Shown: one piece after another, positions 1 to 64,000 of the stretch
Position numbering within the stretch: the stretch's first letter is position 1
Layout of the letters: every line of letters begins with the position of its first letter
Source: Devosia sp. SL43
GTDB lineage: Bacteria > Pseudomonadota > Alphaproteobacteria > Rhizobiales > Devosiaceae
Direction: 5' to 3'
NCBI RefSeq assembly: GCF_021729885.1
Contig: NZ_CP063401.1
Coordinates: 3,836,501 to 3,900,500 of the forward strand
DNA: 64,000 nt
Translations under genes and position numbers: made by a program
Notes under the pieces: generated by a model
Database searches by the model: none
What the model was told of the DNA's origin: nothing
What the model saw: the letters and a program-made list of their open reading frames with translations, nothing else

Positions 1-857
1 ACAACTTCGCCTATCTCGATGAGCAGACCAAGCGGATGATCCGGAGGGCCATCCTCAAGGCCATCGCCATTCCCGGCTACCAGGTGCCGTTCTCATCACG
101 CGAAATGCCCATGCCCTATGGCTGGGGCACTGGCGGCGTGCAGGTGACGGCGTCGATCATCGGGCCGGACGATGTGCTCAAGGTGATCGACCAGGGGGCG
201 GACGACACCACCAATGCGGTGTCCATCCGCGCCTTCTTTGCCAAGGTGGCGCAGGTGGAAACCACCACGCATACGGCGGAAGCCTCTATCATCCAGACGC
301 GCCACCGCATTCCCGAGAAGGCGCTCGGCAAGGGGCAGATCCTGGTCTATCAGGTGCCGATCCCCGAACCTTTGCGCTTCCTCGAGCCGCGCGAAACCGA
401 GACGCGCAAGATGCATGCGCTCGAGGAATATGGCCTGATGCACGTCAAGCTCTACGAGGATATCGCGCGCCACGGCCGTATCGCCACGACCTATGCCTAT
501 CCGGTCAAGGTCGAGGGGCGCTACGTGATGGACCCGTCGCCGACGCCCAAGTTCGACAATCCCAAGATGCATATGAGCGAGGCGCTGCAACTGTTCGGCG
601 CCGGGCGCGAGCATCGCATCTATGCCGTGCCGCCGCATACCGAAGTGGTGAGCCTCGATTTCGAAGACCACCCCTTCACCATCCAGCACTTTGCCGAGCC
701 CTGCGCTCTGTGCGGTGCTGAGCAGGTGTACCTCGACGAGGTGATTTTAGATGACCGCGGCGGGCACATGTATGTCTGCTCGGACACCGACAATTGCGAA
801 GAACGGCGGGCGGCCGGGCATGTGGGCACGCTGGGTGTGAAGGAGGCGGCGGAATGA
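1..857 (+). CDS. phnJ: PhnJ, C-P lyase catalytic subunit (5' end outside window)
   Basis: Radical-SAM subunit of the C-P lyase core complex. It cleaves the carbon-phosphorus bond of 5-phosphoribosyl-1-alkylphosphonate. The reading frame is open from base 3, before the first in-window ATG at 36, and the residues there (NFAYLDEQTKR) match the usual N-terminal part of PhnJ, so only a few residues are missing. The C-terminal cysteine set that binds the 4Fe-4S cluster is present: CALC near the end, then a Cys in YVCSDTD and another six residues later. The arrangement matches that of E. coli PhnJ. The stop overlaps phnK by ATGA, as expected for a coupled phn operon. The phnGHI genes presumably lie to the left. 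Identity is very secure from the near-complete match to conserved PhnJ blocks such as QGADDTTNAVSIR and PKFDNPKM. Confidence 0.97.
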   Translation, partial: NFAYLDEQTKRMIRRAILKAIAIPGYQVPFSSREMPMPYGWGTGGVQVTASIIGPDDVLKVIDQGADDTTNAVSIRAFFAKVAQVETTTHTAEASIIQTRHRIPEKALGKGQILVYQVPIPEPLRFLEPRETETRKMHALEEYGLMHVKLYEDIARHGRIATTYAYPVKVEGRYVMDPSPTPKFDNPKMHMSEALQLFGAGREHRIYAVPPHTEVVSLDFEDHPFTIQHFAEPCALCGAEQVYLDEVILDDRGGHMYVCSDTDNCEERRAAGHVGTLGVKEAAE

Positions 858-1630
858 GCGAGCAACCACTGCTTCGGGTCGAGAACCTGACCAAGTATTA
901 CGGCAGCCGGCTTGGCTGCGCCGATGTCAATTTCGAGCTCTGGCCAGGCGAAGTGCTGGCCATTGTGGGGGAATCCGGCTCGGGCAAGACCACGTTGCTG
1001 AACTCCCTGTCAGCGACGCTGGAGCCAAGCTCGGGCCGGACCCTCTACCGGATGCGCGATGGCGAATGGCGCAACATCTATGACCTCAGCGAGGCCGAAC
1101 GGCGCTTTCTGGTGCGGACGGACTGGGGCTTTGTGCACCAGAACCCGGCGGATGGCTTGCGCATGACGGTGTCGGCCGGCGCCAATGTGGGCGAGCGGCT
1201 GATGGCGGTGGGTGACCGGCACTATGGCCGCATCCGCGAGACGGCGCTTGATTGGCTCGGGCGGGTAGAGATTGCAGCCGACCGTATTGACGACCAGCCG
1301 CGCAGCTTTTCGGGTGGTATGCGGCAGCGGTTGCAGATCGCGCGTAATCTGGTCACCGGGCCAAGGCTGGTGTTCATGGATGAGCCGACGGGCGGGCTCG
1401 ACGTGTCGGTGCAGGCACGCCTGCTCGATCTGTTGCGGGGGCTGGTGGGTGAGCTGGGGCTGGCGGCAATCGTCGTGACCCACGATCTCGCCGTGGCGCG
1501 GCTTCTGAGCCATCGCATGATGGTGATGAAGGACGGCCGGGTGATCGAGGCCGGACTGACGGACCGCGTGCTCGACGATCCGCGCGAGCCTTATACGCAG
1601 CTGCTCGTGTCTTCGATTTTGCAGGTGTGA
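854..1630 (+). CDS. phnK: PhnK, C-P lyase ABC-type ATPase subunit
   Basis: ATPase-like subunit that docks on the PhnGHIJ core complex in the cytoplasm. The 258-residue protein has Walker A GESGSGKTT at about residues 39-47, a signature FSGGMRQR around residue 155 and Walker B LVFMDEPTGGLD shortly after. The length and the start MSEQPLLRVENL fit the family. The ATG at 854 overlaps the phnJ stop (ATGA). An upstream in-frame ATG at 794 would run inside phnJ and is not needed. The GGMRQRL signature variant is typical of PhnK and of dipeptide-type ATPases. No membrane partner is encoded next to it, which agrees with a role in C-P lyase rather than transport. Confidence 0.95.
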   Translation: MSEQPLLRVENLTKYYGSRLGCADVNFELWPGEVLAIVGESGSGKTTLLNSLSATLEPSSGRTLYRMRDGEWRNIYDLSEAERRFLVRTDWGFVHQNPADGLRMTVSAGANVGERLMAVGDRHYGRIRETALDWLGRVEIAADRIDDQPRSFSGGMRQRLQIARNLVTGPRLVFMDEPTGGLDVSVQARLLDLLRGLVGELGLAAIVVTHDLAVARLLSHRMMVMKDGRVIEAGLTDRVLDDPREPYTQLLVSSILQV

Positions 1631-1661
1631 GGCACCATGCCAGCACCAACCGCCGGACGGC

Positions 1662-1807
1662 ACCTCCCCCTTGATGGGGGAGGCTGGGAGGGGGTGGAGC
1701 CACTCGCACTGCGCGTGCGGCGAGATACCCCCTTCCTGCTCGATTCAACGGACTTAGCTGAAGCTAAGTCCTATCTCGCTTCCCTCCCCACAAGGGGGAG
1801 GGTGGGT
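1662..1807. repeat. Dispersed palindromic repeat, family A (copy 1)
   Basis: A roughly 146-bp intergenic element between phnK and phnL. Its ends are complementary: CCTCCCCCTTG at the left and CAAGGGGGAGGG at the right. The middle holds CTCGATTCAACGGACTTAGC followed by an inverted CTAAGTCC. Closely similar copies lie at 7712-7860 and 23470-23612, with a partial one at 42790-42835. It has no reading frame of its own that looks coding. It resembles the short palindromic repeats common in Hyphomicrobiales intergenic DNA. The mechanism of spread is unknown from this sequence. Confidence 0.8.
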
Positions 1808-1836
1808 GCAAGAGCCGAAACTTCGGAGCACGTGTC

Positions 1837-2538
1837 ATGACCGCCCTGTCGGTAAAGAATCTCGCCAAGACCTTCACCATGCATCTGCGCGATGGGGTGA
1901 TCCTCCCCGTCGTGGAGAACGTCAATTTCGAAGTCCAGCCAGGCGAATGCGTTGTGCTGGGCGGGCCATCGGGGGCGGGCAAGAGTTCGATCCTCAAGAT
2001 GGTCTATGGCAATTACGGCATCGACGCCGGGTCCATCGTGATCCAGCATCACGGTGAGGCTGTCGATCTGGCGGCCTCCGATCCGCGCACGGTGCTGACC
2101 TTACGCCGGGACTCGATCGGCTATGTCAGCCAGTTCCTGCGCACCGTACCGCGCGTTTCGGCGCTGGATGTGGTGGCGGAGCCGCTGGTGATCCGCGGCG
2201 TCGACAAAGCAGAGGCGCAGGGCAGGGCCCGCGAACTGCTGGCACGGCTCAACCTGCCCGAGCGGCTGTGGAGCCTGCCGCCGGCGACGTTCTCGGGTGG
2301 CGAACAGCAGCGCGTCAACATTGCGCGGGGATTCATCACCGACCATCCGGTGCTGCTGCTCGACGAGCCGACCGCGTCGCTCGATGCGACCAATAGAGCC
2401 GTGGTTGTCGCAATGATCGCCGAGAAGAAGGCAACGGGCGTCGCGCTACTGGGGATTTTCCACGACGAGGATGTGCGGGTGCAGGTGGCGGACCGCGTTG
2501 TCGACGTGACGGCCTTTGCACCGAAGGTGGCGGCATGA
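1837..2538 (+). CDS. phnL: PhnL, C-P lyase ABC-type ATPase subunit
   Basis: Second ATPase-like subunit of the C-P lyase system, needed in vivo with PhnGHIJK. The 233-residue protein starts MTALSVKNLAKTFTMHLRDG. It has Walker A GGPSGAGKSS near residue 40, the signature FSGGEQQRVNIAR near residue 150 and Walker B VLLLDEPTASLD. It is 206 bases from phnK, a gap filled by a family A repeat, and its stop overlaps the next gene by ATGA. The length and sequence fit PhnL, which differs from PhnK by the HLRDG stretch after the A-loop region. Cytoplasmic. Confidence 0.94.
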   Translation: MTALSVKNLAKTFTMHLRDGVILPVVENVNFEVQPGECVVLGGPSGAGKSSILKMVYGNYGIDAGSIVIQHHGEAVDLAASDPRTVLTLRRDSIGYVSQFLRTVPRVSALDVVAEPLVIRGVDKAEAQGRARELLARLNLPERLWSLPPATFSGGEQQRVNIARGFITDHPVLLLDEPTASLDATNRAVVVAMIAEKKATGVALLGIFHDEDVRVQVADRVVDVTAFAPKVAA

Positions 2539-3146
2539 AAAAGCTTGGACTTGAGCCCTCCATTCACCCCGCCGCGAAGGTGACCCAGTCCACGCTGGGC
2601 CGCTACACGGAAGTGGGCGCAGGCTGCAGCGTGAGCCATTCCAGCATGGGTGACTATTCCTACTGCGTGGGTGGTACGCAGATCGCCTATGCCGAAATCG
2701 GCAAGTTCGCCAATATCGCCGCTAATGTGCGCATCTATGCCAGCATGCACCCAATGCACCGCGCCTCACTGCACCACTTCACCTACCGCGCCGCGCAGTA
2801 TTTCGAGGGCGAGGAGGATGAGGCGGAGTTCTTCGAATGGCGGGCGAGCAACGCCATCGCCATCGGCCACGACACCTGGATCGGGCATGGCGCAGTCGTC
2901 ATGCCTGGCGTGACCATCGGCAATGGGGCGATCATTGGCTCCAATGCGGTGGTGACGAAAGATGTGGCGGATTTTGCCATCGCCGTGGGCGTGCCGGCGC
3001 GGACGATAAAGCAGCGGTTCAGCGACGATGTGGCGGGACGCTTGGATGCGATGAAGTGGTGGGACTGGAGCCACGAGCAATTGCACCGGGCGCTGCCGGA
3101 TTTTCGCAAGCTCGGGATTGAGGCGTTTTTGGAGAAGTATGAGTAG
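2535..3146 (+). CDS. Phosphonate-cluster hexapeptide-repeat acetyltransferase
   Basis: A 203-residue left-handed beta-helix acyltransferase of the DapH/chloramphenicol-acetyltransferase type often found inside phn operons. Hexapeptide repeats are clear around residues 110-160 (AIAIGHDTWIGHGAVVMPGV, then TIGNGAIIGSNAVV), and a PMHRASLHHFTYRA segment precedes them, as in members of this family with an extended loop. The start ATG overlaps the phnL stop, so it is translationally coupled to C-P lyase genes. It may acetylate aminoalkylphosphonates or a pathway intermediate. That role is inferred from context only and the exact substrate is not known to me. Confidence 0.88.
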   Translation: MKKLGLEPSIHPAAKVTQSTLGRYTEVGAGCSVSHSSMGDYSYCVGGTQIAYAEIGKFANIAANVRIYASMHPMHRASLHHFTYRAAQYFEGEEDEAEFFEWRASNAIAIGHDTWIGHGAVVMPGVTIGNGAIIGSNAVVTKDVADFAIAVGVPARTIKQRFSDDVAGRLDAMKWWDWSHEQLHRALPDFRKLGIEAFLEKYE

Positions 3147-3170
3147 GCAGGTTCCGCTCATACTCCGATC

Positions 3171-3254
3171 GTCACCCTTGGGCTTGACCCGAGGGCACTG
3201 AACTTCCCAGACGCGCAGCAAGTGTAGAGCCCTCGGGTCAAGCCCGAGGGTGAC
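3171..3254. repeat. Palindromic repeat, family C (copy 1)
   Basis: GTCACCCTTGGGCTTGACCC at the left is nearly the inverted complement of the right end, which reads GGGTCAAGCCCGAGGGTGAC. A related copy lies at 60555-60640. It occupies the gap between the acetyltransferase gene and the Pho box of phnC and can fold into one long hairpin, possibly ending transcription of the upstream operon. Confidence 0.75.
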
Positions 3255-3321
3255 GGCTGGTGGGGGTTGGTAGGTCGTGCTCCCCACAGCATGTGACAAC
3301 CCACCTCACCGCTCCGGTGCA

Positions 3322-3350
3322 TAGTCACCGAACCGTCACCCAACCGTTAT
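3322..3350 (+). promoter_or_regulatory. Pho box of the phnCDE operon (three 11-bp units)
   Basis: Three 7-mers, TAGTCAC, CCGTCAC and CCGTTAT, follow each other with exactly 4 bases between them. This 11-bp period is the arrangement of PhoB binding sites (consensus CTGTCAT-N4-CTGTCAT). The site ends 55 bases before the phnC start, a suitable place for PhoB activation. It indicates phosphate-starvation control of phosphonate uptake. Confidence 0.75.
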
Positions 3351-3405
3351 CCTAGCTTCATCGCCCCGCCCTAGGTCTGCCGCAGTTCAACGGCGAGGGC
3401 GGCTG

Positions 3406-4224
3406 ATGCTCAAGATTTCCAATGTTTCGCGACGCTTCGGTGACAAGCTTGCCGTCAGCGACGTGAACCTTGAAATCCCGCAGGGCCAGATGGTCGGCAT
3501 CATCGGGCGTTCCGGCGCTGGCAAGTCGACGCTGCTGCGCATGATCAACCGGCTGGCCGATGTGTCGTCGGGCTACATCGAATATGACGGCATGCGCACG
3601 TCCGAACTGCGCGGTCAGGAGCTGCGGAACTGGCAGCGTGACTGCGCCATGATCTTCCAGCAGTTCAACCTGGTGCCGCGCCTCGATGTCATCACCAATG
3701 TGATGCTCGGCCGGCTCAATGGTCGCAATCCAGTCCTCAACCTGCTGCAGATGTTCAGCGCCCAGGAACAGCTCGAAGCGCTCAAGGCGCTGGAGCGGCT
3801 CGATATCGCGGCGACGGCGACGCAGTGGGCTCAGACGCTGTCCGGTGGACAGCAACAGCGCGTCGCCATCGCCCGGGCGCTGATGCAGGCCCCCAAGATC
3901 ATCCTGGCCGACGAGCCCATCGCCAGTCTCGATCCGCGCAATGCGCAGATCGTCATGGACAGCCTGCGCGACATCAATGCCGAGGGCATCACCGTCATCA
4001 CCAACCTGCACACGCTCGATACCGCGCGCGCCTATTGCGAGCGCATCATCGGCATGGCGCAGGGCAAGGTGGTGTTTGACGGCACGCCCAACCAGCTGAC
4101 CACCGATGTCGCCCGCACCATCTACGGCGCCGACGGCCTCAAGGAGGCCTTCTCGGAAGCGATGACGTCGACGTCAATCTCGCCGATCACCCTCAAGACA
4201 TCAAGCGCTCAACCAGCGCCTTAG
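3406..4224 (+). CDS. phnC: PhnC, phosphonate ABC transporter ATP-binding protein
   Basis: ATPase of the phosphonate/phosphite importer PhnCDE. The 272-residue protein has Walker [10 protein letters not shown] at about residues 34-42, the signature [15 protein letters not shown] and Walker [13 protein letters not shown], all in the forms usual for PhnC. The first gene of a new transcription unit, it is preceded by a Pho box and a family C hairpin. It is followed after 61 bases by phnD. The C-terminal tail rich in Ser and Thr (about the last 20 residues) is longer than in some homologues. Confidence 0.95.
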
Positions 4225-4285
4225 CCCCGTTCCGCGACCCATCAGGGTCCGCCGACAAACCCCGCGTCACCAAAGGAAGATATCC

Positions 4286-5194
4286 ATGACCGCGCTCCGC
4301 AAGATCCTGCTAGCCTCCGTGGCCCTCACCATGTCATCAGCTGCCTTCGCTCAGGACGTCACCGTCCTGCGCATCGGCCTCGATGGCGGCGAAAACGAAG
4401 CCGACCAGCTGCGTCGTTCCGAATGCGTCGCCGAGCCGCTGAAGGCTGCAACGGGCGTGTCCGAAGTGCAGTTCTTCCCGTCGCCGGACTATAACGGCAT
4501 CATCCAGGGTCTGCTCGGCGGCACTATCGACATCGCCATCATGGGCGCTTCGTCCTATGCCGCCATCTACCTGCAGGATCCGGAAGCCGTTGACCCGGTG
4601 CTGACCACCCAGCAGGAAGACGGCTCGACCGGCTACCACACGATCATGGTCGCCCGTCAGGATTCGGGCATCACCGACCTGGCCTCGACCAAGGGCAAGA
4701 AGCTCGGCTTCGCCGATCCGGATTCGACCTCGGGCTACCTGGTTCCCAACGTCGCCCTGCCTGCCGAACTCGGCGCCCCGATCGCCGAGTTCTACAGCGA
4801 AACCGGCTTTGGCGGCGGCCACGAAAACCTCGTCCTGGGCGTGCTCGACGGCACCTGGGATGTCGGCACCACCTTCGGCTCGGGCCAGGGCGATTTCGCC
4901 GAGGGCTACACCTCCGGCAACCTGCGCATCATGGTCGACAAGGGCCTGCTCGACATGGACGACCTGGTGGAAGTCTGGCAGTCGCCGATCATCCCGAACG
5001 GCCCTCTGATGGTCTCCAACAAGCTGCCCGCCGAGATGAAGGACAAGGTCACCGCCTTCTTCAAGGGCCTGCCGGAAGCCGACTTCGCGTGCTTCGACGC
5101 CTTCACCGCCGGCGGCTACACCAACTTCGTCGACGCCAATGTCGACATGTACCAGACCATCATCGACGCCCGTAAGTCGGTCATCGGCGGCTGA
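4286..5194 (+). CDS. phnD: PhnD, periplasmic phosphonate-binding protein
   Basis: Solute-binding protein for phosphonates, 302 residues. The N-terminus is a Sec signal peptide (hydrophobic stretch ending SSAAFAQD, cleavage probably after AFA at about residue 22). The conserved early block LRIGLDGGENEADQL and the later GASSYAAIY and FADPDSTSGYL segments are typical of the PhnD family. The last is near the phosphonate-binding loop. A ribosome-binding site AAGGAAG lies just upstream. It is followed by a hairpin at 5203-5230 and a palindromic repeat before phnE1, which may allow more binding protein than permease to be made. Confidence 0.95.
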   Translation: MTALRKILLASVALTMSSAAFAQDVTVLRIGLDGGENEADQLRRSECVAEPLKAATGVSEVQFFPSPDYNGIIQGLLGGTIDIAIMGASSYAAIYLQDPEAVDPVLTTQQEDGSTGYHTIMVARQDSGITDLASTKGKKLGFADPDSTSGYLVPNVALPAELGAPIAEFYSETGFGGGHENLVLGVLDGTWDVGTTFGSGQGDFAEGYTSGNLRIMVDKGLLDMDDLVEVWQSPIIPNGPLMVSNKLPAEMKDKVTAFFKGLPEADFACFDAFTAGGYTNFVDANVDMYQTIIDARKSVIGG

Positions 5195-5202
5195 TTATCT
5201 GG

Positions 5203-5230
5203 GGCTGCGGCGGCGCCTGTCGCCGTAGCC
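5203..5230 (+). terminator. Hairpin downstream of phnD (attenuator or mRNA stabiliser)
   Basis: GGCTGCGGCG and CGCCGTAGCC form a 10-bp stem with one G-U pair and an 8-base loop. There is no U tract, so it is probably a processing or stabilising hairpin between phnD and phnE1 rather than a strong terminator. Confidence 0.5.
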
Positions 5231-5245
5231 TCAACCGCCTGCAAT

Positions 5246-5345
5246 GTCATCCCGGCGCAGGCCGGGATCCAGGTCCGTGGTCATCCGCGACATCCAGATT
5301 GCTCGGAGATGCGGACATGGATTCCGGCCTACGCCGGAATGACAT
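5246..5345. repeat. Palindromic repeat, family D
   Basis: GTCATCCCGGCGCAGGCCGG at the left pairs with the right half ending in CCGGCCTACGCCGGAATGAC. Each half is itself a small hairpin. It lies in the gap between phnD and phnE1. Only one copy is in the window, but this type with GGATTCCGGCCTACGCCGG is familiar from alphaproteobacterial intergenic DNA. Confidence 0.7.
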
Positions 5346-5369
5346 CGGGTTTGTGGAGATACCACTGCA

Positions 5370-6335
5370 ATGGCCGACATCGCCCAAGACCTCTCGCCCG
5401 CCAACCAAACCCTGCTGCAGCACTATCGCGGCCAGGTGATGATGCGGCGGGTCCATTCGATCCTGATCGTCCTGGGTGTGGTGGTCGCGCTGGTGCTGGC
5501 CATGGGCTATGCCAATGCTGCCAATTCGGGGAAGTTCATCGAACGCCTCCCCTATATGTTCGACTTCATCAAGACCTTCGTGCCGGAAGATCCGTTCGAG
5601 ATCGTCCGGGCCATGTTCGATCTGGAGTCGCCCTATTACGACGGCAGCCAGAAGTTCGACTACACGTCAGAGCGGCTCTACCTGACCGACAGCTTCTACA
5701 TTCCCAACTACATCTACCAGCTCGTCATCACCGTAAATATCGCCATCGTCTCGACCATTATCGGCGGTGGCCTGGCCTTCTGCCTGTGCTTCTTCGCGGC
5801 CACCAACCTGGTTGGCGCGGGTGCGGTGCGCTGGGTGGTGCGGCGCATCATGGAAGTGATGCGGGCCTTCCCCGAAATCGTCATCGCCGGCCTTTTGACC
5901 GCCGTTCTTTCTATCGGACCGATAGCGGCCATAGCGGCGGTGTCGCTGCACACGATCGGCGCGCTGGGCAAGCTGTTCTTCGAGGTTGTCGAGAATGCCG
6001 ACATGAAGCCAGACGAGGGGCTGCGCTCGGTCGGCGCCACCTGGCTGGAGCGCGTGCGCTTCGCCATCGTGCCGCAGGTTATGCCCAACTTCGTCAGCTA
6101 CGCCCTGTTGCGCATGGAGATCAATGTGCGCGCGTCGACCATTATCGGTGCGGTGGGTGGCGGCGGTATCGGCGAGGCGTTCCGCATGTCGATCGGCCGC
6201 GACCATGCGGCCAAGACCTACGCCATCATCATCCTGCTGCTGGTGACGATCATCGCGATCGACCAATTCTCGGGTTGGCTGCGCACACGCCTGGTCGGCA
6301 AGCAGAGCTTCGAACTGGGTCGGGGAGCCGCGTGA
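5370..6335 (+). CDS. phnE: PhnE, phosphonate ABC permease, first copy
   Basis: Inner-membrane permease of the phosphonate importer, 321 residues. The N-terminal segment after about residue 30 (SILIVLGVVVALVLAMGYA) is a membrane helix, followed by a periplasmic stretch, then the five-helix BPD permease core. The EAA-type coupling loop is visible around residues 205-235 (NADMKPDEGLRSVGATW, then VPQVMPNF). It is the first of two adjacent phnE genes, and their products probably form a heterodimer. The stop overlaps the next ATG (TGATG). A GGAG sequence about 12 bases upstream serves as ribosome-binding site. Confidence 0.93.
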   Translation: MADIAQDLSPANQTLLQHYRGQVMMRRVHSILIVLGVVVALVLAMGYANAANSGKFIERLPYMFDFIKTFVPEDPFEIVRAMFDLESPYYDGSQKFDYTSERLYLTDSFYIPNYIYQLVITVNIAIVSTIIGGGLAFCLCFFAATNLVGAGAVRWVVRRIMEVMRAFPEIVIAGLLTAVLSIGPIAAIAAVSLHTIGALGKLFFEVVENADMKPDEGLRSVGATWLERVRFAIVPQVMPNFVSYALLRMEINVRASTIIGAVGGGGIGEAFRMSIGRDHAAKTYAIIILLLVTIIAIDQFSGWLRTRLVGKQSFELGRGAA

Positions 6336-7672
6336 TGAGTATTTCCATCGCCGAAACCAAGCGCCTGCACGACAAGTATCCCGAGGTGTTCAAGCAGAAC
6401 GTCTTCAGGCGCTGGGGTCTGCCGCTGGGCCTGGGCGCAGCGGTTCTCTACCTGATTTTCTGCTGGTTCTTCTTCAATGTCGGGCCGGCCATCCAGAACG
6501 GCAAATGGGATCGCGCCTCGATCTATCTGCAGGACTGGTTCTCCTGGCGCGCCACGCCGCGCCTGCGTTTTGGCGAAGATGGAACCATCACCCCACAATG
6601 GTCGAGCCGGGGGCAATATCCCGAGGGTGCCGCCATCGACTGGCTCACGCCCAACGAAGACGGCAGCCTGACCGTCACCTTTGGGCGCGACGACTATCTC
6701 GACATCACCACCACGCAAGTCGATGCTATCGTCGACGGCCAGGTCTATCCGATTACGATCACGCCGGATGCGGCGCTGGCGCCATCTGAGGTGCCTCCTG
6801 CCATCGTGCAGGATGGTCAGAAGGTCCTGGTGGATTTCGGTTTTGCCGGGCAGGCGGAAATCCGCGACAACCAGGTCTATGTGCAGCGCCGCTTCTTCGG
6901 CTGGGCGAACTGGCTCTACGATCCGAAATCGCCACTCTGGGGCCATGACCTGTTCGGCAGCATCGGCCTGATGTTCAACGGCGAGCGCGTCAATCCGGAT
7001 ATGTCCAACGCGCAGTTCGTGCTCGACCAATGGCTCAACAACCAGGCCTGGCAGCATGCCGACATCCTGGCCAAGCTCATGCAGACGCTGGTTATGGCCT
7101 TTGTCGGCACATTGTTCGCAACGCTCCTGGCCTTTCCTCTGGCCTTCATTGCCGCCCGCAACATCACCGCCAACCGCCCAGCCAACTGGCTGATGAAGCG
7201 CTTCTTCGACTTCATTCGCTCGGTCGACATGCTGATCTGGGCGCTGTTCTTCACCCGCGGCTTCGGCCCCGGACCGATCCCCGGTATTGCGGCGATCTTC
7301 TTCACTGACACCGGTGCCTTGGGCAAGGTCTATGCCGAGGCGCTGGAGAATGTGGACGACAAGCAGCGCGAGGGTATGAAGTCGGTCGGCGCCAGCCCGG
7401 CTGCGCTCAACCGCTATGGCGTGGTGCCGCAGGTGCTGCCGGTCTTCGTGTCGCAATCGCTGTATTTCTGGGAGAGCAACACGCGCTCGGCCACGGTGAT
7501 CGGTGCGGTCGGGGCGGGCGGCATCGGGCTCAAACTGCTGGAGTCGATGGGCACCAATTCGGACTGGGACAAGGTCGCATACATGGTGCTGCTGATCCTG
7601 CTGGTGGTGTTCTTGTTCGACAATATCTCCAACGCGATCCGGTCGAGGTTGATCGGGCCGGTGGGGCACTGA
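6335..7672 (+). CDS. phnE: PhnE, phosphonate ABC permease, second copy (long form)
   Basis: Second inner-membrane permease, 445 residues. The start chosen is the ATG that overlaps the phnE1 stop; the frame is open further upstream but that part lies inside phnE1. After one membrane helix (about residues 30-48) there is an extra soluble region of about 170-200 residues, then the BPD permease core beginning near residue 250. The coupling loop NVDDKQREGMKSVGASPAAL is clear. The extended form beside a short PhnE is common in alphaproteobacteria. It closes the phnCDE1E2 operon. phnM and phnN do not follow. Confidence 0.93.
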   Translation: MSISIAETKRLHDKYPEVFKQNVFRRWGLPLGLGAAVLYLIFCWFFFNVGPAIQNGKWDRASIYLQDWFSWRATPRLRFGEDGTITPQWSSRGQYPEGAAIDWLTPNEDGSLTVTFGRDDYLDITTTQVDAIVDGQVYPITITPDAALAPSEVPPAIVQDGQKVLVDFGFAGQAEIRDNQVYVQRRFFGWANWLYDPKSPLWGHDLFGSIGLMFNGERVNPDMSNAQFVLDQWLNNQAWQHADILAKLMQTLVMAFVGTLFATLLAFPLAFIAARNITANRPANWLMKRFFDFIRSVDMLIWALFFTRGFGPGPIPGIAAIFFTDTGALGKVYAEALENVDDKQREGMKSVGASPAALNRYGVVPQVLPVFVSQSLYFWESNTRSATVIGAVGAGGIGLKLLESMGTNSDWDKVAYMVLLILLVVFLFDNISNAIRSRLIGPVGH

Positions 7673-7711
7673 GTACTTTCCTATTGCGTGCGGAACCGTA
7701 CCACCAGTCGA

Positions 7712-7860
7712 CACCCTCCCCCTTGAGGGGAGGGATCAAGGGAGGGGGTGGGCCACGCGCGCATCGGACTCGCGGAGAGATACCCCCACCCTGCTCGATT
7801 CAACGGACTTAGCGAACGCCAAGTCCTATCTCGCTTCCCTCCCCCACAAGGGGGAGGGAG
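7712..7860. repeat. Dispersed palindromic repeat, family A (copy 2)
   Basis: The left end ACACCCTCCCCCTTGAGGGG and the following GGATCAAGG are identical in the copy at 23470-23612. The right end is CCCACAAGGGGGAGGG. The middle carries the inverted ACTTAGC...AAGTCC pair seen in copy 1. Together with the adjacent family B repeat it fills the gap of about 360 bases between phnE2 and dinB, in which I see no gene. Confidence 0.8.
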
Positions 7861-7894
7861 ACCCGACTGAGAGATCGGTGCTCAGCCGAAGCCT

Positions 7895-8033
7895 TCTTCA
7901 CCTCTCCCTTCGGGGGAGAGGTCGGCGCGCAGAGCCGGGTGAGGGGGCCTTTACTGGGTGATGTGCTTGGGGAAGGCCCCCTCACCAGACCCAAGAGGGT
8001 CGACCTCTCCCCCAAAGGGAGAGGTGAAGAGGG
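7895..8033. repeat. Dispersed palindromic repeat, family B (copy 1)
   Basis: Ends CTTCACCTCTCCCTTCGGGG and CCAAAGGGAGAGGTGAAGAG are inverted complements, and an inner pair GAGGGGGCCTTT/AAGGCCCCCTC forms a second stem. A copy with the same plan is at 41662-41801. It lies at the 3' ends of the convergent phnE2 and dinB genes. Confidence 0.8.
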
Positions 8034-8034
8034 C

Positions 8035-9279
8035 TCAAAGCTGCTTCTCCGCCAGTTCCCGGAATGCGTCCGGCACCGATTTCGGCGCTTCCAGCACCAC
8101 CGAGCCGTAGCCGATGGCGTCCCAGCCGAAGCGGGTGCGGACCTTGTCCATGGCGCCGTCGGCTTGGCGGCGGGCGGCGCCGGTGCGGGTGCCGGGGCGG
8201 CGGGCATCATCGGGGCCGCCGAGCGAGAATTCGAACTGCATGGCCTGGTCAGGGACCAGGTGCGACACCGAGATGGCGAGCAACGAGATGTCGCGCTCAT
8301 GCGGGTGCTCGTCCCGCACGCCGCGCACCAGTTCCTCGGCGATTTCGGCTATGGTGGTGGTTGCCGAAACCGGCGCGCCCAGTGTCATGGCGCGGGTGAC
8401 GGCGCGCATGTCGGCGAAGCGGACGCGGACGGTGATAGTGCGGCCGGACCAGGATTTGTCGCGCAGGCGCGACGCGATGCGATCGGCGAGGAGGCGCAGG
8501 GTCGGGCGGAACACCTGCTCGCGAAAGGGTTTGCGGCCCAGCGCCGACTGCGCGCCGGCCGAGCGCGCGCGGTGGTCGGTGACGATAGCGCGCGGGTCGC
8601 GGTTCCAGGCGAGGGCGAACAGTTTTTCGCCGGCGGCATGGCCGATGAGGCGTTCGAGCGAGCGGCCGGGTGTCTGCGCCAGTTGGCCGATGGTGATGAT
8701 GCCCGATTCCGCCAGCTTGGCCTTGGTGACCGGGCCGACGCCCCACATCAGCTCCACCGGCAGGTCGTGCAGAAACGCCAGCTCATTGGCCGGATCGATC
8801 ACCACCATGCCATCTGGCTTGGCCACCTGCGAGCCGATCTTGGCCAGATGCTTGGTGCGGGCCACGCCCACCGAGATGGGCAGGCCGAGTTCCTCGCGCA
8901 CACGGCGGCGGATGGTCGCGGCGATGACTTCGGGTGGTCCGAACAGATGCGCCGTGCCGGCGACATCGGCAAAGGCCTCGTCGATGGAGATGCGCTCAAC
9001 CAAGGGAGTGTAGTCGTCGAGAATGGCCATGGCGGCATCGCCGAGCCGCTGATACTCGCGGAAGTGGCCGCCGACAAAGATCAGGTGCGGACAGAGTTCG
9101 CGCGCCCTGCGGCCCGGCATGCCGCCATAGACACCGAAGGCCTTGGCTTCATAGGATGCGGCCAGCACCACGCCGCCGCCAACGGCAATGGGTTTGCCGA
9201 AGAGGGATGGGTCCAGCAATTGCTCGACCGACGCATAGAAGGCGTCGAGATCGGCATGAAGGATTGTCGCCGCGTCCAC
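8035..9279 (-). CDS. dinB: DNA polymerase IV (Y family)
   Basis: Translesion DNA polymerase, 414 residues, acting in SOS mutagenesis. The N-terminal block ILHADLDAFYASVEQ carries the first catalytic acidic residue and the steric gate region. SYEAKAFGV and RISIDEAFADV (near residue 105) hold the second acidic pair. The little-finger domain lies in the last 120 residues. The length is slightly above the E. coli enzyme. The start ATG at 9279 lies 23 bases from a perfect LexA box on the upstream side, indicating direct SOS control. It is divergent from the GGDEF-EAL gene. Confidence 0.95.
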   Translation of the reverse strand: MDAATILHADLDAFYASVEQLLDPSLFGKPIAVGGGVVLAASYEAKAFGVYGGMPGRRARELCPHLIFVGGHFREYQRLGDAAMAILDDYTPLVERISIDEAFADVAGTAHLFGPPEVIAATIRRRVREELGLPISVGVARTKHLAKIGSQVAKPDGMVVIDPANELAFLHDLPVELMWGVGPVTKAKLAESGIITIGQLAQTPGRSLERLIGHAAGEKLFALAWNRDPRAIVTDHRARSAGAQSALGRKPFREQVFRPTLRLLADRIASRLRDKSWSGRTITVRVRFADMRAVTRAMTLGAPVSATTTIAEIAEELVRGVRDEHPHERDISLLAISVSHLVPDQAMQFEFSLGGPDDARRPGTRTGAARRQADGAMDKVRTRFGWDAIGYGSVVLEAPKSVPDAFRELAEKQL

Positions 9280-9301
9280 GGGGCACCTGCGCTTTTAATC
9301 A

Positions 9302-9316
9302 GAACATAAAGCGAAC
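9302..9316 (-). promoter_or_regulatory. LexA (SOS) box of dinB
   Basis: GAACATAAAGCGAAC fits the alphaproteobacterial LexA site exactly: GAAC-N7-GAAC, or GTTC-N7-GTTC on the dinB strand. It lies 22 bases upstream of the dinB start, where a bound repressor would block transcription. Confidence 0.85.
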
Positions 9317-9422
9317 AAACTGACGGTTGAGTCAAGAGCAGTCAGAATCGATCACAAGTTTTTGGGCGCCCTGCTGCGTAAGACCAACTTAAGTGAATTC
9401 CCCTAGTGTGAAGCCCTAGACT

Positions 9423-11873
9423 GTGGGCCCTATCTTGTTCTCCATCCTCGATTTCTTCATTTCATCGCATGATCCGCGCTTCGTCATCCTGGCGGCGGTG
9501 GTGTGCCTTGTCTCGGCGTATGCCTGCGTCAGCCTGCTGCACCATGCGCAGCGGACCAACGGACGGCTGGGTACGATATGGATCGGCGTCGCCGCGCTCG
9601 CGGTGGGCTTCGGCATATGGGCGACCCATTTCGTAGCCATGCTCGCCTTCCGTCCGGGCTTTTCGCTGAACTACGATATCGTCCTGACCGCCGCATCGCT
9701 GATCATCGCCATTGGTGTCTGCGGTGCCGGCATTGCCATGGCTTCGCGGGGCAGCGGCCTGCGGGACCATTTCCTCGGCGGCGCGGTGGTCGGCGTGGCC
9801 ATTTCCAGCATGCATTATACCGGCATTGCCGCACTGGTGATGGGCGGCAGCATCGGCTGGAATAGCGCCGGCGTGGCCATCTCCATCCTGGCGGGCATTC
9901 TGCTCTCGGGCTTGTCCTTCGTCGCGGCGTCAAGTGGTCGGCGCATTGGCGGAGCGATGCTGCTGACGCTGGCCATCTGCGCCATGCATTTCACCGCCAT
10001 GGGGTCGGCCGGCTTCTCCGGATGTTTCCCGCTCAGCGCCGCCGGTGAGATCGACAGCGGCTGGCTGTCGATCGGCGTTGCACTGGTCTCGCTGCTGATC
10101 CTGGGTGTTACCTTTGCCAGCGCGGTGCTCGACGAGGCCGATCGGCGCCGCACCGACCGCGAGCTAAAGCGACAACAGGCAGACGCCAATCGCATCAGCG
10201 AGGTCACGGGCCTGCTCGAAATGGCGACCACCCATATGGCCCAGGGCCTGATGCTGTTCGACAGCGCCGGCTATCTGCGTTTCCACAACGATCGCCTGGC
10301 CGATATCGTCGGCGCCGGCACTGAGCGCCGCGACCTTGTGGGGCAGCATTTCAACGACCTGTCGGCGGGTCTGCGGCCCCGTGTGACCAACCTGTCGGAC
10401 GCCGACCGGCTGCAATATGATGCACGGCTGGCCGAACTGCGGGACAAGCTGGCGCGGGGCGAGGGCAGCGACTACATGCGCACGCTGGACAACGGCCGTA
10501 TCGTCCGTTTCATCCACAGCCCGATAGCGGATGGCGGTTGGGTCACCACGCTCGATGACGTGACAGCAGCGCAGCGTTCGCAGGCAGCCATCTCGCATCT
10601 GGCCTACCACGACTCGCTGACCAACATCCTCAACCGCGCTGCCTTCAACGAGACGCTCGACACCGCCCTCGAAGATGCCGAGACCAGTGACCTCAACATC
10701 GCTGTCATTGCCATCGATCTCGATCGCTTCAAGGAGATCAACGACAACTATGGCCATATCGTCGGCGACCAGGTGCTCAAGTCCCTGGCGACGCGGCTGA
10801 GCACCGGCCTCAAGGAGGGCGAGTCGGTGGCGCGGCTGGGCGGCGACGAGTTCGCCGCGATCAAGACGTTTATCTCGATGGATGCCTTGCGCGACTTCCT
10901 CGCACGGATCGAGACCGCCCTGTTCGCCCGTATCGAGACCGATATCGTGGCGGTGACCACGGGCGCCAGCATCGGCGTCGCCATCTATCCCGAGGACGGG
11001 GGCGACCGCTCGCGGCTGCTCAACAATGCCGACTTGGCCATGTATCGCGCCAAGGCCGAGTTCGACACGCGTGTCTGCTACTACGAACACGACATGGACG
11101 AGCATGCTCGCCAGCGTCGCGCCATGGCCAAGGACATCTGGTCGGCTCTGGAGCATGACGCGTTCTACCTGGTCTACCAGGTGCAGAAGTCGGTCGCGAC
11201 CAACGAGATCACCGGCTACGAAGTTCTGCTGCGCTGGGACCGACCTGGCTTCGGCTTGGTCTCGCCGACCGATTTCATCCCGGTGGCCGAAGAGTGTGGC
11301 GCGATCGGCGCCATCGGCAACTGGGTGCTCAAGATGGCGTGCCTCGACGCTGCGTCCTGGCCGGAGCCCTACAAGATCGCGGTCAATATATCGGGCATCC
11401 AGCTCAGCCAGGTCGAGCTGATCGACACGGTGCGTGCGGCCCTGCTGCGCTCCGGTTTGGCGCCGGCGCGGCTGGAGCTGGAGGTGACGGAGACCTCGAT
11501 CATCGCTGACAAGAGACGGGCGCTGCATATCCTGCGGCAGATCAAGGCGATGGGCGTCTCGATCGCCATCGACGACTTCGGCACCGGCTATTCGTCGCTC
11601 GATACGCTGCGCAGCTTCCCATTTGACAAGATCAAGCTCGATCGCTCGTTCATGACCGAGGTCGAGGTCAACGAACAGTCCAAGGCCATCGTCCGGGCCA
11701 TCCTGGCACTGGGGCGGAGCCTGTCGGTCCCGGTACTGGCCGAGGGAGTTGAGACGTTGGCACAGCTCGACGTGCTGCGCTTGGAGGGCTGCAACGAGGC
11801 GCAGGGCTTCCTGCTCGGGCGTCCGGGCGCCATCGACTGGAGTGATGAGCTAGAGCCGCGAATGCTGGCCTAG
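9423..11873 (+). CDS. MHYT-PAS-GGDEF-EAL cyclic-di-GMP protein
   Basis: Membrane sensor with both diguanylate cyclase and phosphodiesterase domains, 816 residues. An MHYT domain (about residues 40-235) has the diagnostic repeats ATHFVAM, SMHYTG and AMHFTAM in a seven-helix region thought to bind a metal or gas. A PAS-like segment follows at about 265-370. The GGDEF domain has an intact RLGGDEFAAI near residue 471. The EAL domain has EVLLRW in place of EALLRW near residue 599, but VNIS, VTETS, IDDFGTGYSS, KLDRSF and LAEGVET are all present, so it is probably active. Translation starts at GTG 9423 with no strong ribosome-binding site, so a slightly later start is possible. Confidence 0.92.
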   Translation: MGPILFSILDFFISSHDPRFVILAAVVCLVSAYACVSLLHHAQRTNGRLGTIWIGVAALAVGFGIWATHFVAMLAFRPGFSLNYDIVLTAASLIIAIGVCGAGIAMASRGSGLRDHFLGGAVVGVAISSMHYTGIAALVMGGSIGWNSAGVAISILAGILLSGLSFVAASSGRRIGGAMLLTLAICAMHFTAMGSAGFSGCFPLSAAGEIDSGWLSIGVALVSLLILGVTFASAVLDEADRRRTDRELKRQQADANRISEVTGLLEMATTHMAQGLMLFDSAGYLRFHNDRLADIVGAGTERRDLVGQHFNDLSAGLRPRVTNLSDADRLQYDARLAELRDKLARGEGSDYMRTLDNGRIVRFIHSPIADGGWVTTLDDVTAAQRSQAAISHLAYHDSLTNILNRAAFNETLDTALEDAETSDLNIAVIAIDLDRFKEINDNYGHIVGDQVLKSLATRLSTGLKEGESVARLGGDEFAAIKTFISMDALRDFLARIETALFARIETDIVAVTTGASIGVAIYPEDGGDRSRLLNNADLAMYRAKAEFDTRVCYYEHDMDEHARQRRAMAKDIWSALEHDAFYLVYQVQKSVATNEITGYEVLLRWDRPGFGLVSPTDFIPVAEECGAIGAIGNWVLKMACLDAASWPEPYKIAVNISGIQLSQVELIDTVRAALLRSGLAPARLELEVTETSIIADKRRALHILRQIKAMGVSIAIDDFGTGYSSLDTLRSFPFDKIKLDRSFMTEVEVNEQSKAIVRAILALGRSLSVPVLAEGVETLAQLDVLRLEGCNEAQGFLLGRPGAIDWSDELEPRMLA

Positions 11874-12647
11874 CTACGGCATCAGTTGCCCGCCATTGAC
11901 CTCGATGACCTGGCCAATGATGTAGCCCGAGAGGGTATCGGAGGCGAGGAAGAGGTAGGCGCCGACGCAGTCTTCCGCCGTGCCGGCGCGGCCTTGCGGT
12001 ACGGTGGCGATATTGGCCTTCATCTGCGCCTCGGTGGAATAGCGCTCGTGAAACGGCGTATCGATGACGCCGGGAGCCACCGCATTGACGCGGATGTTGA
12101 AGCCGATCAGTTCCTTGGCCATGCCGCGGGTAATGTTGCTGACCAGGGCCTTGGATGAGCCGTAGAGTCCCGCGCCATTGCTGGCGCCGTTGCGGGCAGC
12201 GATCGAGGTCGTGTTGATGATGAACCCGCCCTGGCGCTTGAGGTGGGGAATGGCGGCGCGGCTGGCCGCGATCACCGAACGACCATTGAGGTCCATGACC
12301 TTATCGTAATAGTCGTCGTCCATATCGGCATAGGCCATGCGGCCCACCATGCCGCCGGCATTGTTGATGAGGCCATCGAGCCGGCCAAAGGCTTTGGCGG
12401 TCTCCTCGACGGCACGCGCGATCTCTGCGGATTTGCTCGCATCGGCGCGGATTAGCACGGCCTTGCCGCCCGCATCGGCGATCGCGCCGGCGACGGATTC
12501 CGCCGCCTGCTTGCTCGAATTGTAGTGCACGCCAACTGATGCGCCTTGGGCAGCAAAGGCCTTGGCCAAAGCCGCGCCGATGCCCGTGGACGCCCCGGTG
12601 ACGAGCACGGCCTTGCCGGCGAGATCGGGAATTGTCAGCTGGGTCAT
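11874..12647 (-). CDS. SDR-family oxidoreductase
   Basis: NAD(P)-dependent short-chain dehydrogenase/reductase, 257 residues from the chosen start MTQLTIPDLAGK, which has GGAAA as a ribosome-binding site nearby. The nucleotide-binding motif TGASTGIGAAL is at about residues 18-28 and NNAG at about 95. The catalytic Ser is in NTTSIAARN, and the Tyr and Lys in LYGSSKALV (Y-x3-K). The tail SGYIIGQVIEVNGG is standard. The substrate cannot be deduced. A longer reading frame upstream to 12794 lacks similarity. The stop lies directly against the stop of the convergent GGDEF-EAL gene. Confidence 0.9.
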   Translation of the reverse strand: MTQLTIPDLAGKAVLVTGASTGIGAALAKAFAAQGASVGVHYNSSKQAAESVAGAIADAGGKAVLIRADASKSAEIARAVEETAKAFGRLDGLINNAGGMVGRMAYADMDDDYYDKVMDLNGRSVIAASRAAIPHLKRQGGFIINTTSIAARNGASNGAGLYGSSKALVSNITRGMAKELIGFNIRVNAVAPGVIDTPFHERYSTEAQMKANIATVPQGRAGTAEDCVGAYLFLASDTLSGYIIGQVIEVNGGQLMP

Positions 12648-12796
12648 GGTGATTTCCGGGGGTGCGCGGGGATGTCTGAGTGATATGCGGCTGGCGACGT
12701 CAATACAAGTTGATCGGGTGATCCAGGGGATGGGGTCGCTGTGCACATTCGGCAAAATGCGGCCAGAGTGAGCCATACGGCCAATGCATAACAACT

Positions 12797-14479
12797 ATGC
12801 GACAACTTTTCGGGCTATCGGGCGTTCGGATTTTGCCGACAGAGCTATCAAGCGTCCTAATCCGGGTAAAATTGTTGAAGCGTCACACCCCATACCAGCC
12901 AAACCGCCGCGCCGTACTTCTGGGGACTGGCCTGGCCATTCTCCTCTTCTCCTCGACAGCGCTCACGCGCTCGGCCTTTGCCCAGGCCGAGGTGGAGGCG
13001 GAATTCGCGTTCGACTTCGAGAGCTTCAGCGCGCGAATGAAGGATCTGGCGGCGACGCCGTTCGTGCCGGTGACGTTTGAATTGCCGGAGAGCTTCAACG
13101 GCCTCGACTACGATGCCTATCGCCGTATCCAGTTCCGCCCCGACCACGGCGTCTGGGCTGCGCTGGGCCTTGGTTACCAGGTGCATGCATTCCATCCCGG
13201 CTGGCTGTTCAAGGAGCCAGTGAAGCTGTTCGAGCTCAAGGAAGGCCTGGCCAAGCCGGTCATCTTCGGAGCGACCGATTTCGACTATCATGATGCCGCG
13301 GTGGAAGAGGCGGTTGCCGGGGAAACCTTTCCGGGCGTGGCCGGCCTGCGCATCAATTACCCGCTCAATGCGCCCGACAAGATCGACGAACTGGTGACCT
13401 TCCTCGGCGCCAGCTATTTCCGCGCACTGGGCCGGAACAACGTCTACGGTCTCAGCGCCCGCGGCCTGCTGATGAACTCCTGGCTCGACGTGCCGGAAGA
13501 GTTCCCGCGCTTCTCCGAGTTTTATGTTGAGCGACCGGCCGCAGCCGGCGCGCCATTGACGGTGTTTGCCGCGCTTGAGAGCCCCAGCGTCACCGGCGCC
13601 TATCGCTTCGTCATCACTCCGGCCAGCGACGCGGCGCAGGAGACGGTGATGGAAGTCACGGCCCGCCTCAATTTCCGCAGCGACGTCAAGGAGCTCGGCA
13701 TTGCCCCGCTGACCTCGATGTTCCTGTTTGCCGACGCCAACCGTAGCGACTTCGACGACTATCGGCCGCAGGTGCATGACAGCAACGGGCTGTTGATCGA
13801 GCGCGAGACCGGCGAAGTGATGTGGCGCGCGCTCAACAATTCGCCGGCGCTGGGCAATTCGTACCTGTGGGAGAACAATCCCAAGGCGTTTGGCCTCTAT
13901 CAGCGCGGCCGCGATTTCGAGACCTATCAGGATGCCGGCGCCCACTACGAGCGCCGCCCGTCGCTGCGCGTCGAACCAACAGGCGACTGGGGCCAGGGCT
14001 CCATCCGGCTGATCGAAATTCCGGCCAAGCTCGAAGCCGACGACAATATCGGCGCCTTCTGGATTCCGTCCGAGCCTGTGGTCGCGGGCCAGTCGCGCGA
14101 GTTCGGTTACCGCCTGATCTGGGGCGATCTCAATCCAGATCCGGCCAGCACGCTGGCCTATGTTGCCGAGACCCGCTCTGGGCAGGGCGGCGTGTCCGGC
14201 GTCGAGAACGCCGTGAGCCTGCGCAAATTCGTGGTCGACTTCGTGGGCGGCGACTTGTCGCAGCTGACGAACGAAAATCCGCCCGATGTCGTTGCCACTG
14301 TATCAGGCGGCGTCGCGCAACATACTGCGTTGTCGCGCATTGATGCCAATGGCGCCTGGCGCCTGGTCTTCGACGTCGAGACTGATGGCACCGCACCGCT
14401 CGAGCTTCGCGCCTACCTGATCGGGTCCGGCCATCAGCTCACCGAAACCTGGCTCTACCAGTGGAGACCCGCTGCATGA
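12797..14479 (+). CDS. opgG: OpgG/OpgD-like periplasmic glucan biosynthesis protein
   Basis: Periplasmic protein for synthesis or branching of osmoregulated periplasmic glucans, about 560 residues from ATG 12797. The conserved opening block FDFESFSARMKDLA and then YDAYRRIQFRP are typical of the MdoG/OpgG family. The export signal is in residues 37-63, with a twin-arginine NRRAVLLGTG before the hydrophobic stretch and AFAQAE at the likely cleavage site. A Tat route, known for OpgD, is therefore possible. The true start may be one of the later TTG codons near 12872, since no ribosome-binding site stands out at 12797. It is first in opgGHC. The symbol opgG versus opgD is not certain. Confidence 0.9.
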   Translation: MRQLFGLSGVRILPTELSSVLIRVKLLKRHTPYQPNRRAVLLGTGLAILLFSSTALTRSAFAQAEVEAEFAFDFESFSARMKDLAATPFVPVTFELPESFNGLDYDAYRRIQFRPDHGVWAALGLGYQVHAFHPGWLFKEPVKLFELKEGLAKPVIFGATDFDYHDAAVEEAVAGETFPGVAGLRINYPLNAPDKIDELVTFLGASYFRALGRNNVYGLSARGLLMNSWLDVPEEFPRFSEFYVERPAAAGAPLTVFAALESPSVTGAYRFVITPASDAAQETVMEVTARLNFRSDVKELGIAPLTSMFLFADANRSDFDDYRPQVHDSNGLLIERETGEVMWRALNNSPALGNSYLWENNPKAFGLYQRGRDFETYQDAGAHYERRPSLRVEPTGDWGQGSIRLIEIPAKLEADDNIGAFWIPSEPVVAGQSREFGYRLIWGDLNPDPASTLAYVAETRSGQGGVSGVENAVSLRKFVVDFVGGDLSQLTNENPPDVVATVSGGVAQHTALSRIDANGAWRLVFDVETDGTAPLELRAYLIGSGHQLTETWLYQWRPAA

Positions 14480-14616
14480 AGTACGATGGTCAATTCCCCT
14501 ATACCGGCGGCCTGCCGGACGCACCGCTCGCCATGCCCAAGCAGCAGCTCGAACTGCGCCGCCGCTCGCTCTTCCACGCCTTGCGCGATGTCTTCTCGGT
14601 CTTCGCCACCCGATAG
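14476..14616 (+). CDS. Detached N-terminal segment of OpgH (46 codons, ends in amber)
   Basis: A short frame beginning at an ATG that overlaps the opgG stop (ATGA), with GGAGA about 8 bases upstream. The product contains LPDAPLAMPKQQL, which resembles the APLAMP-x-Q motif near the N-terminus of OpgH/MdoH proteins such as that of Xanthomonas. It ends at TAG 14614-14616. The frame is the same as that of opgH, and there is no other stop between the TAG and the opgH ATG at 14638. It therefore looks like the true beginning of opgH cut off by one amber codon, not an independent gene. Confidence 0.65.
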   Translation: MKYDGQFPYTGGLPDAPLAMPKQQLELRRRSLFHALRDVFSVFATR

Positions 14617-14637
14617 GGTTATCGCACAATAGAACCA

Positions 14638-16410
14638 ATGATCCGCCCGACACTGATCCGCATTCTCGCGCTGACAACAGCCACTTCGCTCAGCGTGTTT
14701 GGCGGATACCTGTTCCTGCGCTTTACCGGTGAGGGCGGGCTGACCGCGCTCGACCTGCTGCGGGGCGCCCTCGTGGTGATCAGCGCATTCTGGCTGGTCT
14801 GGGGCGGCTCGGCGGCGGTCATGGGCGTGTTTACCCCGTCAGCCAGGCGCAGCATCGAGGCCGATCGCAAGCCTGAAGGCATGACGGCCATTCTGGTGCC
14901 GATCTACAACGAAGACCCGGTGGCTACCTTCGCGCGCATCGCGGCGATGAACCGGAGTCTGGTGGATCTCGGCATTGCCGACCGGTTCCACATTGCCGTG
15001 CTCTCAGACACGCAGTCGCTGGACGTGGCGACGCAGGAGGCCGTGTGGTTCGAGCGCCTGCTGCACGAGCCGATGAGCGAAGGCCGGATTTTCTACCGGC
15101 GCCGCGAGCGCAATATCGGTCGCAAGGCCGGCAATGTCGAAGACTTCGTGGCGCGTTCGGGTGGCGCCTATGACTATGCGCTGATCCTGGATGCCGACAG
15201 CCTGATGAGCGGCGAGACCATCGGCGAGCTAGCGCGCCGCATGGATGCCGATCCCGAACTGGGGCTGCTGCAGACCGTGCCGCAGATCGTGCAGGCTCAG
15301 ACGCTGTTCGGTCGCACGTTCCAGTTTTCCGCCGGCTACCTGTCGCCGGTTTACGCGCGTGGAGCGGCCCTGATGCAGGGCAATGAAGGCCCCTATTGGG
15401 GCCACAACGCCATCGTGCGGATGAAGGCGTTTGCCGCTAGTTGCGGTCTGCCGGTATTGAGCGGCAAGCCGCCCTTCGGGGGTCATATCCTCAGCCACGA
15501 TTATGTCGAGGCGGCTTTGCTGTCGCGCGCGGGCTGGAAGGTCCATGTCGATCCGAGCCTGGGTGGCTCGTTCGAAGAGGGACCAGAGAACCTGATCGAA
15601 TATGCCAAGCGTGATCGCCGCTGGTGCCAGGGCAACCTGCAGCATCGCCGCCTGGTGGGTGCGCCGGGGCTGAAGCTGTGGAGTCGCTTCACCTTCGTGC
15701 AGGGCATCATGGCGTATATGGCGTCACCGCTCTGGTTGCTGCTGCTGGCCGCGAGCATCGCGGCTGCGGCCTTTCCCGACCAAGTTCCGGTGCATCCTGG
15801 CTTCACCGACGCGCCGCTCGACATGTGGATGCTGGCGGCTGCGGTGGGCGTGGTGCTGGTGCTGCCCAAGCTGCTGATCCTGATCCGCGGCCTGTTCGAC
15901 GGGCGCAATCGCCGCTTTGGCGGAACGCCGCGCGTGCTGGCATCGGTTATCGCCGAGATTGTATTTTCGACCGTTCTGGCGCCGGTAATGCTGCTGTTGC
16001 AGACCCGTGCGGTAGGGCAGGTGCTGCTCGGCCTTGATGGTGGCTGGCCAGCCACCAAGCGCGGCCAGAACTGGATCGGCTTTCGCGATGCGTTGCAGGC
16101 GAGCTGGTGGATCATGGCACTCGGGCTGCTGACGCTGGGCGGCACAGCGGTGCTGGCGCCCAAGATCGCACCCTGGGTGGTACCGGCCATGCTGCCAGCA
16201 GTGTTCGCACCCTGGCTGATCTCGCTGAGTTCGCTGCCGCCACGCCGCCCGCGCCTGCCGCAACTGTTCCGCACCGAAAATGAAATGGTACCGCCGCCAA
16301 TTCTGGTGAGCTATCGTGCCATCGCGGCGGACTGGATGGGTCCAGCCGACGAAGCACAAGCCGAACATGCCGTTGCGACGGCCAGGACGCCAGCCTATGT
16401 CCCTGCCTGA
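14638..16410 (+). CDS. opgH: OpgH glucan glucosyltransferase (body of the protein)
   Basis: Inner-membrane family 2 glycosyltransferase that makes the beta-glucan backbone of periplasmic glucans from UDP-glucose. From ATG 14638 the product has 590 residues. Two membrane helices lie in the first 65. The cytoplasmic catalytic domain follows with VPIYNED, ALILDADSLMSG (DxD), ILSHDYVEAALLSRAG and the QxxRW-like KRDRRWCQGN. Several helices complete the C-terminal half. No ribosome-binding site precedes 14638. The in-frame segment 14476-14616 plus seven codons would extend it to the usual N-terminus if TAG 14614 were sense. It overlaps opgC by 14 bases. Confidence 0.93.
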   Translation: MIRPTLIRILALTTATSLSVFGGYLFLRFTGEGGLTALDLLRGALVVISAFWLVWGGSAAVMGVFTPSARRSIEADRKPEGMTAILVPIYNEDPVATFARIAAMNRSLVDLGIADRFHIAVLSDTQSLDVATQEAVWFERLLHEPMSEGRIFYRRRERNIGRKAGNVEDFVARSGGAYDYALILDADSLMSGETIGELARRMDADPELGLLQTVPQIVQAQTLFGRTFQFSAGYLSPVYARGAALMQGNEGPYWGHNAIVRMKAFAASCGLPVLSGKPPFGGHILSHDYVEAALLSRAGWKVHVDPSLGGSFEEGPENLIEYAKRDRRWCQGNLQHRRLVGAPGLKLWSRFTFVQGIMAYMASPLWLLLLAASIAAAAFPDQVPVHPGFTDAPLDMWMLAAAVGVVLVLPKLLILIRGLFDGRNRRFGGTPRVLASVIAEIVFSTVLAPVMLLLQTRAVGQVLLGLDGGWPATKRGQNWIGFRDALQASWWIMALGLLTLGGTAVLAPKIAPWVVPAMLPAVFAPWLISLSSLPPRRPRLPQLFRTENEMVPPPILVSYRAIAADWMGPADEAQAEHAVATARTPAYVPA

Positions 16411-17623
16411 AACCACGACGCAGCGGAATGCCGGCCTGCTCGGACCGACCTGGATGCGCGGTGTCCTTGACACGACGCCCGCTCGCGAGAGCGGTGGCGT
16501 GCCTGTTGGCCGCGACCAGTGCCTCGACATGTTCCGCGGTATCGCGCTGGTGATGATCTTCATCAACCACGTGCCCGGCACGGTCTATGAAAGCTTCACC
16601 AGCCGCAATTTCGGCTTCTCCGACGCGGCGGAAGCCTTCGTCTTCATGTCCGGCATGGCGGCGGGGCTGGCCTATTCCAACCGCTTCCGCACCGGCAACC
16701 TGTGGGCGGCCACTGCCAAGGTGTGGGCGCGGGCACGGCAGCTCTATTTCGTCCACATCGTCATCACCATGCTCTGCCTCGCCATCTTTGCCGGTGCGGC
16801 CAAGTGGTTCGACCTGACCGAGGTGTTGACCAAGAACAACTTGACGGCCTTGTTCCAGAAGCCGCTCAGCACGCTGGTCGGCATTCCGCTGCTGACCCAT
16901 CAGCTGGGCTATCTCAACATCCTGCCGCTCTACATGACCTTGCTGCTGGCGACGCCGCTGGTGATCTATGCCGGACTGCGCAAGCCATGGCTCGTGTTCA
17001 TCGCCGCGATCGCACTGTGGGTGGCTGCCGGGCAATTCCGCTTCAACCTGCCGGCCTTCCCTAATCCCGGCGGCTGGTTCTTCAACCCGTTCTCCTGGCA
17101 GATATTGTTCGTGACGGGCCTCTTGAGCGGCATGGCGATGAAGGTGGGCGGGCGCTTTATCCCCAAATCACCGGTGCTGTTTGTACTGGCCGCTGCTTTC
17201 CTGGTCTTCGTGCTATTCTGGATGAAGGTGCCGCCGACCGGCAAGATCATGAACGGTATGCTGGGCTGGCTGAGTTCGCTCGGCGTTCCGTTCTACATCA
17301 CCGCCTTCGACAAGACCTTCCTGTCGCTGCCGCGCCTGCTGCATGCCTTCGCGCTGTTTTACGTGATGGGGCATCTGGCCGTGATGCGGACGGTGGCAAG
17401 CTCGGCCATTGCCGCGCCGTTCCGGCTGCTTGGGCGACAGGGGCTGGCCGTGTTTGCGGTGGGTACTGTGCTGAGCATGTTCCTGCAGACGGTCAAGACG
17501 GGCCGTGAACCCGATCCGCTGTTCGATGGGCTGATCCTTGGTGGTGGACTGCTCGCGCTGCTGGCGCTGGCCTGGGCGCTGACCAAGACGGCTGAACTCG
17601 GCCGGGCCAAGCCCGCCGTTTGA
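16397..17623 (+). CDS. opgC: OpgC-type membrane succinyltransferase/acyltransferase
   Basis: Inner-membrane protein of the OpgC family, which adds succinyl groups to periplasmic glucans. The 408-residue product begins MSLPETTTQ at an ATG inside the end of opgH. The family opening block CLDMFRGIALVMIFINHVPG is at about residues 48-67, and DAAEAFVFMSGMAAGLAY follows. Around ten hydrophobic segments are visible. It ends the opgGHC operon. The acyl group is assumed to be succinate from family knowledge. Confidence 0.9.
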   Translation: MSLPETTTQRNAGLLGPTWMRGVLDTTPARESGGVPVGRDQCLDMFRGIALVMIFINHVPGTVYESFTSRNFGFSDAAEAFVFMSGMAAGLAYSNRFRTGNLWAATAKVWARARQLYFVHIVITMLCLAIFAGAAKWFDLTEVLTKNNLTALFQKPLSTLVGIPLLTHQLGYLNILPLYMTLLLATPLVIYAGLRKPWLVFIAAIALWVAAGQFRFNLPAFPNPGGWFFNPFSWQILFVTGLLSGMAMKVGGRFIPKSPVLFVLAAAFLVFVLFWMKVPPTGKIMNGMLGWLSSLGVPFYITAFDKTFLSLPRLLHAFALFYVMGHLAVMRTVASSAIAAPFRLLGRQGLAVFAVGTVLSMFLQTVKTGREPDPLFDGLILGGGLLALLALAWALTKTAELGRAKPAV

Positions 17624-17628
17624 ATGAC

Positions 17629-17647
17629 CACCCCTGATGTCGGGGTG
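17629..17647 (+). terminator. Weak hairpin after opgC
   Basis: CACCCC and GGGGTG form a 6-bp stem with loop TGATGTC a few bases after the opgC stop. No T tract follows, so termination by it is doubtful. Confidence 0.3.
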
Positions 17648-17697
17648 CGTTCAGAATGGGCCGGCTATAATCTCCATCGTTCAAATGGAGAACCGAC

Positions 17698-18192
17698 ATG
17701 CGCGTCAACGTGACAAGAGCTATCCTGACGGCGGTATCGATCCTGGGTGCAAGTGTACCGGCATTGGCAGCGCCCGCGGACTGCGAGGCCCTGGCCGAGG
17801 CATATGGTAAGTTGGGAACCGTTCCGGCCTTCCGCCAGCAGGTGGAGCAGGATGGCACCAAGCTGGAAACCATCGCCGTCGGTGACAACCTCTACATGAA
17901 CATGGACGGCGAATGGACCGCGCTGCCGCTGTCCCCCGGTGGGCGCGCCGCCATGTTCGAGGGCACCTTCGATATACTGCTTATCAAGGAGTGCTCGGTT
18001 TCCGGTGAAGAAATGCTCAATGGCAAGGCAATGGTGGTCTATGACTACGTGCTGCCGCCGATCGAGGGGCTGAGCACCGAGCCGATGCCGCAGAAGGTCT
18101 GGGTGGGCAAGGATGACGGATTGCCATACCTGGTCACTAACCCGACCGGCCAGAGCATCGTCAGCTACGAAGGCGTCGAAGCGCCGCTTTAG
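17698..18192 (+). CDS. Secreted hypothetical protein
   Basis: Unrecognised 164-residue protein. Residues 1-25 form a Sec signal peptide ending PALAAPA, so it is probably periplasmic. Two cysteines (in PADCEAL and IKECSVSG) could form a disulphide. The middle holds [10 protein letters not shown] and the latter half [11 protein letters not shown], resembling small periplasmic proteins that read as one beta sheet. It has its own ATG with AATGGAG a few bases upstream and sits between opgC and the convergent cobM, overlapping cobM by 4 bases at the stops. No function can be given. Confidence 0.75.
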
Positions 18193-18947
18193 TCCCGCGC
18201 CCTGAACCGCCGCTGATAGTCCGGATCGTAGAGCGAACTTTCGCGGAAGTCGGCGGCGCCAAGGCCGCGGCCGACGAAGATGATGGCCGTGCGCTCCACC
18301 GGATCGGCGGCAAAGCGGGCTGCGATATCGGCCAGCGTCCCGCGGATGATCTTTTCGTCTGGCCACGAGGCGTGGAACACGATGGCCACGGGGCAATCGG
18401 CGCCGTAATGCGGCGTCAGCTCGGTCACGACACGATCAAGGGCGTGGATAGCGAGGTGGATGGCCAGCGTCGCGCCCGTGGCGCCGAAGGCGGCCAGGGT
18501 TTCGCGCTCAGGCATGGGTGAAGCGCGGCCGGAGATGCGGGTGAGGATGAGGCTCTGGGCCTCGGCCGGGATAGTCAGCTCGCGACCCAGTGCGGCGGCG
18601 GCGGCGGCGAAGGCCGGCACGCCGGGGGTCAGCGTATAGGGTATGCTGAGGCGATCAAGCCGGCGCATCTGTTCGGCAACCGCGCTCCAGACGGAGAGGT
18701 CGCCGGAGTGAAGGCGGGCTACGTCTTCGCCGGCGGCGTGAGCGCGGACATATTCGGCTTCGATCTCGTCGAGCGACATCGGCGCGGTATCGATAAGGCG
18801 GGTGCCGGGGGCGCACCAGGCGAGCATGTCCGGTGGCACGATGGAACCGGCATAGAGGCAGACCGGGCAGGTCTGCAGCAGGTTCATGCCGCGCACGGTG
18901 ATGAGATCGGCGGCACCGGGGCCGGCGCCGATGAAATGGACGGTCAT
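18189..18947 (-). CDS. cobM: CobM, precorrin-4 C11-methyltransferase
   Basis: SAM-dependent methylase of corrin ring synthesis, converting precorrin-4 to precorrin-5. The 252-residue product begins [17 protein letters not shown], the usual CobM/CbiF opening. LHSGDLSVW and [15 protein letters not shown] are the characteristic tetrapyrrole-methylase motifs. The start ATG overlaps the cobL stop by ATGA, so the longer frame to 18965 is rejected. It is the last gene of the minus-strand cob operon. Confidence 0.95.
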
Positions 18948-20152
18948 GGCTTCACCCACACCCACTGCGTGATCGGCATGGCGGGGCGCCAGCCGGTCAT
19001 GGTGCCGACGGCATCGGCGCGGGAGACGGCGATGCGGGTGAGGTTTCCGCCGAGTTCGGCATGTTTGGCGATGAGGATGGCCTCAAGTTCCAATGTCACG
19101 GCATTGGCGACGAAGCGTCCGCCGGGGCGTAGGGCCGCGATCGCAGCGTCGAGCACGCCAGGGTCGGAGCCACCGCCGCCGATAAAGATGGCATGCGGCG
19201 GAGGCTCAAGTCCGGCAAGGGCGGCGGGCGCCGTGCCGGTGACCAGCTGCAGGTCGGGCACGCCGAAGGCGGTGGCGTTACGCAATATCCGGGCGCCGCG
19301 TTCGGGGTCGGCTTCGATGGCGACGGCGCGCAGGCTTGGATCGGCCAGCATCCATTCGATGGCGATGGAACCGGAGCCGGCGCCGATATCCCAGAGCACT
19401 TCACCACGGCGCGGGGCCAGGGCGGACAGTGTCAGGGCGCGAACCTCGCGCTTGGTGATCTGGCCATCATGCTCGAAGAGGCCGTCGTCCAGCCCCGGCG
19501 TCAACGGCAGAATGCGGGCGCCGGGCAGGGCGACGACGCTAATGGCGCAGATGTTGAGCGGGTTGATGTCGGTCATCGTGAACTGCATGGCGACATGGCT
19601 GCGGACGCGCTCGTCGGGGCCGCCGAGTGCTTCGAGCACCGTGATGATGGAGATGCCGAAACCGGATTCGGTGAGCAACTTTGCCAGCGCGGCGGGGCCA
19701 TGCTCGTCCGAGGTCAGCGCCAGGATGCGCGCGCCGGTATGTAGGTGCGGGCGGATGAGGTCCAGGGGGCGGCCGTGGAGGGACAGCGTCAGCACATCCT
19801 GCAGCGGCCACCCCAGTCGCGCCGCGGCGAGGCTGAAGGACGAGGGATGCGGGAAGACGACCATCTCGCTGGCGTCAATCCGCCGGCTGAGCGTGGCGCC
19901 GACGCCGTAGTGGAACGGATCGCCCGAGGCGAGCACGCAGACGGACTGGCCGCGCAGGGCAATGATGGCGTCGATCGAGGCCGCGAAAGGGGTGAGCCAG
20001 GGGCGGGGTTTGCCGGAGATGGCGGCAGCCGCCAGCTCAAGGTGCCGGTCGCCACCGAAGACGTAGTCCGCACTGGCGATGGCGGCCTTGGCGGCCTCGC
20101 CCAAGCCAGGCAGTCCATCTTCGCCGATGCCGACGATGGAGAGCCAGCTCAT
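18944..20152 (-). CDS. cobL: CobL, precorrin-6Y C5,15-methyltransferase (decarboxylating)
   Basis: Two-domain enzyme, 402 residues, that methylates C5 and C15 of precorrin-6B and removes the acetate side-chain carboxyl. The N-terminal half (about 1-200) is a CbiE-type tetrapyrrole methylase with SIVGIGEDG and [10 protein letters not shown]. The C-terminal half is a CbiT-type domain with the SAM motif [15 protein letters not shown] near residue 250 and [11 protein letters not shown]. Its start overlaps cobJ by ATGA. Its normal substrate depends on CobK, which is not encoded between cobJ and cobL here. Confidence 0.95.
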
Positions 20153-20910
20153 TGCGGGCCTCCGGTTGAACGGGGCGAATAGACCAGCGGCGACCGGCCC
20201 GGACGTTCGATAAGCCGGGTCTCCGGCGAGCCGATGATGACGCAGGTCGCCATATCGGCCTTGCCGGGGTCGGCCTCGGCCAGCGTCATGATGGTGATCG
20301 CTTCGTCCGGCCGACCGGCGGCGCGGCCGAAGATGACGGGCGTAGTCCAGGGCAGTACTTCGCGCAGGATGGCAAAGGCGGTGCCGAGCTGGTGCGGGCG
20401 GGCCTTTGAGATGGGATTGTAGAGCGCGATGACCAGCCCAGCGATGGCGACGGCACGCAGGCGGGACTCGATGACCGTCCAGGGCTTGAGATTGTCCGAT
20501 AGCGAGATCGCGCAGAAATCGTGGCCGAGCGGTGCGCCTGCACGGGCGGCGACGGCCAGCATGGCCGTGACGCCGGGGATGATGGCAAGGTCGAGATCGC
20601 GCCAGGCGGGCGGGCCGGCTTCCATGGCTTCCAGCACAGCGGCGGCCATGGCGAAGACGCCCGGATCGCCGCCTGAGACGACACAGACCTGCTCGCCGGA
20701 GGCGGCAGTGTGCAGGGCATCCTTGGCGCGGCTCAGTTCTTCGCGGTTGTCGGAGGCGACGCGGCGCTGATCATCCCGCAGGGTCAGGCGATCGAGATAA
20801 GGGCCGTATCCGAAGAAGACATGGGCGGCCGCGATGGCAGCGAGCGCTTCGGGCGTGGTCTGGTTGGGGTTGCCGGGGCCGGTGCCGACAATGCTGAGGC
20901 GACCGGTCAT
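20149..20910 (-). CDS. cobJ: CobJ, precorrin-3B C17-methyltransferase
   Basis: Ring-contracting methylase that forms precorrin-4. The 253-residue product begins MTGRLSIVGTGPGNPNQT at an ATG overlapping the cobI stop; an ATG five codons earlier (20925) is possible. VVSGGDPGVFAMAA, IPGVTAMLAVAARAGAPLGHDF and ALYNPISKARP are hallmarks of CobJ/CbiH. It is followed directly by cobL through an ATGA overlap, leaving no room for cobK. Confidence 0.95.
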   Translation of the reverse strand: MTGRLSIVGTGPGNPNQTTPEALAAIAAAHVFFGYGPYLDRLTLRDDQRRVASDNREELSRAKDALHTAASGEQVCVVSGGDPGVFAMAAAVLEAMEAGPPAWRDLDLAIIPGVTAMLAVAARAGAPLGHDFCAISLSDNLKPWTVIESRLRAVAIAGLVIALYNPISKARPHQLGTAFAILREVLPWTTPVIFGRAAGRPDEAITIMTLAEADPGKADMATCVIIGSPETRLIERPGRSPLVYSPRSTGGPQ

Positions 20911-21629
20911 GGGCGGGTGCTCCATCCGGGAACCAGCACGATGGCAAAATAGGGCGCCAGATCGTCGGGTTTGTCGGCAAGGCGCATGGCGTGGCCGTTG
21001 GCCATGGTGCCGCGCTCCACATAGACGGCGCTGTCGAGCCGGCCCGCCAGTTCGAGGGCGCGGCGGATCTTGGGCAGGTTGCGGCCGACCTTCATGATCA
21101 CGGCGCCATCGGTATTGTCGAGGCGGCTGCGCAAATCGACTTCGTCGAGCGTGCCGGGCAGGACCGAGAGGATGTCATCGCCCTGCACCAGCGGCAGGCC
21201 GGCCTGTGACCAGCAGCCGGACATGGCGGTGATGCCGGGGATGACCTCGGTGTCGTAGTGCGGCGCGAGGCGGACATGGAGGTGCATGTAGCTGCCATAG
21301 AACAGCGGATCGCCTTCGCTCAGCACGGCGACATCGCGGCCGGCATCGAGATGCGCGGCGACGCGGGCGGCGGCCTCCTCGTAGAAGGCCGAGGTGGCGG
21401 CCTTGTAGGCATCGTGGCGGCGATCGATCTCGGTGGTGACGGGATACCCGAGCGCTTCTTCGATCTGGGTCGTCAGCCGGTCGGCGATGATGGCGCGCGC
21501 ATTGCTCGAATTACCCTGCTTGGCGAAATAGGCAACGACATCGGCGCCCTCGATGGCCCTGACGGCCTTGAGCGTCAGGAGATCAGGATCGCCGGGACCG
21601 GTGCCGACGCCGAACAGCTTGCCTTTCAT
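20907..21629 (-). CDS. cobI: CobI, precorrin-2 C20-methyltransferase
   Basis: Methylase that converts precorrin-2 to precorrin-3A, 240 residues. It begins MKGKLFGVGTGPGDPDLLTL, with the family motifs VLSEGDPLFYGSYMHLH and VIPGITAMSGCWSQAGLPL. The start overlaps the cobH stop by ATGA, so the upstream arginine-rich extension to 21890 is not coding. It stands early in the pathway, after uroporphyrinogen methylation, which must be encoded elsewhere. Confidence 0.95.
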   Translation of the reverse strand: MKGKLFGVGTGPGDPDLLTLKAVRAIEGADVVAYFAKQGNSSNARAIIADRLTTQIEEALGYPVTTEIDRRHDAYKAATSAFYEEAAARVAAHLDAGRDVAVLSEGDPLFYGSYMHLHVRLAPHYDTEVIPGITAMSGCWSQAGLPLVQGDDILSVLPGTLDEVDLRSRLDNTDGAVIMKVGRNLPKIRRALELAGRLDSAVYVERGTMANGHAMRLADKPDDLAPYFAIVLVPGWSTRP

Positions 21630-22264
21630 ATGCCTGTCCTCGCCAGCGCATTGAGGGCGGCGGCGGTCATGGCGGAGCCGCCGAGGCGGCCACGAACGAT
21701 GGCATAGGGCACCCCGTAGGAGTGCTCGGCCAGAGCAGCCTTGGACTCGGCGGCGCCGACGAAGCCGACTGGCATACCGATAATCGCCGCTGGCTTCGGG
21801 GCACCGTCGCGCAGCAGTTCGAGCAGGAAGAACAGTGCGGTCGGCGCGTTGCCGATGGCGACGACCGAGCCCGCAAGGCGCGGCAGCCACAGGCGCAAAG
21901 CGGCGGCAGAGCGGGTATTGCCGATCTCGGCGGCAAGGGACGGTGTCTGCGCGTCGCGCAGGGTGCAGATGACGTCATTATTGGCGGGCAGGCGGGCTGC
22001 GGTGACGCCGCGAGCGACCATTTCCGCATCGCAAAATATAGGGGCACCGCCTGCAAGCGCTGTGCGGGCGGCGTCGACAAAGCCTGGGCCAAACTCAAAA
22101 TATTGCGCGGCATCGACCGAGCCGGCGGCGTGGATCATGCGGATGGCGAGTTCGGCCTCGTCGGGGCTGAAGCGGCTGAGGTCGGCTTCGGCCCGGATGA
22201 TGGCGAAGGACTGCCGATAGATGGCGTCGCCGTCCTTGATGTAGTCGTATTGGGGCATCGTCAT
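21626..22264 (-). CDS. cobH: CobH, precorrin-8X methylmutase
   Basis: Moves the methyl group from C11 to C12 to give hydrogenobyrinic acid. The 212-residue product (or 210 from the second ATG at 22258) contains IRMIHAAGSVDAA with the catalytic His, and GNAPTALFFLLEL and GMPVGFVGAAESKAAL, all characteristic of CobH/CbiC. It starts 2 bases after the cobG stop. The gene lies in the operon before cobI although its product acts after CobL. Confidence 0.95.
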   Translation of the reverse strand: MTMPQYDYIKDGDAIYRQSFAIIRAEADLSRFSPDEAELAIRMIHAAGSVDAAQYFEFGPGFVDAARTALAGGAPIFCDAEMVARGVTAARLPANNDVICTLRDAQTPSLAAEIGNTRSAAALRLWLPRLAGSVVAIGNAPTALFFLLELLRDGAPKPAAIIGMPVGFVGAAESKAALAEHSYGVPYAIVRGRLGGSAMTAAALNALARTGI

Positions 22265-22266
22265 CC

Positions 22267-23418
22267 TTAGCGGGCGGCGGCCACGGCGGACTCGATCTGG
22301 TCCACGCGCAACACCGTGGCAGGCGTATCGCCCGCCCGGCCCGATCTGACAAGGCCATAGCCGTCCGGCCGGCCCACCAGCGTGATATCAGCGGGTCGCG
22401 GGTGGGCGCAGCCCTTGTCGCATCCGGCAACGTGCAGGTCGGTGGCGGGTGCAAGGCGCGATGCGAGCTGGGCGGCGATGGCGCGAGCCGGGATATGGCC
22501 GGAAGCACAGCCGTCGCTGCCAATGCAGGCGCTGATGCGAGTGCGCGGGTCATCTGGCGCGGTGATGAAACCGAGGGCGGCTGCCTCCGTCATGAAGGCC
22601 GGCGTTGCCCCCACGGCGAGCAGGGCATGATGCGGCGCCAGGCGGAACGCGGTGACGCCGTGCCGACGGGCCGCCGCGGCGAGGGCGGTGAGGGTCTTGT
22701 GGTCGCTGCTGCCGAAGGGCAGCGCGATGCCTGACGCTGTGGCGTCGCGCAGGGCGAACTGGCCGATCGGCGAAACATCCTTGCCAGGGCGGGGTGCAGC
22801 GGCTGTGCCGGGAAGATCGTCGGCGCGCGCGTGTTTGCCAAGATTGGCGATCTGGCGCAGATGCCCGAGTGTGATCATCAGTGCTTCGTTGCGCAGGATG
22901 ACATCGCTTCGTCCGCCGACCGAGCAGGCCCATTGGTTCGAGCCGATGGCGGTGAGGCGAATGTCGGCCTTGAGCGAGGACAGGTTCAATCGACCATTGC
23001 CGTCGACGACAACCGTCACCTTGGGGCCGAGTCGAGCCGCCAGCAGTACGGATGCGGCGCGGATAGAAGCGGCCAGCGGGCGGGGATCGGCGATTTCGGT
23101 TGGATCATCGCCGGCCAGCGGCGGAGTCTCGACAACCAGGCCGCGCATGATCTTGAAGACGGTCTCCGCACCACGGGCGAACGGCGCGGCGGATGTGTTG
23201 GTGAGGCCACGCACCTGCAGGTTGCCCCTATCGGTGACTTCGATCAGGCCATTGCCGTGCTCGGCGGCCAGGGCACAGATGGCAGAGAGCTGGTCCGGCG
23301 TCATCCTGGCGCCTTCGATACGCAGGCGCGCCAACAGGCCATCGCCGGTCTGCATGGGCGCATCGAGCGTCGGGCAGGCGCCGCGGCGGTGGCTGGCGAT
23401 GGGTAGGACGACGGACAT
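22267..23418 (-). CDS. cobG: CobG, precorrin-3B synthase
   Basis: Oxygen-dependent iron-sulphur enzyme that makes precorrin-3B, marking the aerobic cobalamin route. The 383-residue product starts MSVVLPIASHRRGACPTLD. It has the nitrite/sulphite-reductase ferredoxin-like repeat and, near residues 290-340, the 4Fe-4S/siroheme-type cysteine set CIGSDGC and CDKGCAHP. The frame runs further upstream into a family A repeat; that extension is not conserved in character. About 230 bases containing the repeat separate it from cobF. Confidence 0.93.
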   Translation of the reverse strand: MSVVLPIASHRRGACPTLDAPMQTGDGLLARLRIEGARMTPDQLSAICALAAEHGNGLIEVTDRGNLQVRGLTNTSAAPFARGAETVFKIMRGLVVETPPLAGDDPTEIADPRPLAASIRAASVLLAARLGPKVTVVVDGNGRLNLSSLKADIRLTAIGSNQWACSVGGRSDVILRNEALMITLGHLRQIANLGKHARADDLPGTAAAPRPGKDVSPIGQFALRDATASGIALPFGSSDHKTLTALAAAARRHGVTAFRLAPHHALLAVGATPAFMTEAAALGFITAPDDPRTRISACIGSDGCASGHIPARAIAAQLASRLAPATDLHVAGCDKGCAHPRPADITLVGRPDGYGLVRSGRAGDTPATVLRVDQIESAVAAAR

Positions 23419-23469
23419 GGGTGTGGTTTTAGCGGATTGGAGGGTTGGGGGGAACAGGTGCTTCAGTCG

Positions 23470-23612
23470 ACACCCTCCCCCTTGAGGGGAGGGATCAAGG
23501 ATGGGAGTGGCCACACGCACGGGACTCGCGGCGAAATACCCCCACCCTGCTCGATCACGAACTTAGCGAAGCGCTAAGTCCTATCTCGCTTCCCTCCCCA
23601 CAAGGGGGGTGA
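23470..23612. repeat. Dispersed palindromic repeat, family A (copy 3)
   Basis: The left end, GACACCCTCCCCCTTGAGGG, and the bases around it are identical to copy 2. The right end is CCCACAAGGGGGG. The inverted pair ACTTAGCG...CGCTAAGTCC lies in the middle. It sits between cobF and cobG on the non-coding side of the operon and would be transcribed with it. Confidence 0.8.
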
Positions 23613-23652
23613 GTCCGGTGGGTGGGGTGAGAGTTGTTCGATTCTGGAGCCG

Positions 23653-24381
23653 CTAGTCCCGCTTCCGCAGCAGATACGTATCCATGATCCAGCCATGCCG
23701 CGCCCGCGCCGCCTTGCGCGTTTCGACGATCTGGTCGCGCACATCGCCCAGCCGACCGGCGATGGTGATCTCGTCGGCCGTACCGAGATAGGCGCCCCAG
23801 AAGATGTCGAGGTCGGGATCGGCAGTCATAAACGCCGTCTGTCCGTCCAACATAACCACAGTGTCGTCAGTCACCTCGCCCAGCTTGCGCCCGGTGGTGA
23901 TGTGGACCGCCTCGCCGATGCGGTTGAGGGCGATGCCGTGGGCGGCGGTGAGGGCCTGGATGGAGGTGATGCCGGGAATGATCTCGATGGCATGGTCGGC
24001 GCGCAGCCGGTCGACGATGCGGATGGTCGAGTCGTAGAGGCCCGGATCGCCCCAGACGAGGAAGGCGCCGGCACCGTCGTTGGGAACGTCGGTCAGCAGC
24101 TCGCGGAAGATGGCGGCCAGGGACGCGTGCCAGTCGTCGACGCCGGCGCCGTAGTCGGGGTTGGCTGCATCGCGCCTGGGCACCGCGTATTCGACCGAAC
24201 GGCTCATCGGATTGGTGACATAGCGGGCGATGATGTCCCGGCGCAGGTCGGCCAGGTCGGCCTTGCCGGCCCCCTTGTCGGGGATGAACAGCACATCGGC
24301 GCGGTTGAGCGCGTTGATGGCCTGGACCGTCAGGTGCTCGGGATTTCCGGCGCCGATGCCCACGATGAGGATGGTTTTCAT
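23653..24381 (-). CDS. cobF: CobF, precorrin-6A synthase (deacetylating)
   Basis: Methylates C1 of precorrin-5 with loss of acetate, giving precorrin-6A, in the aerobic route. The 242-residue product begins MKTILIVGIGAGNPEHLT. Motifs FLVWGDPGLYDST, IIPGITSIQALTAAH and AFMTADPDLDIFWGAYLG identify CobF. The start is the ATG at 24381, because the upstream extension overlaps the arsR promoter on the other strand. It is first in the cob operon. I see no cobalamin riboswitch in the 92 bases before it. Confidence 0.94.
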   Translation of the reverse strand: MKTILIVGIGAGNPEHLTVQAINALNRADVLFIPDKGAGKADLADLRRDIIARYVTNPMSRSVEYAVPRRDAANPDYGAGVDDWHASLAAIFRELLTDVPNDGAGAFLVWGDPGLYDSTIRIVDRLRADHAIEIIPGITSIQALTAAHGIALNRIGEAVHITTGRKLGEVTDDTVVMLDGQTAFMTADPDLDIFWGAYLGTADEITIAGRLGDVRDQIVETRKAARARHGWIMDTYLLRKRD

Positions 24382-24410
24382 GGCCCAGCACATGCCACCA
24401 CCAGAGCCAG

Positions 24411-24452
24411 TTGACAAGAATTCAACCAAACAGTATAACACCAATTGGTTGA
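24411..24452 (+). promoter_or_regulatory. Sigma-70 promoter with overlapping operator for the ArsR gene
   Basis: TTGACA (24411-24416), 17 bases, then TATAAC (24434-24439) is close to the consensus promoter. TCAACCAA (24422-24429) and TTGGTTGA (24445-24452) are exact inverted repeats around the -10 box, and ACCAATTGGT (24440-24449) is a perfect palindrome at the expected transcription start. This is the layout of an autorepressed ArsR promoter. Confidence 0.75.
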
Positions 24453-24473
24453 ATAAAGATTGGTTTGAACGAA

Positions 24474-24815
24474 ATGACCGACCCGCTGAGCACCACGCTG
24501 GCTGCACTTGCTGACCCGACGAGGCGAGCAATCCTGGCCCGCCTCTCCTTGGGTGAGGCCAGCGTCAACGACCTGGCGGAACCCTTCGACATGACGCTGG
24601 CGGCCGTCAGCAAGCACATCAAGGTGCTCGAAACGGCCGGTCTCGTGTCCCGTGGCAAGCAGGCGCAGTACCGCCCCTGCAAGCTCGAGGCTGCGCCAAT
24701 GCGCGACGTGGCCGCCTTGATCGAGTTCTACCGCAAGTTCTGGGAACAGAACCTCGATCAGCTCGACGCCTATCTCAAGAAACTGCAGACCCCCGAAACC
24801 GACACCAAGAACTGA
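24474..24815 (+). CDS. ArsR-family transcriptional regulator (SRPBCC-associated)
   Basis: Winged-helix DNA-binding repressor of 113 residues. It starts MTDPLSTTLAALADPTRRAI; a TTG three codons earlier is possible. The HTH is at about residues 35-65 (SVNDLAEPFDMTLAAVSKHI), followed by the wing GLVSRGKQAQYRP. The metal-binding ELCVCDL motif of arsenic or zinc sensors is absent, as usual in the subgroup paired with SRPBCC proteins. The SRPBCC gene follows after 11 bases. An operator over its promoter suggests autoregulation. The signal is unknown. Confidence 0.9.
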   Translation: MTDPLSTTLAALADPTRRAILARLSLGEASVNDLAEPFDMTLAAVSKHIKVLETAGLVSRGKQAQYRPCKLEAAPMRDVAALIEFYRKFWEQNLDQLDAYLKKLQTPETDTKN

Positions 24816-24826
24816 GGAGACGACAG

Positions 24827-25330
24827 ATGAACGCCCATGCAACGCAGAACCTGTTCAAAACCGAACTGCCGGCCGACGAGCCGCTGATCATCATGACGCG
24901 CACATTCGATGCGCCGCTTGACCTGCTATGGGCCGTGTGGACCCAGCCGGAGCACGTGGCCTATTGGTGGGGTCCGCGCGAGGATAACGAGATCGTCGAA
25001 TATGACGTCCGGAAGGGCGGCAAGTGGCGGATCATCTCGTCGATGACGGACGGCGACAAGGTGACGTTCTTCGGCACCTATCTGGAGGTGACGCCCAAGA
25101 CTCTGATCCGCAACACCTTCGTTGTGGAAGGCATGTTCGAGGAGGACGATCGGTTCTACGAGGAGCACCATTTCGAAGAGCGCGACGGCAAGGTGTTCTA
25201 CCGCTCGGTATCCAAGCTGGAGAGCTTCGAACAGCGCCAGGGCGTCATCGACAGCGGCATGGAATGGGGCGCCAACGCCAGCATGGCCAAGGTCGATGTG
25301 ATCCTGGAACGGCTGAAATCAGCGCAGTAG
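24827..25330 (+). CDS. SRPBCC/AHSA1-domain protein
   Basis: Small START-like fold protein of 167 residues of the Aha1-C-terminal-like group. Segments IIMTRTFDAPLDLLWAVWTQ and PEHVAYWWGPR are the family opening. EYDVRKGGKWRI and FFGTYLEVTPKTLI form the central sheet. Such proteins bind small hydrophobic ligands, and their biological role is mostly unknown. It has a good ribosome-binding site (GAGGAG) and is co-transcribed with the ArsR gene, the usual pairing. Its stop abuts the stop of a second, convergent ArsR gene. Confidence 0.88.
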   Translation: MNAHATQNLFKTELPADEPLIIMTRTFDAPLDLLWAVWTQPEHVAYWWGPREDNEIVEYDVRKGGKWRIISSMTDGDKVTFFGTYLEVTPKTLIRNTFVVEGMFEEDDRFYEEHHFEERDGKVFYRSVSKLESFEQRQGVIDSGMEWGANASMAKVDVILERLKSAQ

Positions 25331-25681
25331 CTACGCCTTGGGCTGAGGCTCATCGGCCGTTTCGGCGAGGAAATCGCCGAGGCGGTCGAGCCGCTTGACC
25401 CACATGGTGCGGCGGTCGTTGAGCCATTGCTCGGCCAAACTCAGGGCCTCGGGCTGCATCTGCACGGTGCGGACCCGTCCGACCTTTTGCGACGACACGA
25501 GGCCGCTATTCTCGAGCGCCGCCAAGTGCTGGACCACGGCGGGCAGGGACATGTCGAAGGGCTTGGCCAGCTCACTGACCGAAGCCGGTCCACGACTGAG
25601 ACGGTCGATCATGGCGCGACGTGTCGGGTCGGCCAGCGCCTGGAACATGAGATCGAGATTGGTCGGCTGTTGGTTAAGCAT
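25331..25681 (-). CDS. Second ArsR-family transcriptional regulator
   Basis: Winged-helix regulator, 116 residues from MLNQQPTNLDLMFQALADPT. The HTH SVSELAKPFDMSLPAVVQHL and the wing GLVSSQKVGRVRT are close in type to the ArsR at 24474, and metal-binding cysteines are absent. The SRPBCC-linked subgroup usually has one such partner, so here two regulators flank a single SRPBCC gene. The alternative start eight codons upstream (25705) is possible. It is divergent from the DUF305 gene, whose expression it might control. Confidence 0.88.
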   Translation of the reverse strand: MLNQQPTNLDLMFQALADPTRRAMIDRLSRGPASVSELAKPFDMSLPAVVQHLAALENSGLVSSQKVGRVRTVQMQPEALSLAEQWLNDRRTMWVKRLDRLGDFLAETADEPQPKA

Positions 25682-25783
25682 AGCGTTAAGTAACAAAGTC
25701 GATCCGCCCATGTCAATCGACTTGACCTTCCCATTGGGCAATCCGTCAGAACGGCAATCACCAATCAATGTAGGAGATTTGCG

Positions 25784-26134
25784 ATGAAATCGCTGTTGCT
25801 CGCGTCCGCTGTCATTCTCGGACTGGCGGCACCCGCCGTCGGGCAGGATCATGCTGGTCACGGCATGGTTGGCACGGGAAGTGCCGCCACCGAGGCCTAC
25901 AAGGCCGCCAATACCAAGATGCATACCGACATGGACATCGACTATAGCGGCGATGCCGATGTCGACTTCATCCGGGGCATGATCCCGCATCATCAGGGTG
26001 CGGTCGATATGGCGCGGATCGTGCTGGAGCACGGCGCCGACGCCGAGGTGAAGGCGTTTGCGGAGGGGATCATCGCGGCGCAGGAGGACGAGATTGCCTG
26101 GATGGAGGCGTGGCTCGCTAAGAAGGGGCTTTAG
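25784..26134 (+). CDS. DUF305 periplasmic protein
   Basis: Secreted 116-residue protein of the DUF305/CopM-like group. The signal peptide is residues 1-20 (ending PAVGQD). The mature part is rich in His and Met: HAGHGM near the start, [18 protein letters not shown], then the family hallmark [16 protein letters not shown]. These residues suggest metal (copper or silver) binding, known for some members. AGGAGA precedes the start. Its stop overlaps the stop of the convergent lacI-type gene. Confidence 0.88.
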
Positions 26135-27156
26135 TCCCGTCCTACCCTGCTGACCGAGTTGCGCACGATCAGCTCACTGCGCAGCAGCACTTCCTTCTTG
26201 GCGGGAGGCTTGCCTGAGAGCAGCGCCAGCAACAGGTTCATGGCTTCCTCGCCGATGCGGAGGCGGGGTTGCTTCATGGTGGTCAGCGCGGGGGTGACGA
26301 AGCTGGCGAAGGAAATGTCGTCAAAACCCATCACCGAGAACTGGCGCGGCAGGTCATACTTGCGGGCATTGAGGGAAATGATGACGCCGAGCGCCGTGGC
26401 GTCGTTTACGCAGAGGAAGGCGGTGGGCAGCACGTCGCGGACGAACATCTGCTCGGTGGCAGCGCGCCCTGACTCCGTGGAGCCGTCGCCATCAAGGATC
26501 AGGCGCGGATCGACTGGGATGCCGGCACCGGCCAGGCCGGCACGATAGCCCTGCTCGCGCAGGATGTTGACTGCCTTGCTGGTCGAATGGCCGATAAAGG
26601 CGATGCGACGGTGGCCCTGCGAGATCAGGTGTTCGCACGCGATCCGGGCACCTTCGAAATTGTCGACGCCGACAAATGGCACCTCGTCGTCAGGCACGGG
26701 CTCGTTGACAGCAACCATGGGTGGCAGGCGCGACTCGCCGCCCTCATTGCCGAAGCCATAGGGCAGGTGGCCCGTGAACAGAATCAGCCCATCGGCCTGG
26801 TTGGAGCTGATGAAGCGGAGGTAATCGGTTTCGCGGGCCGGGTCGTTCTGCGTATTGCCGATCAGCACGCCATAGCCGCGCTTGCTGGCCTCGGTCTCGA
26901 GCCCGACCAGGATATTGGAAAAGTTCGGGTCGCCCACATCGGGCGCCAGAATCAGGATCATGTTGGATCGCCGCATGCGCAGCGAACGGGCCATGGCATT
27001 GGTGGTGTAGCCGGTACGCGCGACGGCCTCGGTGACGCGGCGGCGCGTTTCGTCGGCGACCTTGGACGGCTCGTTGATAGCGCGGCTGACCGTGGCGATG
27101 GATACGCCGGCGATCGCCGCGACGTCCTCGATTGTGGCCAGTTTCTGGTGCTGCAA
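26131..27156 (-). CDS. LacI-family transcriptional regulator
   Basis: Repressor of 341 residues. The HTH at the N-terminus reads [20 protein letters not shown], followed by the hinge [15 protein letters not shown], and then a periplasmic-binding-protein-like sensor domain with [20 protein letters not shown] and the C-terminal [19 protein letters not shown]. It is divergent from the sugar ABC operon at 27354 and almost certainly controls it through the tandem operators at 27257-27291. The inducing sugar is not evident. Confidence 0.93.
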
Positions 27157-27256
27157 CCTAAGCCCCGTCCATCCCTGGCGCCCGCGTTTGCTGCCTGTAG
27201 CAGATGGCGCGGAGGACGCCAGACCCTCCTCTAACGGTGATCCCGTTTTCCATCTG

Positions 27257-27291
27257 TGTAAACCTTTACATGGATCATGAAAACCTTTACA
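27257..27291 (+). promoter_or_regulatory. Tandem LacI-type operators of the sugar ABC operon
   Basis: TGTAAACCTTTACA (27257-27270) is a perfect inverted repeat with a CC centre. TGAAAACCTTTACA (27278-27291) is a second copy with one changed position, 21 bases further on, about two helical turns. Both lie between the divergent LacI and ATPase genes, 63-97 bases before the ATPase start. Confidence 0.75.
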
Positions 27292-27353
27292 TGCTTGATG
27301 AAGGACGGAGAGACGGGCCCAAACCCGCCGCGTTCGAGGGAGGGGCTTCCACT

Positions 27354-28895
27354 ATGACCAGTGCCGAAGGCACGCCTGGGCCTGCAATCCTGTCGGCGAA
27401 CAGGGTCAGCAAGTCGTTTGGCGAAATTCCGGTGCTGTTCAGCATCGATTTCGACATTCGTCCCGGCGAAGTCCACGCCATCATCGGCGAAAACGGCGCG
27501 GGAAAATCCACCCTCATCAAGATTTTGTCGGGCATCGAGCAGCCGACTTCGGGTTCGATCAGCTATGACGGCCAGATGGTAACGCTGCCGCCCAACGGTG
27601 CGGCTGAGGCCATGGGTATCGTACTCATCCACCAGGAACTGAACCTGGCGGAAGACCTGACGGTAGCGGACTCGATATTTCTCGGTCAGGAACTCAAGAA
27701 ATTTGGCTTCCTCGACGTGCGTGAGATGCGCAAGCGCGCCGCCGCCGTCATGGAAACGCTGCATGTGCATGTCGATCCCGACGCACGCATCAATACGCTG
27801 TCGGTGGCCGACAAGCAGATGGTGGAAATCGCCAAGGCCATCAGCCGCGACGCGCGCGTGCTGATCATGGACGAGCCGACGGCGGTGCTGTCGATGTCCG
27901 AGACGCAGACCCTGTTCGAGCAGATCCGGCGCCTCACGGCACGCGGCGTGGCGGTGATCTTCATCAGCCACAAGCTCGACGAGATCATGGAACTGGCCAA
28001 TCGGGTGACCGTGCTGCGCGACGGGCAGTTGATCGCCACTGTCGGCATGGAAGCGCTGACGCCCGATTCCATCGCCCAGATGATGGTGGGCCGCGAACTG
28101 TCCAACCTCTATCCGCCCAAGCACGAGCCCGATGTCGATGTCCCCGCCGTTCTATCGGTGCGCAACCTGGTGGCGCGCGGCGTAAAGAACATCTCCTTTG
28201 ACTTACGCCGGGGTGAAATCCTCGGCTTTGCGGGACTGATCGGCTCGGGCCGGACGGCAGTGGCGGAGGCGGTCGTTGGCCTGATTCACCGCAGCAGCGG
28301 CGAGATCGCGCTTGATGGCAAGCCTGTCAATTTCGTGCGGGTCGCCCAGTCGGTCGATGCGGGCATCGCCTACATGACCAAGGATCGCAAGGGCAAGGGC
28401 CTGCTGCTCAATATGGGCCTCCGGCCAAACCTGACGCTGCTGACGCTGAAGAAGCATCTGCGCGCCGGCTTCCTCGATACCGGCAGCGAGACGAGGGCGC
28501 TTGAGCGCGCGGTGCGCCGGTTCGATATCCGCGCCCGTGACGCCTCGGTGGCGGTTGGCCGCCTTTCGGGCGGCAACCAGCAGAAGCTGATGCTGGGCAA
28601 GACGATGGAAAGCGAGCCTGAGATCATCATCATGGATGAGCCGACGCGCGGCATCGATGTCGGCACCAAGCAGCAGATCTACCACATCATCGCGGCCCTG
28701 GCGGCCGAGGGTAAGTCGATCATCGTCATCTCATCGGAGATGCAGGAAGTGATCGGGCTGAGCCACCGCGTGGTGGTGATGCGCGAGGGGCGGCTCGCCG
28801 GCGTGCTCGAGGGCGCCGAAATCACCGAAGCAGAAATCATGCGGTACGCCGCCGGCATCAAACAGAGTGACCACAATGACCGCATCAGCGCCTGA
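27354..28895 (+). CDS. Sugar ABC transporter ATP-binding protein (RbsA/MglA type)
   Basis: Double-ATPase subunit of a ribose/galactose-type importer, 513 residues. The start MTSAEGTPG is chosen because GGGAGGGG lies just upstream; the frame is open back to 27204 but would include the operators. The first domain has GENGAGKST, LSVADKQMVEIAKA and VLIMDEPTAVLS. The second has the degenerate Walker A GLIGSGRTAVAEA usual in this family, LSGGNQQKLMLGK and IIIMDEPTRGIDVG. It overlaps the permease gene by 20 bases. The substrate sugar is unknown. Confidence 0.93.
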   Translation: MTSAEGTPGPAILSANRVSKSFGEIPVLFSIDFDIRPGEVHAIIGENGAGKSTLIKILSGIEQPTSGSISYDGQMVTLPPNGAAEAMGIVLIHQELNLAEDLTVADSIFLGQELKKFGFLDVREMRKRAAAVMETLHVHVDPDARINTLSVADKQMVEIAKAISRDARVLIMDEPTAVLSMSETQTLFEQIRRLTARGVAVIFISHKLDEIMELANRVTVLRDGQLIATVGMEALTPDSIAQMMVGRELSNLYPPKHEPDVDVPAVLSVRNLVARGVKNISFDLRRGEILGFAGLIGSGRTAVAEAVVGLIHRSSGEIALDGKPVNFVRVAQSVDAGIAYMTKDRKGKGLLLNMGLRPNLTLLTLKKHLRAGFLDTGSETRALERAVRRFDIRARDASVAVGRLSGGNQQKLMLGKTMESEPEIIIMDEPTRGIDVGTKQQIYHIIAALAAEGKSIIVISSEMQEVIGLSHRVVVMREGRLAGVLEGAEITEAEIMRYAAGIKQSDHNDRISA

Positions 28896-29880
28896 TACCG
28901 CGGCCAAGCCGACACGCGCCTTCCGCCTCGATCTCAAGACAGTGGGGCCACTACTGGCGCTGGCCCTGCTGATCCTGCTGGGTATCTCGCTCAACGAAAA
29001 TTTCCTGACCTACAACAACCTCACCAACGTGCTGGCACGCTCGAGCTTCATCGGCATCATCGCGATCGGCGCGACGTTCGTCATCACATCGGGCGGGCTC
29101 GACCTGTCCGTCGGTTCGATGGCGGCGGTGATTGCCGGCGTCATGATCATGGTGATGAACTGGCTGATTCCCAGCATGGGCATCAGCTGGAGCGTCGTGC
29201 TGGCCGGCATGGCTGCCGGCATTCTGCTCGGTGGAGTCGCCGGCGTGTTCAACGGCATGATGATCACGCGGGGCCGTATTGAAGCCTTCATCGTGACGCT
29301 GGGCACCATGGGCATCTTCCGCTCGCTGGTGACGTTCCTCGCCAATGGCGGCACGCTGTCGCTGAACTTCGAAGTCGCCGACGTCTATCGCCCGGTCTAT
29401 TACGACGGCCTGCTTGGCGTGCCCTATCCGATCATCGTCTTTGCCCTGGTGGCGATCGCCGGCGAAATCGTCATGCGCCGCACCGCCTTCGGCCGCCACT
29501 GTGCCGCCATCGGATCCAATGAGCAGGTAGCCCGCTATTCCTCGATCAATGTCGATAACGTCCGCCTGATGACCTACATCCTGCAGGGCGTGCTCGTCGG
29601 CGTCGCTGTGCTGCTCTACGTGCCGCGCCTCGGCTCGGCCTCGAGCACCACTGGCGTGCTGTGGGAACTGGAAGCCATTGCCGGTGTGATCATCGGCGGC
29701 ACGACGCTCAAGGGTGGCTATGGCCGTATCTGGGGCACCGTCGTCGGCGTGGTGATCCTCGGGCTCATCGGCAACATCCTCAACCTGCAAAGCCTGATCA
29801 GTCCCTATCTCAACGGGGCCTTCCAGGGCGTCATCATCATTCTCGCCGTGCTGCTGCAACGGGGCAGCCGCCGCACCTGA
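28876..29880 (+). CDS. Sugar ABC transporter permease (RbsC type)
   Basis: Inner-membrane permease of 334 residues with about nine helices, family BPD_transp_2. Typical blocks are FVITSGGLDLSVGSMAAVIAG near residue 75, GRIEAFIVTLGTMGIFR and GVIIGGTTLKGGYGRIWGTV. Starts at ATG 28876; GTG at 28867 in the same frame is an alternative. It overlaps the ATPase gene and precedes the binding-protein gene by 52 bases. Confidence 0.93.
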   Translation: MTASAPDTAAKPTRAFRLDLKTVGPLLALALLILLGISLNENFLTYNNLTNVLARSSFIGIIAIGATFVITSGGLDLSVGSMAAVIAGVMIMVMNWLIPSMGISWSVVLAGMAAGILLGGVAGVFNGMMITRGRIEAFIVTLGTMGIFRSLVTFLANGGTLSLNFEVADVYRPVYYDGLLGVPYPIIVFALVAIAGEIVMRRTAFGRHCAAIGSNEQVARYSSINVDNVRLMTYILQGVLVGVAVLLYVPRLGSASSTTGVLWELEAIAGVIIGGTTLKGGYGRIWGTVVGVVILGLIGNILNLQSLISPYLNGAFQGVIIILAVLLQRGSRRT

Positions 29881-29932
29881 GCGAGCAAGAATTTACATCG
29901 CCCATCCAAGGGCACTTACGGGAGGACTACGC

Positions 29933-30883
29933 ATGAAACTGGCTAAATCCCTATTGGCAGCGACGGTTATCGTCGGCGCCCTGGGCGGCGTTGCCGTCGC
30001 GCAGGACAAGATCGTCATCGGCGTTTCGGTTCCGGCGGCCGATCACGGCTGGACCGGTGGCGTCAACTACTTCGCCCAGCAGGCCATCGAGCGCCTCGGC
30101 GCCACCTATCCGGATGTCGAGTTCGTCTTCGCTTCGGCGCCCGACGCGCCCAAGCAGATTGCCGACATCGAGGACATGGTCGCAACCCGTGGTATCGATG
30201 CGCTCGTCATCCTGCCGGGCGACCCGGACGCGATGACTTCGGCCATCAAGCAGGTCAAGGACTCCGGCAAGTTCGTCACCGTGGTTGACCGTCAGCTGTC
30301 GGTCGACGGCGTGGAAGACCTCTACGTGGCCGGCGACAATCCCGGTCTCGGCGCCAACGCTGCCGCCTATATCAAGGAACAGCTGCCCGAAGGCGGCAAC
30401 ATCGTCATTCTGCGCGGCTTGCCGATCCCGATCGACCAGCAGCGCTTCGACGGCTTCATGGCCGGTATCGAAGGCAGCAACATCACTGTTCTCGACGACG
30501 AATTCGCCAACTGGAACCGCGATGACGGCTTCAAGGTGATGCAGGACTTCCTGACCCGCTTCCCTGACATCAAGGCCGTGTGGACCCAGGACGACGACAT
30601 CTCCCTGGGCGCCATCGAAGCCATCAAGCAGGCTGGCCGTGAAGGCGAAATGTTCATCGTCGGCGGCGCCGGCATGCAGCAGATCCTGCAGGCCGTTGCT
30701 GCGGGCGACGCGCTGACCCCGGTCGACGTCAGCTACAGCCCTGCTATGATCGCCACCGCGATCGAACTGACCACGTCCCACCTCGTCGGTGGCATCCACG
30801 TCAACGGCCGTTTCGTGCTCGAATCAACGCTGATCACCCAGGACAATGCGGCTGAATACCTGGACGCCGACAGCCCGTTCTGA
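29933..30883 (+). CDS. Sugar ABC transporter substrate-binding protein
   Basis: Periplasmic binding protein of the ribose/galactose type (Peripla_BP_4), 316 residues. The signal peptide is residues 1-23 (ending GVAVAQD). The mature N-terminus IVIGVSVPAADHGWTGGVNYF is diagnostic, and VILPGDPDAM and VWTQDDDISLGA are ligand-cleft blocks. It is last in the operon, after GGGAGGAC as ribosome-binding site, and ends at a strong terminator. The ligand cannot be told from sequence alone. Confidence 0.92.
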   Translation: MKLAKSLLAATVIVGALGGVAVAQDKIVIGVSVPAADHGWTGGVNYFAQQAIERLGATYPDVEFVFASAPDAPKQIADIEDMVATRGIDALVILPGDPDAMTSAIKQVKDSGKFVTVVDRQLSVDGVEDLYVAGDNPGLGANAAAYIKEQLPEGGNIVILRGLPIPIDQQRFDGFMAGIEGSNITVLDDEFANWNRDDGFKVMQDFLTRFPDIKAVWTQDDDISLGAIEAIKQAGREGEMFIVGGAGMQQILQAVAAGDALTPVDVSYSPAMIATAIELTTSHLVGGIHVNGRFVLESTLITQDNAAEYLDADSPF

Positions 30884-30908
30884 TTGGTTCGCTGATCAAG
30901 CAATGCGG

Positions 30909-30938
30909 AGGGCGCCCGGTGGGCGCCCTTTGTCTTTT
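30909..30938 (+). terminator. Rho-independent terminator of the sugar ABC operon
   Basis: AGGGCGCCC and GGGCGCCCT form a perfect 9-bp stem with loop GGT, followed by TTGTCTTTT. It lies 26 bases after the binding-protein stop. Confidence 0.85.
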
Positions 30939-30977
30939 GGGAGCGGCGCCAGCCAAGCGCTGTTGGAACCTCGTGCC

Positions 30978-31178
30978 TCAAGCCGCTTCCGGCGTATACC
31001 CCGCCTCGCGAATGGCTTCCTCGCCCTTCACCCGGTCGCCGGTAAACTCCACCCGGTGCGTCGCCAGGTCCACCGAGATATCAGCCCCCGGCAGCGCCTC
31101 CTCCAGTGCCTTGCGCACCGTGCCCACGCAGTGGCTGCAGGTCATGTCGTTGACGGCGAAGATGGTCTTGTCGGTCAT
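30978..31178 (-). CDS. copZ: Copper chaperone, heavy-metal-associated domain
   Basis: A 66-residue single HMA domain. The start MTDKTIFAVNDMTCSHCVG is one base after the cueR stop; the frame further upstream is not coding. The copper-binding motif MTCSHC is at about residues 11-16, and EAGYTPEA at the end is typical. It would carry copper(I) in the cytoplasm to CopA. It is third in copA-cueR-copZ. Confidence 0.92.
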   Translation of the reverse strand: MTDKTIFAVNDMTCSHCVGTVRKALEEALPGADISVDLATHRVEFTGDRVKGEEAIREAGYTPEAA

Positions 31179-31179
31179 G

Positions 31180-31586
31180 TCAGTGTCCTTTCGAAATGGG
31201 GTGCTCGCCGGCCAGGTCGTCGAGAATGGGGCAGTCCGGGCGGTTGTCGCCGCCGCAGCAATGGGCCAGGTGCTTGAGGGTTTTGACCATGCCCTGGAGT
31301 TCGGCGATCTTGCTTTCGAGCGCCTGGATATGGCCGGTCGCAATGTCCTTCACCTCGGCGCTGGCGCGTGTCTTGTCGTGCCAGAGGCCCAGCAGGGTGG
31401 CGGTTTCCTCCACCGAGAAGCCCAGCGTTCGCGCCCGTTTGACGAAGCGGAGCACGTGGACTTCGTCCTCGCCATAGACGCGGTAGTTGCTGCCGGTGCG
31501 CAAGGGCGCGCGGATGAGGCCGATGGATTCGTAGTAGCGGATCATCTTGGCCGATACGCCCGTGGCGCTGGAGGCTTGGCCGATAT

Positions 31587-31590
<4 letters not shown>
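31180..31590 (-). CDS. cueR: CueR, copper-responsive MerR-family regulator
   Basis: Activator of 136 residues. The HTH begins [20 protein letters not shown], as in CueR. The dimerisation helix is at about residues 75-108, and the metal-binding loop [14 protein letters not shown] carries the two conserved cysteines eight to nine residues apart. It lies within copA-cueR-copZ, with an ATGA overlap to copA. The matching operator is at 33875-33895 before copA, so it would activate its own operon. Confidence 0.93.
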
Positions 31591-33845
<2,255 letters not shown>

Positions 33846-33867
33846 GATGGTTCACCTCGTCCGTGGG

Positions 33868-33898
33868 TATATAGACCTTCCCATGATGGGAGGGTCAA
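33868..33898 (-). promoter_or_regulatory. CueR-type promoter and operator of copA-cueR-copZ
   Basis: On the copA strand, TTGACC (33898-33893) and TATATA (33873-33868) are separated by exactly 19 bases, the long spacer of MerR-family promoters. Within it (33875-33895) is a 21-bp inverted repeat of the form ACCTTCC-N7-GGGAGGT-like, with one mismatched pair, matching CueR operators. The predicted start lies about 16 bases from the copA ATG. Confidence 0.8.
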
Positions 33899-34014
33899 GG
33901 GGTTACTGCGACAATCGTGGGCAGTGCATGCGGCAGGATGGCGCTGCGACCTTTGCGCAGGTTAAAGTGCTGGCGGCGCGAGCCTATATGGACGGTGTCA
34001 GGAGACGACATGCC

Positions 34015-34731
34015 ATGCAGCCCGTCCGCAACGACATCCACAACTCCACCATTCCCGTGCTCTGCCAGAGCTGTGAGGCTCGCCACCAGGGCATATGCGG
34101 CGCGCTGACGCCGGAGCAGCTTTCGGCCCTGGCGCGACACACGCGACGGGTGCATCACGATGCGGGTGACGAGCTGCTGGCCGATGCCGAGCCGATCACC
34201 AGCTACGGCAACGTGCTGCGCGGCGTGGTCAAGCTGTCCAAGGTGCTGGAAGATGGCCGGCAGCAGGTGGTGGGGCTGCAGTTTGCGCCTGACCTGCTGG
34301 GACGGCTGTTCGCCAATGAGAGCCGGGTGACGGCTGAGGCGGCGTCGGATGTCGATCTTTGCATGGTGCCTAAGGGCGCGATGGAAGCTTTGGTGCGGGA
34401 AAATCCTGCGCTGGAGCATCGCGTCATGCTGCAGACGCTGCGCGAGCTCGACGAGGCGCGCGACTGGATGGTGACGCTGGGCCGAAAAACGGCTGCCGAG
34501 AAGGTGGCGAGCTTTCTTTATCTGATCGCCAGCCACATCGATCCCACGGGGGAGGTCACGACCTTCGACCTGCCGCTGAGCCGGACCGATATCGGCGATT
34601 TTCTGGGCCTGACCATCGAAACCGTGAGCCGGCAGATAAGCAAGCTCAAGGCCGATGGGGTGATCGAGATCGAGAACTACCGGCATGTGTTGGTGCCGGA
34701 TCTGGCGCGCTTGCGGGTGCGGTGCGGGTAG
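34015..34731 (+). CDS. fnrN: FnrN/FNR-type oxygen-sensing regulator
   Basis: Crp/Fnr-family regulator of 238 residues. The start MQPVRNDIHNSTIP has GGAGA nine bases upstream; an ATG nine codons earlier exists. Cysteines for an oxygen-sensitive 4Fe-4S cluster are present: CQSCEARHQGIC near residue 19-30 (C-x2-C-x7-C) and one in DVDLCMVPKG near residue 113. The cyclic-nucleotide-type fold follows, and the HTH at about 190-215 is RTDIGDFLGLTIETVSRQ. It sits next to cydDC/cydABX, which carry an FNR box, so it probably activates them at low oxygen. FnrL or FnrN naming is interchangeable here. Confidence 0.9.
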   Translation: MQPVRNDIHNSTIPVLCQSCEARHQGICGALTPEQLSALARHTRRVHHDAGDELLADAEPITSYGNVLRGVVKLSKVLEDGRQQVVGLQFAPDLLGRLFANESRVTAEAASDVDLCMVPKGAMEALVRENPALEHRVMLQTLRELDEARDWMVTLGRKTAAEKVASFLYLIASHIDPTGEVTTFDLPLSRTDIGDFLGLTIETVSRQISKLKADGVIEIENYRHVLVPDLARLRVRCG

Positions 34732-34752
34732 GTCACAGCTCTCACCCCACGC

Positions 34753-36405
34753 TTACTCTAGCCGACCATTTCTGAGTGTCAGCACCCGGTCGATTGTCCC
34801 CTCGGGGATGGCTGCATGTGTGACCACGATGACTGTGCGACTCTGCGCGGCCACATGCAGGGTTTCGAAGAATGCCACCTCCGCCGTGCGATCGAGGCCT
34901 GTCGTCGGCTCATCGAGCAACAGTATCTTTGCATCGGACAGCAGCACGCGGGCCAGGCATAGACGCCTTGCCTGACCGACCGAGACGGTGCGGCCACCTT
35001 CTCCAATAAGGGTATCGAGCCCCAACGGCAGCGTACGGACGAAAGGTTCGATGCCGGCGGCGGCGAGGGCGTCCCACAGCGCTTCGTCATCCGCGTTGGG
35101 GCGCGCGAGCAGCAGGTTGGCGCGGATGGTGTCGTTGAACAGCGGGCTGTCCTGGCTGAGCAGGGCCAGGCTGGCATGGACATCGGCTTGTAACAGCGCC
35201 GGAAGGGCTACGCCACCGAGGGTGATCCGGCCCAGTTGTGGTTCGGCTAAGCGAAGCAGCAGCGCTAACAGGCTCGATTTGCCGCTGCCGCTGGGGCCAG
35301 TGATGGCGATGTGCTCGCCTGCAGAGGCTTTGAGCGAGAGGTTGCTCAGGATCGAAGGCGCATCATCGTAGCCAAAGGTCAGGTCGGTGATGTTCAGGTC
35401 GAATCTCGGGGGCAGAGCGGCGGGCGTCGCTGGATCGGTGATGGCGATCGGCGTGTCGGCGATGGCCCTGAGCCGTTCGGCTGCGGCGATGGCGGTGGTC
35501 AGCTTGCCGACGCTGCGCACGATGGTGCTGGTGGCTTCGAAACTGCCAGCAATGGCCAGCAGCAGGCCGGCAAGGACCGGCCCGTCGATCTGGCCGGCAG
35601 TGAAGGCGTTGAGCCCCAGCCAGAGCGCGCCGACCAGGGCAAAGGCGGCGAGCGCCTGCACCCCAAAGCCGGACATAGCCGTGAGCGTAGCGAGGCGACC
35701 GCGAGCCTGAGCGAGGCGTTGCGCGGTGGAGAGAAAATCAGCTTGAGCCGAGCCGAGGGCGCCGAACAGGATGAGATCGGCATGGCCTTCGATGCCGTCG
35801 AGCACGGCGGCGCGGGCGAGGGCGGCACTGGTGACGATGTCGCTACCCACTTTGCGACTGGCGATGACCAGGCCGGTGGGCACCAGCGCGACCGCCGCGG
35901 CAAAGCAAATCCCATAGACCAAGGCCGCTGATGGCAGCAGCCAGGCGAGGACGGCGGTGAGTGCGCCGCCGATCAGGAGCGCCGCTGCAATCGGGCCGAT
36001 AGCGACGAGAAAGGCGGTATCGAGCGCATCGACATCGGCGGTGAGGCGGCTGACGAGGTCGCCATGGCGCAGGCCACGATCGCTCAGCGGCAGGCGGGGA
36101 AACAGGCGCGCGAACAGCCAGCTGCGGATGTCGGTCAGCAGGCGCAGGGTGGCGTCGTGCCCGGTCAGCCGCTCGCCGTAGCGCGCGAGAATGCGGATAA
36201 ACGAGAATGCCCGCACCAGCGCCGAGGGAACGAAGAGGTTGAAGCCCAGGCCTGCCGTGGTCAGCGCTGCCGCGGTGATGAACCAGCCGGAGGTGCCGAG
36301 CAGCGCCACGCCGGCCGCCAGCACGATCAGCGACAGCAGCAGGGCGAGCAGCAGGCCCTTGGCCTGGGCGGAAAAGAGGTGGCGGAAAGCGAGGAGGGCT
36401 CTCAT
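34753..36405 (-). CDS. cydC: CydC, heterodimeric ABC exporter subunit for cytochrome bd assembly
   Basis: ABC exporter half of 550 residues, with six membrane helices in the first 300 residues and the ATPase domain after it. Walker A GPSGSGKSS, the signature region in RTVSVGQARRL (a degenerate form common in CydC) and ILLLDEPTTGLD are seen. CydDC exports thiols or transports haem-related ligands needed for cytochrome bd maturation. The ATG overlaps the cydD stop. It is convergent with fnrN, with 21 bases between stops. Confidence 0.92.
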   Translation of the reverse strand: MRALLAFRHLFSAQAKGLLLALLLSLIVLAAGVALLGTSGWFITAAALTTAGLGFNLFVPSALVRAFSFIRILARYGERLTGHDATLRLLTDIRSWLFARLFPRLPLSDRGLRHGDLVSRLTADVDALDTAFLVAIGPIAAALLIGGALTAVLAWLLPSAALVYGICFAAAVALVPTGLVIASRKVGSDIVTSAALARAAVLDGIEGHADLILFGALGSAQADFLSTAQRLAQARGRLATLTAMSGFGVQALAAFALVGALWLGLNAFTAGQIDGPVLAGLLLAIAGSFEATSTIVRSVGKLTTAIAAAERLRAIADTPIAITDPATPAALPPRFDLNITDLTFGYDDAPSILSNLSLKASAGEHIAITGPSGSGKSSLLALLLRLAEPQLGRITLGGVALPALLQADVHASLALLSQDSPLFNDTIRANLLLARPNADDEALWDALAAAGIEPFVRTLPLGLDTLIGEGGRTVSVGQARRLCLARVLLSDAKILLLDEPTTGLDRTAEVAFFETLHVAAQSRTVIVVTHAAIPEGTIDRVLTLRNGRLE

Positions 36406-38123
36406 GCAACGCTCCGCTTGGCGGGCAGGGGTGTCTGAACCAGGGTTTCGCCGGCAATGCGCCAGGCTTTGTCCATGCGGGCCGCGACGGCAAGTGAGTG
36501 GGTGGCGATGATGAGCGTACGGCCGCGGGCAAAGCGCTTGAGGTCGTCGAGCACCAACTGTTCGAGGTCGGCGTCGAGATGGGCAGTCGGCTCGTCGAGC
36601 AGGATCAGGCCTGGATCGCGTAGGTAGATGCGGGCGAGGGCGATGCGTTGGGCCTGGCCGCCGGACAGGCCCAATCCGCCTTCGCCGAGCAGCGTATCGA
36701 GGCCATCGGGCAGCGCATCGGCGAAGCCGGCGACATGGGCGAGTTCGGCGGCGCGGCGGATGTCTGCGGTCGACGCTGTGGGGCGTGCCAGGGCGATATT
36801 GTCGGCCATGCTGCCAGCGATGATGCGTGGCCTTTGACCGAGCATAGTGACCCGGTGGCGGAGATCGGGTTCGGGCCAGTCGGCCAGAGCATGATCGCCG
36901 AGGGTGATCGTGCCGTCATAGGGGCGGAGCCGCGCCACTGCTTCGAGCAAGGTGGACTTGCCGATGCCGCTGGGGCCAAGGATGGCGATGTGCTCGCCTG
37001 GGGCGATGGCGAGGTTGGCGGCGTCGAGGATGACGCTGGCATTGTCGGGAGTGCGCAGGGTGACGGCCGCAAGGGCTAGGGCTAGAGCGCCGGACCCGGT
37101 ACCGGGATCGGGCGTGGCGAGCGATACGATCTCGGCGGGCAAGACACCGAGCTGGCCTTCGATCTCGCCGATAGCGGCCTTGGCAGAGGCGCGGTCGTGG
37201 TAGTGGGCCGCGAGCAGGCGCAGCGGGTTGTAGACTTCGGGAGCCATCAGCAGCAGGAACAGGCCGAGTTCGAGGCTCAGCGGGGTGGTGCGCAAGTGCA
37301 GGTAATCGATGAAAGTGAGGCCGACATATAGGGCGATGCCGGCGACGCCGAGGGCGGCGAAGAATTCGAGCACCGCGGAGGAGAGGAAGGCGATGCGCAA
37401 GACGCGCAGGGTGCGACGACGCAGTTCGTCGCTGGCCGCAACGATGCCCGCGGTTTCGGCTTCAGCACGGCCGAAGAGCTTGAGCGTGGTGAGGCCGCGC
37501 AGGCGATCGGCGAAGCGGCCGGTGAGCAGGGATAGTGCGCGGGCTTGGCGGCGCGTGGCGATCTGGGCGCCCAAGCCTGCCAAAGCCATGAACAGCGGAA
37601 TCAGCGGCGCGGTGACGAGGAACAGCAGCCCAGCCAGCCAATCGAGCGGCAGGATGATGGCGCCAAAGGCGATGGGCAGCACGGTCGCTTGGATCATCGC
37701 CGGCAGGTAGCGGGCAAAGAAGCCATCAACGGATTCGACCTGGTCGATGATCGCGGCGGAGGCCGCGCCAGCTTGGGGTTGGTCCGGCGCGCGAGGTGGG
37801 CGGGCGAGAAGCTCGGCGAACAGGGACTGGCGCAGGTGGAGCTTGATGGCTTCTGCGGCAGCAGTGCCGGCGCGGTCGCCGATGGCGGCAAGCCCGGCAC
37901 GGATAAGGAGAAGGACCAGCAGCAGCGCGATGGCTGGCGCCAGCGTGTCGAGGGCGGCCCTAGATTCGATGGACCGGCCGAGAATATCAGCCAGAGTCCA
38001 CGCTTGCCAGACGAGCAAGGCACCACCAAGCAGGGGCGCGCCAATGGCCAGACCGAGCCACGGACCGCCGAGACGGCTGAGGCCAGACAGGGTCTTGCCG
38101 TTCAGGCGATCGTTGTCAGTCAC
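36402..38123 (-). CDS. cydD: CydD, heterodimeric ABC exporter subunit for cytochrome bd assembly
   Basis: Partner of CydC, with six membrane helices then an ATPase domain holding GPSGIGKST, LSGGQAQRIALARIYL and LILLDEPTAHLD. The start is taken as GTG 38123 (573 residues). The ATG at 38189 in the same frame lies only nine bases from the FNR box at 38198, and a promoter activated there would start downstream of that ATG. The first 22 residues of the longer form have no family character. An exact start needs mapping. Confidence 0.9.
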   Translation of the reverse strand: MTDNDRLNGKTLSGLSRLGGPWLGLAIGAPLLGGALLVWQAWTLADILGRSIESRAALDTLAPAIALLLVLLLIRAGLAAIGDRAGTAAAEAIKLHLRQSLFAELLARPPRAPDQPQAGAASAAIIDQVESVDGFFARYLPAMIQATVLPIAFGAIILPLDWLAGLLFLVTAPLIPLFMALAGLGAQIATRRQARALSLLTGRFADRLRGLTTLKLFGRAEAETAGIVAASDELRRRTLRVLRIAFLSSAVLEFFAALGVAGIALYVGLTFIDYLHLRTTPLSLELGLFLLLMAPEVYNPLRLLAAHYHDRASAKAAIGEIEGQLGVLPAEIVSLATPDPGTGSGALALALAAVTLRTPDNASVILDAANLAIAPGEHIAILGPSGIGKSTLLEAVARLRPYDGTITLGDHALADWPEPDLRHRVTMLGQRPRIIAGSMADNIALARPTASTADIRRAAELAHVAGFADALPDGLDTLLGEGGLGLSGGQAQRIALARIYLRDPGLILLDEPTAHLDADLEQLVLDDLKRFARGRTLIIATHSLAVAARMDKAWRIAGETLVQTPLPAKRSVA

Positions 38124-38197
38124 AGGCGGTGTCCGGTGGGTATGATGGTATCCAGAAAGGGCATGATCGTACAATAAACTGCAGGCCACAGAAGGCC

Positions 38198-38211
38198 TTG
38201 ATCTGAATCAA
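38198..38211. promoter_or_regulatory. FNR box (anaerobox) between cydDC and cydABX
   Basis: TTGATCTGAATCAA is a perfect match to TTGAT-N4-ATCAA. For cydA, a class II position (-41.5) puts the start near 38246 with CATAGA as a possible -10. For cydD the mirrored start is near 38160 with TACGAT as -10. One site could therefore serve both divergent operons. Confidence 0.85.
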
Positions 38212-38295
38212 GGCGCGGACAAGCCTCAACGCGCATAGAGTGCGCAGTGACGGCCGCGACTCAGGCGTGCCGCCAACCAAAAGGGCCGTATCGCC

Positions 38296-39903
38296 ATGAT
38301 CGACATGACCGTTGTCGAACTCTCGCGCTGGCAATTCGCCGCCACCGCCATGTATCACTTCCTGTTCGTGCCGCTGACACTTGGTCTTTCCGTGATGATG
38401 GCTATCATGGAAAGCACCTATGTGATGACGGGGCGCGACGTATGGCGCAAGGCGACCCTGTTCTGGGGCACGCTGTTCGGCATCAATTTCGCCATGGGCG
38501 TGGCAACCGGCATCGTCATGGAATTCCAGTTCGGTATGAACTGGAGCTACTACAGCCACTATGTGGGCGACGTATTCGGTGCACCGCTGGCCATCGAAGG
38601 GCTCATGGCCTTCTTCCTTGAGGCGACCTTCATCGGACTCTTCTTCTTTGGCTGGGACCGGTTGAGCAAGGTGGGGCACCTTGCGGTCACCTGGCTCGTG
38701 GCGCTGGGCACGAATTTGTCCGCGCTATGGATCCTGGTCGCCAATGGCTGGATGCAGAATCCAGTGGGTTCCAAGTTCAATCCCGACACCATGCGCATGG
38801 AAGTCACCGACTTCATGGCGGTCATCTTCAATACGGTGGCACAGGCCAAGTTCGTTCATACTGTCAGTGCCGGCTACGTGCTGGGTGCGGTCTTCGTCTT
38901 TGCCATATCGTGCCTGTTCCTGCTGCAGGGCCGGCACATCGAGATGGCCAAGCGCTCGATGGTGGTGGCGGCGAGCTTCGGCCTGGCCTCGGCCCTGTCG
39001 GTGGTTGTACTGGGCGACGAGAGCGGCTACGTCGCAACCGAACACCAGCAGATGAAGATCGCGGCCATCGAGGCCAGCTACCACACTGAGCCGGCGCCTG
39101 CGCCTTGGACTGTCATCGCCTTTCCCGGGCCAGACGGTGGCGCGCCCAGCTTTTCGCTGCAGATACCGTGGCTTGGTGGCCTGATCACGACACGTTCGCT
39201 CGACCAGGAACTGCCCGGCATCGAGGAGTTGGTCAGCAATGCGGAAGGGCGAATCCGCCAAGGCATGATCGCCTATGACACGCTCCAGACCATCCGCGCC
39301 AATCCCGATGACGGCCTGGCGCGCGCTAGGTTCGAGCAATACTGGCCCCACCTGGGCTATGGCCTGCTGCTCAAGAAGTATCGCGAGGATGTGGGCAATG
39401 CGACGCCGGAGGAAATCCGCCTCGCCGCCGAAGACACCGTGCCCGATGTGTGGTCGCTGTTCTGGACCTTCCGCATCATGATGGGGCTGGGCTTCTTCTT
39501 CATCGCCTTCTTCGCGCTGTGGTTCTATCGCGCCTCGCGCGGCTGGCTCGATACCAACCGCCCGCTGCTGTGGGTCGGTTTCCTGATCCTACCGCTGCCC
39601 TGGGTGGCCATCGAGGCCGGCTGGTTTATCGCCGAGTTCGGGCGACAGCCCTGGGTGGTCGAAGGCGTGCTGCCGACATTCTACGCCGCATCCGGCCTCA
39701 ACTTCTGGGACTTGGTCATCTCGCTAGGCTTCTTCGTCACGCTCTACACCATCCTGCTGGTCATCATGGTCATGCTGATGATCAAGACCATCAAGGCCGG
39801 GCCGCAGGACCAGCTGTTCACCGCCGCCGACGAAGGCGACGACGAGGATTTCGTCATCGCTGCCCTGCCTGCCAATGCTGCCACCAAGGAACTCGGATCA
39901 TGA
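38296..39903 (+). CDS. cydA: CydA, cytochrome bd ubiquinol oxidase subunit I
   Basis: Membrane subunit of 535 residues that oxidises ubiquinol and holds haems b558, b595 and d. The axial His is in ATAMYHFLFVPLTLG (about residue 21). The conserved EAGWFIAEFGRQPWVVEG is near residue 440. The quinol-binding loop is of the long E. coli type, with ATEHQQMKIAAIEA and RIRQGMIAY present. Stop and cydB start overlap by ATGA. Expression at low oxygen is suggested by the FNR box upstream. Confidence 0.96.
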   Translation: MIDMTVVELSRWQFAATAMYHFLFVPLTLGLSVMMAIMESTYVMTGRDVWRKATLFWGTLFGINFAMGVATGIVMEFQFGMNWSYYSHYVGDVFGAPLAIEGLMAFFLEATFIGLFFFGWDRLSKVGHLAVTWLVALGTNLSALWILVANGWMQNPVGSKFNPDTMRMEVTDFMAVIFNTVAQAKFVHTVSAGYVLGAVFVFAISCLFLLQGRHIEMAKRSMVVAASFGLASALSVVVLGDESGYVATEHQQMKIAAIEASYHTEPAPAPWTVIAFPGPDGGAPSFSLQIPWLGGLITTRSLDQELPGIEELVSNAEGRIRQGMIAYDTLQTIRANPDDGLARARFEQYWPHLGYGLLLKKYREDVGNATPEEIRLAAEDTVPDVWSLFWTFRIMMGLGFFFIAFFALWFYRASRGWLDTNRPLLWVGFLILPLPWVAIEAGWFIAEFGRQPWVVEGVLPTFYAASGLNFWDLVISLGFFVTLYTILLVIMVMLMIKTIKAGPQDQLFTAADEGDDEDFVIAALPANAATKELGS

Positions 39904-41048
39904 GCACCATTCCGCTCGACTACGAAACCCTGCGCCTTGTCTGGTGGCTGTTGCTGGGCATTCTGCTGATCGGTTTCGCCATCATGGGTGGCCGTGATCT
40001 GGGTGTCGGTGCATTGCTGCCCTTCGCCGCCCGCACCGACGACGAACGGCGCGTGCTGCTCAATCTGGTCGGACCGACCTGGGAAGGCAATCAGGTCTGG
40101 CTGATCCTGGGCGGTGGGGCGATCTTCGCCGCCTTCCCGCCGCTCTACGCAGTCAGCTTTTCCGGCTTCTATCTCGCCATGATTGTGATCCTGCTGGCGC
40201 TGATCCTGCGCCCGGTAGGCTTCAAGTATCGCGGCAAGATCAAGGACGAGCGTTGGCGCGCGGTGTGGGACTGGGCGCTGTTTGTCGGAGGCTTCGTTCC
40301 ATCGTTGATCTTCGGTGTGGCTGTTGGCAATGTCTTTCTCGGCGCGCCGTTCCACCTCGATGACACGATGCGCTCGTTCTACACAGGCAACTTCTTCCAG
40401 CTGCTGATGCCGTTTGCCCTGCTGTGCGGACTGGTCAGCGTCGGCATGATCGTGGTGCAAGGCGCGGCAGTGATTGCCGGCCGAACCAGCGGTCCGTTGG
40501 CCGAGCGGGCCCGGACCTACGGCTCGCTCGTTGGCCTCGTGACCATCGTGCTGTTCGCGCTGGGCGGCGTGTGGGTTGCCTTCGGGTTGGACGGCTATGC
40601 AATCACCAGCGTTGTCGATGGCAATGCGGCCATCAATCCGCTGGCCAAGACGGTGGTGCTGACGCGCGGCGGCTGGATGGCCAATTACGGGCTCTATCCC
40701 TGGATGATCGCCGCGCCGGTTCTGGGCTTTGTCGGCCTGGTGGGTGCAGTCCTGGGTTTCCAGGCTCGGCTACGCCTGGTCACGCTGCTGGCGTCGAGCC
40801 TGGCGATCTTTGGCATCATATCCACCGCTGGGCTGTCGCTGTTTCCGTTCCTGCTGCCGTCGTCGACCGTGCCGGAATCGAGCCTCACGGTGTGGGATGC
40901 CAGTTCCAGCCACCTCACGCTGTTCATCATGCTGCTGGCGACATGCCTCTTCCTGCCTATCATCCTGCTCTACACCAGCTGGGTGTTCCGCGTCATGCGC
41001 GGGCCGGTCACGACCCAGTCGCTCGAAAAGAACCCCAACGCCTACTAG
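39900..41048 (+). CDS. cydB: CydB, cytochrome bd ubiquinol oxidase subunit II
   Basis: Second membrane subunit, 382 residues. It starts MSTIPLDYETLRLVWWLLLG at the ATG overlapping the cydA stop; the frame is open further upstream inside cydA. The typical first-helix block GFAIMGGRDLGVGALLPF and the GPTWEGNQVWLILGGGAIFAAFP segment are clear. About eight helices. Followed after nine bases by cydX. Confidence 0.96.
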   Translation: MSTIPLDYETLRLVWWLLLGILLIGFAIMGGRDLGVGALLPFAARTDDERRVLLNLVGPTWEGNQVWLILGGGAIFAAFPPLYAVSFSGFYLAMIVILLALILRPVGFKYRGKIKDERWRAVWDWALFVGGFVPSLIFGVAVGNVFLGAPFHLDDTMRSFYTGNFFQLLMPFALLCGLVSVGMIVVQGAAVIAGRTSGPLAERARTYGSLVGLVTIVLFALGGVWVAFGLDGYAITSVVDGNAAINPLAKTVVLTRGGWMANYGLYPWMIAAPVLGFVGLVGAVLGFQARLRLVTLLASSLAIFGIISTAGLSLFPFLLPSSTVPESSLTVWDASSSHLTLFIMLLATCLFLPIILLYTSWVFRVMRGPVTTQSLEKNPNAY

Positions 41049-41057
41049 GAGACGATC

Positions 41058-41189
41058 ATGTGGTATTTCTCTTGGATACTGGGACTGGGGCTGGCCTGCA
41101 GCTTCGCCATCCTCAACGCCATGTGGTTTGAGATGCGCGAAGACCGCCGCATTGCCAAAGAAGAAGGGCGCGAGCCGATCCAGCGCTAG
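41058..41189 (+). CDS. cydX: CydX, small cytochrome bd subunit
   Basis: A 43-residue membrane peptide starting MWYFSWILGLGLACSFAI, nearly the same opening as E. coli CydX (MWYFAWILG). One helix is followed by a charged tail REDRRIAKEEGREP. AGGAGAC precedes the ATG. It completes cydABX and stabilises the haems of the oxidase. A terminator follows at 41229. Confidence 0.93.
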   Translation: MWYFSWILGLGLACSFAILNAMWFEMREDRRIAKEEGREPIQR

Positions 41190-41228
41190 GCGCATGGCTC
41201 TTTACCGGATGGTCAAAAAATCGTTAAG

Positions 41229-41258
41229 ACGGGCGTCGCGTGAGTGGCGTCCGTTTTT
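41229..41258 (+). terminator. Terminator of cydABX
   Basis: ACGGGCGTC and GGCGTCCGT form a 9-bp stem with two G-U pairs and an 8-base loop, running into TTTTT. It is 40 bases after the cydX stop. The following roughly 190 bases before the DUF1127 gene hold no gene that I recognise. Confidence 0.75.
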
Positions 41259-41453
41259 CGTTGTAATATCAGTGCGTTGAGAACGTCGTCGCCAGGCGTT
41301 GAGGGCAGGGTCCGACTTCGCTACCTGAAGCGAGTGTGAATGACATGCCTCTTTTGTTTGCACTCAGTGCATAACGGATGTGCACAGAGTCCATCTTCTA
41401 ATCACGACCGAGCGGCTATAGATATTGGTCATCGAAAACGAAGGGGAACCGAA

Positions 41454-41600
41454 ATGAACATCCGCCAGAAAATCGCACAGTTTGCTCAGTACCAGCGCAC
41501 GATGCGCGAGCTTAACGCTCTCGACGCACGTCAGCTCAACGATCTGGGCATCACCAAGGGCGACATCAAGAACATCGCTCGCGGCAACTACGCCAACTAA
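41454..41600 (+). CDS. DUF1127 small protein
   Basis: A 48-residue basic protein. The start MNIRQKIAQFAQYQRTMREL has AAGGGGAA upstream. The second half, LNALDARQLNDLGITKGDIK, is the DUF1127 (YjiS-like) motif. Proteins of this family in alphaproteobacteria bind RNA or affect sRNA turnover and phosphate or stress responses. The role here is unknown. It has its own terminator at 41632. Confidence 0.88.
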   Translation: MNIRQKIAQFAQYQRTMRELNALDARQLNDLGITKGDIKNIARGNYAN

Positions 41601-41631
41601 TACCTGGCTTGCCGAAATAGACTTGAGATGA

Positions 41632-41660
41632 AGGCGTCCATTCGGGCGCCTTTTGTCGTT
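41632..41660 (+). terminator. Terminator after the DUF1127 gene
   Basis: AGGCGTCC, loop ATTC and GGGCGCCT form an 8-bp stem with one G-U pair, followed by TTTGTCGTTTT. Confidence 0.8.
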
Positions 41661-41661
41661 T

Positions 41662-41801
41662 TACCTCTCCCTCTGGGGGAGAGGTCGACCCGCCTTCGGG
41701 TCGGGTGAGGGGGGGCGTTACTCGGCACCTGACCCATCAAAGGCCCCCTCACCCGTCGGCTGCGCCGCCGACCTCTCCCCCGAAGGGAGAGGTGAAGAGG
41801 C
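41662..41801. repeat. Dispersed palindromic repeat, family B (copy 2)
   Basis: Ends TACCTCTCCCTCTGGGGGAG and CCCGAAGGGAGAGGTGAAG are inverted complements. The middle GGTCGACCCGCC...GGGTGAGGGG and AAAGGCCCCCTCACCC form further stems. The plan is the same as at 7895-8033. It lies at the 3' ends of the convergent DUF1127 and lipoprotein genes. Confidence 0.8.
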
Positions 41802-42152
41802 TCATTCCGTGATGGTGAACCGCGTCACGCTGCCTGCAGCGAGGTTCATCCGCTCGTACGCTTCGCCGCCGCCCAACTCGCCACCACCCACATCCCAGCA
41901 GCCGGACGACAGCGTGAAGGTGCGCGCATCGCCGGGCGCGATCGAGTCGCCGTCCGACAGGCGGTTGAAGCCGTAGGTGAAATTGTTGCAGTCGGAAATG
42001 ACGATGGCGTCGAGATAGCCGTAAGAGCCGTTGATAATGATCAGCGTGGCTGTCGGTTCGCCCGGCCGGATCAGGTCGCCGCCGGTAACGCTGCAGCCGG
42101 CCAATGTGACTGCGGTCACGGCCGCGAGGCCGAGCGCGATGAGCTTGTTCAT
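41802..42152 (-). CDS. Small lipoprotein of unknown function
   Basis: A 116-residue protein starting MNKLIALGLAAVTAVTLAGC. The LAGC lipobox gives a lipid-attached Cys at residue 20, so it should be anchored to a membrane on the periplasmic side. The mature part has a conserved-looking GSYGYLDAIVISDCNNFTYG and a later Cys in SSGCWDV, possibly a disulphide. The ribosome-binding site is GGAGGGA. I do not recognise the family. Confidence 0.75.
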   Translation of the reverse strand: MNKLIALGLAAVTAVTLAGCSVTGGDLIRPGEPTATLIIINGSYGYLDAIVISDCNNFTYGFNRLSDGDSIAPGDARTFTLSSGCWDVGGGELGGGEAYERMNLAAGSVTRFTITE

Positions 42153-42222
42153 GATGGTGTCCCTCCAAGGATGGGGCGACACTAATCATTGCCAGCGCCC
42201 AGCCTATCCCTGAACAGGGGGG

Positions 42223-42696
42223 CTACCGGATTAGGTCCGCCGCCTTGGCGCTCAGGGCGGCGATCAGATCGTCCGGCTTCATCCGGATTTGTAGGCCGCG
42301 CTGGCCGCCATTGAGGAAGATCTCGTCTTCCAGCGTCGCAAGTTCCTCCACCGCGGTAGGAACTGCCTTCTTCTGCCCGAACGGACTGATGCCCCCGACC
42401 TTATAGCCGGTGAGCCGCTCGGCATCGGCTGGTTTCATCATATGCGCCGACTTGCCGCCAAAGGCCGCGGCCAGCTTTTTCATGTTCACTTCTTCGTCCG
42501 AGGGGACGACGACGCAGACAGGCTTGCCATCGACCTCGGCCATCAGCGTCTTCAGCACGATGGACGGCGAAACACCCATCGCCTCGGCGGCCTGCAACCC
42601 GACCCGGTCGGCATCGGGGTCATAGTCATAGGTCGCCGTGGCGAAGGGTAGGCCAGTCTTGGCAAGGGCGAGGGTGGCTGGGGTGGTCTTGGACAT
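42223..42696 (-). CDS. ybaK: YbaK/EbsC-type Cys-tRNA(Pro) deacylase
   Basis: A 157-residue cytoplasmic hydrolase that removes cysteine from mischarged tRNA(Pro). Family blocks: KTLMAEVDGKPVCVVVPSDEEVNMKKL with the conserved Lys at about residue 49, and KVGGISPFGQKKAVPTAV. Start MSKTTPATLAL. It is a single gene with repeats on its upstream side. Confidence 0.9.
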   Translation of the reverse strand: MSKTTPATLALAKTGLPFATATYDYDPDADRVGLQAAEAMGVSPSIVLKTLMAEVDGKPVCVVVPSDEEVNMKKLAAAFGGKSAHMMKPADAERLTGYKVGGISPFGQKKAVPTAVEELATLEDEIFLNGGQRGLQIRMKPDDLIAALSAKAADLIR

Positions 42697-42789
42697 GGAG
42701 TGGTTTTAGTAAGGCGGGCGGCGGGAGCGCAAGCCTCGGTAGGCAAGTCTGGTGTGGGAGGCGCAGGTTGTGTGGCCGATGGTCCAGTC

Positions 42790-42835
42790 GTCTCCCTCCC
42801 CCTTGTGGGGAGGGATCAAGGGTGGGGTGGGCAGC
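42790..42835. repeat. Partial family A repeat (copy 4)
   Basis: CTCCCTCCCCCTTGTGGGGAG with the following GGATCAAGG matches the left end of family A copies at 7712 and 23470; the middle and right end are missing. It lies in the gap between ybaK and a small DUF1127-like gene. Confidence 0.6.
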
Positions 42836-42851
42836 AAGCGGCGAGCTCACA

Positions 42852-43031
42852 TCACTTGCGACGCTCGCCGAGGTTGCCCTCCGTCATCCCGATATCGCGC
42901 AATAGGTGCGGTGAGGAATGGATCAGGTCGATGGTCGCCCGCTTGCGCTGGTGCTCGGCGGAGGACAGGCGCGGAATGGCCCAGCGGGGCAGATGAAAAG
43001 TGGCAATGATGGGCTTGGTCATGGCTGTCAT
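42852..43031 (-). CDS. Small DUF1127-like protein
   Basis: About 59 residues, MTAMTKPIIATFHLPRWAIP at the start. The C-terminal part HSSPHLLRDIGMTEGNLGER resembles the DUF1127 core (L-x-DIG-x-T/S). A start at 43022 or further upstream to 43112 is possible. It is divergent from a LysR gene. The function is unknown; confidence rests on the DIG motif only. Confidence 0.6.
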   Translation of the reverse strand: MTAMTKPIIATFHLPRWAIPRLSSAEHQRKRATIDLIHSSPHLLRDIGMTEGNLGERRK

Positions 43032-43149
43032 GGCTGCAATCGTCCTTATGAGGACGCCTCCTGCTTGGTGTTCCATGACCATAGAATGGCTGGATAGGCT
43101 GTGCATTTCCAACTAAAGCTCAGCGGGTAAGCATAAGGAGATTTGATCC

Positions 43150-44037
43150 ATGAGCACTTTGCCGCCACTGACCGCGTTGCGCGCCTTCGAGGCCGTGGCG
43201 AGGCATCTGAGTTTCACCAGGGCCGCCGAGGAACTGGGAATGACCCAGGCGGCGGTGAGCTACCAGATCAAGATTCTGGAGGAACGGGTGGGAGCGCCGC
43301 TCTTCCTGCGCAAGCCCAGGCAGATTGCGCTGAGCGAGACCGGCGCACGGCTGGCGCCCGATGTGGGGCAGGCCTTCGATATCCTGCGCACGGCCTTCGA
43401 CAACTCGCGCGGGCAGGTGGATGGCCTGCTCAGCATCACCTCGGTACCCACCTTTGCCAGCCACTGGCTGGCCGCCAATATCGGGCTGTTCCAGCTTGCC
43501 AACCCTGATATAGCGGTGCGGGTCGAGAGCTCGCCGCATCTGGTGGATTTTGGCACCGAGGAGTTCGACCTTGGCATTCGGGCAACGAGCACATTGCAGC
43601 AGGGCATGGTGTGGCACCTGCTGCTCAAGGCCGAGTTCGCGCCGCTGCTGAGCCCGAGACTGGTCGAAGAGTACCAGGTGCGTGAGCCTGCCGACCTGCT
43701 GCGGGTGCCACAGATCACGCCGGATGATCCCTGGTTGTGCGCCTGGCTGGAGCTGGCGGGCGTGAGCATGCCCCCAACGCCGGATCGACCCTTCAGCCGC
43801 CTCGGCTCGCAGAATCTCGAGGCCGCTGCCGCCATTGCAGGGCGTGGCGTCGCCATGGTGACTCCGGCTTTCTATCGTGATGACATCGCCAGCGGGCGGC
43901 TGGCGCAGCCGTTCGACCTTACCGGCTGGGACGGCCACGGCTATTACCTGACCTATCCTGAGGCGCGACGCAATTCGCCCAAGATCAGGGCTTTCCGCGA
44001 TTGGATCCTACCAGCGACGGCCGGGTTGCGGGCCTAG
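43150..44037 (+). CDS. LysR-family regulator, GcvA-like
   Basis: A 295-residue regulator. The HTH is at about residues 20-45 (SFTRAAEELGMTQAAVSYQI) with the linker KILEERVGAPLFLRKPR. The opening MSTLPPLTALRAFEAVARHL and the effector-domain blocks PTFASHWLAANI and EFDLGIRA match the GcvA/AmpR-like subgroup. The start has AAGGAGAT upstream. Target genes are not evident: it is divergent from a tiny DUF1127-like gene and convergent with the next LysR gene (4-base overlap of stops). Confidence 0.9.
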   Translation: MSTLPPLTALRAFEAVARHLSFTRAAEELGMTQAAVSYQIKILEERVGAPLFLRKPRQIALSETGARLAPDVGQAFDILRTAFDNSRGQVDGLLSITSVPTFASHWLAANIGLFQLANPDIAVRVESSPHLVDFGTEEFDLGIRATSTLQQGMVWHLLLKAEFAPLLSPRLVEEYQVREPADLLRVPQITPDDPWLCAWLELAGVSMPPTPDRPFSRLGSQNLEAAAAIAGRGVAMVTPAFYRDDIASGRLAQPFDLTGWDGHGYYLTYPEARRNSPKIRAFRDWILPATAGLRA

Positions 44038-44912
44038 CCAAACATGGCCCGATCGCGCGCGACGATCTCGGCCAGGAATTCGGCGACCAGCGCTACACGG
44101 CGGATGTTACGCAGGTCTTCGTGGACGACGGTCCAGTAGCCGCGCATCAGCGTGTGGGCGGGCAGCACCGGTATCAATCCGGCATCGCGGTTGGCCATAA
44201 AGGCGTGGAGAATGCCGATGCCGGCGCCGGCGCGCACGGCCTCGGTCTGGCCCATCGCAGACGAAATGGCGAGCGACGAGCGCCAACCTTTGAGGAACTC
44301 GGCGGTGTAATCGAGCGAGGTGGTGAAGAGCAGATCGTCCACGTAGCCCACAAGCTGGTGGTCGTTGAGGTCGTCCAGCGATGCAGGCGTGCCGCGGCGA
44401 CTGAGATACCTTTGCGCGGCATAGAGCCCAAGGCGGTAATCGGTGAGCTTGCGGGCTACGAGCCGCCCCTCGCGCGGACGCTCGAGTGTCACGGCAATAT
44501 CGGCTTCTCTGCGAGACAATGAGAAGGCGCGGGGAACCGGCACCAGTTCGATGCGAAGACCCTTGTGGCGATCGGTGAGTTCGCCGAGGCGCGGGGCAAG
44601 GAAGGCGACGCCGAAGCCGTCGGGGGCGCCGACGCGGACCGTGCCGTCGATGGCACTATCGGCACCCGCGGATTCGTTGGCGGCGAGCATGGCGCTTTCC
44701 ATGGCCTCGGCGTGGACAAGAAAGCGCTCGCCGGCTCCTGACAGTTCGGAGCCGTTGGTCTTGCGGGTGAACAGCTTGCTGCCCAGCGCGTGCTCAAGTG
44801 CAGTCAAGCGGCGCGCGACGGTTGCGTGGTTGAGACCAAGCGCCTTTGCGGCCCCCAGGATCTGACGGGACCGGGCTACGGCGAGAAAGATACGAACGTC
44901 GTCCCAGTTCAT
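44034..44912 (-). CDS. LysR-family regulator divergent from mmsA
   Basis: A 292-residue regulator beginning MNWDDVRIFLAVARSRQILG. The HTH is GAAKALGLNHATVARRLTAL, typical of the subgroup with NWDD. The effector domain includes VRVGAPDGFGVAFLAP and ADIAVTLERP. The upstream in-frame extension to 44996 is not family-like. Its position back to back with mmsA and a palindrome in the shared gap suggest it controls mmsA. Confidence 0.9.
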   Translation of the reverse strand: MNWDDVRIFLAVARSRQILGAAKALGLNHATVARRLTALEHALGSKLFTRKTNGSELSGAGERFLVHAEAMESAMLAANESAGADSAIDGTVRVGAPDGFGVAFLAPRLGELTDRHKGLRIELVPVPRAFSLSRREADIAVTLERPREGRLVARKLTDYRLGLYAAQRYLSRRGTPASLDDLNDHQLVGYVDDLLFTTSLDYTAEFLKGWRSSLAISSAMGQTEAVRAGAGIGILHAFMANRDAGLIPVLPAHTLMRGYWTVVHEDLRNIRRVALVAEFLAEIVARDRAMFG

Positions 44913-44939
44913 TTGAACTTCAATTTCTGCACAACAGAT

Positions 44940-44953
44940 GCGATATCTATCGC
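44940..44953. promoter_or_regulatory. Candidate LysR operator before mmsA
   Basis: GCGATATCTATCGC is a perfect inverted repeat (6+2+6) in the middle of the 95-base gap between the LysR gene and mmsA, about 55 bases before mmsA. GCGATGCGC follows shortly after as a weaker half-site. Confidence 0.45.
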
Positions 44954-45007
44954 GTTGCGATGCGCAGAATGTAGCGCCATGACTGCTCCCCAACAAGGGA
45001 GAGCTTC

Positions 45008-46504
45008 ATGCGCACTATTGGCCATTTCATCGACGGTACTGAAACCACTGGCAACAGTGCCGAATTCCAGGATGTGTTCAATCCGGCAACGGGTGAAGTG
45101 CAGGCGCACGTCGCGCTGGCAACCGAGGCCGATTTGAACGCTGCCGTCGCATCCGCCGCTGCGGCCCAGCCCAAGTGGGCCGCGACCAATCCTCAGCGCC
45201 GGGCTCGCGTGTTCTTCAACTTCGTGGCGCTGATCAACCGTGACATGCAGGAACTGGCCGAACTGCTGAGCGCCGAGCATGGCAAGACGATAGAAGACTC
45301 CAAGGGCGACATCCTGCGCGGCCTCGAGGTCGCCGAGTTCGTGGCCGGTGCGCCGCACCTGCTCAAGGGCGAATTCACCGATGGCGCCGGGCCGGGAATC
45401 GACATGTATTCGATGCGCCAGGCCGTTGGCATTGGCGCAGGCATTACCCCATTCAACTTCCCTGCGATGATCCCACTGTGGATGCTGTCGCCGGCCATTG
45501 CCGCGGGCAATGCTTTTATCCTCAAGCCCTCGGAGCGCGATCCGTCCGTGCCGGTCAAGCTGGCGCAACTGGCGATCGAAGCCGGGCTGCCCAAGGGCAT
45601 CCTCAACGTGGTGCATGGTGGCAAGGCCGTAGTCGACGGCATCCTGCACCACCCCGAAATCGGTGCGGTGAGCTTTGTCGGTTCGACGCCAATCGCGCGC
45701 TATGTCTATGCGACGGCGGCGAGCGAGGGCAAGCGCGTGCAGGCTTTCGGTGGCGCCAAGAACCACATGATCATCATGCCCGATGCCGACATGGACAAGG
45801 CCGCCGACGCGCTGATGGGCGCCGGCTACGGCTCGGCCGGCGAGCGCTGCATGGCGGTATCGGTGGCGGTGCCCGTCGGTGACGAGACGGCGGATCGGAT
45901 CGTGGCGGCGCTGAAGCCGCGCATCGAGGCGCTCAAGGTCGGTCCGGCGACAGACAAGGCGAGCGAGATGGGACCGGTGATCACCAAGGCAAGCAAGGAC
46001 CGGATTGCCTCGCTGGTCGAATCCGGCATTGCGCAGGGTGCTACGCTGGCCGTCGATGGTCGCGGTTTCTCGTTGCAGGGCTATGAGAATGGCTATTTCG
46101 TCGGGCCGTCGCTGTTCGACAACGTCACTGCCGAGATGGACATCTACAAGGAAGAAATCTTCGGGCCGGTGCTGTCGGTAGTTCGTGCCAAGACCTATGA
46201 GGGTGCACTGAAGCTGACCATGGACAATCCCTATGGCAACGGCACGGCGATCTTCACGCAGAACGGCGATGCGGCGCGCGACTTCGCGGCGCGGGTCAAT
46301 GTCGGCATGGTCGGCATCAACGTGCCGGTGCCGGTGCCGCTGGCCTATCACAGCTTCGGCGGCTGGAAGGCGAGCGCCTTCGGCGATCTCAACCAGCATG
46401 GGACGGATTCGATCCGGTTCTGGACCAAGACCAAAACCGTGACGGCCCGCTGGCCGAGCGGCATCAAGGATGGCGCTGAGTTCCAGATGCCGACAATGAA
46501 GTAG
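45008..46504 (+). CDS. mmsA: Methylmalonate-semialdehyde dehydrogenase (CoA-acylating)
   Basis: A 498-residue aldehyde dehydrogenase converting methylmalonate semialdehyde to propionyl-CoA in valine and thymine breakdown. It could also act on malonate semialdehyde in inositol breakdown (IolA). The start MRTIGHFIDG, the NAD region ITPFNFPAMIPLWMLSPAIA and the catalytic Cys in AGERCMAVSVAV (near residue 285) are diagnostic. GINVPVPVPLAYHSFGGWK is the MmsA-specific C-terminal block. AAGGGAGA lies upstream. It stands alone, without mmsB. Confidence 0.95.
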   Translation: MRTIGHFIDGTETTGNSAEFQDVFNPATGEVQAHVALATEADLNAAVASAAAAQPKWAATNPQRRARVFFNFVALINRDMQELAELLSAEHGKTIEDSKGDILRGLEVAEFVAGAPHLLKGEFTDGAGPGIDMYSMRQAVGIGAGITPFNFPAMIPLWMLSPAIAAGNAFILKPSERDPSVPVKLAQLAIEAGLPKGILNVVHGGKAVVDGILHHPEIGAVSFVGSTPIARYVYATAASEGKRVQAFGGAKNHMIIMPDADMDKAADALMGAGYGSAGERCMAVSVAVPVGDETADRIVAALKPRIEALKVGPATDKASEMGPVITKASKDRIASLVESGIAQGATLAVDGRGFSLQGYENGYFVGPSLFDNVTAEMDIYKEEIFGPVLSVVRAKTYEGALKLTMDNPYGNGTAIFTQNGDAARDFAARVNVGMVGINVPVPVPLAYHSFGGWKASAFGDLNQHGTDSIRFWTKTKTVTARWPSGIKDGAEFQMPTMK

Positions 46505-46566
46505 TCTGCTGACAGCACCCGTCAGCACGGAGTTGAGATTGTCGTCCCCACAACAACGGGGACGAC

Positions 46567-47028
46567 ATGACTATCGACGAACTCACTGCCATCATCGTAG
46601 CCGCCAAAGCTGCCACCTATGTCGGCGGCGGCAACAAGGTTCCACCATCACGCGCCGGCGCGCATGATCTGAGCTGGGAAAGCGGCGATTGGCGCTATCT
46701 CGACAGCTATTTCGGCGGGACGGACTTCCTTGGACAGGAAGTGGTGTGGCATCGCGGACATCCGGTCTGGTCGATGAGTTACTACGGCTACATCAAGCGC
46801 GCCGACCTGATCGATGGCGAGCGGGCAGGTGCCACGATCAAGGCGGCGCTTTCGGCTATGTATGAAGAAGGCCGATTCCTCGGCGGCTTCGACTGGACCG
46901 GGCCACATGGGCGCTATCGCGATCGCAGCGAGGGCAGCACGGCACAGTTTCGTGGGCGGGAGGTGATCCTGGTCGATGAGGTTGAGGCTTATGCGCTCGA
47001 CTATTTCGGCGGGCTGGTAAAAGCATAA
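46567..47028 (+). CDS. DUF5680-domain protein
   Basis: A 153-residue cytoplasmic protein. TYVGGGNKVPPSRAGAHDL and YLDSYFGGTDFLGQEVVW, then YYGYI, are the DUF5680 features. The role of the family is unknown; some members are fused to regulators. No signal peptide. It follows mmsA by 62 bases and is closed by a perfect terminator at 47033. Confidence 0.8.
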   Translation: MTIDELTAIIVAAKAATYVGGGNKVPPSRAGAHDLSWESGDWRYLDSYFGGTDFLGQEVVWHRGHPVWSMSYYGYIKRADLIDGERAGATIKAALSAMYEEGRFLGGFDWTGPHGRYRDRSEGSTAQFRGREVILVDEVEAYALDYFGGLVKA

Positions 47029-47032
47029 GCCA

Positions 47033-47067
47033 AAGGCCCGGTGATCGCTCACCGGGCCTTTGTTTTT
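47033..47067 (+). terminator. Rho-independent terminator
   Basis: A perfect 12-bp stem, AAGGCCCGGTGA and TCACCGGGCCTT, with loop TCGC, followed by TGTTTTT. It separates the DUF5680 gene from the convergent rhaI. Confidence 0.9.
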
Positions 47068-47092
47068 CCACGCGGGGAGGAGCGTGGATATT

Positions 47093-48382
47093 CTAGACGA
47101 TGCCGCTTGAGCCGGCCGCGACTTCGGGTCGGATTTCAGAGACCTTGGCACGGTAGCCCGAGGCGCGGTAGGCGCCGAGCAGGTCGATGGCGCCGCCCTG
47201 TTCGAGGCGGGCCATGGCCAGGATCGGTTCGACATCGGTGCGGTAGGCGAGGCGCAGGGCCTGGGTGGCGGCGAGGGCGTCGTTAGCCTCCTGTGCCGCC
47301 TTGAGGCCGGCGCGATCAACCAGCAAAGCCTGGGCATAGGCACGCTGCACATCGGCGGCCGAAAGCATCAATGACTCGATCGGGTCGGTGACGTTATGCG
47401 ACTGGTCGAGCATGTGGGCCGGATGGAAGTCGCTATAGCGATCCTCGGCATCGACCAGTTCGTTGAAGACGAGGAACAGGCGGTACGGGTCGATGGAGCC
47501 GGCGTCGAGGTCGTCGTCGCCATATTTGCTGTCATTGAAATGGAAGCCGCCGAGCTTGCCGAACTGGGCGAGGCGGCTGACGATCATCTCGATATTGACG
47601 TTCGGCGCATGGTGGCCGAGATCGACCAGGCAATAGGCCTTGTCGCCCAGTTCCTTGGCGATGAGGTAGTTGGTGCCCCAATCCTGCACGACCGTCGAAT
47701 AGAAGGCCGGCTCATACATCTTGTGTTCGGTATAGACGCGCCAGTCATCGGGCAGGGCGGCGTAGATCGCCTTGGCGGAGTCCAGATAATGCTCGAACTG
47801 GGTGGCGAAATTGACCTGTCCGGGAAAGTTGGAGCCATCGCCGATCCAGATGGTCAGGGCCTTGGAGCCGATGGTCTTGCCGATCTCGATGCATTCGAGA
47901 TTGTGGTCGATGGCCTGCTGGCGCGTGGCCTTGTCGGCCGAGGTCAGCGAGCCGAACTTGTAGCTCTGCAACTGGCCCTTGGCGTCGGCGAAGGTATTGG
48001 AGTTCATGGCGTCGAAGCCGAGGCTGAAGCGGCTGGCGGCCTGCTTCAGACGGTTCGGATCGGCCTTGTCCCACGGGATATGCAGCGAGACGGTGTTGGT
48101 TGCCTGCGTCAGCTGGGCGATGACGGCGCAATCCTCGATCTTGTCGAAGATGTCGCGCGGCTCGCCCTTGCCGGGGAAGCGGGCAAAGCGCGTGCCGCCG
48201 GTGCCAACGCCCCATGACGGAACGGCGACATTGAAGGCGCCGACCTTGTCCTTGATGGCGTCGATATCGATGCCGCGGCGGTCGAGGCGTTCGCCCAGCG
48301 TGTCGTAATCGACATTGAGGTCAGCCAGGCGCTTGGCGTTATCGGCTTCGACGACGGATGGGTCGATGATGGTATCGGTCAT
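47093..48382 (-). CDS. rhaI: RhaI, L-rhamnose isomerase (TIM barrel)
   Basis: A 429-residue isomerase converting L-rhamnose to L-rhamnulose, of the Pseudomonas stutzeri/rhizobial type rather than E. coli RhaA. Metal ligands are visible in VYTEHKMYEPAF (Glu), CLVDLGHHAPNVN (Asp) and GGFHFNDSKYGDDDLDAG (His, Asp). SLHIPWDK and LTIWIGDGSNFPGQ are family blocks. It starts 8 bases after the rhaD stop and is in the same minus-strand operon. Confidence 0.93.
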   Translation of the reverse strand: MTDTIIDPSVVEADNAKRLADLNVDYDTLGERLDRRGIDIDAIKDKVGAFNVAVPSWGVGTGGTRFARFPGKGEPRDIFDKIEDCAVIAQLTQATNTVSLHIPWDKADPNRLKQAASRFSLGFDAMNSNTFADAKGQLQSYKFGSLTSADKATRQQAIDHNLECIEIGKTIGSKALTIWIGDGSNFPGQVNFATQFEHYLDSAKAIYAALPDDWRVYTEHKMYEPAFYSTVVQDWGTNYLIAKELGDKAYCLVDLGHHAPNVNIEMIVSRLAQFGKLGGFHFNDSKYGDDDLDAGSIDPYRLFLVFNELVDAEDRYSDFHPAHMLDQSHNVTDPIESLMLSAADVQRAYAQALLVDRAGLKAAQEANDALAATQALRLAYRTDVEPILAMARLEQGGAIDLLGAYRASGYRAKVSEIRPEVAAGSSGIV

Positions 48383-48390
48383 GTCGATCC

Positions 48391-50490
48391 TCAGCGCGTA
48401 AACGACTGGGCGTTGCCCGCGTCGACGTTGATGATGTTGCCGGTGGACTTGGCCGAGGCGTCCGAGGCGAAGAAGTAGATGGCTTCCGCGATGTCCTCGG
48501 GGAACACCGAGCGCTTGAGCATCGAGCGTTCGCGGTACATTTCCTCAAGGCCATCCTTGTCGGTCTTGTAGGTCGACGCGCGCTGCTCGAGCCATTCACC
48601 AGCCCAGATCTTCGAGCCGCGCAAAACGGCGTCAGGGTTGACGACGTTGACGCGGATCTGCTCGGCCGCGCCTTCCAGGGCGAGGCACCGGGCGAGGTGG
48701 ATTTCGGCGGCCTTGGCGGTGCAATAGGCCGAGGCGTTGGGCGAGGCAGCGAGGCCGTTCTTGGAGGCGACGAAGACGACATTGCCGCCGATCTTCTGCT
48801 GGCGGAACAGCCGGAAGGCCTCGCGCGAAACGAGGAAGTAGCCCGTGGACAGGATGTCCATGTTCTTGTTCCACAGCTCGAGCGAGGTTTCCTCGATCGG
48901 GGCCGAGGAGGCGATGCCTGCGTTCGACACGAGGATATCGAGGCCACCGAATTCGACCACCGCTTCGGCGAAGCCGGCAATGACCACGGCTTCCTGCGTC
49001 ACGTTGAGCTGGACCGGACGGACGAAGTCCTTGCCGAAGACGCCGCCCAGTTCGTCAGTGGCGGCGGCAAGTGCGTTCTCGTCGATGTCGGCCAGCACCA
49101 CGCAGGCGCCTTCACGCAGCAGGCGGACAGCCGTGGCCTTGCCGATGCCGCCGGCGCCGCCGGTGACCAGCGCGATCTTGCCGGCCAGCGATTTCGGCTT
49201 GGGCATGCGGGCGAGCTTGGCCTCTTCGAGCAGCCAGTATTCGATGTCGAAGGCTTCCTGCTCGGGCAGGCCTTGATATTCGGACACGGTCGACGAACCG
49301 CGCATCACGTTGATTGCGTTGACATAGAACTCGCCGGAAATACGGGCTGTCGCCTTGTCTTTGGCGAAGGTGAACATGCCGACGCCCGGCATCAGATAGA
49401 CCACGGCATTGGGGTCGCGCACGGCCGGCGAATTGTCGTGTTTGCAGCGGTCGTAATAGGCCTGGTAGTCGACGCGATAGGCGGCGATCTGGTCGCCAAG
49501 GCCGGCGATCACGGCATCCACATCCGGATTGGCCCGATCGAAGTCGATCACCAGCGGACGGATCTTGGTACGCAGGAAGTGGTCGGGGCAACTTGTCCCC
49601 AAGGCAGCAAGGGGGCGCAGGTTGTTGGAGTTTACGAATTCCAGCACGGCAGCCGAGTCATCGAAATGGCCGAGCTTATGACTGTCCTCGGAGATGAAGC
49701 CGCGAATCTTGGGCATCAGCCGCGCAGCGATGGCCCGGCGCTGATCGGCCGGCAGGGACTGGACGGCGGCGCCACCGAAGATGGTCTTGCCTTCGGTCTG
49801 CTGCTCAAACCACTCGATGGCCTGGTTGATAATGCCGATGGTGGTTTCGTAGCATTCCTTGGGCGTGTCGCCCCAGGTGAAGAGGCCATGCGACTCAAGG
49901 ATCAGGCCCTTGGAGTTCGGGTTTTCCTCGCAATACTTGCCGAGCCACAGGCCCAGCTCGAAGCCCGGCTTCTTCCATGGCAGCCAGCCGATGCTGTCGC
50001 CGAAAATCTGCTTGGTCAGTTCTTTGGAATTCTTGCTCGCAGCGATGGCGATGATCGCGTCCGGGTGCATGTGATCGACGAACGGGTGGTTCACATAGGC
50101 ATGCAGCGGGGTATCGATCGAGGCAGCGCGTGGGTTGAGATTGAACGTGGCGTGGGGCAGGTAGCCCACCATTTCATCTTCGAATTCGACGCCGCGATAG
50201 AGGTTCTTCAGCGCGCGCAGCTTGTCCATATAGAGCGTCGAGAAGCCATCGAGCTTGATCGAGGCGCTGTCGCCGCCCGAGCCCTTGACCCACAGCACTT
50301 CGACCAGATCGCCAGTCAGCGGGTCCTTCTGCATGATCTTGGACGAGGTGTTGCCGCCGCCGTAATTGGTGACGCGCTTATCCGATCCGAGCAGGTTGGA
50401 GCGATAGACGAGGCGTTCCGGCTCGCTCATCGCGGCAGCCTTGGCGTCGTCCCAGAGGTTCGCGAGGCGCTTTGGCGCGGAAGTGGACAT
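48391..50490 (-). CDS. rhaD: RhaD, bifunctional rhamnulose-1-phosphate aldolase/dehydrogenase
   Basis: A 699-residue two-domain enzyme. The N-terminal class II aldolase part (about 1-400) has metal-site histidines in HAYVNHPFVDHMHPDAIIA and ESHGLFTWGD. It splits rhamnulose 1-phosphate to DHAP and L-lactaldehyde. The C-terminal SDR part starts near residue 430 with ALVTGGAGGIGKAT, has NAGIASS and the catalytic YCTAKAA, and would oxidise lactaldehyde. The fusion is usual in rhizobia. It is divergent from rhaR, with the operator region between them. Confidence 0.95.
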   Translation of the reverse strand: MSTSAPKRLANLWDDAKAAAMSEPERLVYRSNLLGSDKRVTNYGGGNTSSKIMQKDPLTGDLVEVLWVKGSGGDSASIKLDGFSTLYMDKLRALKNLYRGVEFEDEMVGYLPHATFNLNPRAASIDTPLHAYVNHPFVDHMHPDAIIAIAASKNSKELTKQIFGDSIGWLPWKKPGFELGLWLGKYCEENPNSKGLILESHGLFTWGDTPKECYETTIGIINQAIEWFEQQTEGKTIFGGAAVQSLPADQRRAIAARLMPKIRGFISEDSHKLGHFDDSAAVLEFVNSNNLRPLAALGTSCPDHFLRTKIRPLVIDFDRANPDVDAVIAGLGDQIAAYRVDYQAYYDRCKHDNSPAVRDPNAVVYLMPGVGMFTFAKDKATARISGEFYVNAINVMRGSSTVSEYQGLPEQEAFDIEYWLLEEAKLARMPKPKSLAGKIALVTGGAGGIGKATAVRLLREGACVVLADIDENALAAATDELGGVFGKDFVRPVQLNVTQEAVVIAGFAEAVVEFGGLDILVSNAGIASSAPIEETSLELWNKNMDILSTGYFLVSREAFRLFRQQKIGGNVVFVASKNGLAASPNASAYCTAKAAEIHLARCLALEGAAEQIRVNVVNPDAVLRGSKIWAGEWLEQRASTYKTDKDGLEEMYRERSMLKRSVFPEDIAEAIYFFASDASAKSTGNIINVDAGNAQSFTR

Positions 50491-50561
50491 GAGACTCCTC
50501 CCAGAGGGTAGTGGTGGTCAGGTTAGTTTGGCCGGACATGGCCACGATCGATCATCACTGT

Positions 50562-50638
50562 CAATCACAAACAATCATGATTGCGCATATCTCAGCATCA
50601 ACGCTCGAACCTGAGCGTTTGATGATTGACACTGATTG
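50562..50638. promoter_or_regulatory. Candidate RhaR (DeoR-type) operators
   Basis: CAATCA repeats at 50562-50567 and 50572-50577, ten bases apart, and TGATTG repeats at 50623-50628 and 50633-50638 with the same spacing form two oppositely oriented CAATCA-N4-CAATCA sites. CAATCATGATTG (50572-50583) is also a perfect palindrome. The set lies between the divergent rhaD and rhaR genes. Confidence 0.6.
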
Positions 50639-50676
50639 AAATCGGTGTGAAGGAATGCGCCAGGGAGATACCAGCC

Positions 50677-51483
50677 TTGCATGAAACAGAGCGCCAGAGA
50701 GTGATCATTGCAGCCGTCCAGACACGGCCGGTGGTGACTGTTGCCGAGCTTTGCGAGGTCACCGGATCGTCTGAGGCCACCATTCGCCGCGATATCGCCG
50801 CCCTCCACGTGCAGGGCAAGTTGCGCCGGGTTCGTGGTGGTGCCGAGGCGCTGACCCCGCCGGAACAAGGTGGCCTGATGGGCCGTCCGTTCTCGGTGAA
50901 CGAAACGATCAACATTGCGCAGAAGCGCGCGATTGCCCGCGCCGCCGTCGAGCTGTGCAAGGACGGGGAGCCGATCATCATCAACGGCGGCACCACCACC
51001 TACCAGATGGTGCATCATCTCACGGATCGCCGGCTTTCCGTCTTCACCAACAGCTTCGGCATTGCCGAATTCCTCATCCACAACTCGCGGAACTCGGTCG
51101 TCATTCCCGGCGGCACGATCTATCGCGAGCAGAATGTCATCCTGTCGCCGTTTGGTGGCGTGGTGGCGTCGCACTTCTACGCCAAGCGCATGTTCATCGG
51201 CTGCCAGGGCATCGGCGCGCACGGACTGATGGAGGCCGATCCGATGGTCGTCCAGTCCGAGCTCGGCCTCATCGGGCAGGCGGACGAACTGATCGTGCTG
51301 GCTGACTCATCCAAGTTTTCGGGGAGATCGAGCCTCATCCTGTGTGGGCTCGACCGAATAACCGCCGTCATATCCGACAGCGGCATCCGCGACGAAGACC
51401 GCCAAATGCTGGAAACGGCAGGCGTGCGGCTCATCGTGGCGGAAACGACTGCTCATGCCGATCGTCAAGCGACGGTCGCGTGA
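50677..51483 (+). CDS. rhaR: RhaR, DeoR-family regulator of rhamnose genes
   Basis: A 268-residue regulator. The HTH is VAELCEVTGSSEATIRRDIAA at about residues 20-40 and the DeoR sugar-phosphate domain follows, with IIINGGTTTYQMVHHL and RMFIGCQGIGAHGLMEADPM. The chosen start is TTG 50677: AGGGAG lies nine bases before it, and the reading then begins MHETERQRVI, as rhizobial RhaR proteins do. Other in-frame starts upstream (TTG 50626, GTG 50647) have no such support. It leads rhaRSTPQU and lies opposite rhaD-rhaI. Confidence 0.9.
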   Translation: MHETERQRVIIAAVQTRPVVTVAELCEVTGSSEATIRRDIAALHVQGKLRRVRGGAEALTPPEQGGLMGRPFSVNETINIAQKRAIARAAVELCKDGEPIIINGGTTTYQMVHHLTDRRLSVFTNSFGIAEFLIHNSRNSVVIPGGTIYREQNVILSPFGGVVASHFYAKRMFIGCQGIGAHGLMEADPMVVQSELGLIGQADELIVLADSSKFSGRSSLILCGLDRITAVISDSGIRDEDRQMLETAGVRLIVAETTAHADRQATVA

Positions 51484-51526
51484 GATCTCAAGACCAAGAC
51501 CAGAACGTCCCAGGGAGGGATTACCT

Positions 51527-52513
51527 ATGAAACTCTTGAAGATTTTGGCCGCTACCACTGCTGTCGCAGTGCTGCTCGCCGCCCCAGCCTATGCCCAGAC
51601 CCGCATCGCGCTGGTCGTCAAGTCGCTCGGCAACGGCTTCTTCGATGCCGCCAACAAGGGCGCGCAGGAAGCTGCTGCTGAACTCGGCGACGTCGAAGTG
51701 ATCTATACCGGCCCGACCGCCGCCACCGCCGAAGCTCAGATCGAAGTGATCAACGCACTGATCGCCCAGCAGGTCGACGCTATCGCCATCTCGGCCAACG
51801 ATCCGGACGCTCTCGTCCCGGCTCTGCAGAAGGCCATGGAACGCGGCATCAAGGTCATCAGCTGGGATTCGGGCGTCGCTCCCGAGGGCCGTCAGCTGCA
51901 CCTGAACCCGTCCGAGACCAACCTGATCGGCGAGACGATCATTAAGCTGGCCGCCGACTTCCTGCCTGACGGCGGCGACGTTGCCATCCTGTCGGCCTCT
52001 TCGACCGCGACCAACCAGAACGCCTGGATCGAAGCCGCCAAGGCCGCGCTCCCCACCATGTTCCCCAATATCAACCTCGTCGCCGTGGTCTATGGCGATG
52101 ACGACTCGGTCAAGTCGACCGACGAAGCCAAGGGCCTGATCGCCTCCTATCCTGATCTCAAGGCCATCATTGCACCGACCACCGTCGGCGTTGTGGCTGC
52201 AGCTCAGGTCGTCACCGACATGGATCTGATCGGCAAGGTCAACGTAACCGGCCTGGCTCTGCCGTCCGAGTTCAAGCAGTTCATCGACAATGGGGCGTCG
52301 CAGGCCGTGGCGCTGTGGAACCCGATCGATCTGGGCTACTCGGCTGTGATGCTGGCCAACGACCTCGTCGAAGGTGGCACGGCTGAGCCGGGCGCAACCC
52401 TCTCGATGGGCCGCATGGGCGAACTGACCCTCGATGACACCAACTCGGGCGCCATGGCTGCCCCCTTCACGTTCGACAAGTCGAACATCGAAGAGTTTTC
52501 GAAGATCTACTGA
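51527..52513 (+). CDS. rhaS: RhaS, rhamnose ABC transporter binding protein
   Basis: Periplasmic binding protein of 328 residues. The signal peptide is residues 1-23 (ending APAYAQT). The mature opening RIALVVKSLGNGFFDAANKG and AISANDPDALVPALQKAM are typical of RhaS and AI-2-type binding proteins. GGGAGGGA is a strong ribosome-binding site. It is followed by a perfect hairpin and a palindromic repeat before rhaT, which may limit downstream expression. Confidence 0.92.
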   Translation: MKLLKILAATTAVAVLLAAPAYAQTRIALVVKSLGNGFFDAANKGAQEAAAELGDVEVIYTGPTAATAEAQIEVINALIAQQVDAIAISANDPDALVPALQKAMERGIKVISWDSGVAPEGRQLHLNPSETNLIGETIIKLAADFLPDGGDVAILSASSTATNQNAWIEAAKAALPTMFPNINLVAVVYGDDDSVKSTDEAKGLIASYPDLKAIIAPTTVGVVAAAQVVTDMDLIGKVNVTGLALPSEFKQFIDNGASQAVALWNPIDLGYSAVMLANDLVEGGTAEPGATLSMGRMGELTLDDTNSGAMAAPFTFDKSNIEEFSKIY

Positions 52514-52521
52514 TCTTAAGT

Positions 52522-52545
52522 GACCCGGCGCCAAGGCGCCGGGTC
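52522..52545 (+). terminator. Hairpin between rhaS and rhaT
   Basis: GACCCGGCGCC and GGCGCCGGGTC pair perfectly (11 bp) around AA, nine bases after the rhaS stop. No T tract follows, so it probably stabilises rhaS mRNA or causes partial termination. Confidence 0.6.
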
Positions 52546-52563
52546 GACCTTCTTGACGGTTGT

Positions 52564-52698
52564 GTGCCACGCCCTCGTGGTTCGAGGGTCGCTACGCTCC
52601 CACCTCACCATGAGGACTACTTGGAGTTCGATGTTCCAGTAGCCCTCATGGTGAGGTGCGAGCTCTTGCGAGCCTCGAACCACGAGGGCGTGGCACAC
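52564..52698. repeat. Palindromic repeat, family E (copy 1)
   Basis: GTGCCACGCCCTCGTGGTTC at the left and its exact inverted complement at the right enclose a second inverted pair, CACCTCACCATGAGG and CCTCATGGTGAGGTG. The element is about 135 bp and lies between rhaS and rhaT. Copies at 55223-55355 and 63592-63724 are in the opposite orientation. Confidence 0.85.
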
Positions 52699-52726
52699 GT
52701 AACCGTAAGCGCCTGGAATATCATTC

Positions 52727-54228
<1,502 letters not shown>

Positions 54229-54232
<4 letters not shown>

Positions 54233-55206
54233 ACCGGCTGTTGAAGCACCGCGAAATCTTCCTGGCCCTGGCGATCCTGCTGGTGCTGGTTCTGGTCACC
54301 GTGCGCTTCCCGCGCTTTGCCCAGCCGGGCAACCTGCTGACCATCTTCAACGACACGTCCATCCTGATGATGCTGGCGCTCGGCCAGATGGCGGTCATCC
54401 TGACGCGGTCGATCGACCTGTCCATGGCGTCCAACCTGGCACTGACAGGCATGATCGTCGCCATGGTCAACGCGGCCTTCCCGTGGATCCCAATACCGCT
54501 GCTGATGGCCGGCTGTGTCGTCGTCGGCGGCGCGCTGGGCGCGTTCAACGGCATTCTGGTCTGGAAGCTGAACATCCCCCCAATCGTGGTGACGCTGGGC
54601 ACGCTGACCATATTCCGCGGGCTGGTCTTCGTCATTTCCGGCGGTGCCTGGGTCAACGCGGCGCAAATGAGCCCTGATTTCATCGGCCTGCAGCGCACCA
54701 TTTTCCTCGGCCTGCCGCTGCTGAGCTGGTTCGCCATCGTGGTGGCTTTGCTGTTCTTCGTGCTGATGACCAGAACGCCGCTGGGCCGGTCGCTCTACGC
54801 CATCGGCGTCAACCCGACGGCCTCGGTCTATACCGGCATCAATGTCGGTCGCACCAAGTTCTATGCTTTCGTCATCGCGGGCGCCGTTGCCGGCCTCTGC
54901 GGCTACCTGTGGATATCGCGCTACGTCATCGCATCGGTGGAAGTTGCCGGCGGCTATGAGCTGACCATCATCGCTGCTTGTGTGATCGGCGGCGTGTCCA
55001 TTGCTGGTGGCATCGGCTCGGTGCCCGGCGTGCTGCTTGGCGCGATCTTTCTCGGCGTCATCAACAACGCGCTGCCCGTCATCAATATCAGCCCGTTCTG
55101 GCAGATGGCGATTTCGGGAACGGCGATCCTGCTGGCGGTCGTCCTCAATGCGCGCGGCGAACGCCGCAAGGGGCGCATCATCTTGAAGAAAGCGGAGGCG
55201 GTTTGA
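54229..55206 (+). CDS. rhaP: RhaP, rhamnose ABC transporter permease 1
   Basis: Inner-membrane permease of 325 residues with about nine helices. AVILTRSIDLSMASNLALTG, the LNIPPIVVTLGTLTIFRGL block and GGVSIAGGIGSVPGVLLGA place it in the BPD_transp_2 family. It starts at the ATG overlapping the rhaT stop. A family E repeat separates it from rhaQ. Confidence 0.92.
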
Positions 55207-55222
55207 TGGAAGGCCAGTATCT

Positions 55223-55355
55223 TGCCACGCCCTCGTGGTTCGAGGCTCGCGAAGAGCTCGCACCTCACCATGAGGGCTGTTCTGAACTCCATGCTTCAGT
55301 AGCCCTCATGGTGAGGCGGGAGCGTAGCGACCCTCGAACCACGGGGGCGTGGCAC
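55223..55355. repeat. Palindromic repeat, family E (copy 2)
   Basis: Same plan as copy 1 in reverse orientation: TGCCACGCCCTCGTGGTTCG at the left, and CTCGAACCACGGGGGCGTGG at the right with one change. It fills the gap between rhaP and rhaQ. Confidence 0.85.
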
Positions 55356-55378
55356 CCTTGCCTCCCGGATTTCTGTTC

Positions 55379-56374
55379 ATGACCGATACTCCCCTCCACC
55401 GCAGGCTCCCCAACCGCCTCGACAATCCGCTCAAATCCGCCGTGTTGAGCTGGGAAAGCCTGCTTGTGCTCGTCGCGGTGGCGATCTTCATCCTCAATTC
55501 GTTCGCCTCGCCGTATTTCCTCAACGCCTGGAGCCTGTCCGACCTTACCTTCAACTTCACCGAGAAGGCGCTGATCGCCCTGGCCATGGCCCTGCTGATC
55601 ATCTCGGGGGAGATCGACCTGTCGGTGGCGGCGATCATCGCGCTGGCGTCGACGCTGATGGGATTTGCGCTGCAGTTTGGCGCCGATACTCCCGCGCTGG
55701 TGGCCATCGGCATCGGCACCGGCATCGCCTGCGGTGCCTTCAATGGCTTCCTCGTCACCGGCCTCAAGCTGCCCTCGATCGTGGTGACGATCGGCACGAT
55801 GAGCCTGTTCCGCGGCATCGCCTTCATCATTCTGGGCGACCAGAGCTTCAAGGGTTACCCCGCCAGCTTCTCCTGGTTCGGCCAGGGCTATGTGTTCTGG
55901 GTGATCTCGTTCGAACTGGTGCTCTTCCTCGTCTGTGCCTTGATCTATTGGATACTGCTGCACCGCACCAATTTCGGCCGCCGGGTCTTTGCCATCGGCA
56001 ATAACGACGTCGCAGCGCAGTTCTCGGGCGTGCGCGTCGACAAGATCAAGTTCATCCTGTTCTGCCTCACGGGCCTCATGAGCGGTATCGCCGCAGTCCT
56101 ACTGACGGCGCGACTGGGTTCGACCCGTCCGTCCATCGCCGAGGGCTTCGAGCTCGAGGCCATCACCATGGTTGTGCTCGGCGGCGTGTCGATCCTGGGT
56201 GGGGCAGGGTCGATCCTGGGCGTTGTCCTGGCGGCGCTGATCGTCGGCCTGGTGACCTTCGGCCTCGGACTGCTCAACGTGCCGGGCATCGTCATGACAA
56301 TCTTCACCGGCTCGATGCTGATTGTGGTGATCGCGCTGCCCATCCTGTTCCGCATGTGGAGGCAGCGCGCATGA
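55379..56374 (+). CDS. rhaQ: RhaQ, rhamnose ABC transporter permease 2
   Basis: Second permease of the rhamnose importer, 331 residues. It starts [19 protein letters not shown]. Family blocks: [40 protein letters not shown] and [19 protein letters not shown]. The rhizobial rhamnose transporter has two permeases (RhaP and RhaQ), which fits. It overlaps rhaU by ATGA. Confidence 0.92.
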
Positions 56375-56703
56375 TCGAGGATGCCGGCTACGAAAAGCAC
56401 GCCTTCAAGATGCAGCTCAATCCCGGTATGGCCGCCGAATACCGGAAGCGCCACGATGAGATATTCCCCGAACTGGTCGACCTGCTGCACGAAGCGGGCG
56501 TGAAGGACTATTCGATCCACCTCGATGAGGAGACAAATATCCTGTTCGGCGTGCTATGGCGGCGCAAGGACCACACGATGGGCAACTTGTCTAATACCGA
56601 AGTCATGAAGCGCTGGTGGGCGCATATGGCCGATGTCATGGCGACCAACGAGAACAACGAGCCGCTGTCGACCGATCTGGTGCCGATGTTCTGGATGAAG
56701 TGA
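56371..56703 (+). CDS. rhaU: RhaU, L-rhamnose mutarotase
   Basis: A 110-residue enzyme that interconverts anomers of L-rhamnose. [20 protein letters not shown], then [20 protein letters not shown], is the family core with the catalytic His in [18 protein letters not shown] and [20 protein letters not shown] follow as expected. The ATG overlaps the rhaQ stop. In other rhizobia rhaK comes next; here the operon ends at rhaU. Confidence 0.93.
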
Positions 56704-56715
56704 CGGTCGGCACTG

Positions 56716-57846
56716 TTACTGCGGCGGCGGACCAAGCGTTGCGAGGATCGCCCGGCCTATTGCCGCATTGCCATAGGGCCAGCACAGCCAGAAGTTCATG
56801 TCGTATTGCGGCGGCAAGGCGAGCTGGCGCAGGTCGCTGCGGATACGTGTTACCGATGCCTGGGGCAACACGGAGACGAAGCCGTGATGCAGGACGAGAT
56901 TGAGGATGACCGGGATGGAGTCGATCTCGATCAGCCTGATGGCGCTGCGCTCGGTCTCGTTGAGGTGCTCATCGAGAATGCGATTGATGCGCTGCCGCAA
57001 TCCGCTGCGTGGGCTCGGTACCGCCAGCGGCGCCGTCAGGAGCGCATCGGCAATGCTGTGATAGCCTTCGGCAACGCCGACGACGGCGAGCGGCGTGCGG
57101 CCCACGATCTCGCCCTCCAGGTCGGGTGGCAGGCGCTCGGTGTCGAGGAAGGCAACGTCGAACAACCCGGTCTTGAGCCCCGCCAGTAAATCTTCTGCTG
57201 TGGTGGAACTGACAAACAGCGGCGCGCGTGGCCGCTCGGCCAGCCAACGGGCTGTGAGATTGGCGAGGAGGCGCGCGATCTCGCTTTCATAGCCCAACGG
57301 AATGATTGAGCCGAGCCGTGCCGTGGCCGCCGTCTTGCGAAACCGTTCCTCAGACGCCCCTGATAGCCGCCGCCACGCCGCCAGCAGCGCGTCCGCTGCG
57401 ACAGCAATGCGCGCTCCCTCGGGTGTGACGCTGGAGCCGCCGCTGCCGCGTTGCAACAGTGAACAACCCAGGCTGGCTTCGAGCTGTGCAATCTGCCGGG
57501 TCAATTGCGGTTGGCCCAGACCCATGCTGCGAGCGGCGCGGCGGATGCTGCCCAGGTTGGCGACCGACGAGAAGCGTTCGAGCGCGTCGAGCTTGATGGC
57601 GTGGATTGGCGAGATTGCACGAGCCAATGCGGCGGCTGCGGTGATTTCGGGTTCAAGCCGAACGGCTTCGAGACTGGCAACGAGTCCGGAGCCAGCGCGT
57701 TCAACAAGGTGGATCGATATTTCGGCCTCGAACCGCGCGATAGATGCGGCAATGGTGGAGGCGGGTCGGCCCAGCAGGCGGGCGGCCCCGCGCACACTGC
57801 GTTCCGAGAGCACCGCGTCGATTGCAATCAGCGTCGCCGTATCCAT
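56716..57846 (-). CDS. LysR-type regulator with two tandem HTH domains
   Basis: A 376-residue regulator, about 75 residues longer than usual. The first HTH (about residues 1-65) reads SVRGAARLLGRPASTIAASI, then ARFEAEISIHLVERAGSG. The second (about residues 80-145) reads GSIRRAARSMGLGQPQLTRQ, then IAQLEASLGCSLLQRGSGG, closer to the canonical form. The effector domain follows with GSIIPLGYESEIARLL and FDVAFLDTERL. It is divergent from the HAL-like gene and probably controls it; the gap holds a perfect palindrome. Start MDTATLIAI at 57846; the 12-codon extension to 57882 is weaker. Confidence 0.88.
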   Translation of the reverse strand: MDTATLIAIDAVLSERSVRGAARLLGRPASTIAASIARFEAEISIHLVERAGSGLVASLEAVRLEPEITAAAALARAISPIHAIKLDALERFSSVANLGSIRRAARSMGLGQPQLTRQIAQLEASLGCSLLQRGSGGSSVTPEGARIAVAADALLAAWRRLSGASEERFRKTAATARLGSIIPLGYESEIARLLANLTARWLAERPRAPLFVSSTTAEDLLAGLKTGLFDVAFLDTERLPPDLEGEIVGRTPLAVVGVAEGYHSIADALLTAPLAVPSPRSGLRQRINRILDEHLNETERSAIRLIEIDSIPVILNLVLHHGFVSVLPQASVTRIRSDLRQLALPPQYDMNFWLCWPYGNAAIGRAILATLGPPPQ

Positions 57847-57908
57847 GTGCCCGCCATTCGAGCAGGCGTCCTGGATGCACACGAAAACCGCATCGCCTGT
57901 TCATCATT

Positions 57909-57920
57909 TGGGATATCCCA
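57909..57920. promoter_or_regulatory. Candidate operator between the LysR and HAL-like genes
   Basis: TGGGATATCCCA is a perfect 12-bp palindrome in the 105-base gap, 32 bases before the HAL-like start. It could bind the tandem-HTH regulator. This is a position-based guess. Confidence 0.4.
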
Positions 57921-57951
57921 TGTCGCCAGACTATCCAATAGCGTGCCCATC

Positions 57952-59511
57952 ATGAACGATCTGGCGATGACAGTGCGCGGCGCTCCCATCACCCTCAATG
58001 GCAAGCCGTTGAGCTTCTCGGACATTGCCCGGATCGGCCGTCGCAAGGTTCGGCTGGTGGCTGATCCTGACGCCATGGTCCGCGTCGCCAATGCGCGCGC
58101 CGTCATCGAAGAGGCCATCGCCAACCACCAGCCCGTCTATGGCTCGACCACTGGAGTGGGCGCCATGAAGGACGTCGAGTGGACGGATGACCAGCTCGAC
58201 ACCTTCAACATGGGTCTGGTGCGAGCACACCATTTCGGCACCGGCGAAGCCTTTTCCAGCGAGATCATCCGCACGGCGATGGCCATTCGCGTCAACATGG
58301 CGCTGACGGGGCGTGTGGGTTGCACCACCGACCTGGTCGAAGCCTATCTGGCGCTACTGTCAGCCGACGTCGTGCCTGTCGTGCGGCGCACTGGCTCCAT
58401 CGGGTGCGCCGATATCGGCTTGATGGGCCAGATTGGCGCAGTGTTGACCGGGGCGGGCGAGGCCGTTTTCAGCGGCAAGCGCCAGCCCGCGGCAGATGCG
58501 CTGGCCTCGGCTGGCCTCAAGGCCTTCCGCCTGGCGCCGCGCGATAGCCTGGCTTCGATATCCACCAACGCAGTGGGCTATGCCGCCGCAGCCGCCGCCA
58601 TTCGCGATGCAGCTGGCGCGGTGCGCGTCATGCTGGCAACGGGTCTGACCACGGCTGGCGCCCTCGGCGCTTCGCGCGATCCGTGGAAGGCCGTGGCCCA
58701 TGTCGGCACTGAGCGCGAAGCCGGCATCGGTGCGTGGCTCTATTTCAACGCCAAGGGCTGGGACTGGCCCAACGCCACCCATATCCAGGATCCGCTGTCG
58801 CTGCGCATGATGAGCCAGGTGTTTGCCACCGGCTTCGAGACGCTGGTGGCAGCAGGCAAGATTCTGTTGGCCGCCACCGGGCGGACCGACGACAATCCTG
58901 TGGTCGCGGGAGGACAGGTTTTGACGTCGGGTGGCTCGCTGCCGCTCGACGTCACCGTCTTCCTGCAGACCGCACAACTGGGCCTGGCCCATATCGCCCG
59001 CAACTCGTTCAACCGCTGTGTGCTGCTCGGCAATGGCCAGCGGCGCGATTTGCCGGTCAACCTGGTCCAGCCGGGCGCGATTGCGACCGGCTTCGGCCCG
59101 ATCATCAAGCTGGCCGGCGAACTCTTCGCCCGCGTGCTGACCATGACCAATCCGATCTCGGCAAATTCCATGGTCGTCGCCGGCGGCCTGGAGGACGAGG
59201 CAACGTTCCTGCCGCTGGTGGTCGAGCGACTGGAACGCCAGGTGCTTGCCCTGCGGCGCCTGGCAGCACTCGAAGCCATGCTCGCCGCGCAGGCGATGGA
59301 CATATCTGGTGACCGGCCGGGTAACGTCCCCGGCATCATCTACGAATTGGTTCGGCGACATGCTGACACGTACTGGCAGGATCGCCCTCTATCGACCGAA
59401 GTCGAGGCGATCGAAGACGCTCTGGGCTCAGAAGAGCTTATGAGCGAACTAATATCCCACTCAACGATTATGGAGTTGGACGAGTTTTTCGCCTTGGGTC
59501 CGGTTGCCTAG
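57952..59511 (+). CDS. HAL/PAL-superfamily lyase lacking the MIO triad
   Basis: A 519-residue homologue of histidine ammonia-lyase. Family blocks remain: PVYGSTTGVGAMKD (HAL YGxNTGFG), RAHHFGTGE, LASISTNAVG, HIQDPLSLRMMSQV (HAL QDPYSLR) and DDNPVV. The cofactor-forming Ala-Ser-Gly is replaced by Cys-Ala-Asp at residues 152-154 (GSIGCADIG), and the Tyr of QDPYSLR is Leu. It therefore probably cannot form MIO. MIO-free members such as ergothionase eliminate trimethylamine from ergothioneine by acid-base chemistry. The downstream betaine-type transporter fits a similar substrate. Ordinary histidase is unlikely. The exact substrate is inferred. Confidence 0.85.
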   Translation: MNDLAMTVRGAPITLNGKPLSFSDIARIGRRKVRLVADPDAMVRVANARAVIEEAIANHQPVYGSTTGVGAMKDVEWTDDQLDTFNMGLVRAHHFGTGEAFSSEIIRTAMAIRVNMALTGRVGCTTDLVEAYLALLSADVVPVVRRTGSIGCADIGLMGQIGAVLTGAGEAVFSGKRQPAADALASAGLKAFRLAPRDSLASISTNAVGYAAAAAAIRDAAGAVRVMLATGLTTAGALGASRDPWKAVAHVGTEREAGIGAWLYFNAKGWDWPNATHIQDPLSLRMMSQVFATGFETLVAAGKILLAATGRTDDNPVVAGGQVLTSGGSLPLDVTVFLQTAQLGLAHIARNSFNRCVLLGNGQRRDLPVNLVQPGAIATGFGPIIKLAGELFARVLTMTNPISANSMVVAGGLEDEATFLPLVVERLERQVLALRRLAALEAMLAAQAMDISGDRPGNVPGIIYELVRRHADTYWQDRPLSTEVEAIEDALGSEELMSELISHSTIMELDEFFALGPVA

Positions 59512-59595
59512 CACAGGCAGCCTATCCCAATTCTACCAACAGTTTACGCTAGGGACAGCCGGGGCTTGGGAGCCCTGGAGAAAACGGAGAAACCA

Positions 59596-60507
59596 ATGCG
59601 CCTCACTACCAAGCTTCTGAGCGCTGTTGCAGCGCTCGCCATCACGGTGACTGCGGCCCAGGCTCAGGTCGTCGTGTCCTCCAAGATCGACACCGAGGGT
59701 GGCGTTCTTGGCAACATCATCAAGCAGGTGCTGGAAGCCAACGACATCCCGGTGGAAGATCGCATCCAGCTCGGCGGCACGCCGATCGTGCGCGAAGCCA
59801 TCATGGCCGGCGAAATCGACATCTATCCCGAATATACCGGCAACGCCGCCTTCTTCTTCGAGAAGGCCGATGACCCGCTGTGGAACAACGCTGAATCGGC
59901 CTATGCCGAGGCCGCCAAGCTCGACTACGACGCCAACAAGATCATCTGGTTGTCGCCGTCGCCGGCCAACAACACCTGGGCCGTCGCCGTCCGCAACGAC
60001 GTGGCCGAAGCCAACAGCCTCAACACCTTCACCGAATTCGGTGCCTGGGTCGCCGGCGGTGGCGAAGTCAAGCTTGCGGCATCGGCAGAGTTCGTGAATT
60101 CGCCCGCCGCCTTGCCCAAGTTCCAGGAAGTCTATGGCTTCACCCTGACTCCCGATCAGCTCGTGACTCTCTCGGGTGGTGATACGGCCGCGACGATTGC
60201 CGCCGCCGCCCAGCAGACCAACGGCGTCAACGCCGCCATGGTCTATGGCACCGATGGTGGCATTGCTCCCTCGGGTCTCAAGGTGCTCGAGGACGACAAG
60301 GGCGTGCAGCCGGTTTACCAGCCTGCGCCGATCATCCGCGAAGCCGTGCTGACCGAATATCCGCAGATCGAAGAACTGCTCAAGCCCGTGTTCGAAGGCC
60401 TGACCATCGAAGTGCTGCAGGACCTCAATGGTCGTGTTCAGGTCGGTGGCGAAGCCGCTGCGGCCGTTGCGACCGACTACCTGACCAAGGGCGGTTTCCT
60501 GGACTAA
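59596..60507 (+). CDS. Glycine-betaine/quaternary-amine-type binding protein (OsmF/OpuC-like)
   Basis: Periplasmic binding protein of 303 residues. The signal peptide is residues 1-23 (ending AAQAQ). The mature opening VVVSSKIDTEGGVLGNIIKQ and REAIMAGEIDIYPEYTGNAA are the OpuAC/OsmF (YehZ) hallmarks. It starts MRLTTKLLSAV with CGGAGAAA upstream. It follows the HAL-like gene by 84 bases. The family binds quaternary amines, and ergothioneine receptors such as EgtU are of this family. The true ligand is unknown. A family C repeat lies after it. Confidence 0.9.
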   Translation: MRLTTKLLSAVAALAITVTAAQAQVVVSSKIDTEGGVLGNIIKQVLEANDIPVEDRIQLGGTPIVREAIMAGEIDIYPEYTGNAAFFFEKADDPLWNNAESAYAEAAKLDYDANKIIWLSPSPANNTWAVAVRNDVAEANSLNTFTEFGAWVAGGGEVKLAASAEFVNSPAALPKFQEVYGFTLTPDQLVTLSGGDTAATIAAAAQQTNGVNAAMVYGTDGGIAPSGLKVLEDDKGVQPVYQPAPIIREAVLTEYPQIEELLKPVFEGLTIEVLQDLNGRVQVGGEAAAAVATDYLTKGGFLD

Positions 60508-60554
60508 GCGATTTGGGCGCGGGCTCAGTCCCGCATCCATCCCGCCCACATGAC

Positions 60555-60640
60555 GTCACCCTCGGGCCTGACCCGAGGGGCCTGCACTTGCCTCGTGTGC
60601 AACTAGTGAAGAGCCCTCGGGTCAGAGCCCGAGGGCGACG
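60555..60640. repeat. Palindromic repeat, family C (copy 2)
   Basis: GTCACCCTCGGGCCTGACCC at the left and GGGTCAGAGCCCGAGGGCGA at the right pair to form a long hairpin. It is related to the copy at 3171-3254 and sits between the binding-protein gene and the permease gene. Confidence 0.75.
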
Positions 60641-60710
60641 CGCGGTGGGTGGGCGAGAGTTTTGCCCGCCACTTCGCCTGCGAAGCCAGCGACCGCATTC
60701 CGGAGCCAGC

Positions 60711-61904
60711 ATGAGCATCGCCGACACCGCCATCGCCGATAGCCGACCCGCCTGGCTCGCGCTCGACAAGCTCGGCGTGCTGATTGCGCTCATTGCAGCG
60801 GCCGGTGCGGTGCTACCCTTCGCCCTGTTCCGCGCCAATCGCATCGTGCTGGGCGAACCGAAGTCCCTGCTGGATGCGCTGCCCAGTGTCTCATCCGGAC
60901 TTCTCATCGGCATCCTGCTGGTCGGCTTCGTGATTGCGCTGTTGCGCTTTCCGGTAGTCGTCAAGCTGATTGCCGGCTTCCTGGTGCTCGCGGCCCTATT
61001 TATCCTTATCGGCTGGTCGGGCAGCTATCTGACGCCGGAGGACGACACGTTTGCCCGTGTCTCACCCGGTGCTGGCTTCTGGCTGCTGGTCTTTGCCTTT
61101 GCTCTGTTGGTGACCGATGCACTGACGCGGCTACGCCTGGCGCCGCTGGCGCGCATTGGCATCCTCCTTGCCGTTGCCTTGGCAATGGCTGCGCTGTTGT
61201 GGAGTGGCGGCTGGAACAATCTCTCCATCCTCAAGGAATACGCCACCCGGGCGCCCGCTTTCTGGGCCGAGGGTCGGACGCATCTTGCGCTGGCCTTCGG
61301 TTCGGTGGCCGTTGCGACGGTGGTTGGCGTGCCGGTGGGCGTGCTGTGCTACAAGGTCGGGCCGCTGCGAGCCGGCGTGCTGAACGTTCTCAATATCGTC
61401 CAGACCATTCCGTCGATCGCCCTGTTCGGCCTGCTGATCGCGCCACTGGCATGGGTTGCCGCCAACATTCCTGGCGCCTCCGCCATCGGTATTTCCGGAA
61501 TCGGGGCTGCGCCGGCTTTGGTCGCTCTATTCGCCTATTCGCTGCTGCCCATCGTCTCCAACACGGTGGTCGGCCTGCTGAGCGTATCGCCCGCTGCCGT
61601 CGACGCGGCGAAGGGCATGGGCATGACCGGCGCGCAGCGCTTGACCGGCGTCGAGCTGCCGCTGGCCTTTCCCGTGATCCTCACCGGTATCCGCATCGTG
61701 CTGGTGCAGAATATCGGGCTGGCCACCATCGCCGCGCTGATCGGCGGCGGCGGGTTTGGCGTCTTCGTGTTCCAGGGTATCGGACAAACGGCGATGGATC
61801 TGGTGTTGCTCGGCGCAGTACCGACCGTGGCTTTGGCCTTTGTCGCCGCCGTGGTGCTCGACGCCATCGTTGAAATGACGTCACGCGGGGGACGCCGCCC
61901 ATGA
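60711..61904 (+). CDS. Quaternary-amine ABC transporter permease (YehY-like)
   Basis: Inner-membrane permease, 397 residues, from ATG 60711. The first half has five to six helices of an extra membrane region, as in YehY, and the second half is the BPD permease core with VVGVPVGVLCYKVGPLR, the EAA loop VDAAKGMGMTGAQRLTGVELP and NIGLATIAALIGGGGFGVFV. It overlaps the ATPase gene by ATGA. The order binding protein, permease, ATPase, permease matches that of osmF-type (yeh) operons in rearranged form. Confidence 0.9.
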   Translation: MSIADTAIADSRPAWLALDKLGVLIALIAAAGAVLPFALFRANRIVLGEPKSLLDALPSVSSGLLIGILLVGFVIALLRFPVVVKLIAGFLVLAALFILIGWSGSYLTPEDDTFARVSPGAGFWLLVFAFALLVTDALTRLRLAPLARIGILLAVALAMAALLWSGGWNNLSILKEYATRAPAFWAEGRTHLALAFGSVAVATVVGVPVGVLCYKVGPLRAGVLNVLNIVQTIPSIALFGLLIAPLAWVAANIPGASAIGISGIGAAPALVALFAYSLLPIVSNTVVGLLSVSPAAVDAAKGMGMTGAQRLTGVELPLAFPVILTGIRIVLVQNIGLATIAALIGGGGFGVFVFQGIGQTAMDLVLLGAVPTVALAFVAAVVLDAIVEMTSRGGRRP

Positions 61905-62836
61905 TCGAGATCGACTACATCACCAAGACCTACGATGCGACAACGGTCGTCGATCATGTGACGCTGACCATCCAGCCACGCAGCATCTGCGTCATCGTGG
62001 GCACGTCGGGTTCCGGCAAGACCACGCTGATGCGGATGATCAACAAGCTGGTGGAGCCGACGTCCGGCCATATCCGCATCGATGGCGAGGATATCGCGGG
62101 CATCCCCGCCTATGAGCTGCGCCGCCGGATCGGTTATGCCATCCAGGGACATGGGCTGTTTCCGCACCGGACCGTCGGGCAGAATGTGGCGACGGTGCCC
62201 AAGCTGCTCGGCTGGGACAAGGCCAGGACGGCCAGCCGGGTCGATGAACTGCTGAGCCTGTTTCAGCTCGACCCCGGCCAGTTCCGCGATCGCATGCCGC
62301 ATGAATTGAGCGGCGGGCAGCAGCAGCGCGTGGGCGTGGCGCGGGCGCTGGCGGCGGAGCCCAATATTCTCCTCATGGATGAGCCTTATGGTGCACTCGA
62401 TCCGGTGATCCGGGCGAAGGCGCAGGAAGACCTGCTCGCCATCCAGCGCAAGTTTGGCACCACGATCGTACTGGTCACCCATGACATGGAAGAGGCCATC
62501 CATCTTGGCGACACGATCGCCGTGATGGACAAGGGCAAGCTGCTGCAATGCGCCAGGCCTGCAGAGATCATTGCCAATCCGGCGACGCCGTTTGTGGCGG
62601 AGCTGATCGGCACCAGCGAGCGGCCGTTCCGGCTGCTGTCGCTGGCGCGGGTCTCCGACCATGTCGAACCTGGTGAGGTGGCGGGCGAGCCCATCGAGGC
62701 CAGTGCCTCGCTGCGGGATGCCTATGCCGAACTGCTGTGGTCGGGTCGGCCGGCTTTGCCGGTGCGGCGCGACGGCCAGATCGTGGGGCAGATTACCCTG
62801 GCCGCGCTATCGCAGTTGGCGGCGCGGCCGCGATGA
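61901..62836 (+). CDS. Quaternary-amine ABC transporter ATP-binding protein (YehX/OpuCA-like)
   Basis: A 311-residue ATPase. GTSGSGKTT is at about residues 36-44, [16 protein letters not shown] near 135 and ILLMDEPYGALD follows. The C-terminal tail from about residue 240 (PIEASASLRDAY, then LPVRRDGQIVGQITLAAL) looks like a single shortened CBS-type module, found in betaine ATPases. The stop overlaps the next permease by ATGA. Confidence 0.92.
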   Translation: MIEIDYITKTYDATTVVDHVTLTIQPRSICVIVGTSGSGKTTLMRMINKLVEPTSGHIRIDGEDIAGIPAYELRRRIGYAIQGHGLFPHRTVGQNVATVPKLLGWDKARTASRVDELLSLFQLDPGQFRDRMPHELSGGQQQRVGVARALAAEPNILLMDEPYGALDPVIRAKAQEDLLAIQRKFGTTIVLVTHDMEEAIHLGDTIAVMDKGKLLQCARPAEIIANPATPFVAELIGTSERPFRLLSLARVSDHVEPGEVAGEPIEASASLRDAYAELLWSGRPALPVRRDGQIVGQITLAALSQLAARPR

Positions 62837-63585
62837 GCGTTGGCAATATAATCAGGCTGATCGCCTTTACGGTGCTGGTGCTGTTCCTCGTCAAGCCGGA
62901 CGTGTTCAGCGGGTTCTTTGGTGTATTCACAAAGAACAATCAGCCGGCAATCTACAATCAGGGCAGTCTGCTCGATATCACGCTCAATCACCTCGGCATC
63001 GTATTGGTCGCCACACTGGCCTCCACGATCATTGCCGTGGGGTTGGCGATCATCGTCACGCGGCCGTTTGGTGCGGAGTTCCTGCCGCTGTCGCGTTCCC
63101 TCGCCAATGTGGGGCAGACCTTGCCGCCGGTTGCCGTGCTGGCACTGGCCGTGCCTGTGCTTGGATTTGGCACGGCGCCGACGCTGGTGGCGCTGTTTCT
63201 CTATGGGCTGCTGCCGATTTTCGAGAACACGCTGACGGGCCTCACCAACCTGCCACCCGCGGTGACCGATGCCGCCAAGGGCGTCGGCATGACGGGGTGG
63301 CAGCTGCTGGTCAAGGTTGAGTTGCCGCTGGCTCTGCCGGTGATCCTGGCCGGCGTGCGGCTATCGACGGTGATTTCGCTGGCGACGGCGACTATTGGCT
63401 CCACCGTTGCGGCCCGGACGCTGGGCGAGGTGATCATCGCCGGGCTGCTGTCGAGCAACACGGCCTTGGTGCTGCAGGGCGGGCTGATCGTCGGCGTGCT
63501 GGCCGTGCTGATCTATGACGCGCTCTCGGCGCTGGAGCGGTGGCTGATGGCGCGTACGGGGCAATTGGGGAGGGCGGCGGGGTGA
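62833..63585 (+). CDS. Quaternary-amine ABC transporter permease 2 (YehW-like)
   Basis: A 250-residue permease from ATG 62833, overlapping the ATPase stop. Six helices; core blocks are LATATIGSTVAARTLGEVII, the EAA loop VTDAAKGVGMTGWQLLVKVELPLALP and FGTAPTLVALFLYGLLPIF. It is followed by a family E repeat and then the amidohydrolase gene, probably still in the operon. Confidence 0.92.
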   Translation: MSVGNIIRLIAFTVLVLFLVKPDVFSGFFGVFTKNNQPAIYNQGSLLDITLNHLGIVLVATLASTIIAVGLAIIVTRPFGAEFLPLSRSLANVGQTLPPVAVLALAVPVLGFGTAPTLVALFLYGLLPIFENTLTGLTNLPPAVTDAAKGVGMTGWQLLVKVELPLALPVILAGVRLSTVISLATATIGSTVAARTLGEVIIAGLLSSNTALVLQGGLIVGVLAVLIYDALSALERWLMARTGQLGRAAG

Positions 63586-63591
63586 TAACCG

Positions 63592-63724
63592 AGTGCCCGA
63601 CCTCGTGGTTCGAGGCTCGCGAAGAGCTCGCACCTCACCATGAGGCCTCCAAGAACACGGAGTGCCAAGTAGGCCTCATAGTGAGGTGGGAGCGCAGCGA
63701 CCCTCGAACCACGAGGGCGTGGCA
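63592..63724. repeat. Palindromic repeat, family E (copy 3)
   Basis: GTGCCCGACCTCGTGGTTCG at the left pairs with the right end CGAACCACGAGGGCGTGGCA except for one base. The inner pair is CACCTCACCATGAGGCC and GGCCTCATAGTGAGGTG. It has the same orientation as copy 2. It fills the gap between the second permease and the amidohydrolase gene. Confidence 0.85.
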
Positions 63725-63747
63725 GGATATTCGCCAAGGAAACTGAC

Positions 63748-64000
63748 ATGTCCGATTTTGATCTCGTCCTCTCCGGCACCGTGGTGCTGCCGTCGTCCAT
63801 CGTCAAAGACGGCTATGTCGCGGTGCGCGATGGCAAGGTCGTGCATGTTGGCGAGGGCAGGGCGCCGTCGGCGAAGACCCGCCATGAGCTGGGCAATGCC
63901 CTGATCCTGCCCGGCGCCATCGATGCGCAGACGCATTCGCTGAGCCAGAAGGACCAGGAAGACTTCATCTGGTCGACGCGGTCGGCGGCGGCAGGTGGCG
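63748..64000 (+). CDS. Amidohydrolase of the hydantoinase/allantoinase/dihydroorotase group (3' end outside window)
   Basis: Only the first 84 codons are visible. LVLSGTVVLPSSIVKDGYVA, then VRDGKVVHVGEG and GNALILPGAIDA, is the standard opening of cyclic amidohydrolases. The usual D-x-H-x-H metal motif reads DAQTH here, so the first His is Gln. SLSQKDQEDFIWSTRSAAAG follows, as in allantoinase-like proteins. AAGGAAAC precedes the ATG. Its place after the betaine transporter suggests a role in breaking a cyclic amide such as a hydantoin derived from the imported compound. Confidence 0.85.
   Translation, partial: MSDFDLVLSGTVVLPSSIVKDGYVAVRDGKVVHVGEGRAPSAKTRHELGNALILPGAIDAQTHSLSQKDQEDFIWSTRSAAAGG

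Follow-up and report, generated by a model that had tools for sequence, protein, structure and literature searches.

In histidine ammonia-lyase (HutH; TIGR01225, PDB 1gkj and 1b8f) the MIO ring, which forms from an Ala-Ser-Gly triad, activates a poor leaving group, ammonia, whereas the trimethylamine that a betaine releases departs easily without such help. The bacterial pathway from ergothioneine to glutamate is represented by NCBIfam models for the four enzymes that act downstream of the lyase (NF058529, NF058530, NF058538 and NF058540). Structures of the lyase itself, ergothionase, are available from Treponema denticola (PDB 6s7j and 6s7q), and PMC13405746 states that ergothionase lacks MIO and names a Burkholderia ergothionase sequence (accession BAM63550). 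Here we describe a gene in a 64,000-nucleotide stretch of the Devosia sp. SL43 genome (the window) that very probably encodes an ergothionase, predicted to have the histidase fold and to work without the MIO cofactor. This reading draws on the shortened loop, on kinship with ergothionase and on the identity and co-occurrence of the genes nearby. The protein is most likely not an odd histidine-degrading enzyme; instead it would be the ergothionase of an ergothioneine-to-glutamate cluster that is widespread in Devosia.

Family, fold and the loop at the MIO site

The features of the lyase gene considered here are as follows.

57952-59511, plus strand: lyase ORF, 519 amino acids, HAL/PAL family PF00221 (281 bits; top PDB match 6s7j)
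58393-58413, plus strand: GSIGCAD (residues 148-154), the shortened MIO loop, which has one residue fewer than GSVGASGD of HAL
58786-58806, plus strand: QDPLSLR, residues 279-285, with Leu282 in place of Tyr280 of HAL (sequence and alignment)

The PF00221 match spans residues 20-468, far exceeds the cut-off of 27.3 bits and is the only one in the genome; together with the fold matches to 6s7j it places the lyase in the HAL/PAL superfamily. The protein shares its fold and many framework residues with HutH, but it lacks an intact MIO triad and scores 211.5 bits against the HutH equivalog model TIGR01225, where the cut-off is 539.15, so that it falls outside HutH on both counts. Among the NCBIfam profiles the lyase matched no ergothionase model. 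The best solved chain by sequence is the T. denticola ergothionase 6s7j (180.7 bits), ahead of the best histidase, 1gkj (134.2 bits), at an identity to the lyase of 27-28%. An AlphaFold2 model based on 24 sequences of the Devosia group (mean pLDDT 78, pTM 0.85) gave the same ranking in Foldseek: the top matches were three 6s7j chains (query-normalised TM 0.83-0.84, target-normalised TM 0.86-0.88, best E 2.8e-25), followed by histidase chains (query-normalised TM 0.79-0.81, E no better than 3.8e-24), a small lead because the fold is common to both enzymes. The original prediction had proposed overlaying a predicted structure on histidase and ergothionase; the fold is indeed kept, and ergothionase was the right comparison, being closest by both sequence and fold. 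As pLDDT is moderate in the loop (means of 72 for residues 141-150 and 60 for 151-160) and below 50 at residues 65-72 and 403-417, the model is silent on pocket geometry.

It had also been claimed that the Ala-Ser-Gly triad is replaced by Cys-Ala-Asp. Positions 58393-58413 do encode Gly148-Ser-Ile-Gly-Cys152-Ala153-Asp154 exactly, and the canonical triad is absent, the loop being one residue short in all alignments made; no Ala-Ser-Gly triad was seen elsewhere when the translation was read by eye. The proposed substitution, by contrast, does not hold. Against 30 of 30 full-loop sequences the ungapped register that sets Cys152-Ala153-Asp154 opposite Ala-Ser-Gly is beaten by a one-residue deletion, with mean BLOSUM62 scores over the 25 residues after the loop of -35.2 and +36.5, respectively, and this rules out the substituted triad. 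Asp154 is therefore not the third triad member; it corresponds to Asp145 of HAL, the Asp that follows the triad, and is identical in all 92 aligned rows. With the T. denticola ergothionase the best fit over the same 25 residues is ungapped (31, against -28 when shifted), and the lyase loop, devoid of a MIO-forming triad, is of the 6s7j kind. When the lyase is aligned to histidases the missing residue falls between Gly151 and Asp154, and programs disagree on the gap column (HAL numbering), phmmer placing it at Gly144, MAFFT at Ser143 and an HMM of the full-loop sequences at Ala142, which puts Cys152 opposite Ser143. Naming one triad residue as missing is thus arbitrary, and the more cautious statement is that one of the three is absent.

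Residues and relationships of the short-loop lyases

A MAFFT alignment of 92 rows was built from 107 extracted relatives, with L003 as the query row, and two sequences from the PDB; 14 duplicates, the two partial genes L065 and L067 and the faulty extraction L098 were excluded. The loops are short in 62 rows and full in 30 (27 Ala-Ser-Gly and 3 Ala-Cys-Gly); because the rows lean heavily on Devosia, these and the following residue counts are not numbers of independent events. In three of the full loops (GSVGACGDL; L074, L080 and L081) the triad is naturally Ala-Cys-Gly; these sequences have RDALS or RDGLS for QDPYS and form one branch.

The Tyr of QDPYSLR had been reported as Leu, and this is borne out by Leu282. 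At this position the short-loop rows have Leu (60) or Ile (2), while the full-loop rows have Tyr (26), Leu (3) or Phe (1), the lone Phe belonging to chain 1gkj, a Y280F mutant. In all 62 short-loop rows, that of T. denticola among them, residue 386 is Lys, and none of the 30 full-loop rows has Lys there (Val in 27, Tyr in 3). Tyr63 and Glu414 are each kept in 92 of 92 rows, and Tyr63, Arg285, Asn315 and Glu414, which we take to match the catalytic residues of histidase, are all kept in the 62 short-loop rows. The T. denticola enzyme accordingly resembles the lyase in its one-residue-short loop (SSIGEGDI compared with GSIGCADI), its QDPLS motif, its Lys at position 386 and its equivalents of Tyr63 and Glu414. 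The pair differ on the pocket side at Cys152/Glu142, Ala153/Gly143, Thr67/Arg57 and Ser329/Phe326 (lyase/T. denticola, printed PDB numbering). Ergothionase and the 62 short-loop rows have in common both the short loop and the loss of the Tyr, so that these features, judged by sequence, identify a known MIO-free kind and do not set this gene apart.

Residue 152 is more variable. It is Cys in 40, Ala in 13, Thr in 8 and Glu in 1 of the short-loop rows; the 48 rows of the lyase clade (at least 36% identity, query included) account, by subtraction, for the Cys (40) and Thr (8), and the 14 distant rows for the Ala (13) and the Glu of T. denticola. The presence of Thr in 8 rows, and of Ala or Glu in 14, weakens a reading in which Cys152 is catalytic. 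In a quick, unrooted tree in which long branches were flagged, a single branch parts short-loop from full-loop rows (SH-aLRT 100), and the 48-row clade is parted with the same support from T. denticola, the other short-loop rows and the histidases. The T. denticola and Devosia lyases are not joined as one clade in this tree, whose long branches and undefined root apply here too. The lyase scores 341 bits by an HMM of the 14 distant short-loop proteins (T. denticola included) versus 235 bits by an HMM of the 30 full-loop proteins. It is conceivable, if doubtful, that the lyases of alphaproteobacterial ergothioneine clusters are a lineage distinct from T. denticola in which Cys or Thr152 at the MIO site, standing in place of the Glu of the T. 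denticola enzyme, binds or activates the thione directly.

The neighbouring genes and their co-occurrence with the lyase

The genes around the lyase are listed below; a window position equals the L002 position plus 56499.

56716-57882, minus strand: LysR-type regulator (HTH_1 and LysR_substrate profile matches), divergent, upstream of the lyase; putative cluster role by position
59596-60507, plus strand: OsmF-type betaine-binding protein of an ABC transporter (NF049931, 492 bits, cut-off 400; OpuAC)
60711-61904, plus strand: ABC transporter permease, putative start at the ATG of MSIADTA
61901-62836, plus strand: ABC transporter ATPase, closest to proV among the NCBIfam models (280 bits, short of the cut-off of 326.6)
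62833-63585, plus strand: second ABC transporter permease, putative start at the ATG of MSVGNII
63748-64000, plus strand: start of ErtD, hydantoin-5-propionate amidohydrolase, running past the window end (L002:7249-8607; 776.7 bits, cut-off 600)
About L002:8604-9857, outside the window, plus strand: ErtE, N-carbamyl-L-glutamate amidohydrolase (595.1 bits, cut-off 520)
L002:9857-10951, outside the window, plus strand: thiohydantoin desulfurase (585.8 bits, cut-off 440)
About L002:11074-12735, outside the window, plus strand: thiourocanate hydratase (1045.3 bits, cut-off 930)

The order on the lyase strand is thus lyase, OsmF-type binding protein, permease, ATPase, permease, ErtD, ErtE, desulfurase and hydratase. 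The four downstream enzymes of the described pathway are thus encoded close to the lyase, and all four exceed their curated equivalog cut-offs in an arrangement that recurs in the named loci. The cluster additionally has the linked betaine transporter, the OsmF model being named for glycine betaine and not for ergothioneine, and the divergent LysR gene. The link of this regulator to the cluster is loose, since only 9 of the 35 named loci have a related gene upstream of the lyase at the threshold used. The hydratase also exceeds the general HutU cut-off (687.3 bits, cut-off 375). Apart from those of six genomes, the other urocanases of a 398-genome phylum sample score no higher than 720 bits with the thiourocanate model and so miss its cut-off.

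A role in the Hut pathway is argued against by the genome itself, which has a single PF00221 match, no HutI above cut-off among 10 matches and no second full-length urocanase. The second urocanase match (L194, at G000:C1:3235087-3235455, outside the window) is a C-terminal fragment (123 positions, 221 bits) encoded by a 133-amino-acid open frame, perhaps the remnant of a lost hut operon.

Of 61 related genomes, 23 have a lyase at 60% identity or more, and precisely these 23 also have a thiourocanate hydratase above cut-off; by these thresholds the other 38 have neither. Both genes are present in 22 of 37 genomes of the genus, this one included, and are therefore widespread in Devosia and not universal. 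In 20 of those 23 genomes both are on a single contig, with starts up to about 10.3 kb apart, and in G029, G032 and G036 they are on different contigs. The binding-protein gene follows the lyase in 33 of 35 named loci; the exceptions are L049 (Pelagibacterium), which has no such gene there, and L065, where the sequence stops at the lyase. The desulfurase is present in 29 of 35, and the stretches of L036, L061, L062, L063 and L065 end before it. In Devosia epidermidihirudinis (L041) the lyase and transporter genes are followed by 3.7 kb containing no catabolic genes, and the cluster may be split. At three Devosia loci (L033, L047 and L067) ErtE comes after the transporter with no ErtD seen in between, and ErtD may be located elsewhere in these genomes.

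Within the phylum sample the hydratase exceeds its cut-off in six genomes, five of which have a lyase at 53% identity or more; in the sixth, G703, none was found in the cluster, at most three lyase candidates per genome being scored. The G703 stretch (L168, G703:C78:107500-127000) encodes ErtD (72% identity), desulfurase (77%), thiourocanate hydratase (79%) and an amino-acid-type ABC transporter; neither ErtE nor a lyase was found in it, and this organism might feed on thiourocanate made by others. In the class sample all three lyases from other genomes at 37% identity or more adjoin ergothioneine-type genes: all four catabolic genes and the transporter in G100, three and the transporter in G322, whose stretch ends before the hydratase, and the hydratase and desulfurase only in G075. 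Three plasmid-collection records (Ochrobactrum, Rhizobium and Shinella) contain lyase relatives at 53-65% identity.

Short-loop lyases of about 30% identity, which are probably other trimethylamine lyases, occur in different surroundings. The four catabolic genes were found around 0 of 11 such lyases, several of these loci being cut by contig ends. Ergothioneine genes are absent from the stretches around L071, L072, L073, L075, L076, L078, L085, L086 and L026 (wider stretches L172-L184), and L087-L090 are short-loop lyases of the same kind. Neighbours in four scanned loci include an aldehyde dehydrogenase (L174), a methyltransferase (L177), a glutaminase (L180) and an ornithine cyclodeaminase with a Rieske oxygenase (L183). 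One genome that also has the ergothioneine lyase (G668) encodes a second MIO-free lyase of about 31% identity (GSIGAADL, QDPLSYR). Around it, in L182:3089-14919, lie genes for a separate betaine ABC transporter, a repressor of the HutC type (277.3 bits against a cut-off of 220), a MaoC hydratase, an SDR and a CoA-transferase, together with an ornithine-cyclodeaminase-like gene. This set looks like a β-oxidation-like route for the acrylate left once trimethylamine leaves some other betaine.

Proposed pathway and competing readings

We infer the substrate, the order of the reactions and the specificity of the transporter. The betaine ABC transporter encoded next to the lyase would bring in ergothioneine, from which the lyase would eliminate trimethylamine to give thiourocanate. 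Thiourocanate would then be hydrated to a thiohydantoin, the sulfur of which would be replaced by oxygen to yield a hydantoin; opening of the hydantoin ring and subsequent removal of the carbamoyl group would leave glutamate. This five-step order is the one that we presume for the lyase and the four downstream enzymes. Since trimethylamine, unlike ammonia, leaves readily, the lyase would not need MIO, and a pocket containing Tyr63, Glu414 and Lys386, each in a putative role, could suffice.

Among the alternatives, the lyase might release trimethylamine from a sister compound, such as S-methyl-ergothioneine, hercynine or ergothioneine sulfonate, and not from ergothioneine. The short-loop lyases of about 30% identity in other gene contexts, and the difference from T. 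denticola at residue 152, fit such a substrate. The adjacent desulfurase and hydratase, however, score above the cut-offs for the ergothioneine-type enzymes and below those for the S-methyl versions (280.2 against 450 bits and 742.4 against 880 bits, respectively), while conversion of hercynine to urocanate would require HutI, which is not found above cut-off in the genome, and no desulfurase. We therefore regard a sister compound as very unlikely. Limited literature searches found nothing that joins hypaphorine with a lyase, degradation and trimethylamine, nothing linking Devosia with ergothioneine and, in the portions of the sources that were available, no work on the glutamate pathway under S-methyl thiohydantoin or ergothioneine-thiohydantoin.

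That the protein is instead a histidine ammonia-lyase, with a non-standard cofactor formed from Gly151-Cys152-Ala153 and Cys152 at the Ser143 position, is highly improbable. One of the three alignment methods does set Cys152 opposite Ser143, residue 152 is Cys or Thr throughout the 48-row clade, and a Ser-to-Cys change in histidase leaves the enzyme active. Yet the loop is short in each alignment, the 14 distant short-loop rows have Ala or Glu at residue 152, and the genome pairs a lack of HutI above cut-off and of a second full-length urocanase with a linked urocanase that passes the thiourocanate hydratase cut-off. Loss of the triad would by itself also fit a degenerate or non-catalytic HAL relative, a reading to which we give next to no credence: the lyase is 73-92% identical to 23 aligned Devosia-group proteins, the four catalytic-type residues are kept in all short-loop rows, and at most loci the gene is accompanied by the same set of genes. 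The original prediction, that this is a functional variant and not a decayed gene, looks right on sequence grounds, the frame being intact and relatives reaching 92% identity.

Identification of the lyase as an ergothionase would correct its likely annotation as a histidine or aromatic ammonia-lyase. The one-residue loop deletion combined with the conserved Lys offers an easy way to recognise, by sequence, MIO-free lyases that are annotated as histidases. Through the cluster, 22 of the 37 Devosia genomes would encode the release of trimethylamine from an antioxidant of fungi and actinobacteria.
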